From Knoellia locipacati (GTDB taxonomy: Bacteria > Actinomycetota > Actinomycetes > Actinomycetales > Dermatophilaceae), in assembly GCF_007992835.1 (NCBI RefSeq), contig NZ_BKBA01000006.1, positions 1 through 64,000 of the forward strand: a stretch of 64,000 bases of DNA, in the 5' to 3' direction. Under the pieces are notes generated by a model. That model saw only the letters and a program-made list of their open reading frames with translations. It was not told where the DNA came from and did not search any database. This document shows, one piece after another, positions 1 to 64,000 of the stretch. Both the position numbers and the translations under genes were made by a program. The stretch's first letter is position 1. Each line of letters begins with the position of its first letter.

Positions 1-687
1 GAGGCGGGTGGCGCGGCGGTACATCGGGACGTCCTCGGCATCGGCGGCGCCCGGGGCTGCGGCACGGCGCCACAGCCAGATGCCGACGCCCATGACCGTC
101 GCGCCACCGACCATGTAGGCCGAGGTGATGACGTGCGGGAAGGCGACGAGCTGGACCTTGTTGGTGAGGATCGCGAGGAAGTCGGTCATCTCGGCGCGGC
201 CGTTCTCGGCGTTGTAACGGAACCCGACGGGGTTCTGCATGAACGAGTTCGCCGCGAGGATGAAGTAGGCCGAGAGCAGCGTGCCGATGTGGACGACCCA
301 CATCGTCGCCGCGTGGAGCTTCTCGGGGATGCGCCCCCACCCGAAGATCCACAGCCCGAGGAAGGTCGACTCGACGAAGAACGCGAGCAGGGCCTCGAGC
401 GCGAGCGGGGCGCCGAAGACGTCACCGACGAAGCGCGAGTAGTCCGACCAGTTCATCCCGAACTGGAACTCCTGGACGATGCCGGTGACGAGGCCGAGCG
501 CGAAGTTGATCGTGAAGAGCTTGCCGAGGAACTTCGTGAGGCGCAGCCACTCCGGCCGGCGGGTCCGCACCCACGCCACGTGCGTCACGGCGACGACGAA
601 AGACAGTCCGATCGTCACCGGGACGAAGAGGAAGTGGTAGACGGTCGTGATGGCGAACTGCCACCTCGCCAGGTCGACGGGCTCCAT
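1..687 (-). CDS. cydA: Cytochrome bd oxidase subunit I, C-terminally cut by window edge
   Basis: The minus strand reads from ATG at 687 and stays open to base 1, giving the first 229 residues. It starts MEPVDLARWQFAITTVYHFL and continues with several membrane segments. The family's conserved N-terminal region is visible: the helix I His in TTVYHFLFVPVTIGL, then GIVQEFQFGMNWSDYSRFVGDVFGAPLALE and FFVESTFLGLWIFGW, then an NSFMQNPVG motif. CydA binds the b-type haems of the membrane quinol oxidase that reduces oxygen at high affinity; CydB would lie beyond the window. The rest of the protein is missing only because of the window edge. The upstream gap carries a strong inverted repeat, a likely operator. 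Confidence 0.95.
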   Translation of the reverse strand, partial: MEPVDLARWQFAITTVYHFLFVPVTIGLSFVVAVTHVAWVRTRRPEWLRLTKFLGKLFTINFALGLVTGIVQEFQFGMNWSDYSRFVGDVFGAPLALEALLAFFVESTFLGLWIFGWGRIPEKLHAATMWVVHIGTLLSAYFILAANSFMQNPVGFRYNAENGRAEMTDFLAILTNKVQLVAFPHVITSAYMVGGATVMGVGIWLWRRAAAPGAADAEDVPMYRRATRL

Positions 688-713
688 CGGTCTCCTCGGG
701 TCGGTCCCTCCAG

Positions 714-750
714 CTACTACGACGCATAGTAATACGACGTGTCGTAGTAG
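714..750. promoter_or_regulatory. Inverted-repeat operator candidate upstream of cydA
   Basis: CTACTACGAC (714-723) is perfectly inverted as GTCGTAGTAG (741-750) with 17 bases between. A third copy of the half site, TAATACGAC (730-738), makes an almost perfect closer palindrome with the right arm around a GT centre. The repeats sit 27-64 bases before the cydA start in an AT-richer patch, as expected for a regulator that controls the terminal oxidase. The regulator is not identified. Confidence 0.5.
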
Positions 751-789
751 ACGAATCGGGCCGACGAGGAGTGGTGGTGGGTCGCGTCC

Positions 790-2478
790 CTACGGGGCCT
801 GGGAGGGCTCGCGTGCGAGGAGGGCCTGGACGAAGACGGTGAGCAGGTCGTCCGGGGTGTTGGCGGTGTAGCTCGCACCACCCGACGCGGCGGCGATCGC
901 CCGGAGCGCCTTGAGGTCGGCCTCGCCCATGCCGATCGTGATGATCCGGACCGGCTTGGCCGGGTCGTGCGCCTTCGTGACCTGGGCGAGCAACTGCGGG
1001 AGCTCCAGGCCGCCGCCGGGATCGTCGTTCTTGCCGTCGGTGATGATGACGACCGAGTTGAAGTACTCGGGGTCGTAGGTGCGCGTCATCTCGGCGTATG
1101 CCGTTGCCGTCGTGTCGTAGAGCCCGGTGTCGCCGCTGATGTAGCTCGGGAACTTCGTGAGCGCGGCGACGATGGCGTCGCGGTGGGTGGCCGCGCCCTC
1201 GGGCTCGTCGAGCCGGGCGATGGGGGCGATGGGCGCCCAGTCCTTGCCCTTGCCGCCCTTGTCGGTCGAGAAGATCCAGCCACCGACCTGGCTGCCGGCG
1301 GGCAGCTGCTTGACCGCGGTGATGAGCGACTCCTCGGCAACCTTGGCCCGGGTCTTGCCGCCGGTGTCCTTGGCGACGGTCGTCATCGAGCCGGAGACGT
1401 CGATGATCGCGAGCATCCGCGCGTCGGCCTTGAGGACGTCCCACTGGCGCAGCGCCGCCAGCCGGGCGTCGCCGGTCATGGCCCTGAGCGTCGTGAAGCT
1501 CGTCGCTTCGACCCCCTCGATCGTCGGCCCGCCGGTGTCGTCGTCGCTGCGGAAGCCTGCCTTCGTGAGCGCCTCGACGGCTGCCGGCGAGGTCACGGCG
1601 CGCAGCCCGGCGTCCGCGACCTCCTTGAGGCCGGGGGCGAGGTCGGGCGCGGGAACCCACGGGTAGTCCATCGACAGCGTGCCCGCCTTCGGGAAGAGCG
1701 GCACGAGCAGTCCGGGGTTGCCTGCGGTGTATGCCGCGAGCCCCTGTTCGCTGATCGGGAACGGCTCGCTGCGGGTGGTCGAGGACGTCGATGGGTCCTT
1801 GGCCCCGGCGAGCAGGTCGCCGGTGCCGGCCGCGGCGAAGCGCGAGAGCAGGATGATCCGCTGGCCAGCGGTGACGTCCTTCGTCGTCGCGCCCGCACCC
1901 GAGCGTGAGCCGAGGAAGGCGAGGCGGCTCGCGGTGTCGAGGTGCGGGTTGGCGAGGTGGACCGCGCCGGTCCTGTTGATGAGGTCGTTCCACGACGAGA
2001 ACGTGCCGGACAGCTTGTTCGGGCTCGTCACGGGATTGGCGAGCACGACGGGGGAGTGCGCGACCGAGCCGGTCGCGACCCAGTCGGCCCTGACGCTGGA
2101 GCCGGTGCTGCCGGCGGTCGTCTGGTCGAGCCACACCGACGAGTCGGGGATCCACACGTCCGGGGCCCTGCCCTGCCGGATGCGGCTGGCGACGCTTGAA
2201 GAGCGGCCCCCGACCACCTCGTAGCGGTGGCATGGGTTGGCCCTGGTAGCGCTCCCCAGCTGGGTCTTGACGAGGTCGGCGAGCTCGGTCGGGACCTCGA
2301 TGCGCAGCGGGGCGGTGGTGCAGGCGGCTCCCCCGCCCTCGGCGGCCGCGGTGTCGGTCGTGCCCGTGCCCTTGCCGAGCGCGTAGGCGCCTCCGGCGAC
2401 GACGAGCCCTCCGACGACGAGGGCGGCGATGACCCCGCGCTGGCTGGGCGCAGCGGACTGTGCGTGGTGACGACCCAT
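790..2478 (-). CDS. Membrane-anchored substrate-binding / von Willebrand factor A protein
   Basis: The 562-residue protein has one N-terminal membrane segment (about 15-35). Next comes a periplasmic-binding-protein-like domain (about 55-320, with PDVWIPDSSVWL and PISEQGLAAY). A C-terminal VWA domain (about 355-555) carries an intact MIDAS, DVSGS at 360-364, followed by VVIITDGKNDD. The order suggests an extracytoplasmic protein that pairs ligand or metal-dependent protein binding with a solute-binding fold. Such SBP-VWA fusions occur in actinobacteria without a known ligand. It is transcribed away from the holin-like gene and ends about 100 bases before cydA starts. The domain call is firm; the function is unknown. 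Confidence 0.8.
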   Translation of the reverse strand: MGRHHAQSAAPSQRGVIAALVVGGLVVAGGAYALGKGTGTTDTAAAEGGGAACTTAPLRIEVPTELADLVKTQLGSATRANPCHRYEVVGGRSSSVASRIRQGRAPDVWIPDSSVWLDQTTAGSTGSSVRADWVATGSVAHSPVVLANPVTSPNKLSGTFSSWNDLINRTGAVHLANPHLDTASRLAFLGSRSGAGATTKDVTAGQRIILLSRFAAAGTGDLLAGAKDPSTSSTTRSEPFPISEQGLAAYTAGNPGLLVPLFPKAGTLSMDYPWVPAPDLAPGLKEVADAGLRAVTSPAAVEALTKAGFRSDDDTGGPTIEGVEATSFTTLRAMTGDARLAALRQWDVLKADARMLAIIDVSGSMTTVAKDTGGKTRAKVAEESLITAVKQLPAGSQVGGWIFSTDKGGKGKDWAPIAPIARLDEPEGAATHRDAIVAALTKFPSYISGDTGLYDTTATAYAEMTRTYDPEYFNSVVIITDGKNDDPGGGLELPQLLAQVTKAHDPAKPVRIITIGMGEADLKALRAIAAASGGASYTANTPDDLLTVFVQALLAREPSQAP

Positions 2479-2520
2479 GGTGGTGGCGGTGTCAGGTGGC
2501 TGGCGTGACGGCGGTCGGGC

Positions 2521-2910
2521 TCAGTCGTCGTCGCCGTCGGGCAGGACGACGCTGAGGAGCCACGACACGATGGTGATGATGACGGCGCCGAAGACGGCGT
2601 CCCAGAAGAACTCCTTGATCGTGAACGCCAGCCCGAGGGGCCCGGCGATCCACTCGGTGATCTGCAGCATGAACGCGTTGACGATGAACGTGAACAGGCC
2701 GAGCGTCAGCACGACGAACGGGAACGACAGCACCTTGGCGATCGGCCGGATCACGGCGTTGACGAGGCCGAAGACCAGCGCGACGAGCACGATCGTCACG
2801 ACCTTGCTGGTCCATGCGTCGTCGTCGCCGAAGCTGATGCCGTCGATGAGGCCGGCCGCGGCCCAGAGGGCGACGGCGTTGATGAGGACCCGGATCAGGA
2901 AGTTCTGCAC
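2521..2910 (-). CDS. Phage-holin-family (4 TM) membrane protein
   Basis: A 129-residue protein made almost wholly of four hydrophobic helices (about 5-25, 38-60, 67-90, 103-122). It has the conserved [11 protein letters not shown] segment of the Phage_holin_4_2 / YvlD-like family. These are chromosomal inner-membrane proteins of unknown role despite the family name; no phage genes are nearby. It ends 42 bases before the VWA gene begins and could be co-transcribed with it. Divergent to the aminotransferase gene, with a 96-base gap holding that gene's promoter. Confidence 0.75.
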
Positions 2911-2993
2911 GCGGTCACTCTCCCACGATCACCGCGGCCGGGGAATGAGGCGCGGGGCGATGTGGCCACTCTCTCGTCGCCCGCCGGTGGCAA

Positions 2994-2999
2994 TACAGT
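2994..2999 (+). promoter_or_regulatory. -10 hexamer, leaderless start of aminotransferase gene
   Basis: TACAGT fits the actinobacterial -10 pattern TAnnnT and lies seven bases before the ATG at 3007. There is no Shine-Dalgarno. Transcription would start at or next to the A of ATG. Confidence 0.45.
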
Positions 3000-3006
3000 G
3001 ACGGGC

Positions 3007-4107
3007 ATGACCGACGGCACGCCTTCGACACCGCCCACCCCCGTGCGCCTGCGAGGGTCGCTCGACGCCGTCCCCGCCTACGTCGCGGGCAAGCCGGCCG
3101 CACCGCAGGCCGGTGTCACGGCATACAAGATGTCGTCCAACGAGAACCCGTACCCGCCGCTGCCCTCGGTCCTCGACGTCGTGCGCGAGCAGGCGGCGCA
3201 GATGAACCGCTACCCGGACATGGGCGTCACGGCCCTCACGGCGGCGCTCGCGGAGCGGCTCGACGTGCCCGCCGCGCGGATCTCCACGGGGCCCGGCAGC
3301 GTCGGCGTCCTCGGCCAGATCATCACCGCCCTCTGCGACGCCGGTGACGAGGTCGTCTTCGCGTGGCGCAGCTTCGAGGCCTACCCGATCCTCGTCGCGC
3401 TCGCCGGTGCCACCGCCGTGCGGGTGCCGCTCACGAGCGAGGCGCGCCACGACCTCGACGCCATGGCGCAGGCGATCACCGACCGGACCAAGGTCGTCCT
3501 CGTCTGCACCCCCAACAACCCCACCGGGCCGAGCGTGCGCACCGACGAGCTCGAGGCGTTCCTCGACCGCGTGCCCGACGACGTGCTCGTCGTCCTCGAC
3601 GAGGCCTACCTCGAGTTCGTCACGAGCGACGACGCCCCCGACGCTCTCGCCATCCACCGCGCCCGCCCCAACGTCGCGGTCCTGCGCACCTTCTCCAAGG
3701 CCTACGGCCTCGCGGGCCTGCGGGTCGGGTATGCCGTGGCGCACGAGCCGGTGGCCGAGGCGTTGCGCAAGGCGGCGATCCCGTTCGGTGTGAACTCGCT
3801 CGCCCAGGCCGCCGCCCTCGCCTCCCTCGAGGCGTTCGACGAGCTCGACGTGCGGGTCAAGGAGCTCGTCGGCGAGCGCGCCCGCGTCGTCGCCGCGCTC
3901 GAGGAGCAGGGCTGGGACATCCCCGACAGCGACGCCAACTTCGTGTGGTTCGGCGTCGGGGAGCGCACCGCAGAGCTCGCGGCCGCGTGCCAGGCGGCCG
4001 GACTCACCGTGCGGCCCTACGGCACCGACGGCGTGCGCGCGACGATCGCCGAGCCCGAGGCCAACGACCGGCTGCTCGAGGTGCTTGCGTCGTTCCCCCG
4101 CGACTGA
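3007..4107 (+). CDS. Histidinol-phosphate / aromatic aminotransferase
   Basis: A 366-residue fold-type I PLP aminotransferase. The start at 3007 is chosen because TACAGT precedes it. Family signatures are present: SSNENPYPP near residue 44, CTPNNPTGP at about 168-175, DEAYLEF at 198-204, and the PLP-lysine in [16 protein letters not shown] (K231). Members convert histidinol phosphate to imidazole-acetol phosphate or transaminate aromatic amino acids; in actinobacteria a stand-alone copy outside the his operon is often the aromatic enzyme Pat. No his genes are nearby, so I leave the substrate open. Its last 91 bases overlap the 3' end of the convergent EamA gene. Confidence 0.85.
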
Positions 4108-4991
4108 GTCGCGTCCGCGACCTGCGGCGTGTGCCGGCCGCCGGCCGTGAGCAGGACCCCCACCACGACGACGGCGCACCCGAACCACTCCACGGGTGAC
4201 GGGCGTTCGCCGAGGACGAGCCACGCCGCGGTGAGGCCGGTGACCGGGACGAGCATCGAGAACGGCGCCACCGTCCCGGCGGGGTGTCGGGCCATGAGCC
4301 AGGACCAGATGCCCGTCCCGACGACGGTGGCGACGAGGCTCGTGTAGAGCAGCCCGGCGATCGCGGTCCCGCCCACCGACGTGCCGAGGCTCGTGAGGGA
4401 GTCGCCGATCCGCGAGGGTCCCTCGACGACGAGGCTGAGCAGGAGCATGGGCACGGGCGGCACGACGCTCATCCACATCGTCAGGCGGACCGGCTGGCTC
4501 GAGCGGGCGCGGCGGACCGCGAGGTTGCCGAAGGCCCAGCCCAGCCCGCCGAGGACCGTGAGGACGAACGGCCACACCGCCGAGACGTCACCGCGCTGCG
4601 AGCCGACGATCCCGAGTCCGAGCATCGCGACGAGGACGCCGAGCCCGCGCCGGGCCGACAGGTGCTCGCCGAGCATCGCCCCGAGGACGACGGTGAAGGG
4701 CGCGGAGCTCTGGAGGACGAGCGAGGCGAGACCGGCCGGCATACCGGCGGCCATGCCCCAGTAGAGGAAGGTGAACTGGAGCATCCCGAAGCCGAGGCCG
4801 TAGAGCACGACCCACCGCCAGGCGACATCGGGCCGGGGCACGAAGAGGACGGCGGCGATGGCCAGCGGCGCCCAGCGCAGGGCGACCGTGAAGAACGGCG
4901 GGAACTGCTCGAGCGACGCGTGGATCGCAATGAAGTTCAGGCCCCAGAGGACGGCGACGAGGACGGCGAGGAGTCGGTGGCGAATGGGCAC
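4017..4991 (-). CDS. EamA/DMT-family metabolite exporter
   Basis: About 324 residues from GTG at 4991, with ten predicted membrane segments in two EamA repeats. Landmarks are [21 protein letters not shown] at the N-terminus, [18 protein letters not shown], and [24 protein letters not shown] in repeat two. The family exports amino acids and related metabolites across the cytoplasmic membrane. It diverges from a LysR-type gene with only 71 bases between them, the usual arrangement for an exporter and its regulator. The soluble C-terminal tail is antisense to the aminotransferase 3' end. An upstream ATG at 5045 is possible but would run into the regulator's promoter. Confidence 0.85.
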
Positions 4992-5050
4992 AGTCCCATC
5001 GTGCGGGCGAGGACTGCTTCGGTCTACTGAATGTTTCTTGCCCAAGTCAT

Positions 5051-5056
5051 TAGGCT
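5051..5056 (+). promoter_or_regulatory. -10 hexamer, leaderless start of lysR gene
   Basis: TAGGCT is six bases before the ATG at 5063, and no Shine-Dalgarno is visible. The 71-base divergent gap should also hold the LysR binding site and the exporter promoter, which I cannot place with confidence. Confidence 0.4.
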
Positions 5057-5062
5057 CACTGC

Positions 5063-5959
5063 ATGGACGTGCGTCACCTCAGCCTGCTCCGAGAGCTCGC
5101 CGACCGCGGCAGTGTCACGGCGGTCGCCGCCGCGACCCACCGCACCGGGTCGGCGGTGTCACAGCAGCTGCGCACCGCCGAGCGCGACCTCGGCGTGCCC
5201 CTCGTCGAGCCCGCCGGGCGCGGGCTCCGCCTCACCGACGCCGGGCGGCTCCTGGCCGAGGCCGCCGTCGACGTCGAGAGCGCCCTGGCCCGGGCGGAGT
5301 CCCGGCTTGACGAGTTCCGTGGGCGGCCGACCGGACGGGTCCGGATCGCCGCCCTCACGAGTGCCGCGGAGTTCCTCGTGCCCGGTGCCCTCGCCGTCCT
5401 GGCCTCGGACGGGATCGAGGTCGAGCTCACCGACACCGACGTCTCCGAGGCCGACTACGCAGAGCTCGCCGCCGACCACGACGTCGTCATCGGCCACAGC
5501 CTGCTGGGCGCTGTCCCTGCGGGCGCCGAGCGACTGGCCCGGACGGTGCTCGTCCGGGAGCCGCTCGACGTCGCGGTCCCGAGCGGGCACCCGCTGGCGG
5601 CGAGGGACGAGCTCTCGCCGCGGGACGTCGTCGACGAGACCTGGGTCGGGGTGCCGGAGGGCTATCCCTTCGAGACGGTGCTCGACGGCGTCGCCCGCGT
5701 GACCGGGCGTCCCGTCACCGTGACCCAGCGGATCCGCGACAACCGGATCGCCGAGGCCCTCGTCGCCGCTGAGGTCGGGCTCGCCCTGCTGCCCCGGTTC
5801 ACGACCCGCCCCCGTGAGGGTGTCGTGCTGCGGCCGCTGCGAGGCGTCAACGCACGCCGCTGGGTGGTCGCGATGTCACGGCCCGACCGGGCGGAGCGGG
5901 CCGTCGTCCGGCGCACCGTGGCCGCGCTGCGGGACGTGGCGAGGCGGGCCGCTGGCTGA
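5063..5959 (+). CDS. LysR-family transcriptional regulator
   Basis: 298 residues, the usual LysR length. The N-terminal winged helix starts MDVRHLSLLRELADRGSVTA and continues through SAVSQQLRTAERDLGVPLVE to GRGLRLTDAGRLLAEAA. The C-terminal two-lobed effector domain (about 88-295) includes RVRIAALTSAAEFLVPGAL and REPLDVAVPSGHPLA. It probably controls the divergent EamA exporter and itself. The ligand is not predictable. Downstream is a 200-base gap before the protease gene. Confidence 0.9.
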   Translation: MDVRHLSLLRELADRGSVTAVAAATHRTGSAVSQQLRTAERDLGVPLVEPAGRGLRLTDAGRLLAEAAVDVESALARAESRLDEFRGRPTGRVRIAALTSAAEFLVPGALAVLASDGIEVELTDTDVSEADYAELAADHDVVIGHSLLGAVPAGAERLARTVLVREPLDVAVPSGHPLAARDELSPRDVVDETWVGVPEGYPFETVLDGVARVTGRPVTVTQRIRDNRIAEALVAAEVGLALLPRFTTRPREGVVLRPLRGVNARRWVVAMSRPDRAERAVVRRTVAALRDVARRAAG

Positions 5960-6052
5960 GTGGCCCGACCACCGTCCATGACGGCCCCCGGGCACCACCC
6001 GAAGGGGTGGAATGCAGAATTGATCCCCGCGTATCCCACAATTTTCTCTGCG

Positions 6053-6084
6053 TGACCTCTAGCGGGTCGCGCGTCCAGAGGTCA
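6053..6084. promoter_or_regulatory. Inverted repeat in the 5' region of the subtilase gene
   Basis: TGACCTCT (6053-6060) is inverted as AGAGGTCA (6077-6084) with 16 bases between. It follows an AT-richer patch (6033-6050) that could hold the promoter. It could be an operator or a 5' leader hairpin about 80 bases before the start codon. Confidence 0.35.
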
Positions 6085-6162
6085 GACTGACGGTTCCGCC
6101 CGTTCCCTGCGGGTGCGAGTCGTGGGCCCCCTGTGCTCACGAGGACCCGAGAGGACACCGAC

Positions 6163-9100
6163 GTGACCCGACGCACCATGCGCCGCACCTTCACGACGGT
6201 CACCGGAATCGCAGCCGCGGCACTTGCCGTCACGGCTGCAGCGCCCCCGTCCGGGGCGGCTCCGCGAGACCGTGAGATCACCGTGGCGAAGACGCCCAAG
6301 GCGGAGCCGCAGAACGGCAAGGTCAAACCCACCAAGTCCGCCGACAAGCTCGGACGCCACGACCGCGACCTCCTCGAGAAGGCTGTCGACAGCAAGGCCG
6401 CGCGGGTCGTCGTCATGATCGCGACCAGCAAGGGCAAGACCGCGGACGCGGTCAAGGCCATCAGGGCGAGCGGTGGTGTCGTCGCCACGGTCAACGACAA
6501 GCTCGGCTACATCAGCGCCAGCGTGCCCACGGGCAAGGTCGACGCCGTGGCCAAGAACGCCGCCATCCTCGCGGTCGACCTCAACGAGAGCATCCCGCTC
6601 CCCAAGCCCGAGGCTCAGAAGGCCGGTGGGGGCAAGGCCGCTGCCACTGCGGCCCCCGGGGCGTCGACGCCCGACGACAATCCGTTCATGCCGACCCGCG
6701 ACACGGGGTCGATCGCCTTCAAGAAGGCCAACCCGACGTTCGACGGTCGGGGCGTCACCATCGGCGTCATCGACTCCGGGGTCGACCTCGACCACCCCGC
6801 GCTGCAGAAGACCTCCACGGGCGAGCGCAAGATCGTCGACTGGGTCACCGGCACCGACCCGCTGCTCGAGAACGACGCGTCCTGGCGCCCCATGCTCACC
6901 AGCGTCACGGGCCCGACCTTCACCATCGCCGGTGTCGGGACCTACACCGCGCCCGCCGGCACCTACAAGTTCAACCGGGTCGCCGAGAGCATCTCGTTGA
7001 ACGACGAGGCGGCCGGTGACTTCAACCGCGACGGTGACACCACCGATCGCTGGGGCATCCTCTACGACGAGAAGACCAACGACATCTGGGTCGACGCCAA
7101 CCAGGACTTCGTCTTCTCGCCCGACGAGAAGATGCGCCCCTACAAGGAGAAGTTCGACATCGGCCACTTCGGTGTCGACAACCCGGCGACGCCGATCGCC
7201 GAGTCGATGCCGTTCGTCGTCGAGTACCGCGAGGACGTCGACCTCACCCCCGCCGGCCTCCCCGGCCAGAAGGCCGACTTCGTCAACATCGGCGTCGTCG
7301 AGGCCGCGCACGGCACCCACGTCGCCGGCATCGCGGCGGGCCACTCGCTCCTCGGTGGTGCGATGAACGGTCAGGCGCCCGGCGCCAAGATCGTCTCCAG
7401 CCGCGCCTGCTCGTGGGGTGGCGGCTGCACTGCTGTCGCGCTGACCGACGGCATGGTCGACCTCGTCGTCAACCGTGGTGTCCAGATCGTCAACATGTCG
7501 ATCGGTGGCCTCCCGGCGCTCAACGACGGCAACAACGCCCGAGCCCGGCTCTACGACGCCCTGATCAGCACCTACGGCGTGCAGATCGTCATCTCGGCCG
7601 GCAACAGCGGTCCGGGCATCAACTCGATCGGTGACCCGTCGGTCGCCACCGACGTCATCTCCGTGGCCTCCTCGATCACCAAGGAGACCTGGAAGTCCAA
7701 CTACGGCGCCGACGTGAGCAGCAAGCTCGCCCTGCACAACTACTCCTCGCGCGGTCCGCGTGAGGACGGTGGCTTCAAGCCCAACATCATGGCGCCGGGC
7801 TCGGCGATCTCGTCGATCCCGACGTGGCAGCCGGGTGGTCCGGTCCCCGAGGCCGGCTACGACCTGCCCCCGGGCTATGCCCACTTCAACGGCACCTCGA
7901 TGGCGTCGCCGCAGGCCGCCGGCGCCGGCGCGCTCCTGCTCTCGGCCGCCAAGGCCCAGGGTGTGTCGGTCACGCCGCGCCAGCTGCGCGACTCGATCTA
8001 CTCGTCGGCCAACTACCAGCGCGACCTCGAGGCCATCGGCCAGGGTGCCGGGCTCATGGACGTGCCCGCCGCGTGGCGGCTGCTTCGCACCGAGCCCACC
8101 TCGCAGGACTACACGGTCGTGGCGCCGGTGTGCACCCCGATCTCCTCGCTGCTGGCCACCCCCGACAAGGGCACGGGTCTCTACAACCGCTGCGCCGCCG
8201 ACGCTGGTGGGCTCCGCTCGGGTGTCGAGCAGTCCTACCCGCTCACCGTGACCCGTGACTCGGGCAAGGACGGCAACGTGCAGCACCAGCTCCGGTTGGT
8301 CGGCAACGACGGCACGTTCAGCCTCGCCTCCAAGCAGGTGAAGCTGGGCCTCGACTCCGCGAGCACCGTGTCGGTCCGGGCCAAGACCTCGAAGCCCGGT
8401 GTCCACTCCGCCATCCTCGAGATCGACGACCCGCGGACCTCCGTGGTCGACAAGCGCGTCCTTCTCACGGTGGTTCTGTCCCAGGACCTCGCCTCGCCGA
8501 AGTTCAGCCAGGTGCAGTCGGACACCGTCGAGCGCAACCTCAACAAGAAGCTCTTCGTGACGGTCCCGGCCGGCGCGAAGTCGCTGCAGGTCAACCTCGG
8601 TGGCATCGGCTCGGGATCGCAGGTCCGCTGGATCGCCTACAACCCGTACGGCGTCCCGGTCGAGTCCACCTCGTCGCTCGTGTGCTTCACGAACTACAAC
8701 GCGGGTGGCGGCTGCAACGCCTTCTCGCGGGCCTACGCCAACCCGATCCCCGGCATCTGGGAGCTCCAGGTCGAGGCTCGACGGACGACGCCGACGCTCA
8801 ACAACCCCTACAAGCTCACCGCGAGCGCGCAGGGTGTCGTCGTCAACCCGGCCACGCAGACCCTGCCCACGGCAAAGGTCGGCGTCGCCAGCCCCGTCTC
8901 GTGGACGGTCACCAACCAGTTCGCGGACGTCACGATCGCACCGAAGGGTGGGCCGCTCGGCTCGGCCGTCGCCGGTCGCAAGACGGTCGCGAACCACGAG
9001 GTCCAGTCCTACACGGTGACGATCCCGGCGGGAGCGACCAAGTTCACCGCCAAGATCGGCAACCCGTCCGACCTCGGCGCCGACCTCGACCTCTTCGTCC

Positions 9101-9459
9101 GCAACGCGGCCGGGACGATCGTGGCGCAGCAGGCCGACGGTGACAGCGAGGAGGCCGTGACCATGGTCAACCCCGCAGCCGGCACCTACACCGTGCAGGT
9201 GGACGCCTACTCGGTCCCGTCCGGGTCCACCCAGTACGACTACCTCGACGCCTTCTACTCGCCCGGCCTCGGGACCCTCACGGTCCCGTCGACGACGACC
9301 GCCCTCGCGCAGGGTGCCTCGACGTCGGTGACGGGTGCGGTGACGGTGGCCGCGGTCCCGGAGGCCGGACGCCAGGTCTCCGGTGAGATGCAGGTCCTGT
9401 CCGACCAGGGAGCACTCCTCGGCACGGGCCAGGTCCTCATCGGGTCGGTCACCCCGTGA
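6163..9459 (+). CDS. Secreted subtilisin-like (S8) serine protease
   Basis: 1098 residues from GTG at 6163, with GAGAGGA as ribosome-binding site at 6149-6155. A Sec signal peptide ends near SGAAP (about residue 30), followed by an inhibitor-I9-like propeptide. The catalytic triad is complete: Asp204 in GVIDSGVDLDH, His383 in AAHGTHVAGI, Ser579 in FNGTSMASPQAAG. A roughly 120-residue insertion separates Asp and His. After the protease come beta-rich domains, including a pre-peptidase C-terminal-like domain (GADLDLFVRN...AGTYTVQVDAY). It is an extracellular protease with substrate unknown. It is single-gene, ending at a strong terminator shared with the convergent lipoprotein gene. Confidence 0.95.
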   Translation: MTRRTMRRTFTTVTGIAAAALAVTAAAPPSGAAPRDREITVAKTPKAEPQNGKVKPTKSADKLGRHDRDLLEKAVDSKAARVVVMIATSKGKTADAVKAIRASGGVVATVNDKLGYISASVPTGKVDAVAKNAAILAVDLNESIPLPKPEAQKAGGGKAAATAAPGASTPDDNPFMPTRDTGSIAFKKANPTFDGRGVTIGVIDSGVDLDHPALQKTSTGERKIVDWVTGTDPLLENDASWRPMLTSVTGPTFTIAGVGTYTAPAGTYKFNRVAESISLNDEAAGDFNRDGDTTDRWGILYDEKTNDIWVDANQDFVFSPDEKMRPYKEKFDIGHFGVDNPATPIAESMPFVVEYREDVDLTPAGLPGQKADFVNIGVVEAAHGTHVAGIAAGHSLLGGAMNGQAPGAKIVSSRACSWGGGCTAVALTDGMVDLVVNRGVQIVNMSIGGLPALNDGNNARARLYDALISTYGVQIVISAGNSGPGINSIGDPSVATDVISVASSITKETWKSNYGADVSSKLALHNYSSRGPREDGGFKPNIMAPGSAISSIPTWQPGGPVPEAGYDLPPGYAHFNGTSMASPQAAGAGALLLSAAKAQGVSVTPRQLRDSIYSSANYQRDLEAIGQGAGLMDVPAAWRLLRTEPTSQDYTVVAPVCTPISSLLATPDKGTGLYNRCAADAGGLRSGVEQSYPLTVTRDSGKDGNVQHQLRLVGNDGTFSLASKQVKLGLDSASTVSVRAKTSKPGVHSAILEIDDPRTSVVDKRVLLTVVLSQDLASPKFSQVQSDTVERNLNKKLFVTVPAGAKSLQVNLGGIGSGSQVRWIAYNPYGVPVESTSSLVCFTNYNAGGGCNAFSRAYANPIPGIWELQVEARRTTPTLNNPYKLTASAQGVVVNPATQTLPTAKVGVASPVSWTVTNQFADVTIAPKGGPLGSAVAGRKTVANHEVQSYTVTIPAGATKFTAKIGNPSDLGADLDLFVRNAAGTIVAQQADGDSEEAVTMVNPAAGTYTVQVDAYSVPSGSTQYDYLDAFYSPGLGTLTVPSTTTALAQGASTSVTGAVTVAAVPEAGRQVSGEMQVLSDQGALLGTGQVLIGSVTP

Positions 9460-9480
9460 CCTTCGCCTGACACCACGCAG

Positions 9481-9514
9481 AGGGCCCCGCGGCGAGCATT
9501 CGCCGCGGGGCCCT
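9481..9514. terminator. Bidirectional hairpin terminator
   Basis: A perfect 15-base stem, AGGGCCCCGCGGCGA at 9481-9495 and its complement at 9500-9514, encloses the loop GCAT. It sits between convergent stop codons, 21 bases after the protease and 31 bases after the lipoprotein gene on the other strand. Confidence 0.85.
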
Positions 9515-9545
9515 TCGCTGTCCCGGCCCGTGGCCGGACCGGTCG

Positions 9546-10226
9546 TCAGCCGAGGACGCGCACGCTGAGCACCTCGAACGCCGTGCCCTGCTGGCAGGTC
9601 GTCGCCATGTCGACGCGGGCGACCCCCCGGACCTCGACGCGACCGTCGGGCACCGGGATCTTGCCGACGAGCACGAAGACGCCCTTGTCGGTCTGGAGGA
9701 CCCGGCAGCCGGCCTCGACGCCCTGCGCCGCGACACCGGTGAGCGTCGTCACGCCCGAACCCTTGGCGGGCGGTGGCGGGGTGAGGTCCTCGACGAACGT
9801 CCCCTCGGTCACCTTCGTCACCTGGAACGGCAGACCCTGCGGGCATGCCGGGTCCATCGCGTCCATCGCGACACCCTCGACGATGTATGCCGTCCCGGCC
9901 CGCAGCGTCCCCGTCTCGCCGATGAGGACCCACTGCGTGGCGCCGCGGTCGTTCTTGAAGACGGTGCAGCCGTTGTCGGTGCTCGTCACCCGGCCGGTCA
10001 TCGTCGTGGGGCGGGCGCGACCGCTCGACGGCATGCTCGGGCTGGTCCCGGCCGGGCCGGACGGCTGCGAGGTCGGTGACGAGGACGCTGACGAGGGCAT
10101 GTCCGAGGGTCCCACGTCGGAGCCGGCATCCCCCGCCCCACCGCAGGCGGTGAGGAGCGTGAGAGCGCAGAGCGCGCTCACGGCATACGAGATCGTCTGT
10201 CGGTGCGGGCGCGTCGGCATGGTCAT
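9546..10226 (-). CDS. Secreted lipoprotein of unknown function
   Basis: 226 residues with a lipoprotein signal: hydrophobic AVSALCALTLLTAC, lipobox Cys at about 28, then a Ser/Pro/Gly-rich linker to about 60. The rest has two similar beta-type halves, one with GCTVFKNDRGATQWVLIGE and one with GCRVLQTDKGVFVLVGKI. Each half ends with a C...QG pair (MDPACPQG, ATTCQQGT) and FEV/FQV strands, so it looks like a duplicated OB-like domain. Anchored outside the membrane. No enzyme motif is seen. It follows the serine hydrolase gene on the same strand by 45 bases. Confidence 0.65.
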   Translation of the reverse strand: MTMPTRPHRQTISYAVSALCALTLLTACGGAGDAGSDVGPSDMPSSASSSPTSQPSGPAGTSPSMPSSGRARPTTMTGRVTSTDNGCTVFKNDRGATQWVLIGETGTLRAGTAYIVEGVAMDAMDPACPQGLPFQVTKVTEGTFVEDLTPPPPAKGSGVTTLTGVAAQGVEAGCRVLQTDKGVFVLVGKIPVPDGRVEVRGVARVDMATTCQQGTAFEVLSVRVLG

Positions 10227-10271
10227 GAACCTACGACGCGGGCCGCCCGCGAACGGTTCCCGGGCCGGTCC

Positions 10272-11609
10272 TCAGCGCGAGAGCGCGGCGACGAGGGGGA
10301 CGACCGCCGGGTCCTCGCCCGACATCTCCGGGCTGAAGCCAAGCCTCACGACGACGAGCCGCTTGCTCGGGACGACGTAGACGCGCTGGCCGTCGTGGCC
10401 CTGCATCGAGTACGTGTCGGGGGTGAGGGTCGGCTCGACGAGGCTGCCGTCGGCGTCGGTGTTGGACCACCAGCCGGCCGCGTAGCCCTTCTCCTCGGAG
10501 CTCGGGACCGGGGTGACCTTGGTCGACGCGGCCATCCAGCCCTCGGGGAGCAGGCGCTGTCCGCCCCAGACGCCGTCCTGGAGGGCGAGCTGGGCGAGCG
10601 CTGCCCAGTCGCGGGGCGTGGCCCAGAGGTAGGAGCTGCACACGGGCGTCCCCACGCCGTCGGTCTCGAGCACCGCCGAGCGCAGGCCGAGGGGTGCGAA
10701 CACCTGGGCCGCCGCGAGCCGCGAGGTCGCCTTCGCCCTGGCGCCGAGGACCGAGCAGAGCAGCGTCGTGCTGCCGCTGGAGTACTGCTGGTGGGTGCCG
10801 GGGGCGTGCGCGAGCTCCTGCGAGGCGACGTAGCCGGCCATGTCGCGCTCGCCGTAGAGCATCTGGGTGATCGGTGTGCCGAGGTCGTAGGTCTCGTCCC
10901 AGGCGAGGCCGCCGGTCATCCGGAGCAGCTGGTCGACGGTGATCTTCGCGCGGTCGTCCTTCCACTCGGGGCGCAGGTGGTCGTCGGTGAGCCGGACCGC
11001 GCCCTCGAGAACGAGGCGCCCGGTGAGGAGGTTGGTCACCGACTTCGTCATCGACCAGCCGAGCTGCGGCGTGTCCTGGGTGAAGCCGTCGGCGTAGCGC
11101 TCGCCGACGATGGCGCCGTCGCGGACGACGACGACGCCGCGGGTGCCGAGCCGCTCGCGCTCGACGTCGCCGAGCTCGTCGCCGAAGGCCGCGGCGATGA
11201 GCCGGGCCACCTCCGGGTCGTCGGTGCTGCTCGCCGTGGTGAACGGGTTGGTCCCGCCCGCGGCGGGTGCGGGGCCCGGCGTCGCCACCTCGGGCGCACC
11301 GCCGACCGTGCACCCGGTCTCGGGGGACCATGCGGCCTCCTGGCCGGCGAGCAGGCCCTTGATCGACGTCCTCGCCCGCTTGGCGTCGTCGTCGACGCTC
11401 GTCGACAGGTAGGGCACGAGCGGGTTCGGCGGCAGGTCGGTCCCCGGGTTCGACCGCTCGGCGACGAAGGCCAGGGCGCAGGCGTTGTGCGCGGCGTAGC
11501 CGGTGCCCGTGCGCAGCAGCGGTCGTGCGTACCAGTAGCCACCGACCGCGGCGACGACGACGAGGACGAGGACGGCGGCAAGGACCCGGGGCCAACGGCG
11601 GCGACGCAT
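10272..11609 (-). CDS. Beta-lactamase-class C-like serine hydrolase
   Basis: 445 residues with an N-terminal membrane anchor (about 8-28). The penicillin-binding fold is recognised by SMTK (in LGWSMTKSVTNLLTGRL, the SxxK nucleophile motif), YSSG (the YxN-like motif) and a C-terminal MQGHDGQRVYVVPSK (the KTG-equivalent HDG). This is the esterase/D-Ala-D-Ala peptidase-like family, not a proven beta-lactamase. It is exported but tethered. It is divergent from the 2-oxoacid dehydrogenase operon, with a 220-base gap in which I see no clear structured RNA. Confidence 0.85.
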   Translation of the reverse strand: MRRRRWPRVLAAVLVLVVVAAVGGYWYARPLLRTGTGYAAHNACALAFVAERSNPGTDLPPNPLVPYLSTSVDDDAKRARTSIKGLLAGQEAAWSPETGCTVGGAPEVATPGPAPAAGGTNPFTTASSTDDPEVARLIAAAFGDELGDVERERLGTRGVVVVRDGAIVGERYADGFTQDTPQLGWSMTKSVTNLLTGRLVLEGAVRLTDDHLRPEWKDDRAKITVDQLLRMTGGLAWDETYDLGTPITQMLYGERDMAGYVASQELAHAPGTHQQYSSGSTTLLCSVLGARAKATSRLAAAQVFAPLGLRSAVLETDGVGTPVCSSYLWATPRDWAALAQLALQDGVWGGQRLLPEGWMAASTKVTPVPSSEEKGYAAGWWSNTDADGSLVEPTLTPDTYSMQGHDGQRVYVVPSKRLVVVRLGFSPEMSGEDPAVVPLVAALSR

Positions 11610-11829
11610 GCCCGGAACCTACCTCCCGTGGGGGCATCGGCCAGCACGTTTGGGAGGTGATGGCGCCCTCGCGGTACGTTGGGCCCCAGCAGGCTTGGGA
11701 GCACGGTTCACACCCCGAACATGACTCCCCAGACACCGCCGTCCGGGCCGCGCGCGCACGAGCGCGAGGAGCCGGCGGCCCGAGCCGGGCATCCGCCACG
11801 AGCGGGTCCCCCAGGGAACAGGAGCGCCC

Positions 11830-13041
11830 GTGAGCGACACCGACGTCGCTGCCACCCCGCCGACCGGTGGGATCGACCACCACGTCTCGGTGGACCCGGC
11901 AGCACCAGCAGAGCCCCGCTCGGCGGCCGATGGCGGCCCCGACATGGTCCAGCTCCTCACCCCCGAGGGTGAGCGCATCGCCAACGCGCAGTACGACGAG
12001 ATCATCGACGCGATGAGCAACGACGACCTCCGCGGCCTCTACCGCGACCTCGTCCTCATCCGTCGCGTCGACCAGGAGGCCACCGCTCTCCAGCGTCAGG
12101 GCGAGCTCGGCCTGTGGGCCTCGCTCCTCGGCCAGGAGGCCGCCCAGATCGGCGCCGGCCGCGCGATGCGCACGCAGGACCACTGCTTCCCCGGCTACCG
12201 CGAGCACGGCATCGCCTGGGCCCGCGGCGTCGACCCGATGCGGCTCATCGCGATGTACCGCGGCGTCGACAAGGGCGCGTGGGACCCGGCCGAGTTCGGC
12301 TTCCACCCCTACACGATCGTCATCGGCAACCAGAGCCTGCTCGGCACCGGCTACGCCATGGGCATCCAGCGCGACGGCGCCGTCGGCACCGACGACCCCG
12401 AGCGCGACGCCGCCGTCATCGCCTGCATGGGCGACGGGGCCACCGCCCAGGGCGACAACAACGAGGCCTTCGTCTTCGCCGGTGTCTACAACAGCCCCGT
12501 CGTCTTCTTCTGCCAGAACAACCAGTGGGCGATCTCCGAGCCCAACGAGCGCCAGACCCGAGCGCCGATCTACAAGCGCGCCGACGGCTTCGGCTTCCCC
12601 GGCATCCGCGTCGACGGCAACGACGTCCTCGGTGTGTATGCCGTGACGACCGCCATGCTCGACCGTGCCCGTTCCGGTGAGGGCCCGTCCCTCATCGAGG
12701 CGTTCACCTACCGGATGGCCGCCCACACGACCTCCGACGACCCGACCAAGTACCGCGTCTCCGCGGAGGTCGAGATCTGGAAGCTGCGCGACCCGATCGC
12801 CCGCTACCGCCGCTGGCTCACCTCCGAGGGCATCGCCGACGCCGACTTCTTCGACGCGATCGACCGCGAAGCCGACGAGCTCGGCGAGCACGTGCGCAGC
12901 GCGACCGTGTCGATGGCCGACCCGGACGTGTCCGACATCTTCGACCAGGTCTACGTCGAGCCGCACCGCCAGGTGCAGGACGACAAGGCGGCCTTCACGG
13001 CATACAACGACTCCTTCGCGGCCGAGGAGGCGCGGGCATGA
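11830..13041 (+). CDS. 2-oxoacid dehydrogenase E1 alpha subunit (pyruvate or branched-chain type)
   Basis: 403 residues from GTG at 11830. The thiamine diphosphate motif is intact: GDGATAQGDNNEAF followed by FFCQNNQWAIS. RIDRHRTL is absent, but the E1alpha signature RRVDQEATALQRQGELGLW is present, as is YRMAAHTTSDDPTKYR near the phosphorylation-loop region. With E1beta it decarboxylates a 2-oxoacid and passes the acyl group to the E2 lipoyl arm. Most actinobacteria use AceE for pyruvate, so this alpha-beta-E2 operon is more likely branched-chain specific (bkd); sequence alone cannot settle it. Its stop overlaps the next start as ATGA. Confidence 0.9.
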   Translation: MSDTDVAATPPTGGIDHHVSVDPAAPAEPRSAADGGPDMVQLLTPEGERIANAQYDEIIDAMSNDDLRGLYRDLVLIRRVDQEATALQRQGELGLWASLLGQEAAQIGAGRAMRTQDHCFPGYREHGIAWARGVDPMRLIAMYRGVDKGAWDPAEFGFHPYTIVIGNQSLLGTGYAMGIQRDGAVGTDDPERDAAVIACMGDGATAQGDNNEAFVFAGVYNSPVVFFCQNNQWAISEPNERQTRAPIYKRADGFGFPGIRVDGNDVLGVYAVTTAMLDRARSGEGPSLIEAFTYRMAAHTTSDDPTKYRVSAEVEIWKLRDPIARYRRWLTSEGIADADFFDAIDREADELGEHVRSATVSMADPDVSDIFDQVYVEPHRQVQDDKAAFTAYNDSFAAEEARA

Positions 13042-14024
13042 CGACGACCAAGAGCACGATCGCCAAGGCGATCAACGCGGGCCTGCGCAAGGCGATGGAG
13101 AACGACCCCAAGGTCATCCTCCAGGGCGAGGACATCGGCAAGCTCGGTGGCGTCTTCCGCATCACCGAGCACCTCCAGAAGGACTTCGGCGAGGACCGGG
13201 TCATCGACACCCCGCTCGCCGAGTCCGGGATCATGGGCACCGGCATCGGGCTGGCCCTGCGCGGCTACCGGCCCGTCGTCGAGATCCAGTTCGACGGCTT
13301 CGTCTACCCGGCGTTCGACCAGATCGTCTCGCAGCTGTCCAAGCTGCACTCGCGCTCGCGCGGCGCCGTCAAGGTGCCCGTCGTCGTCCGCATCCCCATG
13401 GGTGGCGGCATCGGCGCGGTCGAGCACCACAGTGAGTCCAACGAGGCCTACTTCGCGCACACGCTCGGTCTGCGCGTCGTCTTCTGCTCCAACCCCGAGG
13501 ACGCCTACTGGATGATCCAGCAGGCCATCGAGTGCGACGACCCGGTGATCTTCTACGAGCCCAAGCGGCGCTACCACGAGAAGGGCGAGGTCGACTTCGA
13601 CGCCCCCGCCGCGCCACGCGACCTGTTCTCCGCGCACACCGTGCGCGAGGGCACCGACGTGACGCTCGCCTGCTGGGGCCCCATGGTCCGCACCTGCCTC
13701 GACGCCGCAAAGGTCGCCGAGGAGGAGGGTACCTCGATCGAGGTCATCGACCTGCGCTCGGTGAGCCCGCTCGACATCGACGCCATCACCCGCTCGGTCG
13801 AGAAGACCGGCCGTCTCGTCGTCGCCCAGGAGGCGCCGTCGTTCGTGTCGGTGGGCTCCGAGATCGCCGCACTCGTCACCGAGCGCTGCTTCTACTCGCT
13901 GGAGTCGCCGGTCATCCGCGTCGCCGGCTGGAACACGCCCTACCCCGCGAGCAAGCTCGAGGAGCACTACCTGCCCGACCTCGACCGCGTGCTCGACGGC
14001 GTCGACCGCGCGCTGTCCCACTGA
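13038..14024 (+). CDS. 2-oxoacid dehydrogenase E1 beta subunit
   Basis: 328 residues, the usual length. Signatures include VILQGEDIGKLGGVFRIT, DTPLAESGIMGTGIGLA, the EIQFDGFVYPAFDQ segment and PVVVRIPMGGGIGAVEHHSES, then IEVIDLRSVSPLDIDAI in the C-terminal transketolase domain. It completes the heterotetrameric E1. The ATG overlaps the E1alpha stop by four bases, so synthesis of the two chains is coupled. Twenty-seven bases with a ribosome-binding site separate it from E2. Confidence 0.92.
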   Translation: MTTTKSTIAKAINAGLRKAMENDPKVILQGEDIGKLGGVFRITEHLQKDFGEDRVIDTPLAESGIMGTGIGLALRGYRPVVEIQFDGFVYPAFDQIVSQLSKLHSRSRGAVKVPVVVRIPMGGGIGAVEHHSESNEAYFAHTLGLRVVFCSNPEDAYWMIQQAIECDDPVIFYEPKRRYHEKGEVDFDAPAAPRDLFSAHTVREGTDVTLACWGPMVRTCLDAAKVAEEEGTSIEVIDLRSVSPLDIDAITRSVEKTGRLVVAQEAPSFVSVGSEIAALVTERCFYSLESPVIRVAGWNTPYPASKLEEHYLPDLDRVLDGVDRALSH

Positions 14025-14051
14025 CCCGACCTGTCTGAGGAGAACGACTTC

Positions 14052-15563
14052 ATGGGTGCCAAGCACTTCAACCTCCCCGACCCCGGTGAGGGCCTGCTCG
14101 AGGCGGAGATCGTCGAGTGGAAGGTCGCCGTCGGCGACACCGTCAAGGTCAACGACATCGTCGTCGAGATCGAGACGGCCAAGTCGCTCGTCGAGCTGCC
14201 CATCCCCTGGGCCGGCACGGTCTCGGCGCTGCTCGTGAGCGTCGGCGACGAGGTCGAGGTCGGCACGCCGATCATCACCATCGACGACGGTCAGGGAGGG
14301 GACTCCGCGCCCGCCACCGCCACCGTCCCCGACGTCCAGGCCGGTGCGCAGAGCTCGGTCGAGGTCGGGCCCGGCAACGCCGCCGCGGCCGCCGACGCCG
14401 AGATCGAGGAGGAGCCGGTCAAGACGCTTGTCGGCTACGGCCCGAAGGCCGGTGGCACGACCCGCCGCGCGCGCAAGGCCGCCGCTCCCTCCGCCCCCGC
14501 CGCCCCCGCTGCTCCTCCGGCTCCGGCTCCGGCTCCGGCAGCGTCTGCGGATCCGGCTGCTAGAGCCGCCACTTCCGCAGACGCAAGCGGTGCGGACGGC
14601 GCCGCCGGCGGTGGCAAGGTGCTCGCCAAGCCGCCGGTCCGCAAGCTCGCGAAGGACCTCGGCGTCGACCTCGCCTCCGTGCCCGCCTCGGGTGAGGGTG
14701 GCATCGTCACCCGCTCCGACGTCGAGTCGTATGCCGCGGCCGCACCCGCCGCTGCCGGCTCATCCGACGCCTCGGCCGGGGCCACGACGGCGCCGGCGGC
14801 CGGGACCGGTTCTGCTGCACCGGCATACGGACCGTTCGGCTCCGGTGAGCGAGAGGTGCGCGTGCCGATCAAGGGCGTGCGCAAGATGACCGCGCAGGCG
14901 ATGGTCGGCAGTGCGTTCACGGCGCCGCACGTCACCGAGTGGGTCACCGTCGACGTCACCGCGACCATGGACCTCGTCGCGAAGCTCAAGAAGGACAAGG
15001 AGTTCAGGGACGTCAAGGTGACGCCGCTGCTCATCCTCGCCAAGGCGATGATCATCGCGGCGCGTCGCAACCCCGGCATCAACGCCTCGTGGGACGAGCA
15101 GGCCCAGGAGATCGTCCTCAAGAGCTACGTCAACCTCGGCATCGCCGCGGCGACCCCGCGCGGGCTCGTCGTCCCGAACATCAAGGACGCCGACCGGCTC
15201 GACCTCCGTGGGCTCGCCGAGGCCATCGGTGCCCTCACCGCCACCGCACGCGAGGGGCGCACGCAGCCGGCCGACATGTCCGGCGGCACGGTGACCATCA
15301 CCAACATCGGTGTCTTCGGCATCGATGCGGGCACCCCGATCCTCAACCCCGGGGAGGCCGCGATCCTCGCGTTCGGCACGATCAGCCGCCGCCCGTGGGT
15401 CGTCACCGACGAGTCCGGCGAGGAGAGCATCGTCCCGCGGTCGGTGACGACGCTCGCGCTGAGCTTCGACCACCGCCTCGTCGACGGCGAGCTCGGGTCG
15501 CGCTACCTCGCCGACGTCGCCGCGATCCTCGCCGACCCGGCCCGGGCGCTCGTCTGGGGCTGA
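14052..15563 (+). CDS. Dihydrolipoyllysine acyltransferase (E2)
   Basis: 503 residues. A single lipoyl domain (1-78) has the lipoyl lysine K44 in IETAKSLVELP. An Ala/Pro-rich linker follows, then an E3-binding domain (about 190-230, PPVRKLAKDLGVDLASVPASG), a second Ala-rich linker and the catalytic domain (about 275-503) with SFDHRLVDGELGSRYL. E2 forms the core of the complex and transfers the acyl group to CoA. No E3 (lpd) gene is in this operon; E3 must be encoded elsewhere. The gene ends just before a strong hairpin. Confidence 0.93.
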   Translation: MGAKHFNLPDPGEGLLEAEIVEWKVAVGDTVKVNDIVVEIETAKSLVELPIPWAGTVSALLVSVGDEVEVGTPIITIDDGQGGDSAPATATVPDVQAGAQSSVEVGPGNAAAAADAEIEEEPVKTLVGYGPKAGGTTRRARKAAAPSAPAAPAAPPAPAPAPAASADPAARAATSADASGADGAAGGGKVLAKPPVRKLAKDLGVDLASVPASGEGGIVTRSDVESYAAAAPAAAGSSDASAGATTAPAAGTGSAAPAYGPFGSGEREVRVPIKGVRKMTAQAMVGSAFTAPHVTEWVTVDVTATMDLVAKLKKDKEFRDVKVTPLLILAKAMIIAARRNPGINASWDEQAQEIVLKSYVNLGIAAATPRGLVVPNIKDADRLDLRGLAEAIGALTATAREGRTQPADMSGGTVTITNIGVFGIDAGTPILNPGEAAILAFGTISRRPWVVTDESGEESIVPRSVTTLALSFDHRLVDGELGSRYLADVAAILADPARALVWG

Positions 15564-15582
15564 GCCCACCGCTCGAGCTCGA

Positions 15583-15628
15583 TCGAGAGCACCCGCCGAC
15601 TCGTGACAGAGTTGGCGGGTGCTCTCGA
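15583..15628. terminator. 15-base hairpin overlapping the MFS gene start
   Basis: Perfect arms 15583-15597 and 15614-15628 (core GAGAGCACCCGCC and its complement) enclose 16 bases. The hairpin lies 20 bases after the E2 stop, so it is likely the operon terminator. The right arm contains the GTG start of the following MFS gene, so read-through transcripts would have that start buried in a stem. Confidence 0.6.
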
Positions 15629-16830
15629 CGTACCGCCCCCTGTTCGCGATCCCCGGGGCCACGCGGTTCCTCGCGGCCGGAGCACTGTCGCGGGTCGGCG
15701 GCGCGATGTTCGGGGTCGCGATCATCGTCATGATCGCGACCCGGCGCGACTCCTACGGCCTCGCCGGCGCGGTCTCTGCCGGTGGCATCGTCGTCCTCGC
15801 GGTCGCGGGTCCGGTCATCGGCCGCCTCGTCGACAAGCACGGCCAGCGTCGCGCGTCGATGCCGTTCATCCTCATGACGTTCGTCGCCGGACTCGTCACC
15901 GTGGCGCTGTCCGCGGTCGGCGCACCCGCGTGGACCCTCTTCGTCGGGTATGCCGTGTCAGCCTTCCTCCCCGAGATGGGGCCCATGTCCCGGGCCCGCT
16001 GGGCGCACCTGCTGCGCGACGAGCCCGACGCCCTGCACGCGGCGATGTCGCTCGAGCAGGTCATCGAGGAGGCGACCTTCGTCCTCGGTCCGGTGCTCGG
16101 GGTGCTCGCCGCGACGACGCTCTTCCCCGAGGCCGGGCTGCTCCTCGCCTACGTCGTGTTCACCGCGGGGTCGGTGCTCTTCCTCGCCGAGCGGCGCTCG
16201 GAGCCGCCCGTCGTCCCGCACGACGAGCGCCCGCACGGTCTGGCCATCGCCCGGCCGGGTGTGGCGGCCGTGGCGGCGGCGCTGTTCATGGTCGGTGCGG
16301 TGTTCGGTGGCAACGAGGTGGTGGCGGTGGCCGTCGCCGACGAGGCGGGCCGGACCGGCATGAGCTCGGTGATCCTCGGCGCCTTCGCACTCGGCTCGGC
16401 GCTGTCGGCGATCGTCTTCGGGACCCGGAAGTTCACCGGCTCGATCGCCAGGCGGTTCGTGTGGTGTGCGTTGGGGATGTTCGTCCTCGAGGCGCCGGTG
16501 CTGCTCATCGACAGCCTCTGGGGCCTGACCCTCATGATGTTCGTGGCCGGCTCCGCCACCGCCCCCACCCTCATCACCGGGATGACGCTCGTGCAGCACC
16601 TCGTGCCCCGAGCCTTCCTCACCGAGGGCATGGCCGTGGTCATCACCGGCCTCCTCATCGGACTGGCCTCGGGGACGGCACTGAGCGGCATCCTCGTCGA
16701 CTCCTGGGGCGCCCACGAGACGTTCGCGCTGCCGGTCGCGGCCGCGCTGCTGTCCGCGGTCATCGCTGCGGCGTGGGGTCGCGTCCTGGGGCGGTCCGTG
16801 CGAGGGGCGCGACCCGCGGAGACGTCCTAG
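15619..16830 (+). CDS. MFS transporter
   Basis: 403 residues from GTG at 15619. The N-terminus LFAIPGATRFLAAGALSRVG is typical of the MFS group whose members begin with a short YRxLL-xPGxxRF segment, which supports this start. Twelve hydrophobic helices are visible, with a basic cytoplasmic loop DKHGQRRAS after helix 2. It is an integral membrane exporter; the substrate is unknown. The start lies within a hairpin, so translation may depend on where transcription begins. The LuxR-type gene follows after 42 bases. Confidence 0.8.
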   Translation: MLSTYRPLFAIPGATRFLAAGALSRVGGAMFGVAIIVMIATRRDSYGLAGAVSAGGIVVLAVAGPVIGRLVDKHGQRRASMPFILMTFVAGLVTVALSAVGAPAWTLFVGYAVSAFLPEMGPMSRARWAHLLRDEPDALHAAMSLEQVIEEATFVLGPVLGVLAATTLFPEAGLLLAYVVFTAGSVLFLAERRSEPPVVPHDERPHGLAIARPGVAAVAAALFMVGAVFGGNEVVAVAVADEAGRTGMSSVILGAFALGSALSAIVFGTRKFTGSIARRFVWCALGMFVLEAPVLLIDSLWGLTLMMFVAGSATAPTLITGMTLVQHLVPRAFLTEGMAVVITGLLIGLASGTALSGILVDSWGAHETFALPVAAALLSAVIAAAWGRVLGRSVRGARPAETS

Positions 16831-16868
16831 AGTCGGTTCCCGCAGGAGTCCACGGGCAGAGGGGAGGG
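16829..16868 (+). promoter_or_regulatory. -10 element and ribosome-binding site of the LuxR-type gene
   Basis: TAGAGT (16829-16834) fits TAnnnT. GGGGAGGG at 16861-16868 is a strong Shine-Dalgarno five bases before the TTG at 16873 and decides that unusual start. No in-frame ATG exists before 16945. Confidence 0.4.
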
Positions 16869-16872
16869 TGAG

Positions 16873-17631
16873 TTGGCGAGCACGAGGCCGTGGCCGCGGG
16901 GCCGCTTCGCGCAGGCGCAGCGCGCCGCGGTGACGGACGTGGGCATGGCCCTCTGGGCGGCCCGTGGCCAGCTCTGCCAGTCGATCGAGGACGGCACGGC
17001 GCGGGAGTGCGCCATCGGCGCCGTGGGCGACGAGGTCAACCCCTGGCTGCAGGCGGAGTCCGCCGCCTGGCAGCACCTGCTGTCGGTGCGACCCACGGCC
17101 ACCGCCGCACAGCTGCGACTCAGCCTTCCCCACAACCGCGACACCGTGCTGCGAGGTCTCGAGATGGTGAGCGTCTTCGACGACGAGCGGCTCGACGACG
17201 AGTCCCGTCAGCTCATCATCGGCGAGCCGGTCGGCGACTACCTCTTCGGCCTGACGGAGATCCAGATGAAGGTGGTCGACCGCGAGGTCGTCCTCCTCGA
17301 CGGACCCACCGTCGGCGACGACTACTCGGTCATCGTCGTGCGCTCGCCACGCGTCCTCGAGCTGGCGATGCGCTACTGGAACGCCGTGATGTCGTCGGCG
17401 ATCGCGTGCGGGCAGGAGCGAGCCACCGCGCCGCAGCTCAGCGACCGCCAGCAGCGCATCGTCGGGCTCATGCAGGCCGGGATGACCGACGAGGCCATCT
17501 CCCGCAGCCTCGAGATCAGTGTGCGCACCGTGCGCTCCGACATCGACCAGATCCTCGAGGCGCTGCAGGTGCGCTCACGCTTCTCGCCCGGCTTCCGGCT
17601 GGGGCGCTCGGGGAGTCCCCTGCGCGGCTGA
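16873..17631 (+). CDS. LuxR-type helix-turn-helix regulator
   Basis: 252 residues from TTG at 16873. The C-terminal 65 residues form a GerE/LuxR helix-turn-helix (LSDRQQRIVGLMQAGMTDEA, then ISVRTVRSDI). The N-terminal 170 residues have no receiver-domain Asp/Lys pattern; they resemble the stand-alone LuxR regulators of actinobacteria whose middle domain is TrmB- or GAF-like (GEPVGDYLFGLTEIQMKVVD). The next gene downstream encodes a small secreted Cys-containing protein, and a perfect palindrome lies between them. Control of that gene is a reasonable guess but unproven. Confidence 0.75.
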   Translation: MASTRPWPRGRFAQAQRAAVTDVGMALWAARGQLCQSIEDGTARECAIGAVGDEVNPWLQAESAAWQHLLSVRPTATAAQLRLSLPHNRDTVLRGLEMVSVFDDERLDDESRQLIIGEPVGDYLFGLTEIQMKVVDREVVLLDGPTVGDDYSVIVVRSPRVLELAMRYWNAVMSSAIACGQERATAPQLSDRQQRIVGLMQAGMTDEAISRSLEISVRTVRSDIDQILEALQVRSRFSPGFRLGRSGSPLRG

Positions 17632-17674
17632 GTCGGGTGGCCGCGCGTGCCGCCGCTGCACCGTGCCCGCCGCA

Positions 17675-17690
17675 CTGCAGGAACCTGCAG
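17675..17690. promoter_or_regulatory. 16-base perfect palindrome between luxR-type and secreted-peptide genes
   Basis: CTGCAGG and CCTGCAG flank AA. It is 157 bases before the secreted-protein start and 44 bases after the regulator stop, in a 215-base gap. It could bind the LuxR-type dimer, or be a short hairpin; it is too short to be a good terminator. Confidence 0.35.
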
Positions 17691-17846
17691 GATGCGTGAC
17701 GTCGCGGCGCTGCCCGCGGCAGCATGTGCGGCGGCGCCCTGCGGCGCCAGCTCCGGGGGAGGGAGCTCGACGGTGCGGACTCGGTGCAGCGGGACGGGTC
17801 CGCACCGGGCAGGGTGCCTCCCCGTCCCGATCAGAGGAGGACCGTC

Positions 17847-18161
17847 ATGAAGCGCATCCTGACCGCGCTCGCCGCCGTCGCCACGGCCGGCTTCGCCCTC
17901 GCCGTGCCCGTGGCCGTGCCCGTGGCCGCGCACGCGACCACGCCGGGAGGTGGAGGCAGCGCCCCCATCACCATCTACACCGACACGTTCAACGGTTACG
18001 GCTGCGTCTACGCCGGCCCCGGGGACCCCTACAGCGGCACCGGTCTGGCCTACAACTGCAGCGGCGGCGTCTACGTGAAGTACTGGGACCAGCGCATCTG
18101 GGGCACGAAGTGCGTCACCCGCACGCAGGGTCTGTGGGGCTGGTCGTACGGCTCCTGCTGA
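17847..18161 (+). CDS. Small secreted Cys-containing protein
   Basis: 104 residues, with GAGGAGG at 17833-17840 placing the start at 17847. A Sec signal peptide (KRILTALAAVATAGFALAV) is probably cut near AHATT (about residue 32). The mature part of about 70 residues is rich in Gly, Tyr and Trp and has four Cys (GYGCVY, YNCSGG, TKCVTR, final GSC), consistent with two disulfides. The last residue is Cys. No family is recognised. It might be a bacteriocin-like or cell-surface peptide; that is only a guess from size, secretion and the dedicated regulator. Closed by a strong terminator. Confidence 0.7.
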   Translation: MKRILTALAAVATAGFALAVPVAVPVAAHATTPGGGGSAPITIYTDTFNGYGCVYAGPGDPYSGTGLAYNCSGGVYVKYWDQRIWGTKCVTRTQGLWGWSYGSC

Positions 18162-18178
18162 CCGCACCCCTGCACCGT

Positions 18179-18213
18179 AGAGCGGCCCCGTCGACGATCG
18201 ACGGGGCCGCTCT
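18179..18213. terminator. Bidirectional hairpin terminator
   Basis: A perfect 16-base stem (AGAGCGGCCCCGTCGA and its complement) with a 3-base loop CGA. It separates the secreted-protein gene from the convergent DHA2 efflux gene, which ends 17 bases away. Confidence 0.85.
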
Positions 18214-18229
18214 CTCGTGAAGGGCGGGC

Positions 18230-19897
18230 TCAGTGGCTGGCCGCGGCTCCGGCATCGGCGTCGGCGTCGTTGCGCTCCTGGTAGGCCGAGCCCTTGCGGA
18301 GCTCGACCTCGGGCAGGAGCCACATGATGAGGAAGCCGAGCACCATGACGGCGGACCCGACGAGGAACACGTGGTCCATCGCCTCGGAGAAGCCCATGAG
18401 GAACGGCTTGGCCAGCCGCTCGTCGAGGGTGCTGAGGAACGAGCTGTCCTGCAGCACACCGCTGCTCGCCGCCGCGGCGTCACCTCCGGCCTGCGACTGC
18501 GCCAGCTGCCTGGCGAACTCGGCGTTGGCCGGGTCGCGCAGCGCCTCCTGGAAGTCCGGCGTCGGGGCGACGGTGCGCATGGCGCCGGCGATCTTCTCCG
18601 GGACGAGCGAGAAGAGGATCGACAGGAAGACGGCGGTGCCGATGGTGCCGCCGATCTGGCGGGTGAACGTCGCTGTCGACGTGGCGACGCCGATCTGCTG
18701 CGGCGGCACGGCATTCTGCACGGCGAGGGTGAGCGGCTGGAAGTTGAAGCCGAGCCCGAGGCCGAAGAAGACCATGACGACCATCGTCTGCCACAGGGGC
18801 GTGTCGTAGTGCACGTAGTGGAACGCGAAGAGCGACAGCATGAGCAGGGTGACGCCGGCGATGGGGAACTTCCGGTAGCGGCCGGTCCGGCTGATGACCT
18901 GGCCCGAGATGATCGAGCCCGACATGATGCCGAGGGTCAGCGGCAGCAGGAGCAGGCCGGCCTCGGTCGGCGAGGCGCCCTTGACGATCTGCAGGTAGAG
19001 CGGGAGCGCGGCCAGGCCGCCGAACATCGCGATGCCGATGATGATCGACGCGGCCGACGAGACGGCGACCGTGCGGTTGCGGAAGAGCGAGAGGGGGAGG
19101 ATCGCCTCGGCCCCCATCCGGGCCTCCTGCCAGAAGAAGAGCACGGCGGCGACGACACCGATGACGTAGCAGACGATCGCGTTGGTCGAGCCCCAGCCCC
19201 ACTCGCGGCCCTGCTCGGCGACGAGCAGCAGCGGCACGAGGGCGACGGACAGCAGCGCTGCGCCGGTCCAGTCGATGCGGTGGTCGAGGCGCTGGTGGCG
19301 CAGGTGCAGGGTCTTGGACACGAGCGCGAGGGCGGCGATGCCGATCGGGACGTTGACGAGGAAGACCCAGCGCCAGCCGGTGATGCCGAGGATCGAGTCC
19401 GTGCCGGCGAAGAAGCCACCGACGACCGGGCCGAGCACCGACGAGGTGCCGAACACGGCGAGGAAGTAGCCCTGGTACTTCGCGCGCTCACGCGGCGGGA
19501 CGATGTCGCCGATGATGGCCAGCGCGAGCGAGAAGAGGCCGCCGGCGCCGAGACCCTGCACCGCGCGGAACGCCGCGAGCTCGAACATCGACGTCGAGAA
19601 GGTGCAGAGCACCGACCCGATGACGAAGATCGTGATGGCCGCGGTGAAGAACTTCTTGCGGCCGTAGATGTCGGAGAGCTTGCCGTAGAGCGGCGTGACG
19701 ATCGTCGAGGTGATGAGGTAGGCCGTCGTCGCCCACGCCTGGTGCTCGAGACCCTTGAGGTCGTCGGCGATGGTGCGGATGGCCGTGGCGACGATCGTCT
19801 GGTCGAGGGCGGCGAGGAACATGCCGGACATGAGCCCGACGAGGATCGTGACGATCTGCCTGTGGGACAGGGGTTGGTCCGTGGCGGTGGTGCTCAT
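18230..19897 (-). CDS. DHA2-family (EmrB/QacA-type) drug:H+ antiporter
   Basis: 555 residues with 14 hydrophobic helices. It opens LVGLMSGMFLAALDQTIVAT, the DHA2 motif D1, and has GKLSDIYGRKKFF (motif A) and a motif-C-like GPVVGGFFAG. A C-terminal cytoplasmic tail ends in an Asp/Ala-rich stretch. It would pump hydrophobic or cationic drugs out with protons. It overlaps the upstream marR-type gene by four bases (ATGA), making a classic repressor-efflux operon. Confidence 0.92.
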   Translation of the reverse strand: MSTTATDQPLSHRQIVTILVGLMSGMFLAALDQTIVATAIRTIADDLKGLEHQAWATTAYLITSTIVTPLYGKLSDIYGRKKFFTAAITIFVIGSVLCTFSTSMFELAAFRAVQGLGAGGLFSLALAIIGDIVPPRERAKYQGYFLAVFGTSSVLGPVVGGFFAGTDSILGITGWRWVFLVNVPIGIAALALVSKTLHLRHQRLDHRIDWTGAALLSVALVPLLLVAEQGREWGWGSTNAIVCYVIGVVAAVLFFWQEARMGAEAILPLSLFRNRTVAVSSAASIIIGIAMFGGLAALPLYLQIVKGASPTEAGLLLLPLTLGIMSGSIISGQVISRTGRYRKFPIAGVTLLMLSLFAFHYVHYDTPLWQTMVVMVFFGLGLGFNFQPLTLAVQNAVPPQQIGVATSTATFTRQIGGTIGTAVFLSILFSLVPEKIAGAMRTVAPTPDFQEALRDPANAEFARQLAQSQAGGDAAAASSGVLQDSSFLSTLDERLAKPFLMGFSEAMDHVFLVGSAVMVLGFLIMWLLPEVELRKGSAYQERNDADADAGAAASH

Positions 19898-20367
19898 GTG
19901 GGGTCCTTGGGCGTGAAGAAGGGGTGGGCCTCGACGTCGTCGGCGAAGCGGCGCAGGAGCGAGGCGAAGGTGGCGACGTCGTCGTCGCTCCAGTCGGCGG
20001 TGACCTCGCCGAGCCAGGAGTTGCGACGCTCGCGGATCTCGGTCAGGTGCTGCCGGCCCTCGTCGGTGAGGGCGAGCATGTGGGCGCGTCCGTCGCTCGG
20101 GTCGGCGACCCGGGAGACGTAGCCCTGGCCGACGAGCGCGCTCACCTGGCGGCTCACGGTGGAGACGTCGAGGTAGACGCGCTCGGCGATCTCGGAGACG
20201 CGGCGCGGCTCGCCGGTGAGGTTGAACATCAGCGGGTAGCCGATCGGGTCGACCTGCGGGTTGACCCGGGGGGCGCGCTGCTTGACGGCCCCCATGAGCT
20301 TCATCGCGCGGACGAGGGAGTCCCCGAGGCCGGCCCGGTCGTCCGACGGCTCAGTTGCTTGCGGCAT
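19894..20367 (-). CDS. MarR-family transcriptional regulator
   Basis: 157 residues; winged-helix core with RVSEIAERVYLDVSTVSRQV as the recognition helix region and YVSRVADPSDGRAHMLALTDEG as the wing (the DxRxxxLxLT signature). The family represses efflux genes until a phenolic or drug ligand binds. Operon with the downstream antiporter. The start codon lies inside one of two inverted repeats, pointing to autorepression. Confidence 0.92.
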   Translation of the reverse strand: MPQATEPSDDRAGLGDSLVRAMKLMGAVKQRAPRVNPQVDPIGYPLMFNLTGEPRRVSEIAERVYLDVSTVSRQVSALVGQGYVSRVADPSDGRAHMLALTDEGRQHLTEIRERRNSWLGEVTADWSDDDVATFASLLRRFADDVEAHPFFTPKDPT

Positions 20368-20405
20368 ACAAGCAAGTGTGCACCCGGATGGTTGCGCGAC
20401 GCAAC
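20355..20405. promoter_or_regulatory. Two inverted repeats over the marR promoter and start
   Basis: TTGCTTG (20355-20361) and CAAGCAA (20369-20375) flank the start codon. GTTGCG (20391-20396) and CGCAAC (20400-20405) lie 24 bases upstream. Both share a TTGC half site, as expected for a MarR dimer binding twice around its own promoter. Confidence 0.5.
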
Positions 20406-20463
20406 TGTCTCCCGGGAACGTGTGAACCCGAGAACCCGCGCGTGGGGGCCGGGGAGTGGCGGG

Positions 20464-21315
20464 TCAGGGGGCGATGACGAGCGCGTCGAGGACGCGACGG
20501 GCGATGTCCTCGTCGCCGGTCACCGTGACGTGGGTGTCCTGCGTGCTGACCCGGCCGGCCGCGCGCCGCGTCGCTGCCTGGGTCGACATGGTGATCGTCG
20601 TCGTGACGACGTCAGGGTGCTGCTCGGTGTCGCCGGTGAACAGCGGTATGCCGTGCGGCTTCCCGTCGCGCTCCTCGACCCGGGCGCCCGCGCGCCCGAC
20701 GACGGGCCCACTGAGGTCGAGGATGACGGCGTGGCCGTCGGGGACCTGCGCCGTGCGCGCGACGATGCGGGGCAGCGCCGCGAAGAGCAGCCGCACCACG
20801 TGCGCGGCCGCGGGGCCGTCGAGGTTGCCCGGGCGGCCGATGGCCTCACGGATGTCCTGCTCGTGGACCCAGAGGTCGAACAGCCGGTTCTCCATGAGCC
20901 CGTGGAGCGTGGTCGCGCCGAACGGACCGATGGCGGGGTCGTCGGGCGAGGTGGTCTCGGCCTCGAGGTGCTGGACCCGGCTCGTGGCGAGGTCGTCGAG
21001 CTCCTCGAGCAGCTCCTCGAGGGAGCGGTCGCGACGCGACGCGAGGAACCGGTCGACGATGCCGCCGATGCCCGGCCTCTGCGCCGTGTCGTCGGCGTCG
21101 GCGTCGGGCTCCGGCGGCTCCTCGCCCTGCACCCACGCCTCGAGGCTCACGACGTGCGCGAACTGGTCGAGCACCGTCCACCCCGGGCACTGGGTCTCGC
21201 GCTCGACGTCGCCGGGACGCAGGGAGTGCCCGAGGTCGCTGATCGACTGGATCGTCTGGACGTAGGCCGCCGTGAGCGCGGGCAGGTCCTCGGGAGCGGC
21301 GGGGTGGAGCGACAT
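20464..21315 (-). CDS. Maleylpyruvate isomerase family, mycothiol-dependent-type enzyme
   Basis: 283 residues with the MDMPI N-terminal (DinB-like four-helix) domain: CPGWTVLDQFAHVVSLEAW holds the conserved His, and ENRLFDLWVHEQDIREAIG the second ligand region. A C-terminal beta domain (about 180-280, SCP2-like) follows. Relatives use mycothiol as thiol cofactor in isomerase or transferase reactions. Substrate unknown. It has a leaderless-type promoter and diverges from the UbiA operon through a dyad. Confidence 0.8.
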   Translation of the reverse strand: MSLHPAAPEDLPALTAAYVQTIQSISDLGHSLRPGDVERETQCPGWTVLDQFAHVVSLEAWVQGEEPPEPDADADDTAQRPGIGGIVDRFLASRRDRSLEELLEELDDLATSRVQHLEAETTSPDDPAIGPFGATTLHGLMENRLFDLWVHEQDIREAIGRPGNLDGPAAAHVVRLLFAALPRIVARTAQVPDGHAVILDLSGPVVGRAGARVEERDGKPHGIPLFTGDTEQHPDVVTTTITMSTQAATRRAAGRVSTQDTHVTVTGDEDIARRVLDALVIAP

Positions 21316-21319
21316 GCCG

Positions 21320-21348
21320 TCACCCTAACGAGTCGGTGCCTAGGGTGA
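21320..21348. promoter_or_regulatory. Symmetric divergent leaderless promoters
   Basis: TCACCCTA (21320-21327) is inverted as TAGGGTGA (21341-21348). Each arm contains TAGGGT in its own direction, six bases before the ATG at 21315 (minus) and the GTG at 21353 (plus). Both genes lack a Shine-Dalgarno, so the dyad is two back-to-back -10 elements and perhaps one operator. Confidence 0.5.
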
Positions 21349-21352
21349 GGGG

Positions 21353-22144
21353 GTGACGAGCGCCGCCGGGACCCTGCTGCGGGCGGCGCACCCCGGCCCG
21401 GCGCTCGCGGTCACCGTCCTCTCCTGCCTCCTCGGCCTGTCCGCCGGCCTCTCACCGGCGCGGGTCGCCACCGTGACGGCTGCCGTGCTGGCCGGCCAGC
21501 TGTCGGTCGGGTGGTCCAACGACCTGCGCGACCGGGTGCGTGACGCCGCTGTCGGCCGGTCCGACAAGCCGCTCGCGACCGGTGCGATCCACGTCCCGAC
21601 CGTCCAGCGGGCCTGCGCCGCGGCGGTCGTGGCCACGGTCGTCCTCTCGCTGGCGTGCGGGGTCGTGCCCGGCCTCGTCCACCTGGTCTGCGTCGCCTCG
21701 GCCTGGGCCTACAACCTCTGGCTCAAGGCGACCGTGGCGTCGTGGCTCCCGTATGCCGTGTCGTTCGGTGGCCTGCCGGTCTTCGTCCACCTCGCCGGCG
21801 GGTCGCCCCCACCGGCCGAGGTCGTCGCCGGTGGCGCCCTGCTCGGCGTCGGCGCCCACCTGCTCAACGTCGTCCCCGACCTCGCGGACGACGCCGCCAC
21901 CGGCGTCCGCGGACTCCCGCACCGGCTCGGCGCGCGGCGCAGCACTCTGCTCGCGGTCGCGCTGCTCGTCACGGCCTCGGTCCTGCTCCTCGTCACGAGC
22001 TCGATGGCCTCCGCGCCGACGGTCCTCTGGGCCGTTCTCGTGGCAGGGTTGGCAGGGTTCGCCCTCGTCGGCCGAGGCCGGGCACCCTTCTACTCCGCCG
22101 TCGGGATCGCTCTCACGGACGTCGTGATCCTCGTGGTCCGGTGA
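21353..22144 (+). CDS. UbiA-family prenyltransferase
   Basis: 263 residues, GTG start. Seven to nine hydrophobic helices are visible. The first Asp-rich motif is clear: [25 protein letters not shown] (NDxxD-type, Mg-diphosphate binding). The second ([14 protein letters not shown]) follows in VVPDLADD. Such enzymes attach a prenyl chain to an aromatic acceptor in the membrane. Being first in an operon with a type III PKS and Idi, the acceptor is probably the polyketide product. The stop overlaps the PKS GTG by four bases. Confidence 0.85.
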
Positions 22145-23259
22145 CCGTGCCGACGACCCCGCCGGTCCGAAGCGAGGCTCTTGTGCGCACCCGCCTGCTG
22201 TCCGTCGGCACGGCCCTCCCGCAGCACCGGCACGACCAGGGAGAGATCACCGACACCTTCGCCCGTGTCGTCGGCACGCGCGGCGCGGTGAGCGAGCGCC
22301 TGCTGCGCTCGATCCACGGCAACGCCGGCGTCGCCCAGCGCCACCTCGCCCTGCCGCTGCACCGCTACGAGTCCCTCGCCGGGTTCGACGAGGCCAACGA
22401 CCTCTTCCTCGAGCACGCGGTGGCCCTCGGGGCGTCGGCGCTCCAGGACGCGCTCAAGGCCGCCGGTCTCACCCCCACCGACGTCGACCTCATCGTCTCG
22501 ACGACGGTGACCGGGCTGGCCGTGCCCTCGCTCGACGCCCGGATCGCCGGCGTGGTCGGGCTGCGCGAGGACGTCAAGCGGATCCCGCTCTTCGGCCTGG
22601 GCTGCGTCGCGGGTGCGGCCGGCATCGCCCGGCTGCACGACCACCTCCTGGGTCACCCCGACGACGTGGCCGTGCTCGTCGCCGTCGAGCTGTGCTCGCT
22701 CACGGTCCAGCCCGACGACGTGAGCGTCGCCAACCTCGTCGCGAGCGGGCTCTTCGGTGACGGCGCCGCGGCCGTCGTCGTCGGCGGCCCCGAGCGCGAG
22801 GGGCGGATCGAGGTCCTCGACAGCCGCAGCCGGCTCTATCCCGGCAGCGAGCGCACGATGGGGTTCGACGTCGGTTCGACGGGGCTGCGGATCGTCCTCG
22901 ACGCCCAGGTCCCGGCGATCGTCTCGCGCTACCTCGGCGAGGACGTCGACCGCTTCCTCGCCGACCACGACCTCACTCGTGACGACATCGGCTGGTGGGT
23001 CTGCCACCCCGGCGGCCCCAAGGTCATCGACGCCCTGCGCGACACCCTCGGGCTCGACGACGACGACGTCGCGCTGACCCGCAGCAGCCTCTCGCGCATC
23101 GGCAACCTCTCGTCGGCCTCGGTCCTGCACGTCCTCGCCGACACCCTCGCCGAGCGACCCCCACCGCCCGGCACCCACGGTCTGCTCATGGCGATGGGTC
23201 CCGGGTTCTGCTCCGAGCTGGTGCTCCTGCGTGCCGGTGACGACGAGGCAGCGGCATGA
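22141..23259 (+). CDS. Type III polyketide synthase (chalcone/alkylresorcinol synthase-like)
   Basis: 372 residues from GTG at 22141, overlapping the UbiA stop. The catalytic triad is in place: Cys155 in [10 protein letters not shown], His289 in CHPGGPKV, Asn322 in GNLSSAS. Spacing matches chalcone synthase Cys164-His303-Asn336. The enzyme extends an acyl-CoA starter with malonyl-CoA and cyclises it without acyl carrier protein. With the methyltransferase and FAD enzyme next to it, the layout resembles the alkylresorcinol srsABC genes of Streptomyces griseus. Starter unit and chain length cannot be read from sequence. Confidence 0.92.
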
Positions 23260-23798
23260 CGACCCTCACCGCCTTCGTCGTCGTCGTCCTGCTCGTCGGG
23301 GTCGAGCGGCTGGTCGAGCTCGTCGTCTCGAAGCGCAACGCCGCGTGGAGCCTGTCCCGGGGCGGCGTCGAGACCGGCCGCGGCCACTACCCGTTCATGG
23401 TGGTCCTGCACACCGGCTTCCTCGTCGCCATGCTCGTCGAGGCGTTCGTGCGCCGGCCCGAGGTCCCGGCCGCCCTCGCGTGGTCGATGCTCGCCGTCGT
23501 CGTCGCCGCCCAGGCACTGCGGTGGTGGTGCATCGCCACCCTCGGCTCGCGCTGGAACACCCGGGTCATCGTCGTGCCGGGCCTGGCCCCGGTGCGCTCG
23601 GGCCCCTACCGCTGGCTGTCGCACCCGAACTACGTCGCGGTCGTCGCCGAGGGTGTCGCGCTGCCGCTCGTCCACGCGAGCTGGGTGACGGCGCTCGTCT
23701 TCACGATCGCGAACGCCGGACTGCTCGCCGTGCGCCTGCGGGCCGAGAACGCCGCCCTCGCCACCCTCCCGCGGACTCCGGCCGACGCCCGTGCGTGA
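23256..23798 (+). CDS. Isoprenylcysteine carboxyl methyltransferase-like membrane methyltransferase
   Basis: 180 residues, four to five membrane helices. The C-terminal ICMT signature is present: [20 protein letters not shown] followed by [14 protein letters not shown], then a C-terminal [10 protein letters not shown]. In polyketide operons of this sort the enzyme methylates a phenolic hydroxyl or carboxyl of the alkylresorcinol. The start overlaps the PKS stop (ATGA). Confidence 0.85.
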
Positions 23799-24813
23799 CC
23801 TCCTCGTCGCCGGCGGCGGTCCCGTCGGGCTCGCCACCGCCCTGTATGCCGTCCGCTCCGGTCTCGCCGTCACCGTCCGCGAGCCGCGCGCCGGGGCCAT
23901 CGACAAGGCGTGCGGCGAGGGTCTGATGCCCGGCGCCGTGGCCGCACTGACCGACCTCGGCGTCGACGTCGACGGCCGGCCCATCGACGGCATCCGCTAC
24001 GTCGACGGGCGCCGCGCGGTGGACGCACCCTTCACCTCCGGCCCGGGCCTCGGGGTGCGACGCACCGCATTGCACTCGGCGCTCCTCGCCAGGGCGGTCG
24101 CTGCCGGCGTCGAGATCGAGCAGGCCGCCGTCACCCGGGTCGAGCAGCGCGACGACCACGTCGTCGTCGACGGCGAACCCGTCCGCCACCTCGTCGCCGC
24201 CGACGGGCTGCACTCGCCGGTCCGGAGGCTGCTCGGCCTCGACGCGCCTCGGTCGGGGCTGCGCCGCTACGGCCAGAGGGTCCACGTCGAGTCTGCCCCG
24301 TGGACCTCGATGGTCGAGGTCCACTGGGCCGCCGCCGGCGAGGCCTACGTGACCCCCGTCGGTCCGGGGGAGGTCGGCGTCGCCGTGCTCAGCGCGCACC
24401 GTCGCCCCTTCACCGACCTGCTCGACGAGTTCCCGGCGCTGCGGGACCGGATCGCCGGCCACACCCGCTCCGCGGTGCTCGGCGCCGGTCCGCTGCGCCA
24501 ACGCTCCCGCCGCCGCGTGCAGGGACGGGTGCTCCTCGTCGGGGACGCCGCCGGCTACGTCGACGCCCTCACCGGCGAGGGCCTGGCCCTCGGCCTGGCC
24601 CAGGCCCGGGCCGCGGTCGACGCGGTGGCCACGGGTCGGCCCGAGTCCTACGAGACGGCCTGGCGGCGCCTGGGCCGCAGCCACGACCTGCTCACCCTCG
24701 GGCTGGTCACCGCGACCCGACTGCCCTCCGTCCGCCGCGCCCTCGTCCCTGCTGCGCGCGTCGCCCCGGTCGTCTTCCGGGCGGCCGTCAACCAGCTGGC
24801 GCGACCGGCATGA
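23791..24813 (+). CDS. FAD-dependent oxidoreductase (hydroxylase / geranylgeranyl reductase-like)
   Basis: 340 residues from GTG at 23791. The Rossmann motif GGGPVGLATALYAVRSG is at the very N-terminus, CGEGLMPGAV follows, and the second FAD motif is VLLVGDAAGYVDALTGEGLALG. Members hydroxylate phenols or reduce prenyl double bonds; both make sense here. It overlaps the methyltransferase gene by eight bases and idi by four. Confidence 0.88.
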   Translation: MRDLLVAGGGPVGLATALYAVRSGLAVTVREPRAGAIDKACGEGLMPGAVAALTDLGVDVDGRPIDGIRYVDGRRAVDAPFTSGPGLGVRRTALHSALLARAVAAGVEIEQAAVTRVEQRDDHVVVDGEPVRHLVAADGLHSPVRRLLGLDAPRSGLRRYGQRVHVESAPWTSMVEVHWAAAGEAYVTPVGPGEVGVAVLSAHRRPFTDLLDEFPALRDRIAGHTRSAVLGAGPLRQRSRRRVQGRVLLVGDAAGYVDALTGEGLALGLAQARAAVDAVATGRPESYETAWRRLGRSHDLLTLGLVTATRLPSVRRALVPAARVAPVVFRAAVNQLARPA

Positions 24814-25343
24814 CGGCGACGCAGGAGCACGTCGTCCTCCTCTCCGACGACGGACGCCCCATCGGCACCGCCCGCAAGAGCGATGTGCACCACGAGCACA
24901 CGCCGCTGCACCTCGCCTTCTCCTGCTACGTCCTCGACGACGCCGGTCGGCTGCTCGTGACCCGCCGGGCGTGGTCGAAGACGACGTGGCCCGGCGCCTG
25001 GACCAACACCTGCTGCGGCCACCCGGCGCCCGGCGAGGACGTCGAGGACGCGGTGCGTCGACGGCTGCGCCAGGAGCTCGGCCTCGAGGTGAGCGACCTG
25101 CGCGCCGTCCTGCCCGACTTCCGCTACCGCGCGGTCATGGACGACGGCGTGGTCGAGAACGAGGTCTGCCCGGTCTACGTCGCGCACTGTGCGGACCCGG
25201 GCTCGCTGGCGCCGGACCCGGACGAGGTGGCCGAGCACGAGTGGGTTCACTGGGCGCGCTTCCGCGACGACGCGATGTCGGGGCTGCGAGAGGTCAGCCC
25301 GTGGTGCCGCCTCCAGCTCGACGCGCTTCCGCCAGTGCTCTGA
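24810..25343 (+). CDS. idi: Isopentenyl-diphosphate delta-isomerase, type I
   Basis: 177 residues, Nudix fold. The active-site Cys lies in TNTCCGHP (Cys69 aligns with the catalytic Cys of the E. coli enzyme), and the acid is in ENEVCPVY. The metal ligands H27/H34-type (HHEHTPLHLAF) and H71 are present. It interconverts isopentenyl and dimethylallyl diphosphate, supplying prenyl donor for the UbiA enzyme in the same operon. Its 3' end overlaps the convergent SRPBCC gene by 50 bases. Confidence 0.93.
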   Translation: MTATQEHVVLLSDDGRPIGTARKSDVHHEHTPLHLAFSCYVLDDAGRLLVTRRAWSKTTWPGAWTNTCCGHPAPGEDVEDAVRRRLRQELGLEVSDLRAVLPDFRYRAVMDDGVVENEVCPVYVAHCADPGSLAPDPDEVAEHEWVHWARFRDDAMSGLREVSPWCRLQLDALPPVL

Positions 25344-25722
25344 CCCGTCGCAGCCCGAGCCACAGGACGGGCGCGTAGCCCGCGGCCCACCACGGCGCGG
25401 TCATCTCCACGCGGCACCTGCGACCCCGCGCGGTCACCGTGTGTCCCGTTGCCGGTATGCCGGCCACGCGCCACGACCAGTGCCGCACCGTCTCGTCGAC
25501 GTGCCAGTCCTCGACCCGGAAGGGCACCCAGGGGCCGGCGACGGTGCGGACTCTCCCTGTCGCACCCGGGGAGAGGACGGCATGCCCGTCGTCGAGCCTC
25601 GCCTCGCGCACGGTCGGCCCCCACAGCGGCCACTCGGCGAGACGCACGAGCAGGTCCCAGACGACGTCGGGACCGGCCTCGACGTCGAGGCCGAGGGTCA
25701 GGGGAGTCGGTGGGAGCACCAT
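25294..25722 (-). CDS. SRPBCC (START-like) family protein
   Basis: 142 residues from ATG at 25722. A single helix-grip domain: VVWDLLVRLAEWPLWGPTVRE, then GATGRVRTVAGPWVPFRVEDW and WSWRVAGIPATGHTV. Members of this fold bind hydrophobic ligands or act as small cyclases. Its place next to a type III PKS operon, tail to tail, is suggestive, but no link is shown. Confidence 0.75.
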   Translation of the reverse strand: MVLPPTPLTLGLDVEAGPDVVWDLLVRLAEWPLWGPTVREARLDDGHAVLSPGATGRVRTVAGPWVPFRVEDWHVDETVRHWSWRVAGIPATGHTVTARGRRCRVEMTAPWWAAGYAPVLWLGLRRVRALAEARRAGGGTTG

Positions 25723-25775
25723 GGTGCCGCCAGTCTCGCAGGCGGGTGGCTGGACTCGGGGGGCCACGGGCTGCC

Positions 25776-25781
25776 TACGCT
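25776..25781 (+). promoter_or_regulatory. -10 hexamer, leaderless start of copD-ctaG gene
   Basis: TACGCT lies seven bases before the ATG at 25789; no Shine-Dalgarno is present. Confidence 0.4.
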
Positions 25782-25788
25782 GTGAGGC

Positions 25789-27765
25789 ATGAGCACCGCG
25801 CCCGCCACCGCCCGCACGCCGATGGGTCCGGTGGCCGTCGTCGGCGTGACCGGGCTCGTCGTGGCCCTCGTGGCCGCGTCGCTGGCGGGCGTCCTGTCAC
25901 CGCTCGTCCTCGACGACCCCGGCCCCCTCGTCCGCTGGGCGCTCCCGCTCATGCGGGTCGTGAGCGACCTGTCGTCGGCCGTGACCTTCGGCCTGCTCGT
26001 GCTCGCCGCCTTCCTCGTCCCCGAGCGCCGCACGACCGAGCGCCGGGTCCAGGCCTCGCGCCTGGCCGCGGTCACGGGTGCCATCTGGTTCGTCTCGGCG
26101 GGGTTCGGCGTCTTCTTCACCTTCGCCTCTCTGGCCGGGCTGCGGCTGGGGGACCCCGAGCTGGCTCGTCAGTTCCTCACCTTCGTCTGGTCGCTCGAGG
26201 TCACCCGCGTGCTCTCGATCTCCACCGGCGTGGCGCTCGTCGTCACCCTCGGCGCGCTCCTCGCGCGGACGCGGACGGCATACGCCTGGCTCTCGGCCAC
26301 GGCGCTCGCCGGCATCGTCATCGTCGCCCTCACCGGCCACTCGGCCGGCAGCGCGAGCCACGAGGACGCCGTCAACTCGCTCGGCGTCCACCTCGTCGGC
26401 GTCTCGGTCTGGGCCGGCGGACTGCTCGCCATCGCCCTCATGCAGCCGCGGATCGGCAGGGACCTGTCGGCGACGGTCTCGCGCTACTCGGTGCTCGCCG
26501 GCTGGGCCTACGCCCTCGTGGCCGTCACCGGCCTGCAGCAGGCGGTCATCCGGCTCGGGTCACTCTCGGGACTGGCCTCGGCCTACGGAGCGATGGTCCT
26601 CGCCAAGACCGTCATCCTCATCGTGCTCGGCCTGCTCGGCTGGCAGCAGCGACGCCGGGTCATCGCCACCATCAGCACCGACGGCAGCGGGTTCGCCCGG
26701 CTCGTCCTCCTCGAGCTGGGGCTCATGGCAGCGGCGTTCGGTCTCGGCGCCGTCCTCGGTCGCACGCCCCCGCCGGTCCCGGACTCCGAGCAGTCGCCGA
26801 GCGCGGTGCTGTCCATCACCGGCTTCCCCGACCCGGGCGCCATGACGTCGTCCGACTGGCTCACCCAGTGGCGTCCGAACTGGCTCATGATCGCGATCGC
26901 GGTCGTCGCGGTCGGTCTGTATGCCGCGGGCGTGCGCCGTCTCGTCCGCCGCGGCGACGCCTGGCCGGTCCACCGCACCATCCTGTGGACCCTCGGCTGG
27001 GTCGCGTTCATCTGGGCCACGAGCGGCGCCCCCGACATCTGGGGCCGCGTGCAGTTCTCGGTGCACATGGTGATGCACATGGTCGTGGCCATGATCGTGC
27101 CGCTGCTGCTCGTCCCCGCCGCGCCGCTCACCCTCGCCCTGCGTGCCCTGCCCGCCCGTCCCGACCGCACGTGGGGGCCGCGCGAGCTCATCCTGCAGGT
27201 GGTCCACTCGCGCGCCATGCAGGTGCTGGCCAACCCGGTCGTCGCCGCCGTGCTCTTCTTCGGCAGCCTCGCCGCGTTCTACTGGTCGCCGCTGTTCGAG
27301 CTCGCCCTCACGACGCACTCGGGCCACCTGCTCATGCTCGCCCACTTCCTCCTCACCGGCTATCTCTTCACGTGGGTGCTCATCGGCATCGACCCCGGAC
27401 CGCCGAGGTGGTCACCGGCGATCCTGCTCATCATCCTGTTCGCCACGATCACCTTCCACGCGTTCTTCGGTGTCGCGCTCAGCGGGACGTCGTTCGTGCT
27501 CGCGCCCGACTTCTTCGAGCAGATCAACCTGCCGTGGGCACCGGACGCCCTCGCCGACCAGCACCGTGCGGGGGAGATCGCGTGGGGCTTCGGCGAGGCG
27601 CCGACCCTCGTCCTCGCGATCCTCGTCGCACGCCAGTGGTTCGCCCGGGACCGTCAGGAGACGACACGGCTCGACCGGCAGGCCGACCGCGACGAGGACG
27701 CCGCCCTGCGCGCCTACAACGAGCGGCTCCAGCGACTCGGGTCGCAGACCAAGGAGGTCGACTGA
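25789..27765 (+). CDS. CopD / CtaG fusion, copper handling and cytochrome oxidase assembly
   Basis: 658 residues with about 14-16 membrane helices. The N-terminal half (to about 330) is CopD-like, with GHSAGSASHEDAVNSLGVHL carrying paired His. The C-terminal half (about 360-625) is a caa3_CtaG domain with VQFSVHMVMHMVVAMIVPLL and LTTHSGHLLMLAHFLLTGYL. CopD proteins move copper across the membrane and CtaG delivers it to cytochrome c oxidase. The fusion is common in actinobacteria. The nitrilase gene starts two bases after its stop. Confidence 0.9.
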   Translation: MSTAPATARTPMGPVAVVGVTGLVVALVAASLAGVLSPLVLDDPGPLVRWALPLMRVVSDLSSAVTFGLLVLAAFLVPERRTTERRVQASRLAAVTGAIWFVSAGFGVFFTFASLAGLRLGDPELARQFLTFVWSLEVTRVLSISTGVALVVTLGALLARTRTAYAWLSATALAGIVIVALTGHSAGSASHEDAVNSLGVHLVGVSVWAGGLLAIALMQPRIGRDLSATVSRYSVLAGWAYALVAVTGLQQAVIRLGSLSGLASAYGAMVLAKTVILIVLGLLGWQQRRRVIATISTDGSGFARLVLLELGLMAAAFGLGAVLGRTPPPVPDSEQSPSAVLSITGFPDPGAMTSSDWLTQWRPNWLMIAIAVVAVGLYAAGVRRLVRRGDAWPVHRTILWTLGWVAFIWATSGAPDIWGRVQFSVHMVMHMVVAMIVPLLLVPAAPLTLALRALPARPDRTWGPRELILQVVHSRAMQVLANPVVAAVLFFGSLAAFYWSPLFELALTTHSGHLLMLAHFLLTGYLFTWVLIGIDPGPPRWSPAILLIILFATITFHAFFGVALSGTSFVLAPDFFEQINLPWAPDALADQHRAGEIAWGFGEAPTLVLAILVARQWFARDRQETTRLDRQADRDEDAALRAYNERLQRLGSQTKEVD

Positions 27766-27767
27766 CC

Positions 27768-28577
27768 ATGCGCATCGCCCTGATCCAGGTCGGCTACGGC
27801 GACGACGAGCCGCTGCGCGACCGTGTCGAGCGGGTGAGCGGCCTCGTGCGCGACACCGCGCGCTCGCACCGGCCGGACCTCGTCGTCCTGCCCGAGCTCT
27901 GGGCCCCGACCGGGTTCGACTACCGGCGCTGGGAGGATGCGGCCGAGCCGCTCGACGGACCGTGGGCCACCGCCATGACCGCCCTGGCCGCCGAGACCGG
28001 CGTGACGCTGCACGCCGGGTCCTTCGTCGAGCGCCTCGCCGGGCCCGGGGCCGACGGACGCACTCTGGCCAACACGTCGCTGCTCGTCACCGCGGACGGT
28101 GGGCGGACGGCATACCGCAAGATCCACCGTTTCGGGTTCGGCTCGGGTGAGCCCAAGCTGCTCGAGGCGGGCACCGAGATCGTCGTGGCCGAGCTGCGTT
28201 GCGGCACAGGGGAGTCCGCCGTGGCCGGGCTGTCGACGTGCTACGACCTGCGCTTCCCCGAGCTCTACCGGCAGCAGCTCGACGCCGGCGCGGAGCTCTT
28301 CGTCGTGCCCGCCGCGTGGCCGGCGGCGCGCGTCGCGCACTGGACGCTGCTCGGCCGGGCGCGTGCGGTCGAGGACCAGGCGTTCGTCGTCCAGTGCAAC
28401 ACCGCCGGGACCCACGCCGGCACCGAGATGGGCGGTCGCAGCCAGGTCGTCGGGCCGACCGGCGAGGTGCTCGCCGAGGCGGGGCCCGACGAGGAGGTAC
28501 TCGTGGTCGACGTCGACCCTGGGCTCGTCGCGCGCACCCGCGAGGCCTTCCCGGTGCTTGCCGACCGGCGTCTGTGA
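27768..28577 (+). CDS. Carbon-nitrogen hydrolase (nitrilase superfamily, omega-amidase-like)
   Basis: 269 residues starting MRIALIQVGYG. The Glu-Lys-Cys triad is intact: E43 (VLPELWAPTG), K118 (YRKIHRFGFG), C158 (STCYDLRFPELYR). RARAVEDQAFVVQCN and MGGRSQVVGPTGEVLAE are typical. The group hydrolyses small omega-amides or deaminated glutathione-like compounds in the cytoplasm. Operon with the CopD-CtaG gene by spacing only. Confidence 0.9.
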   Translation: MRIALIQVGYGDDEPLRDRVERVSGLVRDTARSHRPDLVVLPELWAPTGFDYRRWEDAAEPLDGPWATAMTALAAETGVTLHAGSFVERLAGPGADGRTLANTSLLVTADGGRTAYRKIHRFGFGSGEPKLLEAGTEIVVAELRCGTGESAVAGLSTCYDLRFPELYRQQLDAGAELFVVPAAWPAARVAHWTLLGRARAVEDQAFVVQCNTAGTHAGTEMGGRSQVVGPTGEVLAEAGPDEEVLVVDVDPGLVARTREAFPVLADRRL

Positions 28578-28617
28578 CGTCCCTGGGAACCTTCTTTGTA
28601 GAAAGTTTGTCCAAGGT

Positions 28618-28669
28618 GCATCCCTGGCGGGGGTACGGGCGGAAGTAGGGGGCATGGACGTACTTCCGC
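28618..28669 (+). promoter_or_regulatory. Candidate ECF promoter and leader hairpin before the fasciclin gene
   Basis: GCATCC (28618-28623) is 16-17 bases before CGGAAGT. This recalls the mycobacterial SigK promoter pattern CCATCC then CGAAT. GCGGAAGTA (28639-28647) is inverted as TACTTCCGC (28661-28669), so a 9-base stem covers the proposed start region. GGAACC at 28586-28591 is an alternative -35. The gap is 117 bases. Confidence 0.35.
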
Positions 28670-28694
28670 GTCCCCGAACAAAGGGAGATCGACG

Positions 28695-29354
28695 ATGACC
28701 GCACGCAAGATCCTCTCCGCCCTCATGGCCGCCGGCCTCGCCGGTGTGGTGTTCGCCCCCAGCGCGTCCGCCCATGGCAGGTCGCAGTCCGGCACGGACC
28801 CGGCTCCGACCGGGAACCGCAGCCTGGCCGCCGTCCTCACCGCCGACGGCAACCAGTTCGACCACAACTGGTACGACTACGACATCGTCACCGAGGCGGT
28901 CTTGGCCGTCATCGCCAACAAGCCCAACAGCCCTGTCGCCCTGCTGGCCGACGGCAACGTGGCCCTCACCGCGTTCATCCCCAACGACCGCGCCTTCCAG
29001 GCGCTCGTCAAGGACATCGCCGGTACGCGCCTGTCGTCCGAGAAGGCCGTCTTCGAGGCCGTCGCCGGGCTCGGCATCGACACCGTCGAGACGGTCCTGC
29101 TGTACCACGTCGTCCCGGGCGCGACGATCACCGCCAAGCAGGCCGCCGCGAGCAACGGCGCGGCCCTCACCACCGCCCAGGGCGGCACGGTCGGAGTCCG
29201 CGTCATCAACAAGCGACTGCCGCTCATCCAGCTGCGGGACAAGGACACCAACGACCGCAACCCGTTCATCAACCCGTTCGCCGTGAACATCAACAAGGGC
29301 AACAAGCAGATCGCCCACGGCCTCACGGGTGTCCTCCGCCCGGTCGACCTCTGA
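28695..29354 (+). CDS. Secreted fasciclin (FAS1) domain protein
   Basis: 219 residues with a good ribosome-binding site (AAAGGGAGA at 28680). A signal peptide ends near ASAHG (about 27). One FAS1 domain follows (about 43-217), recognised by ALTAFIPNDRAFQALV (box H1) and VLLYHVVPGATITAKQA (the YH box), ending in AHGLTGVLRPVDL. FAS1 proteins mediate adhesion. In Mycobacterium tuberculosis the FAS1 proteins MPT70/MPT83 are coded beside sigK-rskA and controlled by SigK; this locus has the same ingredients. Confidence 0.9.
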   Translation: MTARKILSALMAAGLAGVVFAPSASAHGRSQSGTDPAPTGNRSLAAVLTADGNQFDHNWYDYDIVTEAVLAVIANKPNSPVALLADGNVALTAFIPNDRAFQALVKDIAGTRLSSEKAVFEAVAGLGIDTVETVLLYHVVPGATITAKQAAASNGAALTTAQGGTVGVRVINKRLPLIQLRDKDTNDRNPFINPFAVNINKGNKQIAHGLTGVLRPVDL

Positions 29355-29390
29355 GCCGACGGCCCACCCGAACCTGACAAGGAGAACGCC

Positions 29391-30200
29391 ATGCGCACCA
29401 CCCGAACCCTTGCCGTCCTCGCCGTCTCGGCCGGTCTCGGCACCGTCCTCGCCGTCCCGGCCCACGCCGCCGACGCGAAGGTCTCGATCCTGCACGCCGT
29501 GCCGGGAGCGACCGTCGACGTCTATGCCAACGGCGACGCCATCCTCGAGGACTTCAAGCCCGGCACGCTGACCGACCCGCTCACGCTGCCCGAGGGGTCC
29601 TACGACCTCAAGGTCACGGCGGCGGGCGCCGGCCCGAACGGCGCCGCGGTCATCGAGGCCAACGACGTCACCGTGCCCGGTGGCGCCAACGTCACCGTCG
29701 TCGCCCACCTCAACGCGGGTGGCACACCGGTGCTCACTCCCTTCGTCAACGACACCAAGCCGACGAAGGCAGGCCAGGCGCGAATCACGGTGCGGCACAC
29801 CGCCGCCGCTCCGGCTGTCGACGTCCGGGCCAACGGTGAGGCGGCCTTCAAGGCTCTGACCAACCCCAACGAGGCCAAGGCGGACCTTCCCGCCGGCACG
29901 ATCAAGGCCGACGTGGTGCTGGCCGGGACCGACACGGTGGCGATCGGCCCGGCTGACGTCGACCTCAAGGAGGGCACCAACACGATCGTCTATGCCTGGG
30001 GCTCGGCCGCTGACAAGAACCTCAAGCTCGCCGTCCAGACCATCGACGGGCTGCACAGCGCGCCCAGTGGCGTCCCGAGCGGAACCGGCGGCAAGGCGGC
30101 GACGAACACGTGGCAGCCGCTGACCATCGGTGGTGCCGCGTTCCTCGCCGGCGGGCTCGCGCTCCTCGCGACCCGCCGCCGCCAGGACGTGCGCGCCTGA
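29391..30200 (+). CDS. Cell-surface DUF4397 protein
   Basis: 269 residues with AAGGAGAA before the ATG. Signal peptide (about 1-26, ending PAHAA). Two DUF4397 repeats start VSILHAVPGATVDVYANGD (about 31) and ITVRHTAAAPAVDVRANGE (about 131). The C-terminus has a hydrophobic stretch (IGGAAFLAGGLALLA) and a basic RRRQ tail, like a sortase substrate, though I see no clear LPxTG. The class F sortase gene starts four bases after the stop, so it may anchor this protein. Confidence 0.85.
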   Translation: MRTTRTLAVLAVSAGLGTVLAVPAHAADAKVSILHAVPGATVDVYANGDAILEDFKPGTLTDPLTLPEGSYDLKVTAAGAGPNGAAVIEANDVTVPGGANVTVVAHLNAGGTPVLTPFVNDTKPTKAGQARITVRHTAAAPAVDVRANGEAAFKALTNPNEAKADLPAGTIKADVVLAGTDTVAIGPADVDLKEGTNTIVYAWGSAADKNLKLAVQTIDGLHSAPSGVPSGTGGKAATNTWQPLTIGGAAFLAGGLALLATRRRQDVRA

Positions 30201-30204
30201 GGTG

Positions 30205-30954
30205 ATGCGTTCCATGTGGAGCTCCGGTCCGGGGAGGGCGGTCGTCGTCGTGGCGACCGCGCTCCTCGCCGGAGTGCTCGCATGGGGCGCGTATGCCGTC
30301 CGCTCACCAGACCGGCTCAGCGACCCCGCCGACGTGACAGCGGCCCTCGACCCGAAGCCCACCACGGCGGGACCGACCGGGTCGCTGTCCGCCGCGCCGT
30401 CGCCGACGGGGCGCCCCTCCCCGTCGGCGACGGCGTCCGGCGGGCCGCGGGTGACGAGCCCCGCGCGTCCGGTGACGCCCTCGCCGACCCGAGAGTCCCG
30501 TCCGTCCACCGGTGACTTCGAGCTGACGATCCCGTCGCTCGACGTCCGCATGCCCGTCGTCCCCGTCGGTGTCGCCAAGGACGGCCAGATGGCGCTGCCC
30601 GACGACCCGGACGTCGCCGGGTGGTATCGGTTCGGCCCCGCGCCGACGTCGCCCCGGGGAGCCAACGTCATCTCGGCACACGTCGACTCGCGCGACGAGG
30701 TCGGCCCGCTGGCGAAGCTGCCCCGGCTCGACGTCGGCGCCACGATCGTCGTCACGGTCGACGGAGCCCGGGTCGAGTACGTCGTGGAGCGGGTCGACCA
30801 GTACGCCAAGAAGGCTCTCGACGTCGACGCCCTCTTCGCCCGATCCGGCCCCGCCCGGCTGCACCTCGTCAGCTGCGGCGGGGAGTGGAACCCAAGGACC
30901 CGCCACTATGACGACAACGTCGTTGCGATCGCTCGTCGCGCCTCCGCCGCGTGA
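30205..30954 (+). CDS. Class F sortase
   Basis: 249 residues. An N-terminal membrane anchor (about 12-30) is followed by a Ser/Pro/Thr-rich linker to about 105. The sortase domain has His159 (VISAHVDSRD), Cys224 (LHLVSCGGEWN) and the Arg in NPRTRHYDDNV. TIPSLDVRMPVVPVGV at its start is typical of class F, the actinobacterial group. It would join a surface protein to cell wall or pilin amines. GTG at 30202 is an equally possible start. The neighbouring DUF4397 protein is the natural substrate candidate. Confidence 0.9.
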   Translation: MRSMWSSGPGRAVVVVATALLAGVLAWGAYAVRSPDRLSDPADVTAALDPKPTTAGPTGSLSAAPSPTGRPSPSATASGGPRVTSPARPVTPSPTRESRPSTGDFELTIPSLDVRMPVVPVGVAKDGQMALPDDPDVAGWYRFGPAPTSPRGANVISAHVDSRDEVGPLAKLPRLDVGATIVVTVDGARVEYVVERVDQYAKKALDVDALFARSGPARLHLVSCGGEWNPRTRHYDDNVVAIARRASAA

Positions 30955-30963
30955 CGCGTCGCC

Positions 30964-30969
30964 TATCGT
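30964..30969 (+). promoter_or_regulatory. -10 hexamer before the ECF sigma gene
   Basis: TATCGT is seven bases before GTG at 30977. This selects that codon over GTG 30968 and TTG 30980 and gives a leaderless start, separate from the upstream surface genes. Confidence 0.4.
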
Positions 30970-30976
30970 GAGGTGG

Positions 30977-31534
30977 GTGTTGAGTGATGCCCCTCCCGAG
31001 ACGAGCGACGCGGAGCTCATGCAGCGCGTCGCCGACGAGGACCGGGATGCGCTCGCCGAGGTCTACCGCCGGTTCGGTCCGCTCGTGCACACCATCGCCG
31101 TGCGATCGGTGGGCAGCCACCACGACGCCGAGGACGTCACCCAGCAGGTCTTCGTCGCGCTGTGGCGCGCCCGTCACTCGCTCGACCCGGCGGCCGGGTC
31201 CCTGGCCGGGTGGCTCGCCACGGTGACCCGGCGTCGCTGCGCCGACCACCACGCCCAACGCAGCCGCCGCGAGCGTGACGAGCGAGCCCTGTCCGTACCC
31301 TCGGAGGTCGCGACCGGGGCCCAGCCCGAGGACGCGACCGAGCGGGTGGTCCTCGCCCGCGAGCTCGACGCCCTGGGCGAGCCTCGACGCACGATCATCC
31401 GGATGGCGGTCGTCGAGGACCGCCGGCAGCAGGACATCGCCGAAGCTCTCGACCTGCCGCTCGGAACCGTCAAGAGCCACATCCGTCGCGGTCTGCTGGA
31501 CCTGCGAACCCGACTCGAGGAGGTGAAGGCATGA
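30977..31534 (+). CDS. ECF-type RNA polymerase sigma factor
   Basis: 185 residues from GTG 30977. Region 2 has LAEVYRRFGPLVHTIAVR and DAEDVTQQVFVALWRARHSL. Region 4 has RRTIIRMAVVEDRRQQDIAE followed by LPLGTVKSHIRRGLLDLR. Its stop overlaps the anti-sigma start (ATGA), giving coupled, balanced synthesis. Gene order FAS1 - DUF4397 - sortase - sigma - anti-sigma argues that the sigma factor turns on the surface genes, as SigK does for mpt70/mpt83. Confidence 0.92.
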   Translation: MLSDAPPETSDAELMQRVADEDRDALAEVYRRFGPLVHTIAVRSVGSHHDAEDVTQQVFVALWRARHSLDPAAGSLAGWLATVTRRRCADHHAQRSRRERDERALSVPSEVATGAQPEDATERVVLARELDALGEPRRTIIRMAVVEDRRQQDIAEALDLPLGTVKSHIRRGLLDLRTRLEEVKA

Positions 31535-32421
31535 CCCGCCCGCCGACCCGGCACGAGGAGGACGTCGTGCACACGGAGCACCTCGCCGACGAGCGCCTCG
31601 TCGACCTCACGCTCGACGACGACGCGCTGGCCCACGAGCGCGAGCACCTCGCGTCCTGCGCCGCCTGCCGGGGCACGCTCGCGGACCTCACCCGTGTCGT
31701 GGACATCGCGCGCGAGGCCCCGACCGTCGAGCTCGTCACACCCGGACCCGGGCTCTGGGCACGGATCGTCGAGGACCTCGACGGCTCCGACGTGGGGGAG
31801 CGCATCCCACCCAGGGACGCCGCGCCGGCCTCGCTGCAGCCGGAGGCCAGGCCGGACGTCGCGGTCCTGCCTGCGCCGGCCGAGTCCTCGAGCTCCCCCG
31901 AGGTCGTCGTCCCCCTGCGTCGAGAGCATCGCGACCGCGAGCACCCTGTCGGTCGCGTCCGGCCGGCCCTCACGTGGCTCGCCGCCGCCTGTGCGGCCGG
32001 GATCCTGCTGGGTGCCGGCGGTGTCGTGGTCGCCGACCGGCTCCAGAGCGGCAGCGGAGCCGGCATCGACGTCATCCGGACGGTGGCCACCGCCGAGCTC
32101 GACACCCTCGACACCCGACAGAGGCTGGGGACGGCCACGGTGAGCGAGCGGGCCGGCGAGCTGAACCTCGCGGTGTCGGCCACCGAGCTCGACCGTGGCG
32201 ACAGCGGCTACGTCGAGGTGTGGCTCATCAACCGGGACGGCAAGCGGATGGTGTCGGTGGGAGTGCTCGACGAGGGCGCGACCGCGGGGGCGTTCCCCGT
32301 CTCGCGACAGCTGCTCGACGAGGGCTACGTCGTCGTGGACCTCTCGCGCGAGCAGTTCGACGACAAGCCGCAGCACTCCGGCGACAGCATCGTGCGCGGC
32401 TTGCTGCGCACGCCGGTCTGA
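31531..32421 (+). CDS. Anti-sigma factor (zinc-finger, RskA-like)
   Basis: 296 residues. The cytoplasmic N-terminus carries the ZAS motif H39-x3-C43-x2-C46 (EHLASCAAC). A single membrane helix lies at about 150-172 (WLAAACAAGILLGAGGVVV). The extracytoplasmic C-terminal domain is RskA-like, with LNLAVSATELDRGDSGYVEV and WLINRDGKRMVSVGVL. It would hold the sigma factor at the membrane until proteolysis releases it. It converges on the PIG-L gene, four bases away. Confidence 0.9.
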   Translation: MTRPPTRHEEDVVHTEHLADERLVDLTLDDDALAHEREHLASCAACRGTLADLTRVVDIAREAPTVELVTPGPGLWARIVEDLDGSDVGERIPPRDAAPASLQPEARPDVAVLPAPAESSSSPEVVVPLRREHRDREHPVGRVRPALTWLAAACAAGILLGAGGVVVADRLQSGSGAGIDVIRTVATAELDTLDTRQRLGTATVSERAGELNLAVSATELDRGDSGYVEVWLINRDGKRMVSVGVLDEGATAGAFPVSRQLLDEGYVVVDLSREQFDDKPQHSGDSIVRGLLRTPV

Positions 32422-32425
32422 CCGG

Positions 32426-33232
32426 TCAGGACTCGAGGTCGGCGAACGGCCACCCGTCGACCATGCCCGCCGGGCGCCCCGGCTCAATGTAGAACTCGGT
32501 GCCGAACCACGCGCGGAAGATCTCGTCGGGCATCGCCAGCATCATCCCGACGTCGCTCGTCTGGCTCGCGTGGCAGGCGAGGGCCGCGCGCTTGGACTCG
32601 ATGTCGGGCGTGACGTCGACCCTCCACGAGATCTGGGCCTCGGGCGTGCCGAGCGGCTCCCCGCCGTCGATCGGTGCGTCGGGGTCCCAGCTCTCGTCGC
32701 CCTGTCCCGCGGCGAGCGCCTCCTGGTAGCCGGCGCGCATCGCGTCGCGGTTCATCGTCGACTCGAGCACGCGCGGACGCTGCGCTGCGAGGTCGGCCGC
32801 GCGGTAGGCGACCTGGTGCACCTTGACGTGGTCGGGGTGGCCGTAGCCGCCGTGCCAGTCGTAGGTCACGAGGACGTCGGCGTCCTCCTCGTCGAGGAGC
32901 TCGGCCAGCCGGCCGCCTGCCTCGTCGAGGTCGGCGCCGTGGAAGGAGTGCTCGTGCGAGTTCTGCTCCCAGCCGTGCATCCCCGAGTCGACGTAGCCGA
33001 GCCACTCGATCCGCTCGGCGCCGGTGACGCGGGCGGACGCCTCGGCCTCGCCGCGCCGGAAGTCCGCGAGGGTGGTCCCCTCGGGCAGGTCCTCGGGAGA
33101 GGTGCCGTGCTCACCGCCGGTGCCGTAGACGACGACCACGCGGTGCCCCTCGCGCGAGAGCCGCGTCATCGTGCCCGAGGTGCCGGAGGCCTCGTCGTCG
33201 GGATGGGCGTGCAGGAAGACGATCGTGGCCAT
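32426..33232 (-). CDS. PIG-L family zinc deacetylase
   Basis: 268 residues from ATG at 33232, chosen because MATIVFLHAHPDDEASG is the exact family N-terminus. The zinc and catalytic residues AHPDDE (9-14) and the distal HGGYGHPDHVKVH are intact. Relatives are MshB and Mca of the mycothiol pathway and other GlcNAc-type deacetylases. Length and the SGMHGWEQNSHEHSF segment fit the Mca-like group, but I would not assign it further. Confidence 0.85.
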   Translation of the reverse strand: MATIVFLHAHPDDEASGTSGTMTRLSREGHRVVVVYGTGGEHGTSPEDLPEGTTLADFRRGEAEASARVTGAERIEWLGYVDSGMHGWEQNSHEHSFHGADLDEAGGRLAELLDEEDADVLVTYDWHGGYGHPDHVKVHQVAYRAADLAAQRPRVLESTMNRDAMRAGYQEALAAGQGDESWDPDAPIDGGEPLGTPEAQISWRVDVTPDIESKRAALACHASQTSDVGMMLAMPDEIFRAWFGTEFYIEPGRPAGMVDGWPFADLES

Positions 33233-33293
33233 GGGCACCATCCTGCCCGGTGGCCCGGACATCCCGGGACACACGCCGGATGACCATGGGAGC

Positions 33294-33881
33294 TCAGCCC
33301 TCCAGCAGGGCGGCGACCTCCGTCTGCCCCTTGGCCCTCGCGTGCTCCAGCGCCGTCACACCCTCCTTGTCGGCGAGCGACCGGTCCGCCCCGGCACCGA
33401 GGAGGATGCCGACGATCTCCCGGTGGGCCGGACCTCCGTCGCCGAGGATGACGGCCTCGAGCAGGGCGGTCCAGCCGAGGGCGTTGACGTGGTCGACGTC
33501 GATGCCGGTCTGCACCACCCGGCGCACGTAGTCCACGTGGCCGCGCTCGCTCGCCGGGATGACCGAGACTCCGCCGTAGCGGTTGCGGATCGTGAGGTCC
33601 GGCGTCGCGGGCAGCAGGGCCTCGAGCATCGCGACGCTGCCGGTGACCCCGGTGACGAGCCAGGGGGTGTCGTGACGGTCGTCGAGCGCGTCGGCCGACG
33701 CACCGGCTGCGACGAGGACGTCGGCGACCCCGACGTGGTCGAAGGTCGCCGCGAGCAGCAGGGCGGTCCGGCCGTGGGCGTCGCGGGCCTCGAGGTCGGC
33801 GCCCGCCTCGAGCGCCGCCGACACCGCGTCGACGTCACCTCGTTCGGCCGCCGTGAGCAGGTCGGTCCCCGGGGTCGTCAT
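33294..33881 (-). CDS. Ankyrin-repeat protein
   Basis: 195 residues with about five ankyrin repeats and no signal peptide. Clear repeats are DLLTAAERGDVDAVSAALEA, DAHGRTALLLAATFDHVGVA and NALGWTALLEAVILGDGG, then a last KEGVTALEHARAKGQTEVAA. Bacterial ankyrin proteins bind partner proteins. A catalase partner is common in actinobacteria but absent here. Divergent from the FAD oxidase gene by 68 bases. Confidence 0.9.
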   Translation of the reverse strand: MTTPGTDLLTAAERGDVDAVSAALEAGADLEARDAHGRTALLLAATFDHVGVADVLVAAGASADALDDRHDTPWLVTGVTGSVAMLEALLPATPDLTIRNRYGGVSVIPASERGHVDYVRRVVQTGIDVDHVNALGWTALLEAVILGDGGPAHREIVGILLGAGADRSLADKEGVTALEHARAKGQTEVAALLEG

Positions 33882-33937
33882 GCCCGCATCCTGCCCGGTC
33901 GGGCGGCCACGCAGGGCGCCCGCCCGCCCTTGCTTCC

Positions 33938-33943
33938 TAGGAT
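33938..33943 (+). promoter_or_regulatory. -10 hexamer, leaderless start of FAD oxidase gene
   Basis: TAGGAT is six bases before GTG 33950; there is no Shine-Dalgarno. Confidence 0.45.
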
Positions 33944-33949
33944 GGCCGG

Positions 33950-35344
33950 GTGACCGATCGCAGCGCCGCCGTCGCAGAGCTCACCGCCGCCCTCCCCGAG
34001 GGGGTGGTGGCGACCCGGCCCGAGGCGCTGGAGAAGTACCGCTTCGACTGGGCCAAGGACCCCGAAGCCGGTATGCCGTGTGCGGCCGTGCGTGCCGAGA
34101 CCGCCGAGCACGTCCAGGTCGCCGTGGGCTGGGCGGCGAGCCACGGCATACCCGTCGTCCCCCGCGGAGCGGGATCGGGCCTGTCCGGAGGAGCGTCGGC
34201 GGTCGAGGGCGGCCTGGTCGTCAGCCTCGAGCGGATGACCGCGATCGAGATCGACCCGGCCGCGCGGTGCGCCGTCGTCGAGCCCGGCGCCTTCAACGCC
34301 GACGTCAAGAAGGCCGCGGGCGAGCACGGCCTCTGGTACCCGCCGGACCCCAGCTCGTTCGAGATCTGCTCGATCGGTGGCAACATCGCGACCAACGCGG
34401 GGGGCCTGTGCTGCGTCAAGTACGGGGTGACCACCGACTACGTCCTGGGCCTCGACGTCGTCCTCGCCGACGGGCGGCTCGTCACGCTGGGCGGCAAGCG
34501 GATCAAGGATGTCGCCGGTCTCTCGCTCCTCAAGCTCTTCGTCGGCAGCGAGGGGACCCTCGGCATCGTCACCCGCGCGACGCTGCGGCTCGTTCCCGCC
34601 CAGCTCGCACCGTCGACGCTCGTCGCGACGTTCGACACGGTGCGCGGTGCCGCCGACGCCGTCGTCGCCATGGGCCGGGTGGTGCGCGCCTCGATGGTCG
34701 AGCTCATGGACAGGCCGACGGTCAACCAGGTCGAGGACTTCGCCCCGATGGGGCTCGACCGCGACCGCGCACTGCTGCTCGTCCAGTCGGACGCACCCGA
34801 GGGCGCCCGCGAGCAGGAGATGGCGGTCATCGAGAAGTCCTGCGTCGAGGCGGGATCCGTCGACGTCTTCGTCACCCACGACCCCGCCGAGGGTGAGTCG
34901 TTCGTGCGCGCCCGGCGCCTCGCCTTCCCCGCCGCCGAGGCGGCCGGCTCGCTGCTGCTCGAGGACGTCGGTGTGCCCGTGCCGCAGCTGCCCGACCTCG
35001 TCGCCCGGGTCGAGCAGATCGGCGTCGAGCGGGCCGTCGACATCGTCTGCGTGGCGCACGCCGGCGACGGCAACACGCACCCGATCGTCATGTACGACGC
35101 CGCCGACGCCGACTCGACGAGACGCGCCCGGGCCGCGTTCGAGGACATCCTCACCGCGGCGATCGCGCTCGGCGGCACCATCACCGGCGAACACGGGGTC
35201 GGACGTCTCAAGCGCGACGCCCTGCCGGCGATGCTGGGCCCCCACGTCATGGAGCTCAACCAGCGGATCAAGACCGCGCTGGACCCCGACGGCCTGCTCA
35301 ATCCGGGTGCCGTCCTCCCCGTCATTCCTGCAGGTCAGCGGTAG
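33950..35344 (+). CDS. FAD-binding oxidase, glycolate/D-lactate dehydrogenase (GlcD) type
   Basis: 464 residues. The PCMH FAD domain (about 40-215) contains VPRGAGSGLSGGASAVEGGL and WYPPDPSSFEICSIGGNIATN. The C-terminal FAD-oxidase domain (about 220-460) has VCVAHAGDGNTHPIV and ITGEHGVGRLKRDAL, with the active-site His. It oxidises a 2-hydroxyacid such as glycolate or lactate to the oxoacid. No GlcE/GlcF partners are nearby, as in single-subunit D-LDH types. Confidence 0.9.
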   Translation: MTDRSAAVAELTAALPEGVVATRPEALEKYRFDWAKDPEAGMPCAAVRAETAEHVQVAVGWAASHGIPVVPRGAGSGLSGGASAVEGGLVVSLERMTAIEIDPAARCAVVEPGAFNADVKKAAGEHGLWYPPDPSSFEICSIGGNIATNAGGLCCVKYGVTTDYVLGLDVVLADGRLVTLGGKRIKDVAGLSLLKLFVGSEGTLGIVTRATLRLVPAQLAPSTLVATFDTVRGAADAVVAMGRVVRASMVELMDRPTVNQVEDFAPMGLDRDRALLLVQSDAPEGAREQEMAVIEKSCVEAGSVDVFVTHDPAEGESFVRARRLAFPAAEAAGSLLLEDVGVPVPQLPDLVARVEQIGVERAVDIVCVAHAGDGNTHPIVMYDAADADSTRRARAAFEDILTAAIALGGTITGEHGVGRLKRDALPAMLGPHVMELNQRIKTALDPDGLLNPGAVLPVIPAGQR

Positions 35345-35399
35345 AGTCTGGACCCGATCCGGGACCCCTTGAGCCCGGACGCGGCCACAAGGAGTGACC

Positions 35400-35660
35400 A
35401 TGTACATCGGACTCGGAATCGTCCTCATCGTCATCGGCGCGATCCTCGCGTTCGTCCTGCAGGTGGACATCCCCGGCATGGACGACGGCATGCTCGGGTG
35501 GATCCTCATCGCCGCCGGCGTGCTCGCCATCCTGCTGTCCTTCGCGATGCGCGGCCGCACCCGTCCCGCGGGCTACACCGCGACCCGCTCGACCCAGGTC
35601 GACCCGGTGTCGGGCTCGCGCGTCGACGAGACCCGCGTCGACCCCGACACGCGTCTCTGA
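35400..35660 (+). CDS. DUF6458-type small membrane protein
   Basis: 86 residues, with AAGGAG at 35389-35394 fixing the ATG at 35400. Two membrane helices (2-22 and 32-50) and a short polar tail with RVDETRVD. It matches the pattern of a small two-helix family (DUF6458) widespread in actinobacteria; function unknown. Closed by a strong terminator. Confidence 0.75.
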   Translation: MYIGLGIVLIVIGAILAFVLQVDIPGMDDGMLGWILIAAGVLAILLSFAMRGRTRPAGYTATRSTQVDPVSGSRVDETRVDPDTRL

Positions 35661-35677
35661 GCTGACCGCAGCACAGA

Positions 35678-35713
35678 CGAGGCCCCGGCGACCACCTGGT
35701 CGCCGGGGCCTCG
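35678..35713. terminator. Hairpin terminator
   Basis: A perfect 17-base stem (CGAGGCCCCGGCGACCA and its complement at 35697-35713) follows the DUF6458 stop by 17 bases. Confidence 0.85.
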
Positions 35714-35824
35714 TGCATGTGGGGAGTCCTCCCCATCGACAGTGGGCTTGGGCACTGGAAGTGTTGGCACCAGCGCGGATCGGGGGATCCGCCGGCTCGG
35801 GCAGGTGGTGGCCGAGTCGCCGAA

Positions 35825-35861
35825 CGAGGCGCCTGCTCAGGAGGGGAGAGCAGGCGCCTCG
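35825..35861. terminator. Hairpin terminator for the minus-strand YCII gene
   Basis: CGAGGCGCCTGCTC (35825-35838) pairs with 35848-35861 around a 9-base loop, 20 bases after the YCII stop. The stretch 35714-35824 between the two terminators holds only a small inverted repeat (GCGGATC and GATCCGC near 35776-35793) and no gene that I can support. Confidence 0.8.
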
Positions 35862-35880
35862 CTCCCTTTCGCGGGATGGC

Positions 35881-36234
35881 TCAGACCTCGGGCGGTGACC
35901 CGAAGAGGCGCAGCTCCTGGGGCCACCCGCACCCCTCCGCCTGCCGCCCCGCCCACATCTTCGCGGCCTCGAGGTCGGGCACGTCGATGACGGTGAACCC
36001 CCCGAGCTGCTCGGTCGTCTCGGCGAACGGCCCGTCGGTGATCGTCACCGTCCCGCTCGTCGCGTCCGCCGAGAACACCGGCGCACCCTCCTCGAGCCCA
36101 CCGGCGAAGACGTAGACCCCTGCCGCCTTCATCTCCTCGATGACCGCCATCGACGGCTCCACCCGCGACAGGAACCACTCCTGCGAGTGCTCGCCGACCC
36201 ACTGCTGGTTGAAGTAGATGAGGTACTGCGCCAT
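35881..36234 (-). CDS. YCII-related domain protein
   Basis: 117 residues with AAGGAGAGACGAC before the ATG at 36234. Starts MAQYLIYFNQQWVGEHSQEW and has the dimeric ferredoxin-like fold pattern: VTITDGPFAETTEQLGGFTV then DLEAAKMWAGR. This is the PhnB/YCII group often coded beside ECF sigma factors, though none is adjacent here. Biochemical function unknown. Confidence 0.88.
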   Translation of the reverse strand: MAQYLIYFNQQWVGEHSQEWFLSRVEPSMAVIEEMKAAGVYVFAGGLEEGAPVFSADATSGTVTITDGPFAETTEQLGGFTVIDVPDLEAAKMWAGRQAEGCGWPQELRLFGSPPEV

Positions 36235-36363
36235 GTCGTCTCTCCTTGGTCGCGTGCGTCGCGTCGCCGCCGACGTCGGCGGGCCCGGTGCCCGCCTCAC
36301 CCCGATGACGAACGACCCGGGGCCCGATCGACACCATCCTCGCGACTTCTGACCCACGACGCA

Positions 36364-36400
36364 GGTATGCCGTCCGCGCGAGGTGCGCGGACGGCATACC
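36364..36400. repeat. Inverted pair of the GTATGCCG motif forming a 16-base hairpin
   Basis: GGTATGCCGTCCGCGC (36364-36379) is followed by its exact complement (36385-36400) with loop GAGGT. It lies between the YCII start and the acyl-CoA dehydrogenase stop and may end the latter's transcript. Each arm holds the window-wide GTATGCCGT word. Confidence 0.7.
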
Positions 36401-36412
36401 GAAAGCCCGTTT

Positions 36413-36478
36413 CTCGACTGATTGCGCGGTCGGGACAACTCGCTGGCGCTCGCCGTCCCGACCGCGCAATCAGTCGAG
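36413..36478. repeat. 24-base perfect inverted repeat after the acyl-CoA dehydrogenase gene
   Basis: Arms 36413-36436 and 36455-36478 are perfect complements (inner end CGGTCGGGAC). The loop is 18 bases. It starts 4 bases beyond the dehydrogenase stop codon (minus strand). It is longer than the other terminators here and is next to a second hairpin, so it could be a dispersed REP/MITE-like unit rather than only a terminator. Confidence 0.65.
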
Positions 36479-36481
36479 TCG

Positions 36482-38353
36482 TCAGAAGGCGGACTCGGGC
36501 ACGTCCATGAGCTCGTTGTCGGTGGCCTCGGCCATGGTGCGCTCGGCGGCGAGGCGGGGGAGGACCTGGCGGGCGTAGAACTGCGCCGCCGCGACCTTGC
36601 CGGTGTAGAAGTCGCGGTCCTTGTCCGACACCTCACCCTCGAGGGCCTTGAGCGCGACGTCGGCCTGGCGCAGGAGCAGCCAGCCCACGACGAGGTCGCC
36701 GGCGCCGAGGAGCAGGCGGGTGGTGTTCTGCCCGACCTTGTAGAGGTTGGTGACGTCGCCGCCCTGGCGCGGGTCGGACTTCATGAGCTCGCCGACCATG
36801 TAGCCCAGGATGCCCTGGACGTTCTCGAGGGCCTCGCCGAGCAGCTCGCGCTCGCGGTCGATGCGACCGTCGTGGCCACCGAGCTCCTTGGCGAACTCCT
36901 GGATCTGCATCGCGATCGTGGTCAGGGCCTGGGCCTTGTCCTTGATGATCTTGCGGAAGAAGAAGTCGAGGCCCTGGATCGCGGTCGTGCCCTCGTAGAG
37001 AGTGTCGATCTTGGCGTCGCGGACGTACTGCTCGACCGGGTAGTCCTGGAGGAAGCCGGAGCCGCCGAAGGTCTGGAGCGACTCGGTGCCGAGCAGCACC
37101 CAGGCGCGCTCGGAGCCCAGTCCCTTGACGATGGGGAGGAGCAGGTCGTTGACGCGGTTGGCGAGCTCGGCCGAGGTGCCCTGCTCGATCTGCTCGGCGC
37201 CCGTGCGCAGCTGCTCGGTGTCGACGACGTCCTGCTGGCTCGCGGTGTAGAGGACGAGCGCGCGCAGGCCCTCGGCGTAGGCCTTCTGGAGCATGAGGCT
37301 GCGGCGCACGTCGGGGTGGTGCGTGATCGTCACGCGCGGCGCGGCCTTGTCGGTCTGCTGCGTGAGGTCGGCGCCCTGGACGCGCTCCTTGGCGTACTCG
37401 AGCGCGTTGAGGTAGCCGGTCGACAGGGTCGCGATGGCCTTGGTGCCGACGAGCATGCGCGCGTTCTCGATGACGCGGAACATCTGGGCGATGCCGTCGT
37501 GGACGTCGCCGAACAGCGTTCCGGTCGCGGGCTTCTCGCCACCGAAGGTCAGCTCGCAGGTCGTCGAGACCTTGAGGCCCATCTTCTTCTCGACGTTGGT
37601 GACGTAGACGCCGTTGCGCTCGCCGAGCTCACCGGTCTCGAGGTCGACGGCGTACTTGGTGAGGATGAACAGCGACAGGCCCTTGGTGCCGGGGCCGGCG
37701 CCCTCGGGGCGGGCGAGGACGAAGTGGACGACGTTGTCGACCATGTCGGACTCGGCGCTCGTGATGAAGCGCTTGACCCCGGTGATGTCCCAGGTGCCGT
37801 CCTCGTTCTGGGTCGCCTTGGTGCGGCCGGCGCCGACGTCCGAGCCGGCATCGGGCTCGGTGAGCACCATCGTGCAGTGCCAGTCCTTCTCGATGATCCA
37901 GCGCGCGAGCTTCTTCTGGTCCTCGGTGCCGAGGATGTGGAGCAGCTTGGCGAACGAGTAGGACGCGTTGAACATCGCGAGCGCGGGGTTCGCGCCGAGG
38001 ACGAGCTCGTTCATGGCCCAGCGCAGGCTCGGCGGGGCCACGGTGCCGTCGAGCTCGCCGGGGACGTCGACGTTCCAGAAGCCGCTCTCGCGGTAGGCGG
38101 CATACGACTTCTTGAACGACTCCGGCATCGTCACGACCTGCGTCTGCGGGTCGTAGACGGGCGGGTTGCGGTCGGCGTCCTGGAACGACTCGGCGATCTC
38201 GTTCTCGGACAGGCGCGCCATCTCCTTGAGCATCTCGCGCGCGGTGTCGGTGTCGACGTCGGCGTAGGGGCCCTGCCCCAGGACGTCGCCGCGACCGAAG
38301 ACCTCGAAGAGGTTGAACTCGATGTCGCGCAGGTTGCTCTTGTAGTGGCCCAT
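36482..38353 (-). CDS. Acyl-CoA dehydrogenase, FadE5-like large type
   Basis: 623 residues starting [20 protein letters not shown], the usual start of this roughly 610-residue actinobacterial group (a further ATG nine bases upstream is possible). FAD/substrate motifs: [16 protein letters not shown] and [16 protein letters not shown]. The catalytic Glu lies in [21 protein letters not shown]-terminal extension of about 130 residues is typical of FadE5 types. It catalyses the first step of beta-oxidation. A perfect palindrome upstream suggests TetR-type fatty-acid control. Confidence 0.93.
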
Positions 38354-38409
38354 GCAAACCATGGTGCTACCGGCGAGTAGGCCGAAGCAAGGTGGGGTCC
38401 GGGTTTGTG

Positions 38410-38427
38410 ACTAAGCGCACGCTTAGT
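38410..38427. promoter_or_regulatory. 18-base palindrome, TetR-type operator candidate
   Basis: ACTAAGCGCACGCTTAGT is a perfect palindrome 57 bases before the FadE5-like start. The AAGCG...CGCTT core resembles operators of TetR-family regulators of fatty-acid genes. The regulator gene is not in this window. Confidence 0.55.
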
Positions 38428-38453
38428 GGTCTGGGTCACGCCGGGTGGGCGGC

Positions 38454-38482
38454 CGGCATACCGGCACGACGTCCGTATGCCG
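38454..38482. repeat. Inverted pair of the GTATGCCG motif
   Basis: CGGCATAC (38454-38461) and GTATGCCG (38475-38482) flank 13 bases in the divergent gap between the FadE5-like and DUF6584-like genes. Confidence 0.6.
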
Positions 38483-38531
38483 TGTGTGCCGGTCCTGCTC
38501 TCGGGCGCGGCGGTGTGGTTCGCTGGCTCCC

Positions 38532-39140
38532 ATGCCTGACACCCGCGACACCGCACCCGCGCCCGACGGCACGGGGGGCGACGACCCGACCGGCACGACG
38601 GGCTCGACGGGTTCGAGCGAGCCGGTCGACAGCTCGGTCGTCGACGAGGCGACCGCGGCGGTCGAGCGCAAGGAGCTGTGGGTGGCGCGCGACCTCCTCG
38701 CCGCGCGGGTGCGCGAGGAGCGCGACGTGCCGGCACTGCGGCTGCTCGGCGAGGTCCACCACGGCATGGGGGACCTCCCGGCCGCGGGCGCCGCCTGGTT
38801 CGGCGCGGGCGTCAAGGGGCCGGAGGTCGAGGCGGCGGTCGAGGCCTGGCGCGCCTCGCACGGTGACGACTTCGCGGCGATGTGGCGCTCGCTTCCGCGA
38901 TCGGTGCGTCAGGAGCCGCGCTCGAAGAAGGTCGAGGCCCTGCGGGCCAAGGCGCTCGAGGCCCGCGACGCCTCCGACGCGGCGGCCACGGCCGCCATCG
39001 GCACCCCGAGCTCGCCGCCGGAGTCGACAGGTGGCATCGACGCGGCCCAGATCATCGCGTGGGTCATCGCGGCGTTCGTCGTCGTCTGCGCGGTCGTCGG
39101 ACTCATCGAGATCCTGCGCTGGATGGTCCCCGGGGGCTGA
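38532..39140 (+). CDS. DUF6584-like membrane-anchored protein
   Basis: 202 residues. An acidic, Thr/Gly-rich N-terminus (1-35) is followed by a helical TPR-like segment (ELWVARDLLAARVREERDVPALRLLGEVHH). It ends in one membrane helix (about 178-198, IIAWVIAAFVVVCAVVGLIE). It looks like a C-tail-anchored cytoplasmic protein. The match to DUF6584 is by pattern only. Function unknown. Its last 38 bases overlap the convergent DAG kinase gene. Confidence 0.65.
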   Translation: MPDTRDTAPAPDGTGGDDPTGTTGSTGSSEPVDSSVVDEATAAVERKELWVARDLLAARVREERDVPALRLLGEVHHGMGDLPAAGAAWFGAGVKGPEVEAAVEAWRASHGDDFAAMWRSLPRSVRQEPRSKKVEALRAKALEARDASDAAATAAIGTPSSPPESTGGIDAAQIIAWVIAAFVVVCAVVGLIEILRWMVPGG

Positions 39141-40074
39141 CCCGCACCACCAGCGCTCCGGGCTCGACCACCAGCCGGAGCCGGGTCGCGACCCCGAGGA
39201 GGTCGCCGTCGGCCTCGACCTTCTGGGCCGGGTCCACCGAGACGACGACGTCGCGGCCCTGTCGGCGCTCGATGGACGGGCCGTCGTCGGTCTTCCCCCG
39301 CACGACCCGGGACGCCACACCCACCCACTGCGCGAGGCTCTGCGGGGTGATGGTCGCGACGTCGAGGAGCCCGTCGTCGAGGACGGCGTCGGGGAGCAGC
39401 TCGATCCCCCCGGTGAGGGTCCCGCAGTTCCCGACGACGATGGTCCGCGCGGTGACCGGCTCGATGGCCTGCGCGTCGAGCGCGACCGTCAGCTCGAAGC
39501 CGGGGCTGCGCAGGTTCCGGCTGGCGGACACGAGGTAGGCCGCCCAGCCCACCGTGTCCTTGAGGCCTTCGGGGGCGTCGTCCATGATCTCCGCATCGAA
39601 GCCCAGACCGGCCATCACCGTGAAGAGGTGCGCGTTGTCGGGACGGTCGGCGGCGGGCGTGGGGTGGTCGAGCTGCTCGGGCGTGGGGTCGAGCAGGAGC
39701 CAGCCGGCGTCGATGGTGCGCTCCTCCCCGGTGAGCGCCTGCCTGACGGCCTCCGCGAGGTCGTCCACCGGGGCGTCGACGTTGCGGGCCAGCAGGTTGC
39801 CGGTGCCGCCCGGCAGCAGGCCCAGCGGGACCCCCGTGCCCGCAAGGACCTGCGCGACCGCGCGGACCGTCCCGTCGCCGCCCAGGGCGCAGACCAGATC
39901 GGCGCCCCGGTCCAGCGCCTGGCGCGTCTGGCCGAAGCCCGGGTCGTCCTCGGTCGTCTCGACGAACGAGGGCGGAGCGTGCCCCGCTGCGGTCGCGGCG
40001 GACTCGACCGTGCGCCTCACCGCACCGAGGTCGTCGAACTTCGTCGGGTTGAGGATCACGACTGCTCCGGTCAT
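39103..40074 (-). CDS. Diacylglycerol kinase family lipid kinase
   Basis: 323 residues. The catalytic GGDGT is at 65-69 (VCALGGDGTVRAVA), and LGLLPGGTGNLLARN and the downstream FDAEIMDD are typical. This family (DgkB/YegS-like) phosphorylates diacylglycerol or related lipids with ATP at the inner membrane face. Monocistronic, divergent from the DUF1206 gene. Confidence 0.9.
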   Translation of the reverse strand: MTGAVVILNPTKFDDLGAVRRTVESAATAAGHAPPSFVETTEDDPGFGQTRQALDRGADLVCALGGDGTVRAVAQVLAGTGVPLGLLPGGTGNLLARNVDAPVDDLAEAVRQALTGEERTIDAGWLLLDPTPEQLDHPTPAADRPDNAHLFTVMAGLGFDAEIMDDAPEGLKDTVGWAAYLVSASRNLRSPGFELTVALDAQAIEPVTARTIVVGNCGTLTGGIELLPDAVLDDGLLDVATITPQSLAQWVGVASRVVRGKTDDGPSIERRQGRDVVVSVDPAQKVEADGDLLGVATRLRLVVEPGALVVRVSPRGPSSAGSR

Positions 40075-40133
40075 GCGCTGACCGTACGCCCGCAGGGGCC
40101 TGTTGACCGGCGGTGCTGTGGGAGGCTGACGCC

Positions 40134-40925
40134 GTGAAGACCCCGGACTTCAAGACTGCGGCCCACGAGGCCGGCAACTCCACCATCGTCGAGCGGGGTG
40201 CCAGGCTGGGCTACGCGGTGAGTGGCCTGCTCCACCTCCTCATCGCCTACATCGCGCTCAAGGTCGCGTGGACCTCCGGCGGAGGCAGTGCCGACCAGTC
40301 CGGGGCCTTGGCGACGCTGGCCGGCAGCACCGGAGGCTCCTTCGTCCTGTGGGTCACGGTCGTCGGGCTCGTGCTGCTCGCCGTGTGGCAGCTCACGGAG
40401 GCGATCACCGGCGCCCACGGCGCCGAGGCTGCGGACCGGGCCAAGGCCGTGGGCAAGCTCGTGGTCTACGCCGCGCTGGCGTGGACCGCCCTGAAGTTCG
40501 CGACGGGCTCGTCCACCTCCAGCAGCGGGCAGACCGCGGACTTCACCGCCAGCCTCATGAGCCACGCGGGCGGCCGGCTCCTCGTCGGTGCCATCGGCCT
40601 GGGAGTCGTCGCGGTCGGTGCGTACCACGTCTACAAGGGGTGGAAGAAGAAGTTCCTCGAGGACCTCGTGGAGCATCCGGGCAACTGGGCCGTCCAGGCC
40701 GGGAGGGCCGGCTACGTCGCCAAGGGGGTCGCGCTGGTCGTCGTCGGCTTCCTGTTCCTCGTGGCCGCGGTCCGCCAGACGCCGTCGGAGGCCACGGGTC
40801 TGGACGGCGCGCTGCACACGCTGCGTGAGGCGCCTGCCGGCCCGATCCTGCTCACCCTCGTCGCCATCGGCCTGGCGGCCTTCGGCGTGTACTGCGGGGC
40901 CCGGGCGCGCTACGCGCGGGTCTGA
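40134..40925 (+). CDS. DUF1206 membrane protein
   Basis: 263 residues from GTG 40134 (GGAGG at 40121). Six hydrophobic helices in three pairs. The repeated family pattern RxGYxxxGxxxLxxA appears as RLGYAVSGLLHLLIAYIALK, then AGRAGYVAKGVALVVVGFLF. DUF1206 proteins are three-fold repeats of unknown role. Ends 16 bases inside the convergent PAP2 gene. Confidence 0.88.
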   Translation: MKTPDFKTAAHEAGNSTIVERGARLGYAVSGLLHLLIAYIALKVAWTSGGGSADQSGALATLAGSTGGSFVLWVTVVGLVLLAVWQLTEAITGAHGAEAADRAKAVGKLVVYAALAWTALKFATGSSTSSSGQTADFTASLMSHAGGRLLVGAIGLGVVAVGAYHVYKGWKKKFLEDLVEHPGNWAVQAGRAGYVAKGVALVVVGFLFLVAAVRQTPSEATGLDGALHTLREAPAGPILLTLVAIGLAAFGVYCGARARYARV

Positions 40926-41614
40926 GCGTCGCTGCGACCACGCCGGAGGTAGCCCCAGGCGAGCAGCGCGCTGAGCACGCCGTTGACCGCGCCCATCGCG
41001 ACGTCGCTCGGGTGGTGCATCCCCCGGTAGAGACGAGCGAAGCCGACGAGGAACGGCGCGAGCCCGCACAGCACCATGACCACGACGCGCACGGCGGGCT
41101 GCCTGATGCGCGTGGCCATGAGCAGCAGGGAGAGGTAGAGGGCGGTCGACGCGCCCTCGTGGCCACTGGGATAGCTCGACGTCGGCGGGGCCGGGTCGAG
41201 GTGGCTGACCTCGGGTCGTGCCCGGCCGACGACGGCCGTCGCGATGACGAAGACCGTGGCCTGGATCGAGATCGCGAGGACCGGCACCACGGCATACCAC
41301 CACTGCTTCGTACGCCACCACACGACGAGGGCCACGATCACCGCGACCCCGATGACGTACTCGGTGTTGCCGATGTGGGACCAGAACATCGTGATCGTGT
41401 TCCAGGTGGGTGTCCGGTCCGCCGCGAGGCTGCGGTTCGCCGACTCCTCCCGCGTCCCGAACGCCTTGAGGGGGCCACTGAGGAGCAGCCCGACGCCGAC
41501 GATGAGCCCGAAGAGCACGAAGGCCGGGGCGATGGCGCGCAGGCCCGCGTCCTTGAGGGCGGAGCCGACCGACGGCGCGCTCTGGTCGTCGTCGTAGCGG
41601 GTGAGGAAGGGCAT
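40910..41614 (-). CDS. PAP2-family membrane phosphatase (second of a pair)
   Basis: 234 residues, six membrane helices. The acid phosphatase motifs are VVGRARPEVSH (motif 1, KxxxxxxRP-like), SYPSGHEGAS (motif 2, PSGH) and RLYRGMHHPSDV (motif 3, SRxxxxxHxxxD-like). It removes phosphate from lipid phosphates such as undecaprenyl diphosphate or phosphatidate at the outer face. The start ATG shares one base with the stop of the upstream PAP2 gene (TGATG), so translation is coupled. Confidence 0.88.
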   Translation of the reverse strand: MPFLTRYDDDQSAPSVGSALKDAGLRAIAPAFVLFGLIVGVGLLLSGPLKAFGTREESANRSLAADRTPTWNTITMFWSHIGNTEYVIGVAVIVALVVWWRTKQWWYAVVPVLAISIQATVFVIATAVVGRARPEVSHLDPAPPTSSYPSGHEGASTALYLSLLLMATRIRQPAVRVVVMVLCGLAPFLVGFARLYRGMHHPSDVAMGAVNGVLSALLAWGYLRRGRSDAQTRA

Positions 41615-42330
41615 CAGGTGGGCTCCTTGCGGGTGGCGGAGTCGGGTTCGAGCGCGGGCGGGCGCCAGTCGACGTAGCCGGCATAGGAGGACAGCACGAG
41701 TCCGGCACCGAGCAGCACCCCGCCGACGACATCGGAGGGGAAGTGGACGCCGAGGAAGATGCGGTCGAGGCAGGTGACGAGGACGAAGAGGGCCGCGGCG
41801 ACGACGGCGCCGACCCGGACGCCGGTGCGGCGCATGAGCGGCCAGAACAGCAGGACCATCGTGGTCGCCGCGATCGTCGCGTTGGCGGCGTGGCCGGAGG
41901 GGAAGGAGTAGCCGGGCGCGTGGGAGACGGGGTCGGCGACGATGGGGCGGGCGCGCTGGACGATGTACTTGACGTCGAGTGCGAGGTTCCAGCCGACCAT
42001 CATCGTCACGAAGGCCCAGAGTGCGCGGGTCGTGAGCTGCCGGCGGCGCCAGGTCCACAGGCAGGCGAGCGCTGCGAGGACATAGAGGTTGGTGGGGTTG
42101 CTCAGCAGCTGCCACGTGAGCAGGAACTGCCGCAGGGCCGGGTGCTCCCTCGTGACGTCGGTCGCCGTGCGGATCGCCGACGTGTCCGCGCGGATGAGCG
42201 GGTCGAACTGGGAGCGCACGAGGAACGCGAGGGCCGTGACGACCACCGCCACGACGAGGCCGTAGACGACGGCGCGGCCGACTCGTCGGAGCCGGCTCCG
42301 AGCCGGTTGCACGGACTCTTCGCTGGTCAC
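41614..42330 (-). CDS. PAP2-family membrane phosphatase (first of a pair)
   Basis: 238 residues, GTG start. Motifs KYIVQRARPIV, YSFPSGHAANAT and RIFLGVHFPSDVVGG are complete. It shares fold and length with the downstream gene but the two are clearly divergent, so this is an old duplication or two separate enzymes. Substrate unknown; undecaprenyl or phosphatidylglycerol phosphate recycling is plausible. Confidence 0.88.
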   Translation of the reverse strand: MTSEESVQPARSRLRRVGRAVVYGLVVAVVVTALAFLVRSQFDPLIRADTSAIRTATDVTREHPALRQFLLTWQLLSNPTNLYVLAALACLWTWRRRQLTTRALWAFVTMMVGWNLALDVKYIVQRARPIVADPVSHAPGYSFPSGHAANATIAATTMVLLFWPLMRRTGVRVGAVVAAALFVLVTCLDRIFLGVHFPSDVVGGVLLGAGLVLSSYAGYVDWRPPALEPDSATRKEPT

Positions 42331-42383
42331 CGGGTTTGTCTATCAGAGGTTGAGTGCCCGCCACGGCCTACGGTTCGGGTGGT

Positions 42384-42806
42384 TCACGGTTGCCCGCAGG
42401 CGGTCGCGACCTGCTCGAGGAGCCGGGCCGAGAAGGCAGGGTCGCTCGTGACGCGCTTGTCGAACGCGGCCACCTGCTCGTCGGAGAGGCTGGGGTAGGC
42501 GGGAGCACCCTCGTAGGCGGCCGCGAGGTCGGCCGGGTCGTCGTAGACCGTGCCCTGCACCGTGCACAGGTGCGTGGCGGTCAGCCTGAGGAACTCGTCC
42601 TCGGCGCCGGGGGAGGTGCTCGCGCCCTGGGCCGACGCCGTCGTCGTCGGTGCCGACGCGTCGCTGCCGGAGGTGCTGGAGGTGCCGGAGCTGCCGGAGC
42701 TGCCGCAGGCCGCCAGCGAGACCAGGAGGGCGACGCCGACGAGCGCGCGGGTGGCCGTCCCGGCGACTGCGGCGTTTCTGGGGTTCACGGGGTTAACGGG
42801 GTTCAC
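42384..42806 (-). CDS. Small lipoprotein, DUF-type
   Basis: 140 residues. Lipoprotein signal VGVALLVSLAACGSS (lipobox Cys about 34), a Ser/Thr/Gly linker to about 68, then a helical domain with two Cys (HLCTVQGTVYDD and the terminal ATACGQP). The first residues read MNPVNPVNPRN because the DNA repeats GTGAACCCC-type units three times, giving three possible GTG starts. The start overlaps the stop of the upstream secreted protein (GTGA). Confidence 0.6.
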   Translation of the reverse strand: MNPVNPVNPRNAAVAGTATRALVGVALLVSLAACGSSGSSGTSSTSGSDASAPTTTASAQGASTSPGAEDEFLRLTATHLCTVQGTVYDDPADLAAAYEGAPAYPSLSDEQVAAFDKRVTSDPAFSARLLEQVATACGQP

Positions 42807-43669
42807 GGCACGACCTTGACGGTGACGGTGCCGGACAGGCTGCCGCCGGACCAGGTGGCCTTGACCGGGAGCTGGTAGGTGCCGGCCGGGCTGTCCTGGG
42901 GGTCGATGCGGACGCCGGCCGAGTCGGTGGCGCCGACAGGCAGGCTCGTGCCCTGTGACAGCCCGCCGAAGGCGCCGTCACCGGGGTAGACGACCTCGAA
43001 GCCGGCGGGCGGGGTGACCGTGACCCGGAAGGAGTCGAGTCCGGGAGCGTTGCCCTTGAAGGCGATCGCCACCCAGCTCGGGGCGCCCGACCTCACCTGC
43101 AGTGTCGGCGTCTGCAGCGTCACCGCAGGCCCGCTGCTCGGCGCGACCTGCAGGTTGATCGTCTCCTTGACCTTGCCGGAGTTCCCCGAGCAGTTGGTGA
43201 CGTTCTTGACGACGAGGTTGTCGGACTTCTTGAGGACCGCCGAGTCCTTGAGGCGGGTGAAGGTCGCCTCGAACTCCACCGGGTAGGTGCCGGCGCTCGT
43301 GGGCGCGGTGAGCCTGAAGGCCGTGTAGTCGGAGTTGGTCTCAGCCAGCGCGCTGTTGATGTAGAGCGACGAGAAGCTGCCCGTGTTGGTCGGGTGCGTG
43401 ACCGTGACGTCCTTGGACTTCGTGGTCACGCGCACGTCGCACATGTCGGTGCCGGCGGACCAGATCAGGCTGACCCAGCCCTGCTGGCCGACCTGGAACG
43501 AGGGCAGGGACCCCGTGAGGAGGGTGAGGTCGCCCTTGGTGTTGTTGGACGGGTCGTCACCGGGGTCCGAGGGATCGGCCGCTCGGGCGGCGAGCGGGGC
43601 GGCGGCGACGAGGGGCAGCAGGGCCAAGCTCGCCAGTGCTGCGAGGCGGCGGGGGCGACGGATACGCAC
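42803..43669 (-). CDS. Secreted beta-rich protein of unknown function
   Basis: 288 residues with a signal peptide (LASLALLPLVAAAPLAARA). The mature part resembles tandem immunoglobulin-like strands (AGTYPVEFEATF near 118 and AGTYQLPVKATWSGG near the end). One Cys pair is likely (TDMCDVR and VTNCSGN). No anchor is seen; it ends GTVTVKVVP. Coupled with the following lipoprotein gene, which suggests they work together at the surface. Confidence 0.65.
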   Translation of the reverse strand: MRIRRPRRLAALASLALLPLVAAAPLAARAADPSDPGDDPSNNTKGDLTLLTGSLPSFQVGQQGWVSLIWSAGTDMCDVRVTTKSKDVTVTHPTNTGSFSSLYINSALAETNSDYTAFRLTAPTSAGTYPVEFEATFTRLKDSAVLKKSDNLVVKNVTNCSGNSGKVKETINLQVAPSSGPAVTLQTPTLQVRSGAPSWVAIAFKGNAPGLDSFRVTVTPPAGFEVVYPGDGAFGGLSQGTSLPVGATDSAGVRIDPQDSPAGTYQLPVKATWSGGSLSGTVTVKVVP

Positions 43670-43792
43670 GAGGTCTCCGGGACAGGAGGGGCAGGAGCTA
43701 CAGGATAGGTGCGCACGCGCCGTTCGGCGCGGCGGAAGGAACCGAGGGCCTGCGTATGCCGTGGGCGCGCAGACGGTGTTCGTCGTGGGGTC

Positions 43793-44203
43793 TCAGGCCG
43801 GTGGCGTCGCAGCGCGCGCCGCGGCTTGGATGCGAGGGCACTCCTGCGCCATCGCGTCGGCGAGGGCCTTGGCGCCGGAGAGCGGGCGAACCATGACGGT
43901 GAACTCGGTGATGAGGCCGTCCTCGTTGGTCGTGATGAAGTCGCACCCGTTGACCGAGACCTCCCCCACCATCGCCTCGAACACGAGCGCGCTCCTGCTG
44001 CCCTCCTCGATGGTCGAGACGTAGCGGAAGTCGGTGAACACTCGGGCGACGCCGTCGAGGATCGCGGCCGTGATCGCCTTGCCGGGGTACGGCGTGAAGG
44101 CGACCGGGCTGGTGAACACGACGTCGTCGGCGAGCAGGGCGTCGACACCGTCGAGGGTGCCGGTGGCGATCGCGGACTCGACGAGCTCACGGAAGGCCTT
44201 CAT
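43793..44203 (-). CDS. SnoaL/NTF2-like fold protein
   Basis: 136 residues. A single cone-shaped NTF2-like domain: FRELVESAIATGTLDGVDAL, LADDVVFTSPVAFTPYPGK, then VNGCDFITTNEDGLITEFTV. GAGAACACCC before the start is a fair ribosome-binding site. Members include isomerases and many proteins of unknown role in lipid or steroid metabolism. No partner gene is evident. Confidence 0.82.
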   Translation of the reverse strand: MKAFRELVESAIATGTLDGVDALLADDVVFTSPVAFTPYPGKAITAAILDGVARVFTDFRYVSTIEEGSRSALVFEAMVGEVSVNGCDFITTNEDGLITEFTVMVRPLSGAKALADAMAQECPRIQAAARAATPPA

Positions 44204-44456
44204 GGGTGTTCTCCCTCAGCAGGGTGGGCTTCGTGCGGACGGGTCGAGTCTGCCCCCGGCGGTGTGCCGTGGACCTTGCGGCGCTCAGACAGGGGGCTCG
44301 TGATGTCCACGACAGGCCTGCGACCTGCGACAATGATGGTGTCGTCCCTCCGTCGTGGAGGGAACCCTCCCTGCTCAGGATTCTCGTGACCACCCCAAGC
44401 CCCTGCCTCCCGACGCCCGGCGCTGCCCCCGCCGCAGGCGCCACGGGACCCCGCTC

Positions 44457-45392
44457 GTGAACTACGGAAGCGGACTGCTGCTCAGCGACCGCTACCGCCT
44501 CGAGGACCTCATCGCCGAAGGTGGCATGGGTCAGATCTGGCGTGCCCTCGACGAGAGGCTGCAGCGACCCGTCGCCGTCAAGGTCCTGCGTCCCGGTGGA
44601 AGCGGCGACGAGACCTTCGTCGAGAGGTTCCGGGTCGAGGCGGTCAACTCCGCCGCGCTCCAGCACCCCAACATCGTCACCGTTCACGACTTCGGCGAGG
44701 GCGAGCACTCCGCCTTCCTCGTCATGGAGCTCATCGAGGGCCGGCCGCTCTCGACGGTCATCTCCGAGGAGGGCCCGTTGGCGCCCGACATGGCCACCGA
44801 GATCCTGCACCAGGCGGCGTCGGCCCTCCAGGCGGCCCACGAGGCCGGGGTCGTCCACCGCGACGTGAAGCCGGCGAACATCGTCGTCGACGACGACGGC
44901 TACGCGCGGCTGACCGACTTCGGCATCTCCAAGGCGATGTCGGGCTCTGCGCTCACCCAGACCGGCGAGATGCTCGGCACCGCCCACTACCTCGCGCCGG
45001 AGCAGGTCCAGGGCCGCCCGGCGACGCCCGCCAGCGACATCTATGCCCTGGCGGTCGTCGGGTTCGAGATGATCACCGGCGACCGTCCGTTCGCGGGTGA
45101 GTCGATGATCACCACGGCCCTCGCCCACGTTGGCCAGCCGGCGCCGGAGCTCCCGGACACCGTGCCCGAGCCCCTGCGGACCACCGTGCTGGCTGGTCTG
45201 GCCAAGCTGCCCGAGCAGCGACCCGCTGACGCTGCTGCCTTCGCCGCCGCCCTGCGGCTTCCGGCGGGGACCGCCCCCGAGCACCTCGTCGAGGGAGCCA
45301 AGTCCGCCGTCAGCCCCGTGGTGTCCGGTCTCCCCGACGGGATGTTCACGCCCTACCCGCCGTCCCGCGTCAACACCGCCCAGGACGCCTGA
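44457..45392 (+). CDS. Soluble Ser/Thr protein kinase
   Basis: 311 residues from GTG 44457, placed just before the kinase fold. Gly loop IAEGGMGQIW, ATP-lysine K42 (VAVKVLRP), catalytic HRDVKPAN (144-151), DFG 164-166 and the GTAHYLAPEQ activation end are all intact. No membrane helix or PASTA domain follows; a short Pro-rich tail ends the protein. It therefore differs from PknB. Targets unknown. No phosphatase or FHA gene is adjacent. Confidence 0.9.
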   Translation: MNYGSGLLLSDRYRLEDLIAEGGMGQIWRALDERLQRPVAVKVLRPGGSGDETFVERFRVEAVNSAALQHPNIVTVHDFGEGEHSAFLVMELIEGRPLSTVISEEGPLAPDMATEILHQAASALQAAHEAGVVHRDVKPANIVVDDDGYARLTDFGISKAMSGSALTQTGEMLGTAHYLAPEQVQGRPATPASDIYALAVVGFEMITGDRPFAGESMITTALAHVGQPAPELPDTVPEPLRTTVLAGLAKLPEQRPADAAAFAAALRLPAGTAPEHLVEGAKSAVSPVVSGLPDGMFTPYPPSRVNTAQDA

Positions 45393-45489
45393 CCCCTCGC
45401 GATCTGCGCCCTCGCCTGACCCCCGCCTGACCCTCACCTGTCCCGCGATCCGGGGGCCACGGCATACGCCACGTCTGAAAGGGTGAGAC

Positions 45490-46728
45490 GTGAGCACGAT
45501 CGTCATCGGTGGCGGGATCATCGGCCTGACCACGGCGTACCACCTCGCCCGTGAGGGACGACCGGTGACCGTCGTCGACGCTCGCACGTGCGGGCAGGGC
45601 GCGTCCGATGTCAACGCGGGGTGGGTGGTGCCTGCGGTGAGCGGGCCCGTGCCCGCGCCGGGCATGGTGCTGTCATCGCTCAAGTGGATGCTGCGCCGGG
45701 ACAGCCCGCTGGCGATCAGGCCGTCGGTGCGGCCCGAGGTCGTGCGCTTCATGCTCGGCATGGCGCGGCACTCGAACGCGCGCGACTACCGCCGCGGGTT
45801 CGAGGCGCACCTGCGGCTGGCGGCCGGCAGCATGGAGATGTTCGACGAGTACCGCGCCGACGGGCTCGAGTTCGAGATGCAGGGCACCGGGCTGCTGCTG
45901 GCCTTCCTCGATGAGGCTCGTCTGGAGCACTACGCCGAGGACCTCGAGCTGGTTGCGGAGCACGGCATCGAGTCGCGTGTCCTGCACGGCGACGCCGTGC
46001 GTGAGCACGAGCCGCTGCTGACGGACCAGGTCAGTGGAGGAATCCACTTCCCGGGCGAGCGGTACGTCGACCCGGGGGCCCTGGTGTCGGCACTGTTGAC
46101 ACGACTGGCGGCTCTGGGGGTCGACGTCGTCGAGGACGCACCCATCGACGACGTGGTGGTGCGCGGGGACCGGGTCGTGGGCCTGTCCTCGCGTGGGCGG
46201 AGGTTCGAGAGCGACACCGTCGTGCTGGCAGCGGGGGCCTGGACCGGGGTGCTGTCGCGGCTGTTCGGCGAGCCGCTGCCGGTGCGGTCGGGCAAGGGGT
46301 ACTCGATCGACGCGGCTCCGCTGGCGCTGCGCAGTGCCCTGAGTCTGTCGGAGGTCAAGGTGGCCGTCACGCCTCTCGACGGGCGGCTCAGGCTGGCAGG
46401 GACGATGGAGTTCGGCGGGCTGGACGAGACCGTCGATGCCAGGCGCGTCGCGGCGATCAGGCGGGGCCCGACGGCATACTTCCGCGGTTGGTCACCGGAC
46501 GCACCGATGTCGGCGGCACGGGCCGGGATGCGGCCCGTCACCCCGGACGGGCTGCCCGTCATCGGTCGGCTGGGCCGGCTGGAGAACGCGTACGTCGCCA
46601 CCGGGCACGGGATGCTCGGCGTGACGCTCGCTCCGGGCACCGCGGCGGCGCTGACCGAGCTGATTGTGCGCGGGGTGGCGGTGCCGGCGCTGGAGCTGTT
46701 CGGCACGGGCCGGTTCCGGCGGCGGTGA
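45490..46728 (+). CDS. D-amino acid dehydrogenase-like FAD oxidoreductase (DadA family)
   Basis: 412 residues from GTG 45490. The FAD-binding GGGIIGLTTAYHLAREG is at residues 7-23, with the VVDA acid at the end of strand 2. RSGKGYSIDAAPL and the C-terminal MRPVTPDGLPVIGRL, then ATGHGMLGVTLAPGTA, are DAO/DadA signatures. It probably oxidatively deaminates D-amino acids and passes electrons to the membrane chain. Confidence 0.88.
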   Translation: MSTIVIGGGIIGLTTAYHLAREGRPVTVVDARTCGQGASDVNAGWVVPAVSGPVPAPGMVLSSLKWMLRRDSPLAIRPSVRPEVVRFMLGMARHSNARDYRRGFEAHLRLAAGSMEMFDEYRADGLEFEMQGTGLLLAFLDEARLEHYAEDLELVAEHGIESRVLHGDAVREHEPLLTDQVSGGIHFPGERYVDPGALVSALLTRLAALGVDVVEDAPIDDVVVRGDRVVGLSSRGRRFESDTVVLAAGAWTGVLSRLFGEPLPVRSGKGYSIDAAPLALRSALSLSEVKVAVTPLDGRLRLAGTMEFGGLDETVDARRVAAIRRGPTAYFRGWSPDAPMSAARAGMRPVTPDGLPVIGRLGRLENAYVATGHGMLGVTLAPGTAAALTELIVRGVAVPALELFGTGRFRRR

Positions 46729-46838
46729 CGGCGGCCCCGCCGCAGGAGCACGGCCCTCGACGGTGCCCAGGTGACGGCGTCATTGCCCGCTTCGCAAACC
46801 CCTCGAGCAAAGTGGGGTCGGAGCCGAGGTCCGCGCCC

Positions 46839-46844
46839 TAGTGT
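46839..46844 (+). promoter_or_regulatory. -10 hexamer, leaderless start
   Basis: TAGTGT is seven bases before ATG 46852. Confidence 0.4.
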
Positions 46845-46851
46845 CTGGCCC

Positions 46852-47637
46852 ATGGATTCCAGGGCTCGTGCCGGCGGGTGCCTGATGCTCGTCGCCATCG
46901 CGCTCTTCGCGTGGGCCGGCCTCGGCGTGGGTCAGAGCCGCCCGGGGGCACCTGTGATCCTGGCGAGTCTGCAGTACTTCACCAATCACCCCGAGCTGCC
47001 CGCCGAGATCTCGGTGGGCTACGTCCCGGGATCCTCGGAGGCCCTGCACGCCAGACTCAGTGTCGCGATCCCGGCCAATGCGCCCGCGAACTACACCTGG
47101 TTGCTCGCCGGTCACGGGGCGACGCGCTTCGTCCAGGCCGGCTCAGCCGGGGGTGTGCCGACGACTGAGGGATGCACGAACAGCTCGGCCGCTGGTCTGG
47201 GATCGGTGATCACGGGCAACCGGGAGGAAGCGACCTTCGTGGGGTCTGGTGAGGCGGCGACGGGCGACTTCGCGTGGGACGTCGACTTCCCGGACAACCA
47301 CCCGATTCGCAGCTTCGAGTCGTACACCCTGAACCTGGGGTCGTTCGGGGGCTTTCCCGGGAGCGTGACGTGCGTCGACAAACCTGCGTTGGTTGCGGCC
47401 GGCACCTACGGCGTGACGCTGGAGCTGCCTGAGGGTGATGCGCTCACGCAGTGGAATCCGCCCCCGACGGTGGATCTCAAACGCTTCGTCACCTGGACCG
47501 CACCGACGACGTACGTCCAGGCCGTCGCCGATGACGCGTCGGGCAAGCGACTCAACCTTCTCTTCCAGGCGATCGCGGGGATCTTGGCAGCAGCTGGACT
47601 GGGCTTGCTCCTCCCCGCCTCATGGGTACGCGTGTAG
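46852..47637 (+). CDS. Membrane-anchored extracytoplasmic protein, unknown
   Basis: 261 residues. One hydrophobic helix near each end (about 10-28 and 240-257, LFQAIAGILAAAGLGLLLP) with an extracytoplasmic domain between. Two Cys lie in that domain (TTEGCTNSS and SVTCVDKP). It has a higher share of A/T-ending codons than neighbours to the left, so it may itself be recently acquired. No family recognised. It is the last gene before the integrated element; 47638-47806 holds no gene. Confidence 0.6.
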   Translation: MDSRARAGGCLMLVAIALFAWAGLGVGQSRPGAPVILASLQYFTNHPELPAEISVGYVPGSSEALHARLSVAIPANAPANYTWLLAGHGATRFVQAGSAGGVPTTEGCTNSSAAGLGSVITGNREEATFVGSGEAATGDFAWDVDFPDNHPIRSFESYTLNLGSFGGFPGSVTCVDKPALVAAGTYGVTLELPEGDALTQWNPPPTVDLKRFVTWTAPTTYVQAVADDASGKRLNLLFQAIAGILAAAGLGLLLPASWVRV

Positions 47638-47806
47638 AGGGCACCGTGTGTGGACGCCCGGTGGCCACTGGTGGCCAGGCCGGCTCAGCGGCTGGACATC
47701 TCCGCGACGGGGAGGGCCGGAAACACTCCACCGGAGGGCGCTCGCTGGTGAAAGTGCACCACGAGTGCCTTCCTGCCCGTCCCCAGCAGCGCTCGAAGAA
47801 CTGAGA

Positions 47807-47851
47807 TGGAGCCGGTGACGGGAATCGAACCCGCGTGTCCAGCTTGGGAAT
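47807..47851 (-). repeat. tRNA-Gly(CCC) 3' fragment, attachment site of the element
   Basis: On the minus strand the bases read: anticodon loop TTCCCAA (47850-47844), 3' anticodon stem GCTGG, a T arm with GGTTCGATTCC, acceptor 3' strand CACCGGC, discriminator T and CCA (47809-47807). Upstream of the loop there is no CCAGC to pair with GCTGG and no D arm, so the gene is cut at the anticodon loop. Elements that integrate into tRNA 3' ends leave exactly such a fragment at one end. It cannot make a tRNA. Confidence 0.88.
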
Positions 47852-48032
47852 CTATTGAGACCACGCGCGAGCACGTGTCATACGCTCAATCGACTGCCCT
47901 CTACCGCCCCTCGTCGCCCCCTCCCTACCGTCACTTATGGTCCGTGCGTGGCCCGGCCTATAGGCGTCGCGCCTCCCAACCGCGCTGTCTCCCACATAGG
48001 ACGGCCCGCTGCGGAGAAGACCTGGCCGAGCC

Positions 48033-48064
48033 TTCTTGGGAAAATCCCAAGAACAGGGTACGGT
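48033..48064 (+). promoter_or_regulatory. Operator palindrome and leaderless promoter of the XRE-ImmA gene
   Basis: TTCTTGGGA (48033-48041) and TCCCAAGAA (48045-48053) flank AAA, a perfect 21-base palindrome. TACGGT (48059-48064) is a -10 element seven bases before ATG 48072. The operator lies in the -35/-10 spacer, so a bound repressor would block its own promoter. Confidence 0.65.
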
Positions 48065-48071
48065 CTGGGTA

Positions 48072-49163
48072 ATGGATGAGGGGATTGGTAAGCGCGTAGC
48101 CGATTCGATGCCCGAAGGTCTGCGGCAGATGGAACTCGCTGCTCGTGTCGGGATGACGCCGGACGCCCTGTCTCGCGCACTAAGCGGAGGGCGTGCGTTC
48201 TCATCGATTGAGATCGCTCAGGTCGCAGAAGTGCTATCGGCCGACTTGCACTGGCTGATCACGGGTGAGCCTGACCCGCACCGGCTGCTGGTGGCCGCTC
48301 GGCACACGTTCGATGCCGACTCGAAGACGCGCTCAGTGCCCAGCTGGCCGAGGGACTCTGAGGTCCTTGAAGACATCGGGATGATCTACCGACAAGCAAC
48401 GGCTGCGATGGCGTCGTCGGAAGGTTCAACGCTTCCGACGTCTCCGGACGCGCTACGAACGGCTCTAGGTGAAGGTTTTGTTCGCCGGTTCGCTGATCTC
48501 CTCGAGGCGAATCTCGCAGTGGACGTGGTGCGTGTCGCCGGACTAACCACGGCCTACTCCTTCACGGTGAACCACCGAATGGTCATAGCCCTCCCGTCCA
48601 CGGGCAACTGGTTCTGGGAGAACTGGTCGATGGCCCACGAGTACTGTCACCTTGCGAAGGGCCACCACGAGGCGGGTATCGCCGACGAGGCGGAGGCGAA
48701 TGCCTTTGCTGCAGAGTTGCTTCTTCCAGCTGCCGCGATGAGGGAGATGGACTGGACGGAGGTCCAAGCCCCACAGCTTGCCACTCGGGTTTGGGACTGG
48801 GGCATATCGACGGATGCCCTTGCGAAGCGACTGCAGGCCCTGAACATCCCGCGGTCGCCTTTGGTCGATGGACTCCTCGGCAAGAAGACCCAGGCGCTGC
48901 TGCGTCACCACTGGAGGCAGCCTGAAACCGAGACAGGTGACGCCATCACACTTCGGATGGATGCTGCTGCCGCAAGGCGATTTCCCGTAACGGTCCAAGA
49001 TGCGCACTTGGCGTTGATCGCAGATGGGCGCACACCCAAGACAGGCCTAGCGTGGATGCTCGGTGTGCCAGCCGACGACCTCGATGTCGAAGTTCCAGTC
49101 CCCGAAACCGTTGCGGTTGAGGATCTATTGGCCGATCTGCGGACGTCACCGGAGGGCTCTTGA
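48072..49163 (+). CDS. XRE regulator fused to ImmA/IrrE-type metallopeptidase
   Basis: 363 residues. The N-terminal helix-turn-helix (about 15-60) has LRQMELAARVGMTPDALSRA. The C-terminal zinc peptidase has MAHEYCHLAKGHHE with HExxH at 189-193 and a likely third ligand in DEAEANAFAAELLLP. Such fusions are cI/ImmR-like switches of ICEs and antitoxins of type II systems; stress makes the peptidase remove the repressor. The next gene, a PIN-like protein, overlaps by four bases (TTGA). The position at the end of the element fits either maintenance or life-cycle control. Confidence 0.88.
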   Translation: MDEGIGKRVADSMPEGLRQMELAARVGMTPDALSRALSGGRAFSSIEIAQVAEVLSADLHWLITGEPDPHRLLVAARHTFDADSKTRSVPSWPRDSEVLEDIGMIYRQATAAMASSEGSTLPTSPDALRTALGEGFVRRFADLLEANLAVDVVRVAGLTTAYSFTVNHRMVIALPSTGNWFWENWSMAHEYCHLAKGHHEAGIADEAEANAFAAELLLPAAAMREMDWTEVQAPQLATRVWDWGISTDALAKRLQALNIPRSPLVDGLLGKKTQALLRHHWRQPETETGDAITLRMDAAAARRFPVTVQDAHLALIADGRTPKTGLAWMLGVPADDLDVEVPVPETVAVEDLLADLRTSPEGS

Positions 49164-49705
49164 GTCGGTTCTTCTTCGCCGACAACACGGTACTAGTTAA
49201 TTTTGGCATCCTGGATCGGCTTGAGCTCCTGGGGAAGTTACTCAATGACAAAGGGCGCTGGTGCGCGACCGTCGCTCAAGAATGTGACGCCTCCGCGGGG
49301 GTTGAAGGGCTGGGGGTTCTGGGGAAAGCCGGGGCAGTCTTCGGCGAGCCGGAACGACCAACGCCGGCGGAACTGATCGATACGCGGGTATTGCGCGATC
49401 GCATGGCTTCGCCAGGAGATCATCGGTTCGCCCATCTCGGCGAGGCGGAGACTGTGGCGATCATGACGCGTCGGTTTGCGACAAGCTACTTCGTAACCGA
49501 CGACGTAGGTGCAGCAACCATCGCCGCGGCCGAAGGTCTCAGAGTCCTGAACACCTGGGATCTGCTGCGTGCGTTAGTCCGCTCTGGTCTGTTGGCGCGC
49601 GAAGATCTTTGGACCGACCTCGAGGCGTTAACCAGCGCCGGCCGTGGCCGCCCTCCAGGTGTGTACGGCTACAAGTCATTCAGGACATGGGTCGACCCTG
49701 CTTAG
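49160..49705 (+). CDS. PIN-like nuclease domain protein, probable toxin partner
   Basis: 181 residues from TTG 49160 overlapping the XRE-ImmA stop. The first strand FFFADNTVLVNFGIL places a conserved Asp at 8. GEAETVAIM supplies the central Glu and FVTDDVGAATIAAAEGLRVL the later Asp pair, the layout of PIN/DUF3368-type RNases. The start cannot be later, because the Asp strand begins at once. With the upstream gene it forms a likely toxin-antitoxin pair that would stabilise the element. Confidence 0.75.
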   Translation: MSRFFFADNTVLVNFGILDRLELLGKLLNDKGRWCATVAQECDASAGVEGLGVLGKAGAVFGEPERPTPAELIDTRVLRDRMASPGDHRFAHLGEAETVAIMTRRFATSYFVTDDVGAATIAAAEGLRVLNTWDLLRALVRSGLLAREDLWTDLEALTSAGRGRPPGVYGYKSFRTWVDPA

Positions 49706-49787
49706 ACCTTGATGGTCCGCCGAGGACGGCGCGCCAGCGCCGCCCGCAGGCGGAACGGCGCGAAGCGGCGCCTTGATCCATAAGAGG

Positions 49788-50153
49788 TCATTTCAGCAAC
49801 GGCTCCTGGGGAGCCCCGGTACTCCGTGGGGTGAAGTGAGGCCGTGACCGTGAGTCCCGATAGTGCATTGAGACCTGGCCGCGCGGACTGCGGCAATAGC
49901 GGACGTTCGAAGGGACCACGCGGCGCCTCTGACGCCCGTCCTTACCCGCTCCCCCAAGCGACCACAACAAGCAACAGAGCACCAGCCAGGACCAGGGAAG
50001 GCCCCGCGAAAAACCGGTCCACGAAACAGGGCGGAAGGTTCCATCCAAAGGGCCGTTGCCGGCCCTGTCAGCCTCTGAGCGAGAGATATCGCGAAGGACG
50101 CCGACGCCCAAGAAGAGGACCGCTGCGATCAAGACCGCATCCTGAACCGTCAT
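49788..50153 (-). CDS. Small membrane protein, unknown
   Basis: 121 residues from ATG 50153, with AGGAGG nine bases upstream. It begins MTVQDAVLIAAVLFLGVGVL, a membrane helix, and has a second (SWLVLCCLLWSLGG) followed by a basic tail. The Shine-Dalgarno is the main support; the tail looks poorly conserved and could be out of frame. Antisense to nothing else supported. Confidence 0.45.
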   Translation of the reverse strand: MTVQDAVLIAAVLFLGVGVLRDISRSEADRAGNGPLDGTFRPVSWTGFSRGLPWSWLVLCCLLWSLGGAGKDGRQRRRVVPSNVRYCRSPRGQVSMHYRDSRSRPHFTPRSTGAPQEPLLK

Positions 50154-50369
50154 CGCTTCGTTCCTCCTAGCCTCACTTGAAGATCGTACGTAACGCGGCA
50201 GTTGAGGCGCGCTTGCTAAATCGCCGCGGGCGGACCTCGTGCGTCGCACGAGCGGTACCAGCCTGAGTTCTAATGAGACCCGGGTGCCCGAGGCGGGACC
50301 ACGGGTGCTTCCCGCATCACTGGTTTGGGGCGGAGCCGCGACCTTCGTGCAGTGGCGACAGGAGAAGAC

Positions 50370-51437
50370 ATGACAACTGAACCCTTCGAAGCAGCTTGGC
50401 ACCGATGGGAGCGGGCGCGTGTCCACATGATCGAAGCCGTTGGTGTGTGGAACGACTTCATCGCCGATCACGACGCGTTCGACTTTTCCCTCGACGGCGA
50501 CGGAACCGGCGTATATGTCCTGCGGGTCTTGCAACACCGACAGGTGCCCTCCGACCTGGCCCTCGCGCTGGGTGAATGGCTATACAACCTTCGCTCCTGC
50601 CTCGACTACGTCGTATGGGCGACGGCTTCCTACGTCGCCGGCCAGGTGCCCCCGCCGAACGAAGGAGTGCTGCAGTATCCGATCTACGACGAAGAATCCG
50701 CATGGAAGAAAAACCAGTACCGCCTCAAGGGACTCCATCCGCATCACCGGGAGATGCTCCTGACGATGCAACCGTTCAACAGCGACCCCGACGCGAACTA
50801 CCTGGGCTGGATCAATCGACTCGCTCGTATAGACCGCCACCGAACGCTAGTCACGGGAGCCGCTCGCATCGCCCAACTCGATCCCGTCCTGCAAGTCCCG
50901 GACAAGGCTGAAACCAACCTGGAATGGGGTGAGCGAACCGTCGTCGACGGCCACGCGGACGTGCTGCGGGTGACAGTGCGGCCCTACCGGCCGGGCATGG
51001 ATGTCAGGGTCAACCCCCGGGTCGGAATCGACCCAGAAATTGAAGAGTGGTCGCGCTCGCCCTTCTGGGCCCGATGGCCCTTCGACGATCGACTGAAGAT
51101 GATTCAGGTGTTCGTCGCGGGTGAGATCGCAACGTATGAGTACGACTGCACCGGCGGCGGGCGCAAACCGGACATGGTGACGGAGGGCTTCCGTGCCGAG
51201 AGCGATGCCCGACGCGGCCCAGTCTCACGACTGGCTCGGAATCGCCGCCCAGTCGAATGGGAACCAGCCAGGCCCGCCAAGCGCAGCACGCGTGAGCGGT
51301 TCGAAGGGGTCGACTTCCCCTCCCACGGGGCCGGTCCCAAGGACGCAGCCGCGCCGCGAACGGGACAGTCATCTGACAACGGGTGGACTCGCTCCCAGCG
51401 CCGGCTATGCCATTGGCCCTGTCGGTGTGCATGTTGA
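50370..51437 (+). CDS. Conserved-type hypothetical protein with helical LxNLRSxLDY motif
   Basis: 355 residues, GGAGAAG before ATG 50370. A helical core contains LALALGEWLYNLRSCLDYVVW, a motif seen in a group of actinobacterial and phage hypothetical proteins. A region rich in Trp and charged residues follows (FWARWPFDDRLKMIQVFVAG). The C-terminal 60 residues are Arg/Pro-rich and may be read-through of a shorter ancestor. No catalytic motif is recognised. A HEPN-like helical bundle is possible but unproven. Confidence 0.6.
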   Translation: MTTEPFEAAWHRWERARVHMIEAVGVWNDFIADHDAFDFSLDGDGTGVYVLRVLQHRQVPSDLALALGEWLYNLRSCLDYVVWATASYVAGQVPPPNEGVLQYPIYDEESAWKKNQYRLKGLHPHHREMLLTMQPFNSDPDANYLGWINRLARIDRHRTLVTGAARIAQLDPVLQVPDKAETNLEWGERTVVDGHADVLRVTVRPYRPGMDVRVNPRVGIDPEIEEWSRSPFWARWPFDDRLKMIQVFVAGEIATYEYDCTGGGRKPDMVTEGFRAESDARRGPVSRLARNRRPVEWEPARPAKRSTRERFEGVDFPSHGAGPKDAAAPRTGQSSDNGWTRSQRRLCHWPCRCAC

Positions 51438-51525
51438 GGCGTTCCTACCGAACCCCGCCCGTCAGCGGCGCGCGCCGATAGCGCAGTTCGCGGTCGCAGC
51501 GCTCTACGCGGCAATTGCGGACGTT

Positions 51526-52059
51526 CTACAGGCGGTCCAAAGCCTTGAGGTAGCGCTGCGTCATGAAGCTCTGAGCGGCTCGGCTGATCGGGCCGCCGAG
51601 TTTGGCCAGAGGGGAGGAAGGCCTGGAATACGCGGTGATAGTGAACAAGATGCGACCGTCTTCGATCTCTTCGAGTAGGAACCGTTCTTCGCCGGCCTCT
51701 GGGTGACCATGGAGAGTGCCGTAGGCGAAGCCTCGGCGCCTCTCCTCGTCGATGACATCGACCACGCGACAGGGGATCCTCAGCGAGATGGCCCCCAGTC
51801 CCCACCGCATCAGCACGACGGTGTCTTGATGCAAAGGGACGTCCGAGGCCTCCACCTGTAGCCCAGCCCTCGAATGCATCCGCCATGAGAAGAGATCTCG
51901 CCCAGCGGCGTTGAAGTCGCGACGCGCCAGGTTGACGGAGCGATTCAGGTACTCGTATCCCGGCGGTGCGTCGGCCTCGGGACCCTCGCGGGGGGTGTAC
52001 GACAACGGGGCCGCGCGTAGTTCGGAAGCGCGCTGTTCATCGAGGACGCGCACTGTCAT
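51526..52059 (-). CDS. UPF0548 (DUF1990) family protein
   Basis: 177 residues from ATG 52059. Family landmarks: DLFSWRMHSRAGLQVEA, the VVLMRWGLGAISLRIPCRVV block, RRGFAYGTLHGHPEAGEERF and a FTITAYSRPSSPLAKLGGP end. Function unknown; widespread in actinobacteria and not typical ICE cargo. It was probably carried in. Convergent with the preceding gene. Confidence 0.85.
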   Translation of the reverse strand: MTVRVLDEQRASELRAAPLSYTPREGPEADAPPGYEYLNRSVNLARRDFNAAGRDLFSWRMHSRAGLQVEASDVPLHQDTVVLMRWGLGAISLRIPCRVVDVIDEERRRGFAYGTLHGHPEAGEERFLLEEIEDGRILFTITAYSRPSSPLAKLGGPISRAAQSFMTQRYLKALDRL

Positions 52060-52146
52060 GCCCCCATCATTGCCCGACCGCGGTGCACACACCATCCCCG
52101 GCATGTCCGGAAGCCTTCCTTCCAGCGGTCTGCGAGCATCGCCACC

Positions 52147-52683
52147 GTGGTGACCACTTGGCGCAACCGGGCGAACATGCTCAGCGGATGCCTGCTGGGA
52201 TACGGGCTGTTCCTGTTCCTGTCCTATCTGGATCTACTGCACGCGTATACCTCGCCACAGTCCAGCGATGATGCCGGTCTAGATGGAGAGCTGGTGGCAA
52301 TCCACTTGTTATTTGCGGGGTTGAGCGTGGGTGGTTTCGCGCTGTGGGCAGTGCCGCATGTGCGCACGGGCCCTGGGGTGGTGCAGGTCATCAACCCCTT
52401 GACGAGGTGGGTACTGCCACCGGAGTGTCTCGAGACTTTGCGTGAGGGAATCATGTTTCCTCGGCTGAAGTTCGGAGACCGCGTCGTTCGTCTTTGGGGT
52501 CTAGAGCGCAGCGTGGCTGACCATCTGCGAGGACACATTGTCGTGCCCGTCGTAGAGCCCCCTCACAACAATGCCCCAGCCGTTGAGTACGGCGTCAAAC
52601 GATCCCTGCGTCCTGGCCTCATCTTGCTGGCGTGCCTTTGGATTGCGATCACGTTGGCCGGGCTGCTCGGCGCGACGGGCTGA
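52147..52683 (+). CDS. Membrane protein, unknown
   Basis: 178 residues from GTG 52147. Two N-terminal helices (about 12-30 and 48-68), a soluble middle of about 85 residues that may be a PH-like domain (RWVLPPECLETLREGIMFPR), and a C-terminal helix (GLILLACLWIAITLAGLLG). No family assigned. It ends where the flank of the IS110 element begins. Confidence 0.55.
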   Translation: MVTTWRNRANMLSGCLLGYGLFLFLSYLDLLHAYTSPQSSDDAGLDGELVAIHLLFAGLSVGGFALWAVPHVRTGPGVVQVINPLTRWVLPPECLETLREGIMFPRLKFGDRVVRLWGLERSVADHLRGHIVVPVVEPPHNNAPAVEYGVKRSLRPGLILLACLWIAITLAGLLGATG

Positions 52684-52779
52684 CGTACTCCCTTCATCAT
52701 CGAAAGCGGCCGATTGGTTCCTGCGGCTGGCGCTAGGGGACTGCCGAACTCGGGCGGTCGCACCCCATCAGCGGCATAG

Positions 52780-52871
52780 GAAGACGTTGAGCGTCTTCGG
52801 TCTGGCGTGGCGAACGTCCTCCTGATGCGCTTGTCGGGCTTGGTGTCCCAAAGAGCAGAAGGAGGACGTTC
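52780..52871 (+). ncRNA. Candidate bridge RNA / leader structure of the IS110 element
   Basis: Two stems precede the transposase. GAAGACG (52780-52786) pairs with CGTCTTC (52792-52798). GAACGTCCTCCT (52812-52823) pairs with AGGAGGACGTTC (52860-52871), a perfect 12-base stem around 36 bases. IS110 elements encode a structured bridge RNA in a non-coding end, with loops that pair with donor and target DNA. The second stem also buries the GGAGG ribosome-binding site right before ATG 52872, so it could also restrain translation. Confidence 0.45.
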
Positions 52872-54221
52872 ATGAGCAACGGTAGTAGTGGTGTCTCTCG
52901 AGGAGACCGGAACCGGAACGCGAGGTTGACTCGGCTGCGGGCGGCGGTGCCGGTGGGCCATGCGATCGTCGGGATCGACCTGGCTGACCGCAAGCAGATG
53001 GTCGTGGTCACCGATCACGACTCGAAGGTGCTGGCGCGGCGCACGTTTCGGGTCAAGGCGTGGGACCTCGGGGCCGCCCTGGACTGGGCCGCCGAGCGGG
53101 CCGCGAAGGCCGGGTTCGAGGGGGCGACGGTGGCGTGCGAGCCGACCGGTCACCGGTGGCAGGTCCTGGGCCAGCTCGCCGCGGACCGCGGTATGCCGTT
53201 CGTGTGCGTGCAGCCCGCCGCGTCCGCGTATGCCCGACGCAGTGAGGACCTGACCTTGGACAAGACCGACGATAAGGACGCGGTCCTCATCGCCCGCCTG
53301 ACCGCGCAGCTGATCTGCTATCTGCCCGAGCCACTCGATGAGACCTGGGCCCGGCTGCGCCACCTTGGAGCCCGCCGCGAGCAGCTGATCGAGGAACACG
53401 TGGCGTGCGTGCAGCAGGTCCGTGACCTCCTTGAGTGCGTGTGGCCGGCCGTCCTTGACGCGGCGAAGCAGCCGTTCAAGTCGACCACGTGGGTCGCCGC
53501 ATTGACCGTCGTCGTTGGCCGCGACGGCGGGGACCTGTCCCGTACCCGACGCCTGGGGCCGGCCCGGTTCGAGGCCGCGGTGCGCCGCGAGGTCGCCCGC
53601 CGCGGCAAGGCCCGCCCCTGCCTGCGCATCGTGCACCGCCTGTTCATCGCGCTCACCGACCCCGCGGGGGTCAGCACCCAGCGAGTAGCGATCTTCGAAC
53701 GCATCGCGTGGGTCCTGCAGGACTGGGACCACGCCCGTTCGCGCCTGGTCGACGTCGAGGCACGGATGGTCACCGTCTTGGACCTGCTCGGCCTCACCGT
53801 CCTCGCCACCTCGATCGATGGGCTGTCCCCGGTCGGGGCCGCCGCGATCCTCGCCGAGACCGGCGACCTGACCCGGTTCACCTCCGCCCGCGCCGTGGTC
53901 AAGCACGCCGGCCTGGCACCCAGAGAACGCAAGTCCGGTGCCTTCACCGGACGTGCCCGCTTGTCCGGCGCCGGACGGCCACGGCTGCGCGTCGCCGCGT
54001 GGCGGGCAGTGTGGGGATGCCTGCAGACCAACCGCGTGTACGCCGCCCGCTACCGACACCTCACCACCCGCGAAAGCAACCGGCTCACCCCCACCCAGGC
54101 CCAGACCGCCGTCGCCGGCGCCATCCTGCGCCAGCTCCACTACGTCATCACCCACCAGCAAGCGTGGGACCCCGCGGTCGCCGCGCACGGCACCCGTCAA
54201 CTGGAGGTCGCTGCCGCATAG
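52872..54221 (+). CDS. IS110-family transposase
   Basis: 449 residues, longer than the usual 330-400. The N-terminal RuvC-like DEDD domain has D36 (VGIDLADRK), E90 (ACEPTGH), and D133/D136 (KTDDKDA). The C-terminal Transposase_20 domain has GLSPVGAAAILAETGD and LAPRERKSGAFTGRARLSGA with the candidate nucleophile Ser. The enzyme recombines donor and target guided by a bridge RNA. The frame is intact, so the copy may be active. High GC and a GTATGCCG word match the host rather than the surrounding cargo. Confidence 0.95.
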   Translation: MSNGSSGVSRGDRNRNARLTRLRAAVPVGHAIVGIDLADRKQMVVVTDHDSKVLARRTFRVKAWDLGAALDWAAERAAKAGFEGATVACEPTGHRWQVLGQLAADRGMPFVCVQPAASAYARRSEDLTLDKTDDKDAVLIARLTAQLICYLPEPLDETWARLRHLGARREQLIEEHVACVQQVRDLLECVWPAVLDAAKQPFKSTTWVAALTVVVGRDGGDLSRTRRLGPARFEAAVRREVARRGKARPCLRIVHRLFIALTDPAGVSTQRVAIFERIAWVLQDWDHARSRLVDVEARMVTVLDLLGLTVLATSIDGLSPVGAAAILAETGDLTRFTSARAVVKHAGLAPRERKSGAFTGRARLSGAGRPRLRVAAWRAVWGCLQTNRVYAARYRHLTTRESNRLTPTQAQTAVAGAILRQLHYVITHQQAWDPAVAAHGTRQLEVAAA

Positions 54222-54650
54222 ACCGATTCGAGACATTCAGCACCTCAGACTGACGCGTCCCAAAGGCTGGGGCGGGGCGAGCCTTCCGCGGCATCGAGAA
54301 CCACGACCGGTATCTCGTCGCTCATCACAGGCCGCCCCGTCCCGTCGTCGACACAACCCGATCACACGCTGCCGAGCCCACCTCGATTAGCTATGCAGGG
54401 ACGACGACGGAGACACCGGGCACCCGCCCACCCTTGACGCTAAACACCTCACGCTGATGAGCGGGCTTTGTGTAAGCCGGTGGCGCGGCGCTGCTCGGCT
54501 GAGGAAAGTGGTGAGTGTTCGGGGCTGGTTCAGTCCGGCACGCTTCGGATGTAGGCACACCGCGCGAACTCAGACTCGTGCACGGGCTCCACTGTCTGCG
54601 CGCGGACCCACGCTCCCGCGGGCGACTTGGAGAGTCAAAGGCGAACTGAA
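54222..54650. other. Non-coding stretch right of the IS110 transposase
   Basis: 429 bases. It should hold the right end of the insertion sequence. No open frame with a credible start, no tRNA and no terminator-grade hairpin was found. TTGACG at 54434 is a loose -35-like word only. Confidence 0.4.
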
Positions 54651-55202
54651 CTAGTACCCCACCATTTTCGCGACGAGTGCTACGAGGAACAACACCAGGG
54701 ATACGAACGTGTCACGGAAACTCACGTAGACCAGATTCTGAAGACGGACTCCGACGTGCTCATTCGCAACGACGACAGCGACCATCTCCTCCGCAGCGGA
54801 ACCGTCACGAACACTCGAGTGGCCGAGCACCTGCCGCTCCATCGGAGCTTGGACAAGACATGCCGCCACCGCGGCTGAGACCAAATACACGATAGAAGCG
54901 AAGAGCAAGCAGCGCGCGACAAGGCGGCTGTCTGTCTGCGTAGCGATCCCCGCCCCCACGATCGCGTCGGCAGCCAGGAGGGCAGCCGCTTTCGTTGCGA
55001 GCCCGTTGAGTCGGTCATTCTCGAACTGCCACAAGGCAATGGCCGCATTAATGTCGCTGTCGGCTGGCTGACTTCGTGGATCCCCAGCCGAAATGCCACT
55101 GGTCGACACACCATTCTTGGGTAATCCCTTATTGAGCAGCAGCGCGTGCCCGATTTGGGGTACGAGACGAAGCCGCAGGATCCATCGAGCGGTTCTGCCC
55201 AT
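54651..55202 (-). CDS. Membrane protein of the graspetide locus, unknown
   Basis: 183 residues from ATG 55202 (87 bases after the maturase stop). A helical segment FENDRLNGLATKAAALLAAD leads into the first membrane helix. A second (CLLFASIVYLVSAAVAACLV) and a C-terminal third (FVSLVLFLVALVAKMVGY) follow. The layout recalls small three-helix effector or SLATT-like proteins of defence systems, but could equally be an immunity or export protein for the peptide. Same strand and likely same operon as the RiPP genes. Confidence 0.55.
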   Translation of the reverse strand: MGRTARWILRLRLVPQIGHALLLNKGLPKNGVSTSGISAGDPRSQPADSDINAAIALWQFENDRLNGLATKAAALLAADAIVGAGIATQTDSRLVARCLLFASIVYLVSAAVAACLVQAPMERQVLGHSSVRDGSAAEEMVAVVVANEHVGVRLQNLVYVSFRDTFVSLVLFLVALVAKMVGY

Positions 55203-55288
55203 CGAACGGACGAACACGAGCGAGTACCGTCTCCACCTGCTGTTCCTCGCTTGGGGTGATGGCCGGCGAGGGCGCCGCAGTGGCTTTC

Positions 55289-56212
55289 TCACGAAGAGTC
55301 CCCGATGAGCCAATTCGCGATGGCATCGGCTACTCCGAGCTTCAAAGGCCGATCGGCAAAAGCGAACTCCCCAGCTTGGTTGCACTCAAGGAACCACCAG
55401 GTGCGGTCGTCGATTGCGAAGTCGAACGCACCGTAGGCGAGACCGAACGCGTTTATGTAGGCGCGGCATCCCTCGATGATGGGAGCCGGTGGGGTGCAGG
55501 GACTCCACCGGGCGTCCTTGGAGCCGAGGCGCCAGTCGGGACCATCCACTTGCGTACTTGCTGCAGCTGCGAACTCACCGACGATGAAGATGCGAACGTC
55601 CGTTCGGGGGTGGATCGACTGCTGAACGACGACGGGCTGCGAAGCCCAGTCCGCATCGCCCAAGGCGAGGGCATCGTTGAGCGGCGTCGTAAACATGAAC
55701 GCCGAGTTGGAGAACGGAAAGTAAGCCGATGCGACGGCTTTCACGATGCAGCTCCCCACTTCAGATTGGAGTAGTAGAGCGTCGGCACGGTTGTTCGTTA
55801 CCAACGTGCGCGGAACGGCAAGCCCAACTCGGCTCGCCACACGCAACTGGGCGAGCTTATTCTCGGCGCGACGTGAGGGCCAAAGCGGGTTCATCCAACG
55901 GGTTGGTTCATATTCGGCCAGGTCTGCTAGCCATGTCCGCCACTGCTCACGGGCGACGAGAAAGTCGTCTACCAAAGGGACCGACTGGGTGACAGTCGGT
56001 TCTGGAAGGAACTGTCGAAGCCAGACAGAACGGTAGTCAGCTGTGACAGGGCAGGCGTCCGGGCGCCACTGGATGTTCGGGCGGCCTTCGGTGTTCCACC
56101 GCTCGACCGCGACCCCGCGCTCGTTGATGCAGTTGATGACCGTGTCTGCGGCGAAATCGCGTTCGTTCGTGAGAATCAAGATGGGGCTTGCGAGCCCGTT
56201 GGCGTTGCTCAC
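55289..56212 (-). CDS. ATP-grasp ribosomal-peptide maturase (graspetide ligase)
   Basis: 307 residues, GTG start. It fits the MvdD/TgmB-like ATP-grasp group. It has an N-terminal preATP domain (PILILTNERDFAADTVINCI), RRAENKLAQLRVASRVGLAV followed by PRTLVTNN, a lysine-bearing CIVKAVASAYF, VVQQSIHPRTDVRIFIVGEF, and DFAIDDRTWWFLECNQAGEF with Mg-binding acids and Asn. Such enzymes join Ser/Thr or Lys side chains to Asp/Glu side chains of a precursor peptide, making macrocyclic esters or amides. The start overlaps the precursor stop as GTGA. Confidence 0.85.
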   Translation of the reverse strand: MSNANGLASPILILTNERDFAADTVINCINERGVAVERWNTEGRPNIQWRPDACPVTADYRSVWLRQFLPEPTVTQSVPLVDDFLVAREQWRTWLADLAEYEPTRWMNPLWPSRRAENKLAQLRVASRVGLAVPRTLVTNNRADALLLQSEVGSCIVKAVASAYFPFSNSAFMFTTPLNDALALGDADWASQPVVVQQSIHPRTDVRIFIVGEFAAAASTQVDGPDWRLGSKDARWSPCTPPAPIIEGCRAYINAFGLAYGAFDFAIDDRTWWFLECNQAGEFAFADRPLKLGVADAIANWLIGDSS

Positions 56213-56400
56213 TGACCTTTCTGATCCTCACCTGTCTCGAGATCGCACTTCTTCGTCTGGCTCACGCGCGTGGACTCGTAGCTCGGCATCCACGTGCCCG
56301 AGTCTGGGTCTTGGACGAACGTGATCTTCTGCTCGACGTCGTACCGAACAGGGACCGGGTCCGTCGCAGTACGGCTTGAAGACAATTTGCGGAGCAGCAT
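56209..56400 (-). CDS. Graspetide precursor peptide (putative ATP-grasp target RiPP)
   Basis: 63 residues from ATG 56400, with a purine-rich AAAGGGAAG upstream. The middle PVPVRYDVEQKITFVQDPDS and a Gly-Thr-Trp-Met-Pro turn resemble the leader of the GRASP-target family (Y-D-x-x-x-Q...D...G pattern). The C-terminal third is loaded with donors and acceptors: Ser, Thr and two Lys, then Cys-Asp-Leu-Glu-Thr-Gly-Glu-Asp. Such a spacing of hydroxyl or amine and carboxyl side chains is what the maturase cross-links. Small size, overlap and order all support the pair. Confidence 0.7.
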   Translation of the reverse strand: MLLRKLSSSRTATDPVPVRYDVEQKITFVQDPDSGTWMPSYESTRVSQTKKCDLETGEDQKGQ

Positions 56401-57073
56401 CTGGCTTCCCTTTCGCGGTTCTTGGACCAATCTATATGGGTGAGTTAGCTGAACCGATTGCGCCGCGGCCGAAGCCATGGAGCGACTCGCGCCGGCGCGG
56501 GCTACTAAACATGCAGTCCTAACCGTGACCGGCGGGAGCGGGGCCGTTACGTGCTCAGCCCGGTCGGGGCGGATAGCACCGGTGACGACTACTGCACGTC
56601 CCATGGGTCCAACTGGTGGGCAGCGGAGTCGTCCCGCACATCGGCAGATCCGGACTAGTTTGCCCGGGTGCGGTTCGGGAAGTGCTCAGGCGGCTGCGCA
56701 CGCTTTTGCACTGACCCAAACCGAGCGGTCGCGGTGGTGCCCGGCTGCGATGCCGATACGGAACCCAGCCCCACGGGTCTGAGAACTTGAGTTCCAGGAA
56801 CCGGCGCGGCAGGGGCTTACGGAAACCAGCCACGCGCGTTCACCCCCGTCCTCGTCCTCGGCGTCTGAGGGGCGAGCCCCTGCGAGTCGAAGCCCGGACG
56901 CGAACGCGAACGGCATTCCACTGCCGGCCACGCCCAGCACAGCGGCCGGCGACGCGAGCCGCGCCAGGTTCCTTCAAGAGTTGGTAAAGGATCCGGTTCC
57001 AACTGGATGCACTGCATGACCCGCTGCGCAATGGCTGTGGAGGAACACGCCTCCACGGATGCAAGGGGACACC
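56401..57073. other. Non-coding region between RiPP locus and transfer operon
   Basis: 673 bases without a supportable gene; frames here have no ribosome-binding site and unlikely composition. It should hold the divergent promoters of both operons. Small inverted repeats are AGGGGC/GCCCCT (56868-56881), AGTTGG/CCAACT (56979-57004) and GTGGAGG/CCTCCAC (57037-57056). The last lies 17 bases before the first transfer gene. An origin of transfer could be here, but I see no known nic sequence. Confidence 0.4.
57037..57056. promoter_or_regulatory. Inverted repeat just upstream of the transfer operon
   Basis: GTGGAGG (57037-57043) and CCTCCAC (57050-57056) flank six bases. Position suggests an operator or a leader hairpin controlling the conjugation genes. 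Confidence 0.35.
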
Positions 57074-57331
57074 ATGCACACCATCGTCAGCACGCTCGTC
57101 GCCGCGCCCGGTGACACCACCAACCTGCAGGACTGGATCAAGAGCAACATCATCCCGCTGCTGCTCCTCCTTATCGCGGTCATGCTCTTCGTTGTCGCCC
57201 AGCGCGGTGACAACGCCAAGGCCATGCGCGTCGTCGGCGGGGTCGTCATCGCCCTTGCCGTTCTCGGACTCGCGACCAGCGGCCAGGCCGGCGCGGTCGG
57301 CACGTGGCTCGCAAGCCTCGTGACGGGTTGA
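57074..57331 (+). CDS. Small two-helix membrane protein, VirB2/TrbC pilin-like
   Basis: 85 residues from ATG 57074, chosen over 57059 because AAGGGGA lies seven bases upstream. A polar N-terminus is followed by two helices (about 25-43 and 52-72) joined by a short charged loop AQRGDNAKAM. Size, topology and being first in a secretion operon fit a VirB2-like subunit. Without a fold comparison it remains a topology-based call. Confidence 0.6.
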   Translation: MHTIVSTLVAAPGDTTNLQDWIKSNIIPLLLLLIAVMLFVVAQRGDNAKAMRVVGGVVIALAVLGLATSGQAGAVGTWLASLVTG

Positions 57332-57334
57332 GCC

Positions 57335-57736
57335 ATGCGACTGCCCGTCGACGACGAGATCTACAACGTCAACGCAGTCTGGCTTGGCCCGCCGGGGCGC
57401 ACCCTGCCGTTTCGTGCGCGCTACGTCGCCTATGCCGTGGGGGCTGTGGTTTTCGTTCTCCTGCAGGGCATTGAGCGCCGTCTCGGCATTGGGCTTGGGT
57501 TCTTCGTTCTGGCCTACAGCCTCCTTGCCACCGCGGCGATCACCCGGGGCGTCCTCATGCTCGTTGATCACGACCGTCCCGTCTCCTCCGCCCTACGGAC
57601 GCTGACCAACGAGATCAGCGCACCTCGGCGCGACCGACGCGTCCGGTGTGCCACATTCCGCCCGGCTCGGGTTCGAGCTGTCCCCTCTCGCCCGAGCCGG
57701 GTTCCCCGGCATGGCCGGACGGGGAGTTCAGCATGA
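57335..57736 (+). CDS. VirB3/PrgI-like membrane protein
   Basis: 133 residues. Two close hydrophobic helices (about 30-48 and 52-75, with GIERRLGIGLGF between) follow a short PVDDEIYNVNAVWLG start, as in PrgI/TcpE-type proteins that sit before the VirB4 ATPase gene. A basic Arg/Pro tail closes it. The stop overlaps the ATPase ATG (ATGA at 57733). Confidence 0.65.
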   Translation: MRLPVDDEIYNVNAVWLGPPGRTLPFRARYVAYAVGAVVFVLLQGIERRLGIGLGFFVLAYSLLATAAITRGVLMLVDHDRPVSSALRTLTNEISAPRRDRRVRCATFRPARVRAVPSRPSRVPRHGRTGSSA

Positions 57737-60267
57737 GCACGCGGGGATTGTTCCTGCGCCGGATCTCAGGTCACTGCACCGTGAGCTCCGACAAGATCTA
57801 CGCCTGGTATCGGCTGGCGCCGCAGGGGTGGTCCTTCCGACCCGACGGGATACGTGAGCAGCTGATTCGCGAGTCCGCGGATGCCCTTGCTCAGTTGGCC
57901 AAACGGAACCTCCATCTGAGGGTGACAACCCGGCCGTACCCGGTGAGCCGCTGGGCGCGGGCACACGACGCCAACGCGCCGGCCCCGCTGAACTGTTGGC
58001 GTGATCACTTGGTGACAGACCAGATGCACTTGGCGCGACGCAGCATGGCCGACAAGGAGGTGTATGTCGGGGTTGAGCTGCTCGGCTCGCGACGCATCCT
58101 GCACGCTCTCGGCAGCATGGCCCGACCGATGTACGACCGCGAGGTCGCGGCTCTCGGGAGGCCGGTCCGCGCCACCGACGAGATCATGGCGCTCTCTGGA
58201 ATGGCTGGCTCCCCTGCCTCCCCGCGTGAGCTCGAGTGGCTACTGCATCGGTCGGTCTCACTCGGCCTCCCGGCACCTTTGACGCTCGGAGCCGTGGACG
58301 ACGACACATGGGCCCGCGAGGACCTGGGGGAGTTCACCGACCAGGTCCTGTGGACGGCCAAGCCGTTCGGCAGGACCGTCACGGTCGAGGGCGATCTGAA
58401 CGGTCAACGGGTTGCTCGTCATGTCTGCGTGATGAGTGTCGGTCGGATGGCCGATCTCGAGATCCCTCCCGGGGTCCCGTGGATGCAGCGCACCGACCAG
58501 TTGCCGTTCCCAGTCGAGTGGTCGGCCCGCGTGAGGATCGAGGATCCCGCCAAAGTGGGCGCGGCGATGCGACGCAACATCCAGAAGATCCGGGCGCAGA
58601 AGGACCACTACGAGGTCGAACACCAAGAGCCTGCGCCGGGCGCACTCGACCGGCAGGCGTCCAAGGCGCTGACGGTGGAGGACGAGATCTCCATGGGCTT
58701 GTCAGGGCTCAGCACTCGGACCACGGGCTGGTACCGGCTGGCCGTCTCGGGCGAGACCGAGGAGGAAGCGATGGAGCGCGCCGGGGCTGTGCGCAAACTC
58801 TTCGCACCCCAGATCACGATCACTCGCCCTTGGGATCAGTACGCCATCGCGCGTGAGTTCATCCCGGGAGAGAAGCTGGCGAACACGGCATACAGACGGC
58901 GTATGCCGGTCACCACTTTGGCGGCCGCAGTCCCGGCCGCGACCGCGAAAGTGGGAGACCGAATCGGCATCCACTTGGGCGAGACTTCGGGCACGTCCGC
59001 ACGGGTGGTGACGTGGGAACCGTGGCTCTCGACCGAGCGGGATGAGGAGTCCGGGCTAGCCGTGATCTGCGCCGGCCTCGGTGGCGGCAAGTCCACGGCT
59101 GGCGGCAACATCATCTACCGCACTGTCCTGCAGGGCATTCCGTGGACCGTCTTGGACCCATCGGGGCGATTGACGGCGCTGTGCCACCTGCCGGAGCTCG
59201 CGTCGGTATCGAAGCCGGTGGACCTGCTCGATGCCGAGCCCGGTGCCCTGTCGCCCTACCGGGTGATCGCGGAGCCGCGCAGGGAGCACTTCGACTCGGA
59301 GAGCGAGTGGCAGCTGGGGAAGGCGACGGCTGAGAACACCCGACGCCTGCTCACGAGCAGCGTCCTGCGGTCGATCCTGCCGCGGCAGATGCAGGAACAC
59401 GTCCTCACGGAGGTGGCGCTCATGCGGGCCGTCGGTCAGGTGGCCGCGAGGCACACGTCCTCTGCGGGCGAAGTGGTCAAAGCGCTGCGCCACATCGGTG
59501 GTGACGACGAGCTGGTCCGACATGCCGGCTACATGCACGACTTCCTCAGTGAGGCCGCGCGAACGAGCCACGGCCGGCTGATCTTCCCGCCCGGCTACCA
59601 GTCGGACTATCGGGCGAGTGACGCTCTCCTCACGGTGTATTCGTTGCGCGGTCTTTCGCTCCCGGACGAAGACGCCAAAGGCTCGGAGGACCTCGACGAG
59701 CGGCTCAGCATGTGCGTCCTCTACATCGCGGCGTGGCTGGCGCAGCGCGGGATGTACTACGGCGATGTGCACGCCCGCAAGGGCATCTTCATCGACGAAG
59801 CCTGGGCACTGTCGTCCTTCTCCACCGGCCGCCGGTTCATTGAGCGGGCCGGGCGTGACTCGCGCAAACACAACACCCGAGTCATCATGGCGAGCCAGAA
59901 TCCGTCAGACCTCCTCAAGCTCGACCTCGCCAACCTCGTCTCGGCAGCCTTCATCGGTCGGTTGACAGGCGAGGACGCCCAGCGCGACGCCCTGCGGTTC
60001 ATCCCGGGTGCTCGTCCCGACGTGGGCTACGAGGCGATCTTCGAGTCGCTCTCCCGCCCGACCAGCCATGGTCACCGTGGCTCACGCGAGTTCGTGTTCA
60101 GCGACGGCGCCGGAGGGGTTGAGCGGATGCGCATGGACCTGTCGGCCCACCCTCAGTTGCTGGAGGCTCTCAACACCACTGCAGACCCGAACAAGGCGCG
60201 CGATCGTCTGGCTTCGGTCGAGCGCGCTGCATCGGGCGCCGTGGCCGAGGAGCGTGAGATCGCATGA
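57733..60267 (+). CDS. VirB4-type conjugation ATPase
   Basis: 844 residues from ATG 57733; an in-frame upstream codon at 57646 would extend it into the preceding gene and is not favoured. P-loop AGLGGGKST with K453 fits [AG]xxxxGK[ST]. Walker B GIFIDEAWAL has D688/E689. VIMASQNPSDLLKLDLANLV is the sensor/Q-containing motif of the VirB4/TraC/ConE group. It powers assembly of the type IV channel at the inner membrane. It contains an inverted pair of GTATGCCG words (58886-58908). Four-base overlap with the next gene. Confidence 0.9.
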   Translation: MSTRGLFLRRISGHCTVSSDKIYAWYRLAPQGWSFRPDGIREQLIRESADALAQLAKRNLHLRVTTRPYPVSRWARAHDANAPAPLNCWRDHLVTDQMHLARRSMADKEVYVGVELLGSRRILHALGSMARPMYDREVAALGRPVRATDEIMALSGMAGSPASPRELEWLLHRSVSLGLPAPLTLGAVDDDTWAREDLGEFTDQVLWTAKPFGRTVTVEGDLNGQRVARHVCVMSVGRMADLEIPPGVPWMQRTDQLPFPVEWSARVRIEDPAKVGAAMRRNIQKIRAQKDHYEVEHQEPAPGALDRQASKALTVEDEISMGLSGLSTRTTGWYRLAVSGETEEEAMERAGAVRKLFAPQITITRPWDQYAIAREFIPGEKLANTAYRRRMPVTTLAAAVPAATAKVGDRIGIHLGETSGTSARVVTWEPWLSTERDEESGLAVICAGLGGGKSTAGGNIIYRTVLQGIPWTVLDPSGRLTALCHLPELASVSKPVDLLDAEPGALSPYRVIAEPRREHFDSESEWQLGKATAENTRRLLTSSVLRSILPRQMQEHVLTEVALMRAVGQVAARHTSSAGEVVKALRHIGGDDELVRHAGYMHDFLSEAARTSHGRLIFPPGYQSDYRASDALLTVYSLRGLSLPDEDAKGSEDLDERLSMCVLYIAAWLAQRGMYYGDVHARKGIFIDEAWALSSFSTGRRFIERAGRDSRKHNTRVIMASQNPSDLLKLDLANLVSAAFIGRLTGEDAQRDALRFIPGARPDVGYEAIFESLSRPTSHGHRGSREFVFSDGAGGVERMRMDLSAHPQLLEALNTTADPNKARDRLASVERAASGAVAEEREIA
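58886..58908. repeat. Inverted pair of the GTATGCCG motif inside the VirB4 gene
   Basis: CGGCATAC (58886-58893) and GTATGCCG (58901-58908) flank 7 bases within codons for an Ala-Tyr-Arg-Arg-Arg-Met-Pro stretch. Confidence 0.6.
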
Positions 60268-62201
60268 GTCTCGGCTGTGGCCAGCACACGAGGCGTCTTG
60301 TGCGCGTCGGCCTTCTGACGTTCCTGCTGGTGATCCTGGGCGGAGCGGCTGCGGCGGCGAGGCCGTCGATCCCGGGTCTGCCCGACTGCAAGGAGGCTCC
60401 CGTCGCGGAGTACCCCGACCGCGGTGTCTCAGGAATGCTCGACCCGGCGCCGTCCCCGGTCCCGGTCGCCCGCGACCCGTTCGCACCACAACGGACGACG
60501 AGCATCTACGACCAGTACGGATACGCCGGTTTGCGCTGGAGCACCTACGACCTCGGCTGCGGTGGCTCGGTCCGCAATCCGGAAGCGGCAGCCGACACGA
60601 TGGTCGGCAACATGGCGATGTCCGCAGCGGTGTTCGTCACGTCCCTGAGCAACGGCATACACAACGCCGTATCGAATCCGAAGGACTACATGGGTCCCTT
60701 GGACCGCGTGGTCGACCGTGTCTCGGAGCGGATGAACGAGGCCATATGGACGCCTTGGGGTGGCGTGGCACTGCTCGGCGTTGTTGGGCTGCTGCTGGTG
60801 TACTCGACCCGGGGCCAACTGTCGTCAGTCGTGTCCGGTGGGCTCTGGGCAATGCTCGTGCTGGCGGTCCTGAGCGGGCTGGCGGCCTATCCCGGACGGG
60901 CGGCATCGTTCTTCGATGAGACCGTGACACAGACCATTGGCAACCTCCAAGCCAGTAGTGCTGGGGTCGTGTCTGACGCTGAAGGGGGCCCAGGCCGGAG
61001 CCAAGGAGCTTTGGCCGTCGACACGGTGCTGTATCAGAACTGGCTGCGGGGCGAGCTTGGAAGCTCCGAGGGTGCAGCGGCGGAGAGGTGGGGTCCGCGG
61101 CTGTTTGGTGCCACAGCCCTCACTCGCGCCGAGGCGGCCTCGAGCCGAGATCCCGAGCGGGCAAAGGAGATATCCGAGAGCAAGGCTGAGGCGTTCACTG
61201 AGGTGGCCGACGAGATACAGGAGCAGGACCCCTCGACGTATGCCGTCCTGCAGGGGAAGGCGGGAGGGCGTGCCGGAACCGGGGTGCTGACTCTGCTGGG
61301 GTCACTCTTCACCGTCGGATTCCGGCTGATCGCGGACGCCTTCCTGGTGGCGGGGCTGGTGATGCTTCGCCTCCTGGTCATGTTCTTCCCGGCAGCCGCG
61401 GTGGTCGGGATCATCGCCCCGCTCTCGTCAGTGGTGCGCCGGATCGGGAACATCGGCGCTGCGTCGCTCGTGAACGTGATCGCGTTCTCCGCCGGTTCGG
61501 TCATCCACACAGCGGCGATCAGTGCCCTTCTCAGCACCGCGGACGGCCCAGGGATGTCCGTGATGGCCCTGCTGCTCTGTCTGGTCCTGACCGTCGCGGC
61601 CTTCGTGTTGATGATGCCGTTCCTGTCCATGACCCAGATGCTTGGCGGCCAGTCGCGTCGCGGCCTTCTGAGGTCCGTGCGACAGAACGTCGTCCGCTAC
61701 GCCGTCAGTCGGAAAGCGACCGAGGACGGAACCAGCGATGTGCTCGAGGAGCAAGTCGGGCGTCGGTCCATGCCGGCTGATGGTTCTCCCGGGAGAAGGG
61801 TTGCAGATCCGCCGCGAGCGGAGACGTACCAGCGCCCGACGCCGGTGTGGGACATCACCAGCGACGGCGTTCAATGGCGCCACATGAGTGACGGTGATGC
61901 CGGTGGCTCGGTCTTCGTGAGCCAGCCGCGACAGCAACTGTCACAAGGCGGCGATGACGCTGCGCGTTCCTCCTCCGATCCGATAGCTCCACCTCCTGAT
62001 GGGCCGAAGGGCACGGAGCCCTCCCCATCCCGGCACCGGCTCTTGGTTGGGCAGGTGGTGGGTCAGGAGCAGGATCGCGCCCGCCGGATGCACATCGTGC
62101 GACCTCATGAGGGAAACGCGTCGCTGCGGCACGACGGTTCAATGGGTCACGACATCTTCGACCCGGGCATCGGTCGCAGTGATGACCGGGAGGCGTCATG
62201 A
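60264..62201 (+). CDS. VirB6/TrbL-like polytopic conjugation protein
   Basis: 645 residues. A signal-like helix (about 15-32, ARPSI after it), an extracytoplasmic part with paired Cys (LPDCKEA, DLGCGGS), then helices at about 165-180 and 190-212. A cluster of four to five helices spans about 340-465. The last 150 residues are polar and probably disordered. This is the layout of the VirB6/TrbL channel component of actinobacterial ICEs. Starts ATGA-coupled to the ATPase. Confidence 0.8.
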   Translation: MSLGCGQHTRRLVRVGLLTFLLVILGGAAAAARPSIPGLPDCKEAPVAEYPDRGVSGMLDPAPSPVPVARDPFAPQRTTSIYDQYGYAGLRWSTYDLGCGGSVRNPEAAADTMVGNMAMSAAVFVTSLSNGIHNAVSNPKDYMGPLDRVVDRVSERMNEAIWTPWGGVALLGVVGLLLVYSTRGQLSSVVSGGLWAMLVLAVLSGLAAYPGRAASFFDETVTQTIGNLQASSAGVVSDAEGGPGRSQGALAVDTVLYQNWLRGELGSSEGAAAERWGPRLFGATALTRAEAASSRDPERAKEISESKAEAFTEVADEIQEQDPSTYAVLQGKAGGRAGTGVLTLLGSLFTVGFRLIADAFLVAGLVMLRLLVMFFPAAAVVGIIAPLSSVVRRIGNIGAASLVNVIAFSAGSVIHTAAISALLSTADGPGMSVMALLLCLVLTVAAFVLMMPFLSMTQMLGGQSRRGLLRSVRQNVVRYAVSRKATEDGTSDVLEEQVGRRSMPADGSPGRRVADPPRAETYQRPTPVWDITSDGVQWRHMSDGDAGGSVFVSQPRQQLSQGGDDAARSSSDPIAPPPDGPKGTEPSPSRHRLLVGQVVGQEQDRARRMHIVRPHEGNASLRHDGSMGHDIFDPGIGRSDDREAS

Positions 62202-62773
62202 GCCTTCGTGGTCAGGATCTGTGGCGCTGGCCTTTGTGGTCGTGGAAGCACTTCACGATCACCTGCATGGTGCTCGCTGCGGTGCTCGTCGGCATCGGGC
62301 GGCTGCAATCGAGTGGAGCTGACTCGGGCGCTGGGAGCCCCACCACCAGGGCTGTCACCAGTCGATCGGTGTCGGAGTCCGCGACCTCACCTACACCAGC
62401 GACTCAGTCGAAGGCTCTAATACCGACGGCCACGGCACCGAGTCAGTCGGAGTCCATAGCTGACCCAGGCGAGGTCTCCGGCCAGTTCGTCGCTGGGTGG
62501 GCGCGGCCGTATGACCCACCCTCGGAGTGGCGTGGACGTCTGCTGCCTCTGTCGACGAAGGAGTTCGCTGCCGAGCTGTCAAAGACTGATCCGCTCAGAG
62601 TGCCCGCGACGGCCGTTGTGGGTGAGGGAACCGAAGTCGCGAGAGCCGCGAACTCCCGGACGATGCGGCATACGACAGACAACGGCGGGGTTCTGGTCTT
62701 CCTCAAGCGAACAGGTTCGCGCTGGCTCGTGAGCGGGATTGCGCCGGACGAGTCGGCCGGAGGCGTGCCGTGA
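62198..62773 (+). CDS. VirB8/TcpC-like conjugation protein
   Basis: 191 residues. A short cytoplasmic N-terminus, one membrane helix (about 20-36) and a Ser/Thr-rich linker to about 90. The extracytoplasmic NTF2-like domain has FVAGWARPYDPPSEWRGRLL near its start and VLVFLKRTGSRWLVSGIAP at its end. This matches the VirB8/TcpC scaffold. Couplings: ATGA with the VirB6-like gene, GTGA with the next. Confidence 0.8.
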   Translation: MSLRGQDLWRWPLWSWKHFTITCMVLAAVLVGIGRLQSSGADSGAGSPTTRAVTSRSVSESATSPTPATQSKALIPTATAPSQSESIADPGEVSGQFVAGWARPYDPPSEWRGRLLPLSTKEFAAELSKTDPLRVPATAVVGEGTEVARAANSRTMRHTTDNGGVLVFLKRTGSRWLVSGIAPDESAGGVP

Positions 62774-63828
62774 GCGACCCGGTGACGGCCGCCGTCCTCG
62801 AGATGGGCAGGCGCGTGGTGATTCGGCGCATCCTCCGCTTCATCGCCTGGTCAATGCCGGTGGTGCTTGTCGGGGTGGCTGGTGTCGCCATCTATGCGAG
62901 CCTGCTGCTGGCTGGAGGCGGCAGCGACGAGGCTTCGGGGCCGCTCTGCGCGGGGTTTCAGCGACCGACCGTTCAAGCCGAGGCGACCCTGGACGCCGAG
63001 CAGATAGCCAACGCTCAGAGCATCGTTGCGGTTGGGCGTCGCCTGAACGTGCCAGATCGGGGCTTGGCCATCTCCCTCGCCACCGCGATGCAGGAGTCGA
63101 CCCTGCACAACATTCCTTACGGCGACCGAGATTCGATCGGGCTGTTCCAGCAGCGCGCGCCTTGGGGGAGTCGCCCGGAACGTCTTGATCCAACCACCTC
63201 CGCCGAGATGTTCTTCAACGGTGGTCGTGGGGGCCAACCCGGGCTGCTCTCAGTCCCGAACTACCTGTCGATGCCACTGTCACTCGCCGCCCAAGCTGTG
63301 CAGCGAAGCGCGTTCCCAGATGCATACGCTAAGTGGGAAGGGCTGGCCTACCGGCTGCTGAGTTTGCCGATCGTGACGGGCGCGAAGTGCTTGGTAGATG
63401 CCGTTGGACGCTCGTCGGGGATCGTCGCCGCGGCCCTCGAGTGGCTGGGCACGCCATATTCCTGGGGCGGGGGAGGGATGGACGGACCGTCGTTCGGAAT
63501 CGCCCATGGGGCGGGCACAAGGGGCTTTGACTGCTCGGGCCTGACGAGGTATGCCGTGTTCGTCGGTACGGGACGGGTGATCCCCCGCGTCGCTAGTGAC
63601 CAAGCCAGGTCCTTGCGGCAAGTGCCGGTTGACCAGATGCAAGCCGGGGATCTCCTCTTCTTCCACGCTGATGGAGACCCAGCCGGCTTCTACCACCACG
63701 TGGGAATCGCGGACGGGAACGGCGGGATGGTGCACGCGCCGCGGACCGGCCGGACAGTGGAGGTGGTGCCTGACGTCCTGTCGAGCGGTTACTTCTCCGC
63801 CCAATTGGCCCTCGTGGGGCGGGCTTGA
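62770..63828 (+). CDS. VirB1-like cell-wall hydrolase: lysozyme-like plus NlpC/P60
   Basis: 352 residues from GTG 62770. A membrane anchor (about 28-50) is followed by a lysozyme-like domain (about 75-205, ATAMQESTLHN with the Glu, DSIGLFQQR). Then comes an NlpC/P60 endopeptidase (about 215-350) with Cys255 in FDCSGL and His310 in HHVGIAD. It would open the peptidoglycan for the conjugation channel, cutting both glycan and peptide. Last gene of the coupled run. Confidence 0.92.
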   Translation: MSDPVTAAVLEMGRRVVIRRILRFIAWSMPVVLVGVAGVAIYASLLLAGGGSDEASGPLCAGFQRPTVQAEATLDAEQIANAQSIVAVGRRLNVPDRGLAISLATAMQESTLHNIPYGDRDSIGLFQQRAPWGSRPERLDPTTSAEMFFNGGRGGQPGLLSVPNYLSMPLSLAAQAVQRSAFPDAYAKWEGLAYRLLSLPIVTGAKCLVDAVGRSSGIVAAALEWLGTPYSWGGGGMDGPSFGIAHGAGTRGFDCSGLTRYAVFVGTGRVIPRVASDQARSLRQVPVDQMQAGDLLFFHADGDPAGFYHHVGIADGNGGMVHAPRTGRTVEVVPDVLSSGYFSAQLALVGRA

Positions 63829-63856
63829 TTGAGAGCGGCCGTTCGGCTCGAACGTG

Positions 63857-64000
63857 ATGCTCACCCGCATGTCGCTGCAGCTCACTCAAGGGTCGCCGTT
63901 TCACTCACATGCCGATGAGCGTGCGTTGCGGTCCTTGCTCCTCGGCCGTTCTGGACGCAAGGCGTGTAAGGCTGACAAGTCCGGACAAACGTGGCGGGCA
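63857..64000 (+). CDS. Partial open frame at window edge, unknown
   Basis: An ATG at 63857, just after GTG 63854, opens a frame that stays open to the window edge (48 codons, starting MLTRMSLQLTQG). It follows the VirB1-like stop by 28 bases on the same strand, so it may be the next transfer gene. There is no convincing Shine-Dalgarno, and codon use is ambiguous. Confidence 0.3.
   Translation, partial: MLTRMSLQLTQGSPFHSHADERALRSLLLGRSGRKACKADKSGQTWRA

Follow-up and report, generated by a model that had tools for sequence, protein, structure and literature searches.

For most graspetides we know of no established role. In the TgmA/TgmB pairs of Streptomyces (TIGR04186/TIGR04187), a small precursor is encoded directly before an ATP-grasp ligase, and PMC13003496 describes fuscimiditide (ThfA/ThfB) as a characterised actinobacterial graspetide. 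The account given in PMC13097080 counts 24 earlier and 19 new graspetide groups, several of them with unnamed partner proteins. A second point of comparison is provided by the PycTM proteins of Pycsar, described in PMC11224242 as effectors that form pores once cyclic pyrimidines have activated them.

Here we analyse a stretch of 64,000 nucleotides from Knoellia locipacati (hereafter, the window) that contains a cassette of three genes, for a small peptide, an ATP-grasp ligase and a membrane protein. The cassette resembles TgmA/TgmB in that a small precursor directly precedes a ligase of the same lineage, but its precursor yields no TIGR04186 match, its ligase reaches half of the TIGR04187 cut-off and its tail is different; in the TgmAB locus of S. 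zaomyceticus, a methyltransferase gene stands in place of the membrane gene. With MvdC/MvdD of microviridin, the cassette shares the ATP-grasp lineage and the possible presence of Lys/Thr donors and Asp/Glu acceptors in the tail, whereas it has one ligase only, no TxxTxxDE-type tail and, in the three actinobacterial precursors, neither the PF nor the Phhx(1,2)h leader motif. The rosaritide and corallotide loci likewise have a conserved partner that is not a ligase, but according to PMC13097080 this role falls to a PPIase-like protein and to an oxygenase, not to a membrane protein.

No description of the cassette was found in the open papers searched: the main text of PMC13097080 contains no defense, phage, Rhizobium or Agrobacterium, and that of PMC8939145 (supplements apart) no KKAD, TKK, Nocardioides, Rhizobium, Xenorhabdus or Martelella. 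As far as these open papers go, the cassette suggests a kind of bacterial conflict system that has yet to be described. An open paper that pairs ATP-grasp with Pycsar (PMC11118758) deals with a different system.

The cassette, its ligase and the carrier element

The three genes are read on the minus strand, from position 56400 down to 54651, in the order peptide, ligase, membrane gene (Table 1), with GTGA overlaps at both junctions, the GTG start of the ligase overlapping the TGA stop of the peptide gene and the GTG of the membrane gene overlapping the TGA of the ligase. The initial annotation had called a 63-residue peptide gene overlapping the ligase and a three-helix membrane protein behind it; both are present, and homologous ligases elsewhere also have the small frame next to them. 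The same trio was found in two other actinobacterial genomes, at locus L025 of Nocardioides marmoriginsengisoli (ligase 64% identical) and at locus G136 of the window's family (57%). On one side the cassette is flanked by an IS110 transposase gene and on the other by the transfer genes of the carrier element (57059 onward). Because the DNA that the element shares, by blastn, with the fetched stretches of L025 and G136 is confined to the cassette (window ~54676-56349), we count the membrane gene as part of the unit.

Table 1 Positions of the cassette, of features of its carrier element and of precursors at related loci (window coordinates unless a locus is named)
Feature	Position	Strand	Remarks
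Left end repeat of the element	47808-47850	plus	43 bp; second, identical copy at contig C6 80691-80733
Transposase of the IS110 family, next to the cassette	52872-54221	plus	
Three-helix membrane protein, possibly PycTM-like	54651-55292	minus	213 aa; ExxRx6K motif at residue 91
ATP-grasp peptide ligase of graspetide-synthetase lineage	55289-56212	minus	307 aa; TIGR04187 169.8 bits; 9bou 2e-38
Precursor peptide gene	56209-56400	minus	63 aa; ATG at 56400; stop TGA 56209-56211
Presumed core, codons of the 14-residue tail KKCDLETGEDQKGQ	56212-56253	minus	11/14 positions invariant, 10 precursors
AAA_10 ATPase of the transfer genes	57646-60267	plus	VirB4-like by our own naming
Repeat-type precursor	L189 2609-2983		
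Repeat-type precursor	L191 2457-2981		
Repeat-type precursor	L198 3288-3497		
Repeat-type precursor	L199 2626-2988		

The family that best matches the window ligase is TIGR04187 (8e-50; 169.8 bits against a curated cut-off of 350), followed by MvdC (9e-34, likewise below the curated cut-off) and the RimK family (4e-7). The L025 ligase scores 168.7 bits against the same cut-off of 350, and three reference ligases score 337.8, 368 and 415.8 bits, so that the first of these also falls below it. Among solved structures the nearest is 9bou (2e-38), named an MvdD-like pre-ATP grasp protein, with 5ig8 (9e-35), 7m4s (AMdnB, 1e-34), 7mgv (CdnC), 5ig9 and 7drm as further relatives. In the family profile search, no glutathione synthase model matched the window ligase up to E 1; for the L025 ligase, such a model gave E 0.04. 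Since TIGR04187 is the best family and the solved relatives are MvdD-like, AMdnB and CdnC, the objection that the maturase could be a glutathione-synthase-like enzyme fails, and the MvdD/TgmB-like call of the initial annotation stands: judged by these matches, the window ligase belongs to the MvdC/MvdD/TgmB lineage of ATP-grasp peptide ligases. Relatives are annotated as 'RimK-like protein' in the records and the RimK family does produce the above match, but a RimK-like enzyme acting on another substrate, with the peptide incidental, is highly improbable given the far better fit of the graspetide models, the purifying selection that acts on the peptide and the joint occurrence of peptide tail and ligase across phyla (see below). 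The K. locipacati genome also encodes a second, distant ATP-grasp ligase (L002, C4:85101-85829), 31% identical to the first.

Hallmarks of actinomycete integrative conjugative elements are an integrase, a RepSA replication initiator, an FtsK-type translocase and an att repeat in a tRNA gene, and the element that carries the cassette has all of these. It encodes a tyrosine integrase, RepSA, an FtsK-type gene and the AAA_10 ATPase, and the right copy of its 43-bp direct repeat (contig C6 80691-80733), beyond the window, lies inside tRNA-Gly(ccc); at ~47-80.6 kb of contig C6 (104,663 bases), third-position GC is below that of the surrounding chromosome. The element, 32.9 kb long, is an actinomycete-type integrative conjugative element that carries the cassette as cargo, in agreement with the conjugative setting first proposed for the locus. 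Between 47808 and contig C6 80733, pSAM2-like RepSA and FtsK occur together with the AAA_10 ATPase and an NlpC/P60 gene, a combination of plasmid-like with type IV-like transfer parts. A gene for an HTH and IrrE-like metallopeptidase protein (48036-49705; PADLOC RmrA, 5.7e-13), situated at the element's left end, is overlapped by a second gene, and the two may represent the regulator of the element or a further conflict pair.

The precursor and its near-invariant tail

A plasmid search with the L025 peptide resulted in one match (E 0.04), in Azospirillum lipoferum, located directly upstream of a ligase, and a plasmid search with the precursor of Rhizobium ruizarguesonis matched nine records, itself included. 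Seven of the nine were used, the two left out being Martelella-type records, and these seven proteobacterial precursors, together with those of the window, L025 and G136, make up a set of ten distinct precursors from Actinomycetota, Alphaproteobacteria and Gammaproteobacteria (Xenorhabdus bovienii). The C-terminus [ST]KKxD[LVM]ETGEDQKG[QE] is present in all ten, with 11 of the last 14 residues invariant, and the remainder of the peptides, leaders included, has diverged. The invariant residues include K, K, D, E, T, E, D and K, which are of donor and acceptor types, and the tail codons vary synonymously between precursors. The QKG residues may be held in part by translation, since the last residues cover the region before the ligase start; the conservation of KKxDxETGED appears to go beyond what this explanation would account for. 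The peptide as a whole is under purifying selection, with dN/dS values of 0.16, 0.24 and 0.42 among the window, L025 and G136, at synonymous sites near saturation. The core Cys, to which the initial annotation had drawn attention, is unconserved (C in the window and Xenorhabdus precursors, and A, N or Q in the other eight), and a role for this residue is not supported.

None of the three actinobacterial peptides (window, L025 and G136) matches TIGR04186 (TgmA) up to E 10; three TgmA-type control peptides score 33.9, 40.1 and 48.2 bits on this model (cut-off 25). The same three precursors lack the Phhx(1,2)h leader motif, which PMC8939145 places in about half of graspetide precursors and which is not obligatory for the class. 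A conserved precursor with donor and acceptor residues is nevertheless encoded beside the ligase, the arrangement by which the graspetide class is recognised. By these comparisons the locus is of graspetide type but outside the curated families, given a ligase at 170 bits against a cut-off of 350 and a peptide without a TgmA match. The ligase probably ties the tail into side-chain rings, a chemistry that we infer from the ligase family.

Two further kinds of precursor were seen beside ATP-grasp ligases. At the loci of the Streptomyces relatives (L026-L104), the precursors end in THFDD in 77 cases out of 79, and the one tested matches TIGR04186. A kinship of leaders between the cassette and these THFDD precursors was considered and rejected, the alignment falling in the expected place with a score of 9.7, below the maximum of 60 shuffles (12.6). 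Within the window's family, 58-residue peptides ending in SISGxDDGWDDCDE are encoded upstream of distant ATP-grasp ligases at four loci (L009, L011, L012 and L013) and constitute a putative separate graspetide group.

The membrane protein and a possible conflict function

A membrane gene follows the ligase in nine of the ten loci with the KK tail. In Martelella (L193) it is split over two frames and in Mesorhizobium (L196) it lies behind an IS66 insertion; in the fetched stretch of the tenth locus, that of Xenorhabdus (L195), no membrane gene was seen, and the ligase frame ends early, ahead of a transposase gene. At L197, in A. tumefaciens cl001, the membrane protein is kept and the front of the cassette has been lost beside a transposase. 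The order peptide, ligase, membrane gene is also kept in all four loci examined of a second type, in Agrobacterium sp. T29, Croceicoccus marinus, Sinorhizobium americanum and on a Pseudomonas aeruginosa plasmid, in which related ligases stand beside different precursors with TxTxxxxExDD-type repeats (read by eye; hereafter, repeat-type). A profile of the membrane gene, run against a set of loci that included those of the Streptomyces relatives (flanks of up to ~6 kb), matched only those of the window, L025 and G136. The membrane gene is the constant third member of the cassette.

The motif ExxRx6K is present in all 13 open membrane proteins, a set that includes L197 and leaves out L193, with its gene in two frames, and L195, where none was seen, and in 12 of them it adjoins the first predicted helix; before a helix, it occurs in none of 25 control membrane genes of the window's contig. 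These counts are descriptive because the motif was first noticed in these same proteins, some of which are near-copies. The AlphaFold model of the membrane protein is of too low confidence to be used (pLDDT 52) and consists of long helices only.

Profile comparisons hint at a weak likeness between the membrane proteins and PycTM. In the PADLOC scan, repeat-type proteins L199 (E 3e-5) and L198 (9.8e-5) match PycTM, with weaker values for L189 (0.036), L025 (0.19) and the window (0.33, sub-threshold) and no match up to E 1 for the remaining five of the ten proteins scanned (G136, L190, L194, L188 and L191, with three alphaproteobacterial proteins among them); the Pfam PycTM model (PF18967) does not match the window protein up to E 0.1. 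The window-type profile scores 27.7 against PycTM, compared with a maximum of 20.6 in 40 shuffles, and its helix part alone 26.1, compared with 17.4 for the maximum of 100 shuffles and 16.8 for the reversed profile. The repeat-type profile reaches 31.4 (shuffle maximum 20.6), and the alphaproteobacterial-type profile rises barely above shuffles (20.45 vs 19.6 with window-type, 21.4 vs 18.0 with PycTM). By hhalign, the window-type profile has low probabilities, about 16% at most, with 15% for PycTM, 7% for the repeat-type and 1% for the alphaproteobacterial type. Single PycTM sequences score 11.0-18.8, and two of the five exceed 15.0, the highest score among 25 control membrane proteins taken singly.

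Both the cassette protein and PycTM have three hydrophobic helices and, at the first of them, a TKAA stretch; further points of contact are the weak profile match and, for some copies, a position near defense genes. They differ in that the cassette protein has a long basic N-terminus and the ExxRx6K motif, which is absent from all five PycTM, and in that no cyclase was recognised among the adjoining genes scanned of the window, L025 and G136, several of which match no family. With the window protein below Pfam and PADLOC significance, the PycTM likeness is a lead, short of membership. An alternative, unlikely in our estimate, is that the membrane protein acts as a partner or scaffold needed by the ligase and is no effector at all. 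Graspetide synthesis that depends on a partner protein is on record for rosaritide (PMC13097080), and a membrane protein has been put forward as a scaffold for microviridin, but no domain suggesting such a role was recognised in the cassette protein and some of its relatives resemble PycTM.

Known or candidate defense or toxin-antitoxin genes are close by at 6 of 15 loci, a count made without a matched control and with the L188 stretch unannotated. The G136 cassette has a PDC-S35/TIR gene as neighbour, that of L025 has HipAB and lies ~4.5 kb from a tyrosine integrase, and L192 lies close to a SIR2 family gene; AbiE is found near L193, L194 and L197, which have one shared context, and L194 is also near LmuA of Lamassu (891 bits).

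We consider it quite possible, if a little short of probable, that the three genes form a mobile conflict module, with a PycTM-like membrane effector under the control of an intracellular ring peptide. The ligase would bind the precursor and link side chains of the tail into lactam or lactone rings, with K, K, T and K as candidate donors and D, E, E and D as candidate acceptors. The ring product would stay in or at the cell and have as its target the PycTM-like three-helix protein of the same cassette, which it would silence in the manner of an antitoxin or open on infection in the manner of a messenger; once freed, the membrane protein would damage the membrane, so that the cell would stop and the population or the carrying element would be protected. 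With no cyclase recognised beside the window, L025 and G136 copies, and with the ligase and the peptide as constant companions of the membrane gene, a ring peptide as ligand or antitoxin is the simplest joint reading.

According to a rival explanation, the locus is an ordinary graspetide cluster with an exported antimicrobial or signal as its product and with the membrane protein as exporter or self-immunity factor. PMC8939145 reports membrane proteins of unknown role from graspetide clusters 18 and 40, the scan of adjoining genes recognised neither a protease nor an ABC transporter, so that the membrane protein could fill in, and an SG doublet, a possible cleavage site, is present in two of the three actinobacterial precursors. 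We nonetheless regard export as somewhat unlikely, as none of these three precursors has a GG doublet, part of the membrane protein set matches pore effectors and the tail is nearly invariant across phyla, unlike what would be expected of arms-race products.

The initial annotation had left the choice between a transferable antimicrobial, signal or defense trait. The near-invariance of the tail argues against a fast-evolving antimicrobial, and defense, or maintenance of the element, would fit best; we hypothesize that the peptide gates the membrane protein in one of these roles. In a more specific form, which is possible but rather doubtful, a ring-forming ribosomal peptide replaces the cyclic nucleotide as ligand of the PycTM-like effector, giving a peptide-gated defense or addiction system with an almost fixed ligand of 14 residues, common to Actinomycetota and Proteobacteria and carried on a conjugative element and plasmids. 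Such gating would link the chemistry of ribosomal peptides with bacterial immunity, a setting in which Pycsar relies on cyclic nucleotides. With one near-invariant peptide, one ligase and one membrane protein, the system is small and defined, and its chemistry and role are directly testable.

Kinship and distribution of the cassette

Ligase trees were built from hand-chosen rows. In the tree without proteobacterial rows, the window clade (100/100) is placed beside the Streptomyces ligases of the THFDD type (89/87). In the tree with proteobacterial rows, eight KK-tail ligases group together (82/86) next to three repeat-type ligases (75/79), a placement that carries a long-branch warning; on rerunning, these values were 80/83 and 73/76, respectively. 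L140 is not among the rows of the second tree, nor are the ligases of L195, L196, L197 and L198, which are cut short; the third tree lacks L201 as well. A kinship of the window clade with the Streptomyces ligases was not rejected (p 0.229). The shared tail and the shared third gene favour a single origin of the KK-tail loci, of which the tree is no proof.

Close relatives of the window cassette were few in the genomes searched. In the 186 genomes of the family, close matches of the ligase and of the membrane protein came from the K. locipacati genome and G136 only; 11 further, weak membrane-protein matches had E from 7.6e-4 to 0.1, and one of them, L166, showed no likeness on inspection. The ligase had no further close match in 394 class and 396 order genomes (best other, 140 bits), the peptide matched its own genome only in the 396 order genomes, a draw to which G136 does not belong, and the membrane protein matched its own genome and one marginal 50-residue segment (9.7e-4) in 178 class genomes. 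A scan of genome contigs with patterns of the window ligase gave 427 relatives, of which the best 80 were kept, and would miss the proteobacterial branch. No relative of the window membrane protein was found in plasmids, none of the Rhizobium peptide in phages and none of the Xenorhabdus locus in E. coli, and viral contigs yielded nothing with the ligase, the membrane protein, one DNA pattern of the tail or the alphaproteobacterial ligase; the window ligase matched two distant phage records (30% and 26% identity).

The plasmid location of the proteobacterial members is no evidence of mobility because these were taken from a plasmid collection. One 246-kb plasmid record, CP070278.1, is listed under Dysgonomonadaceae bacterium and has nearly the same length and the same scores as NZ_CP066788.1, a plasmid of Martelella lutilitoris; both are from a cold seep, and the name Dysgonomonadaceae may stem from a mixed culture or from contamination.
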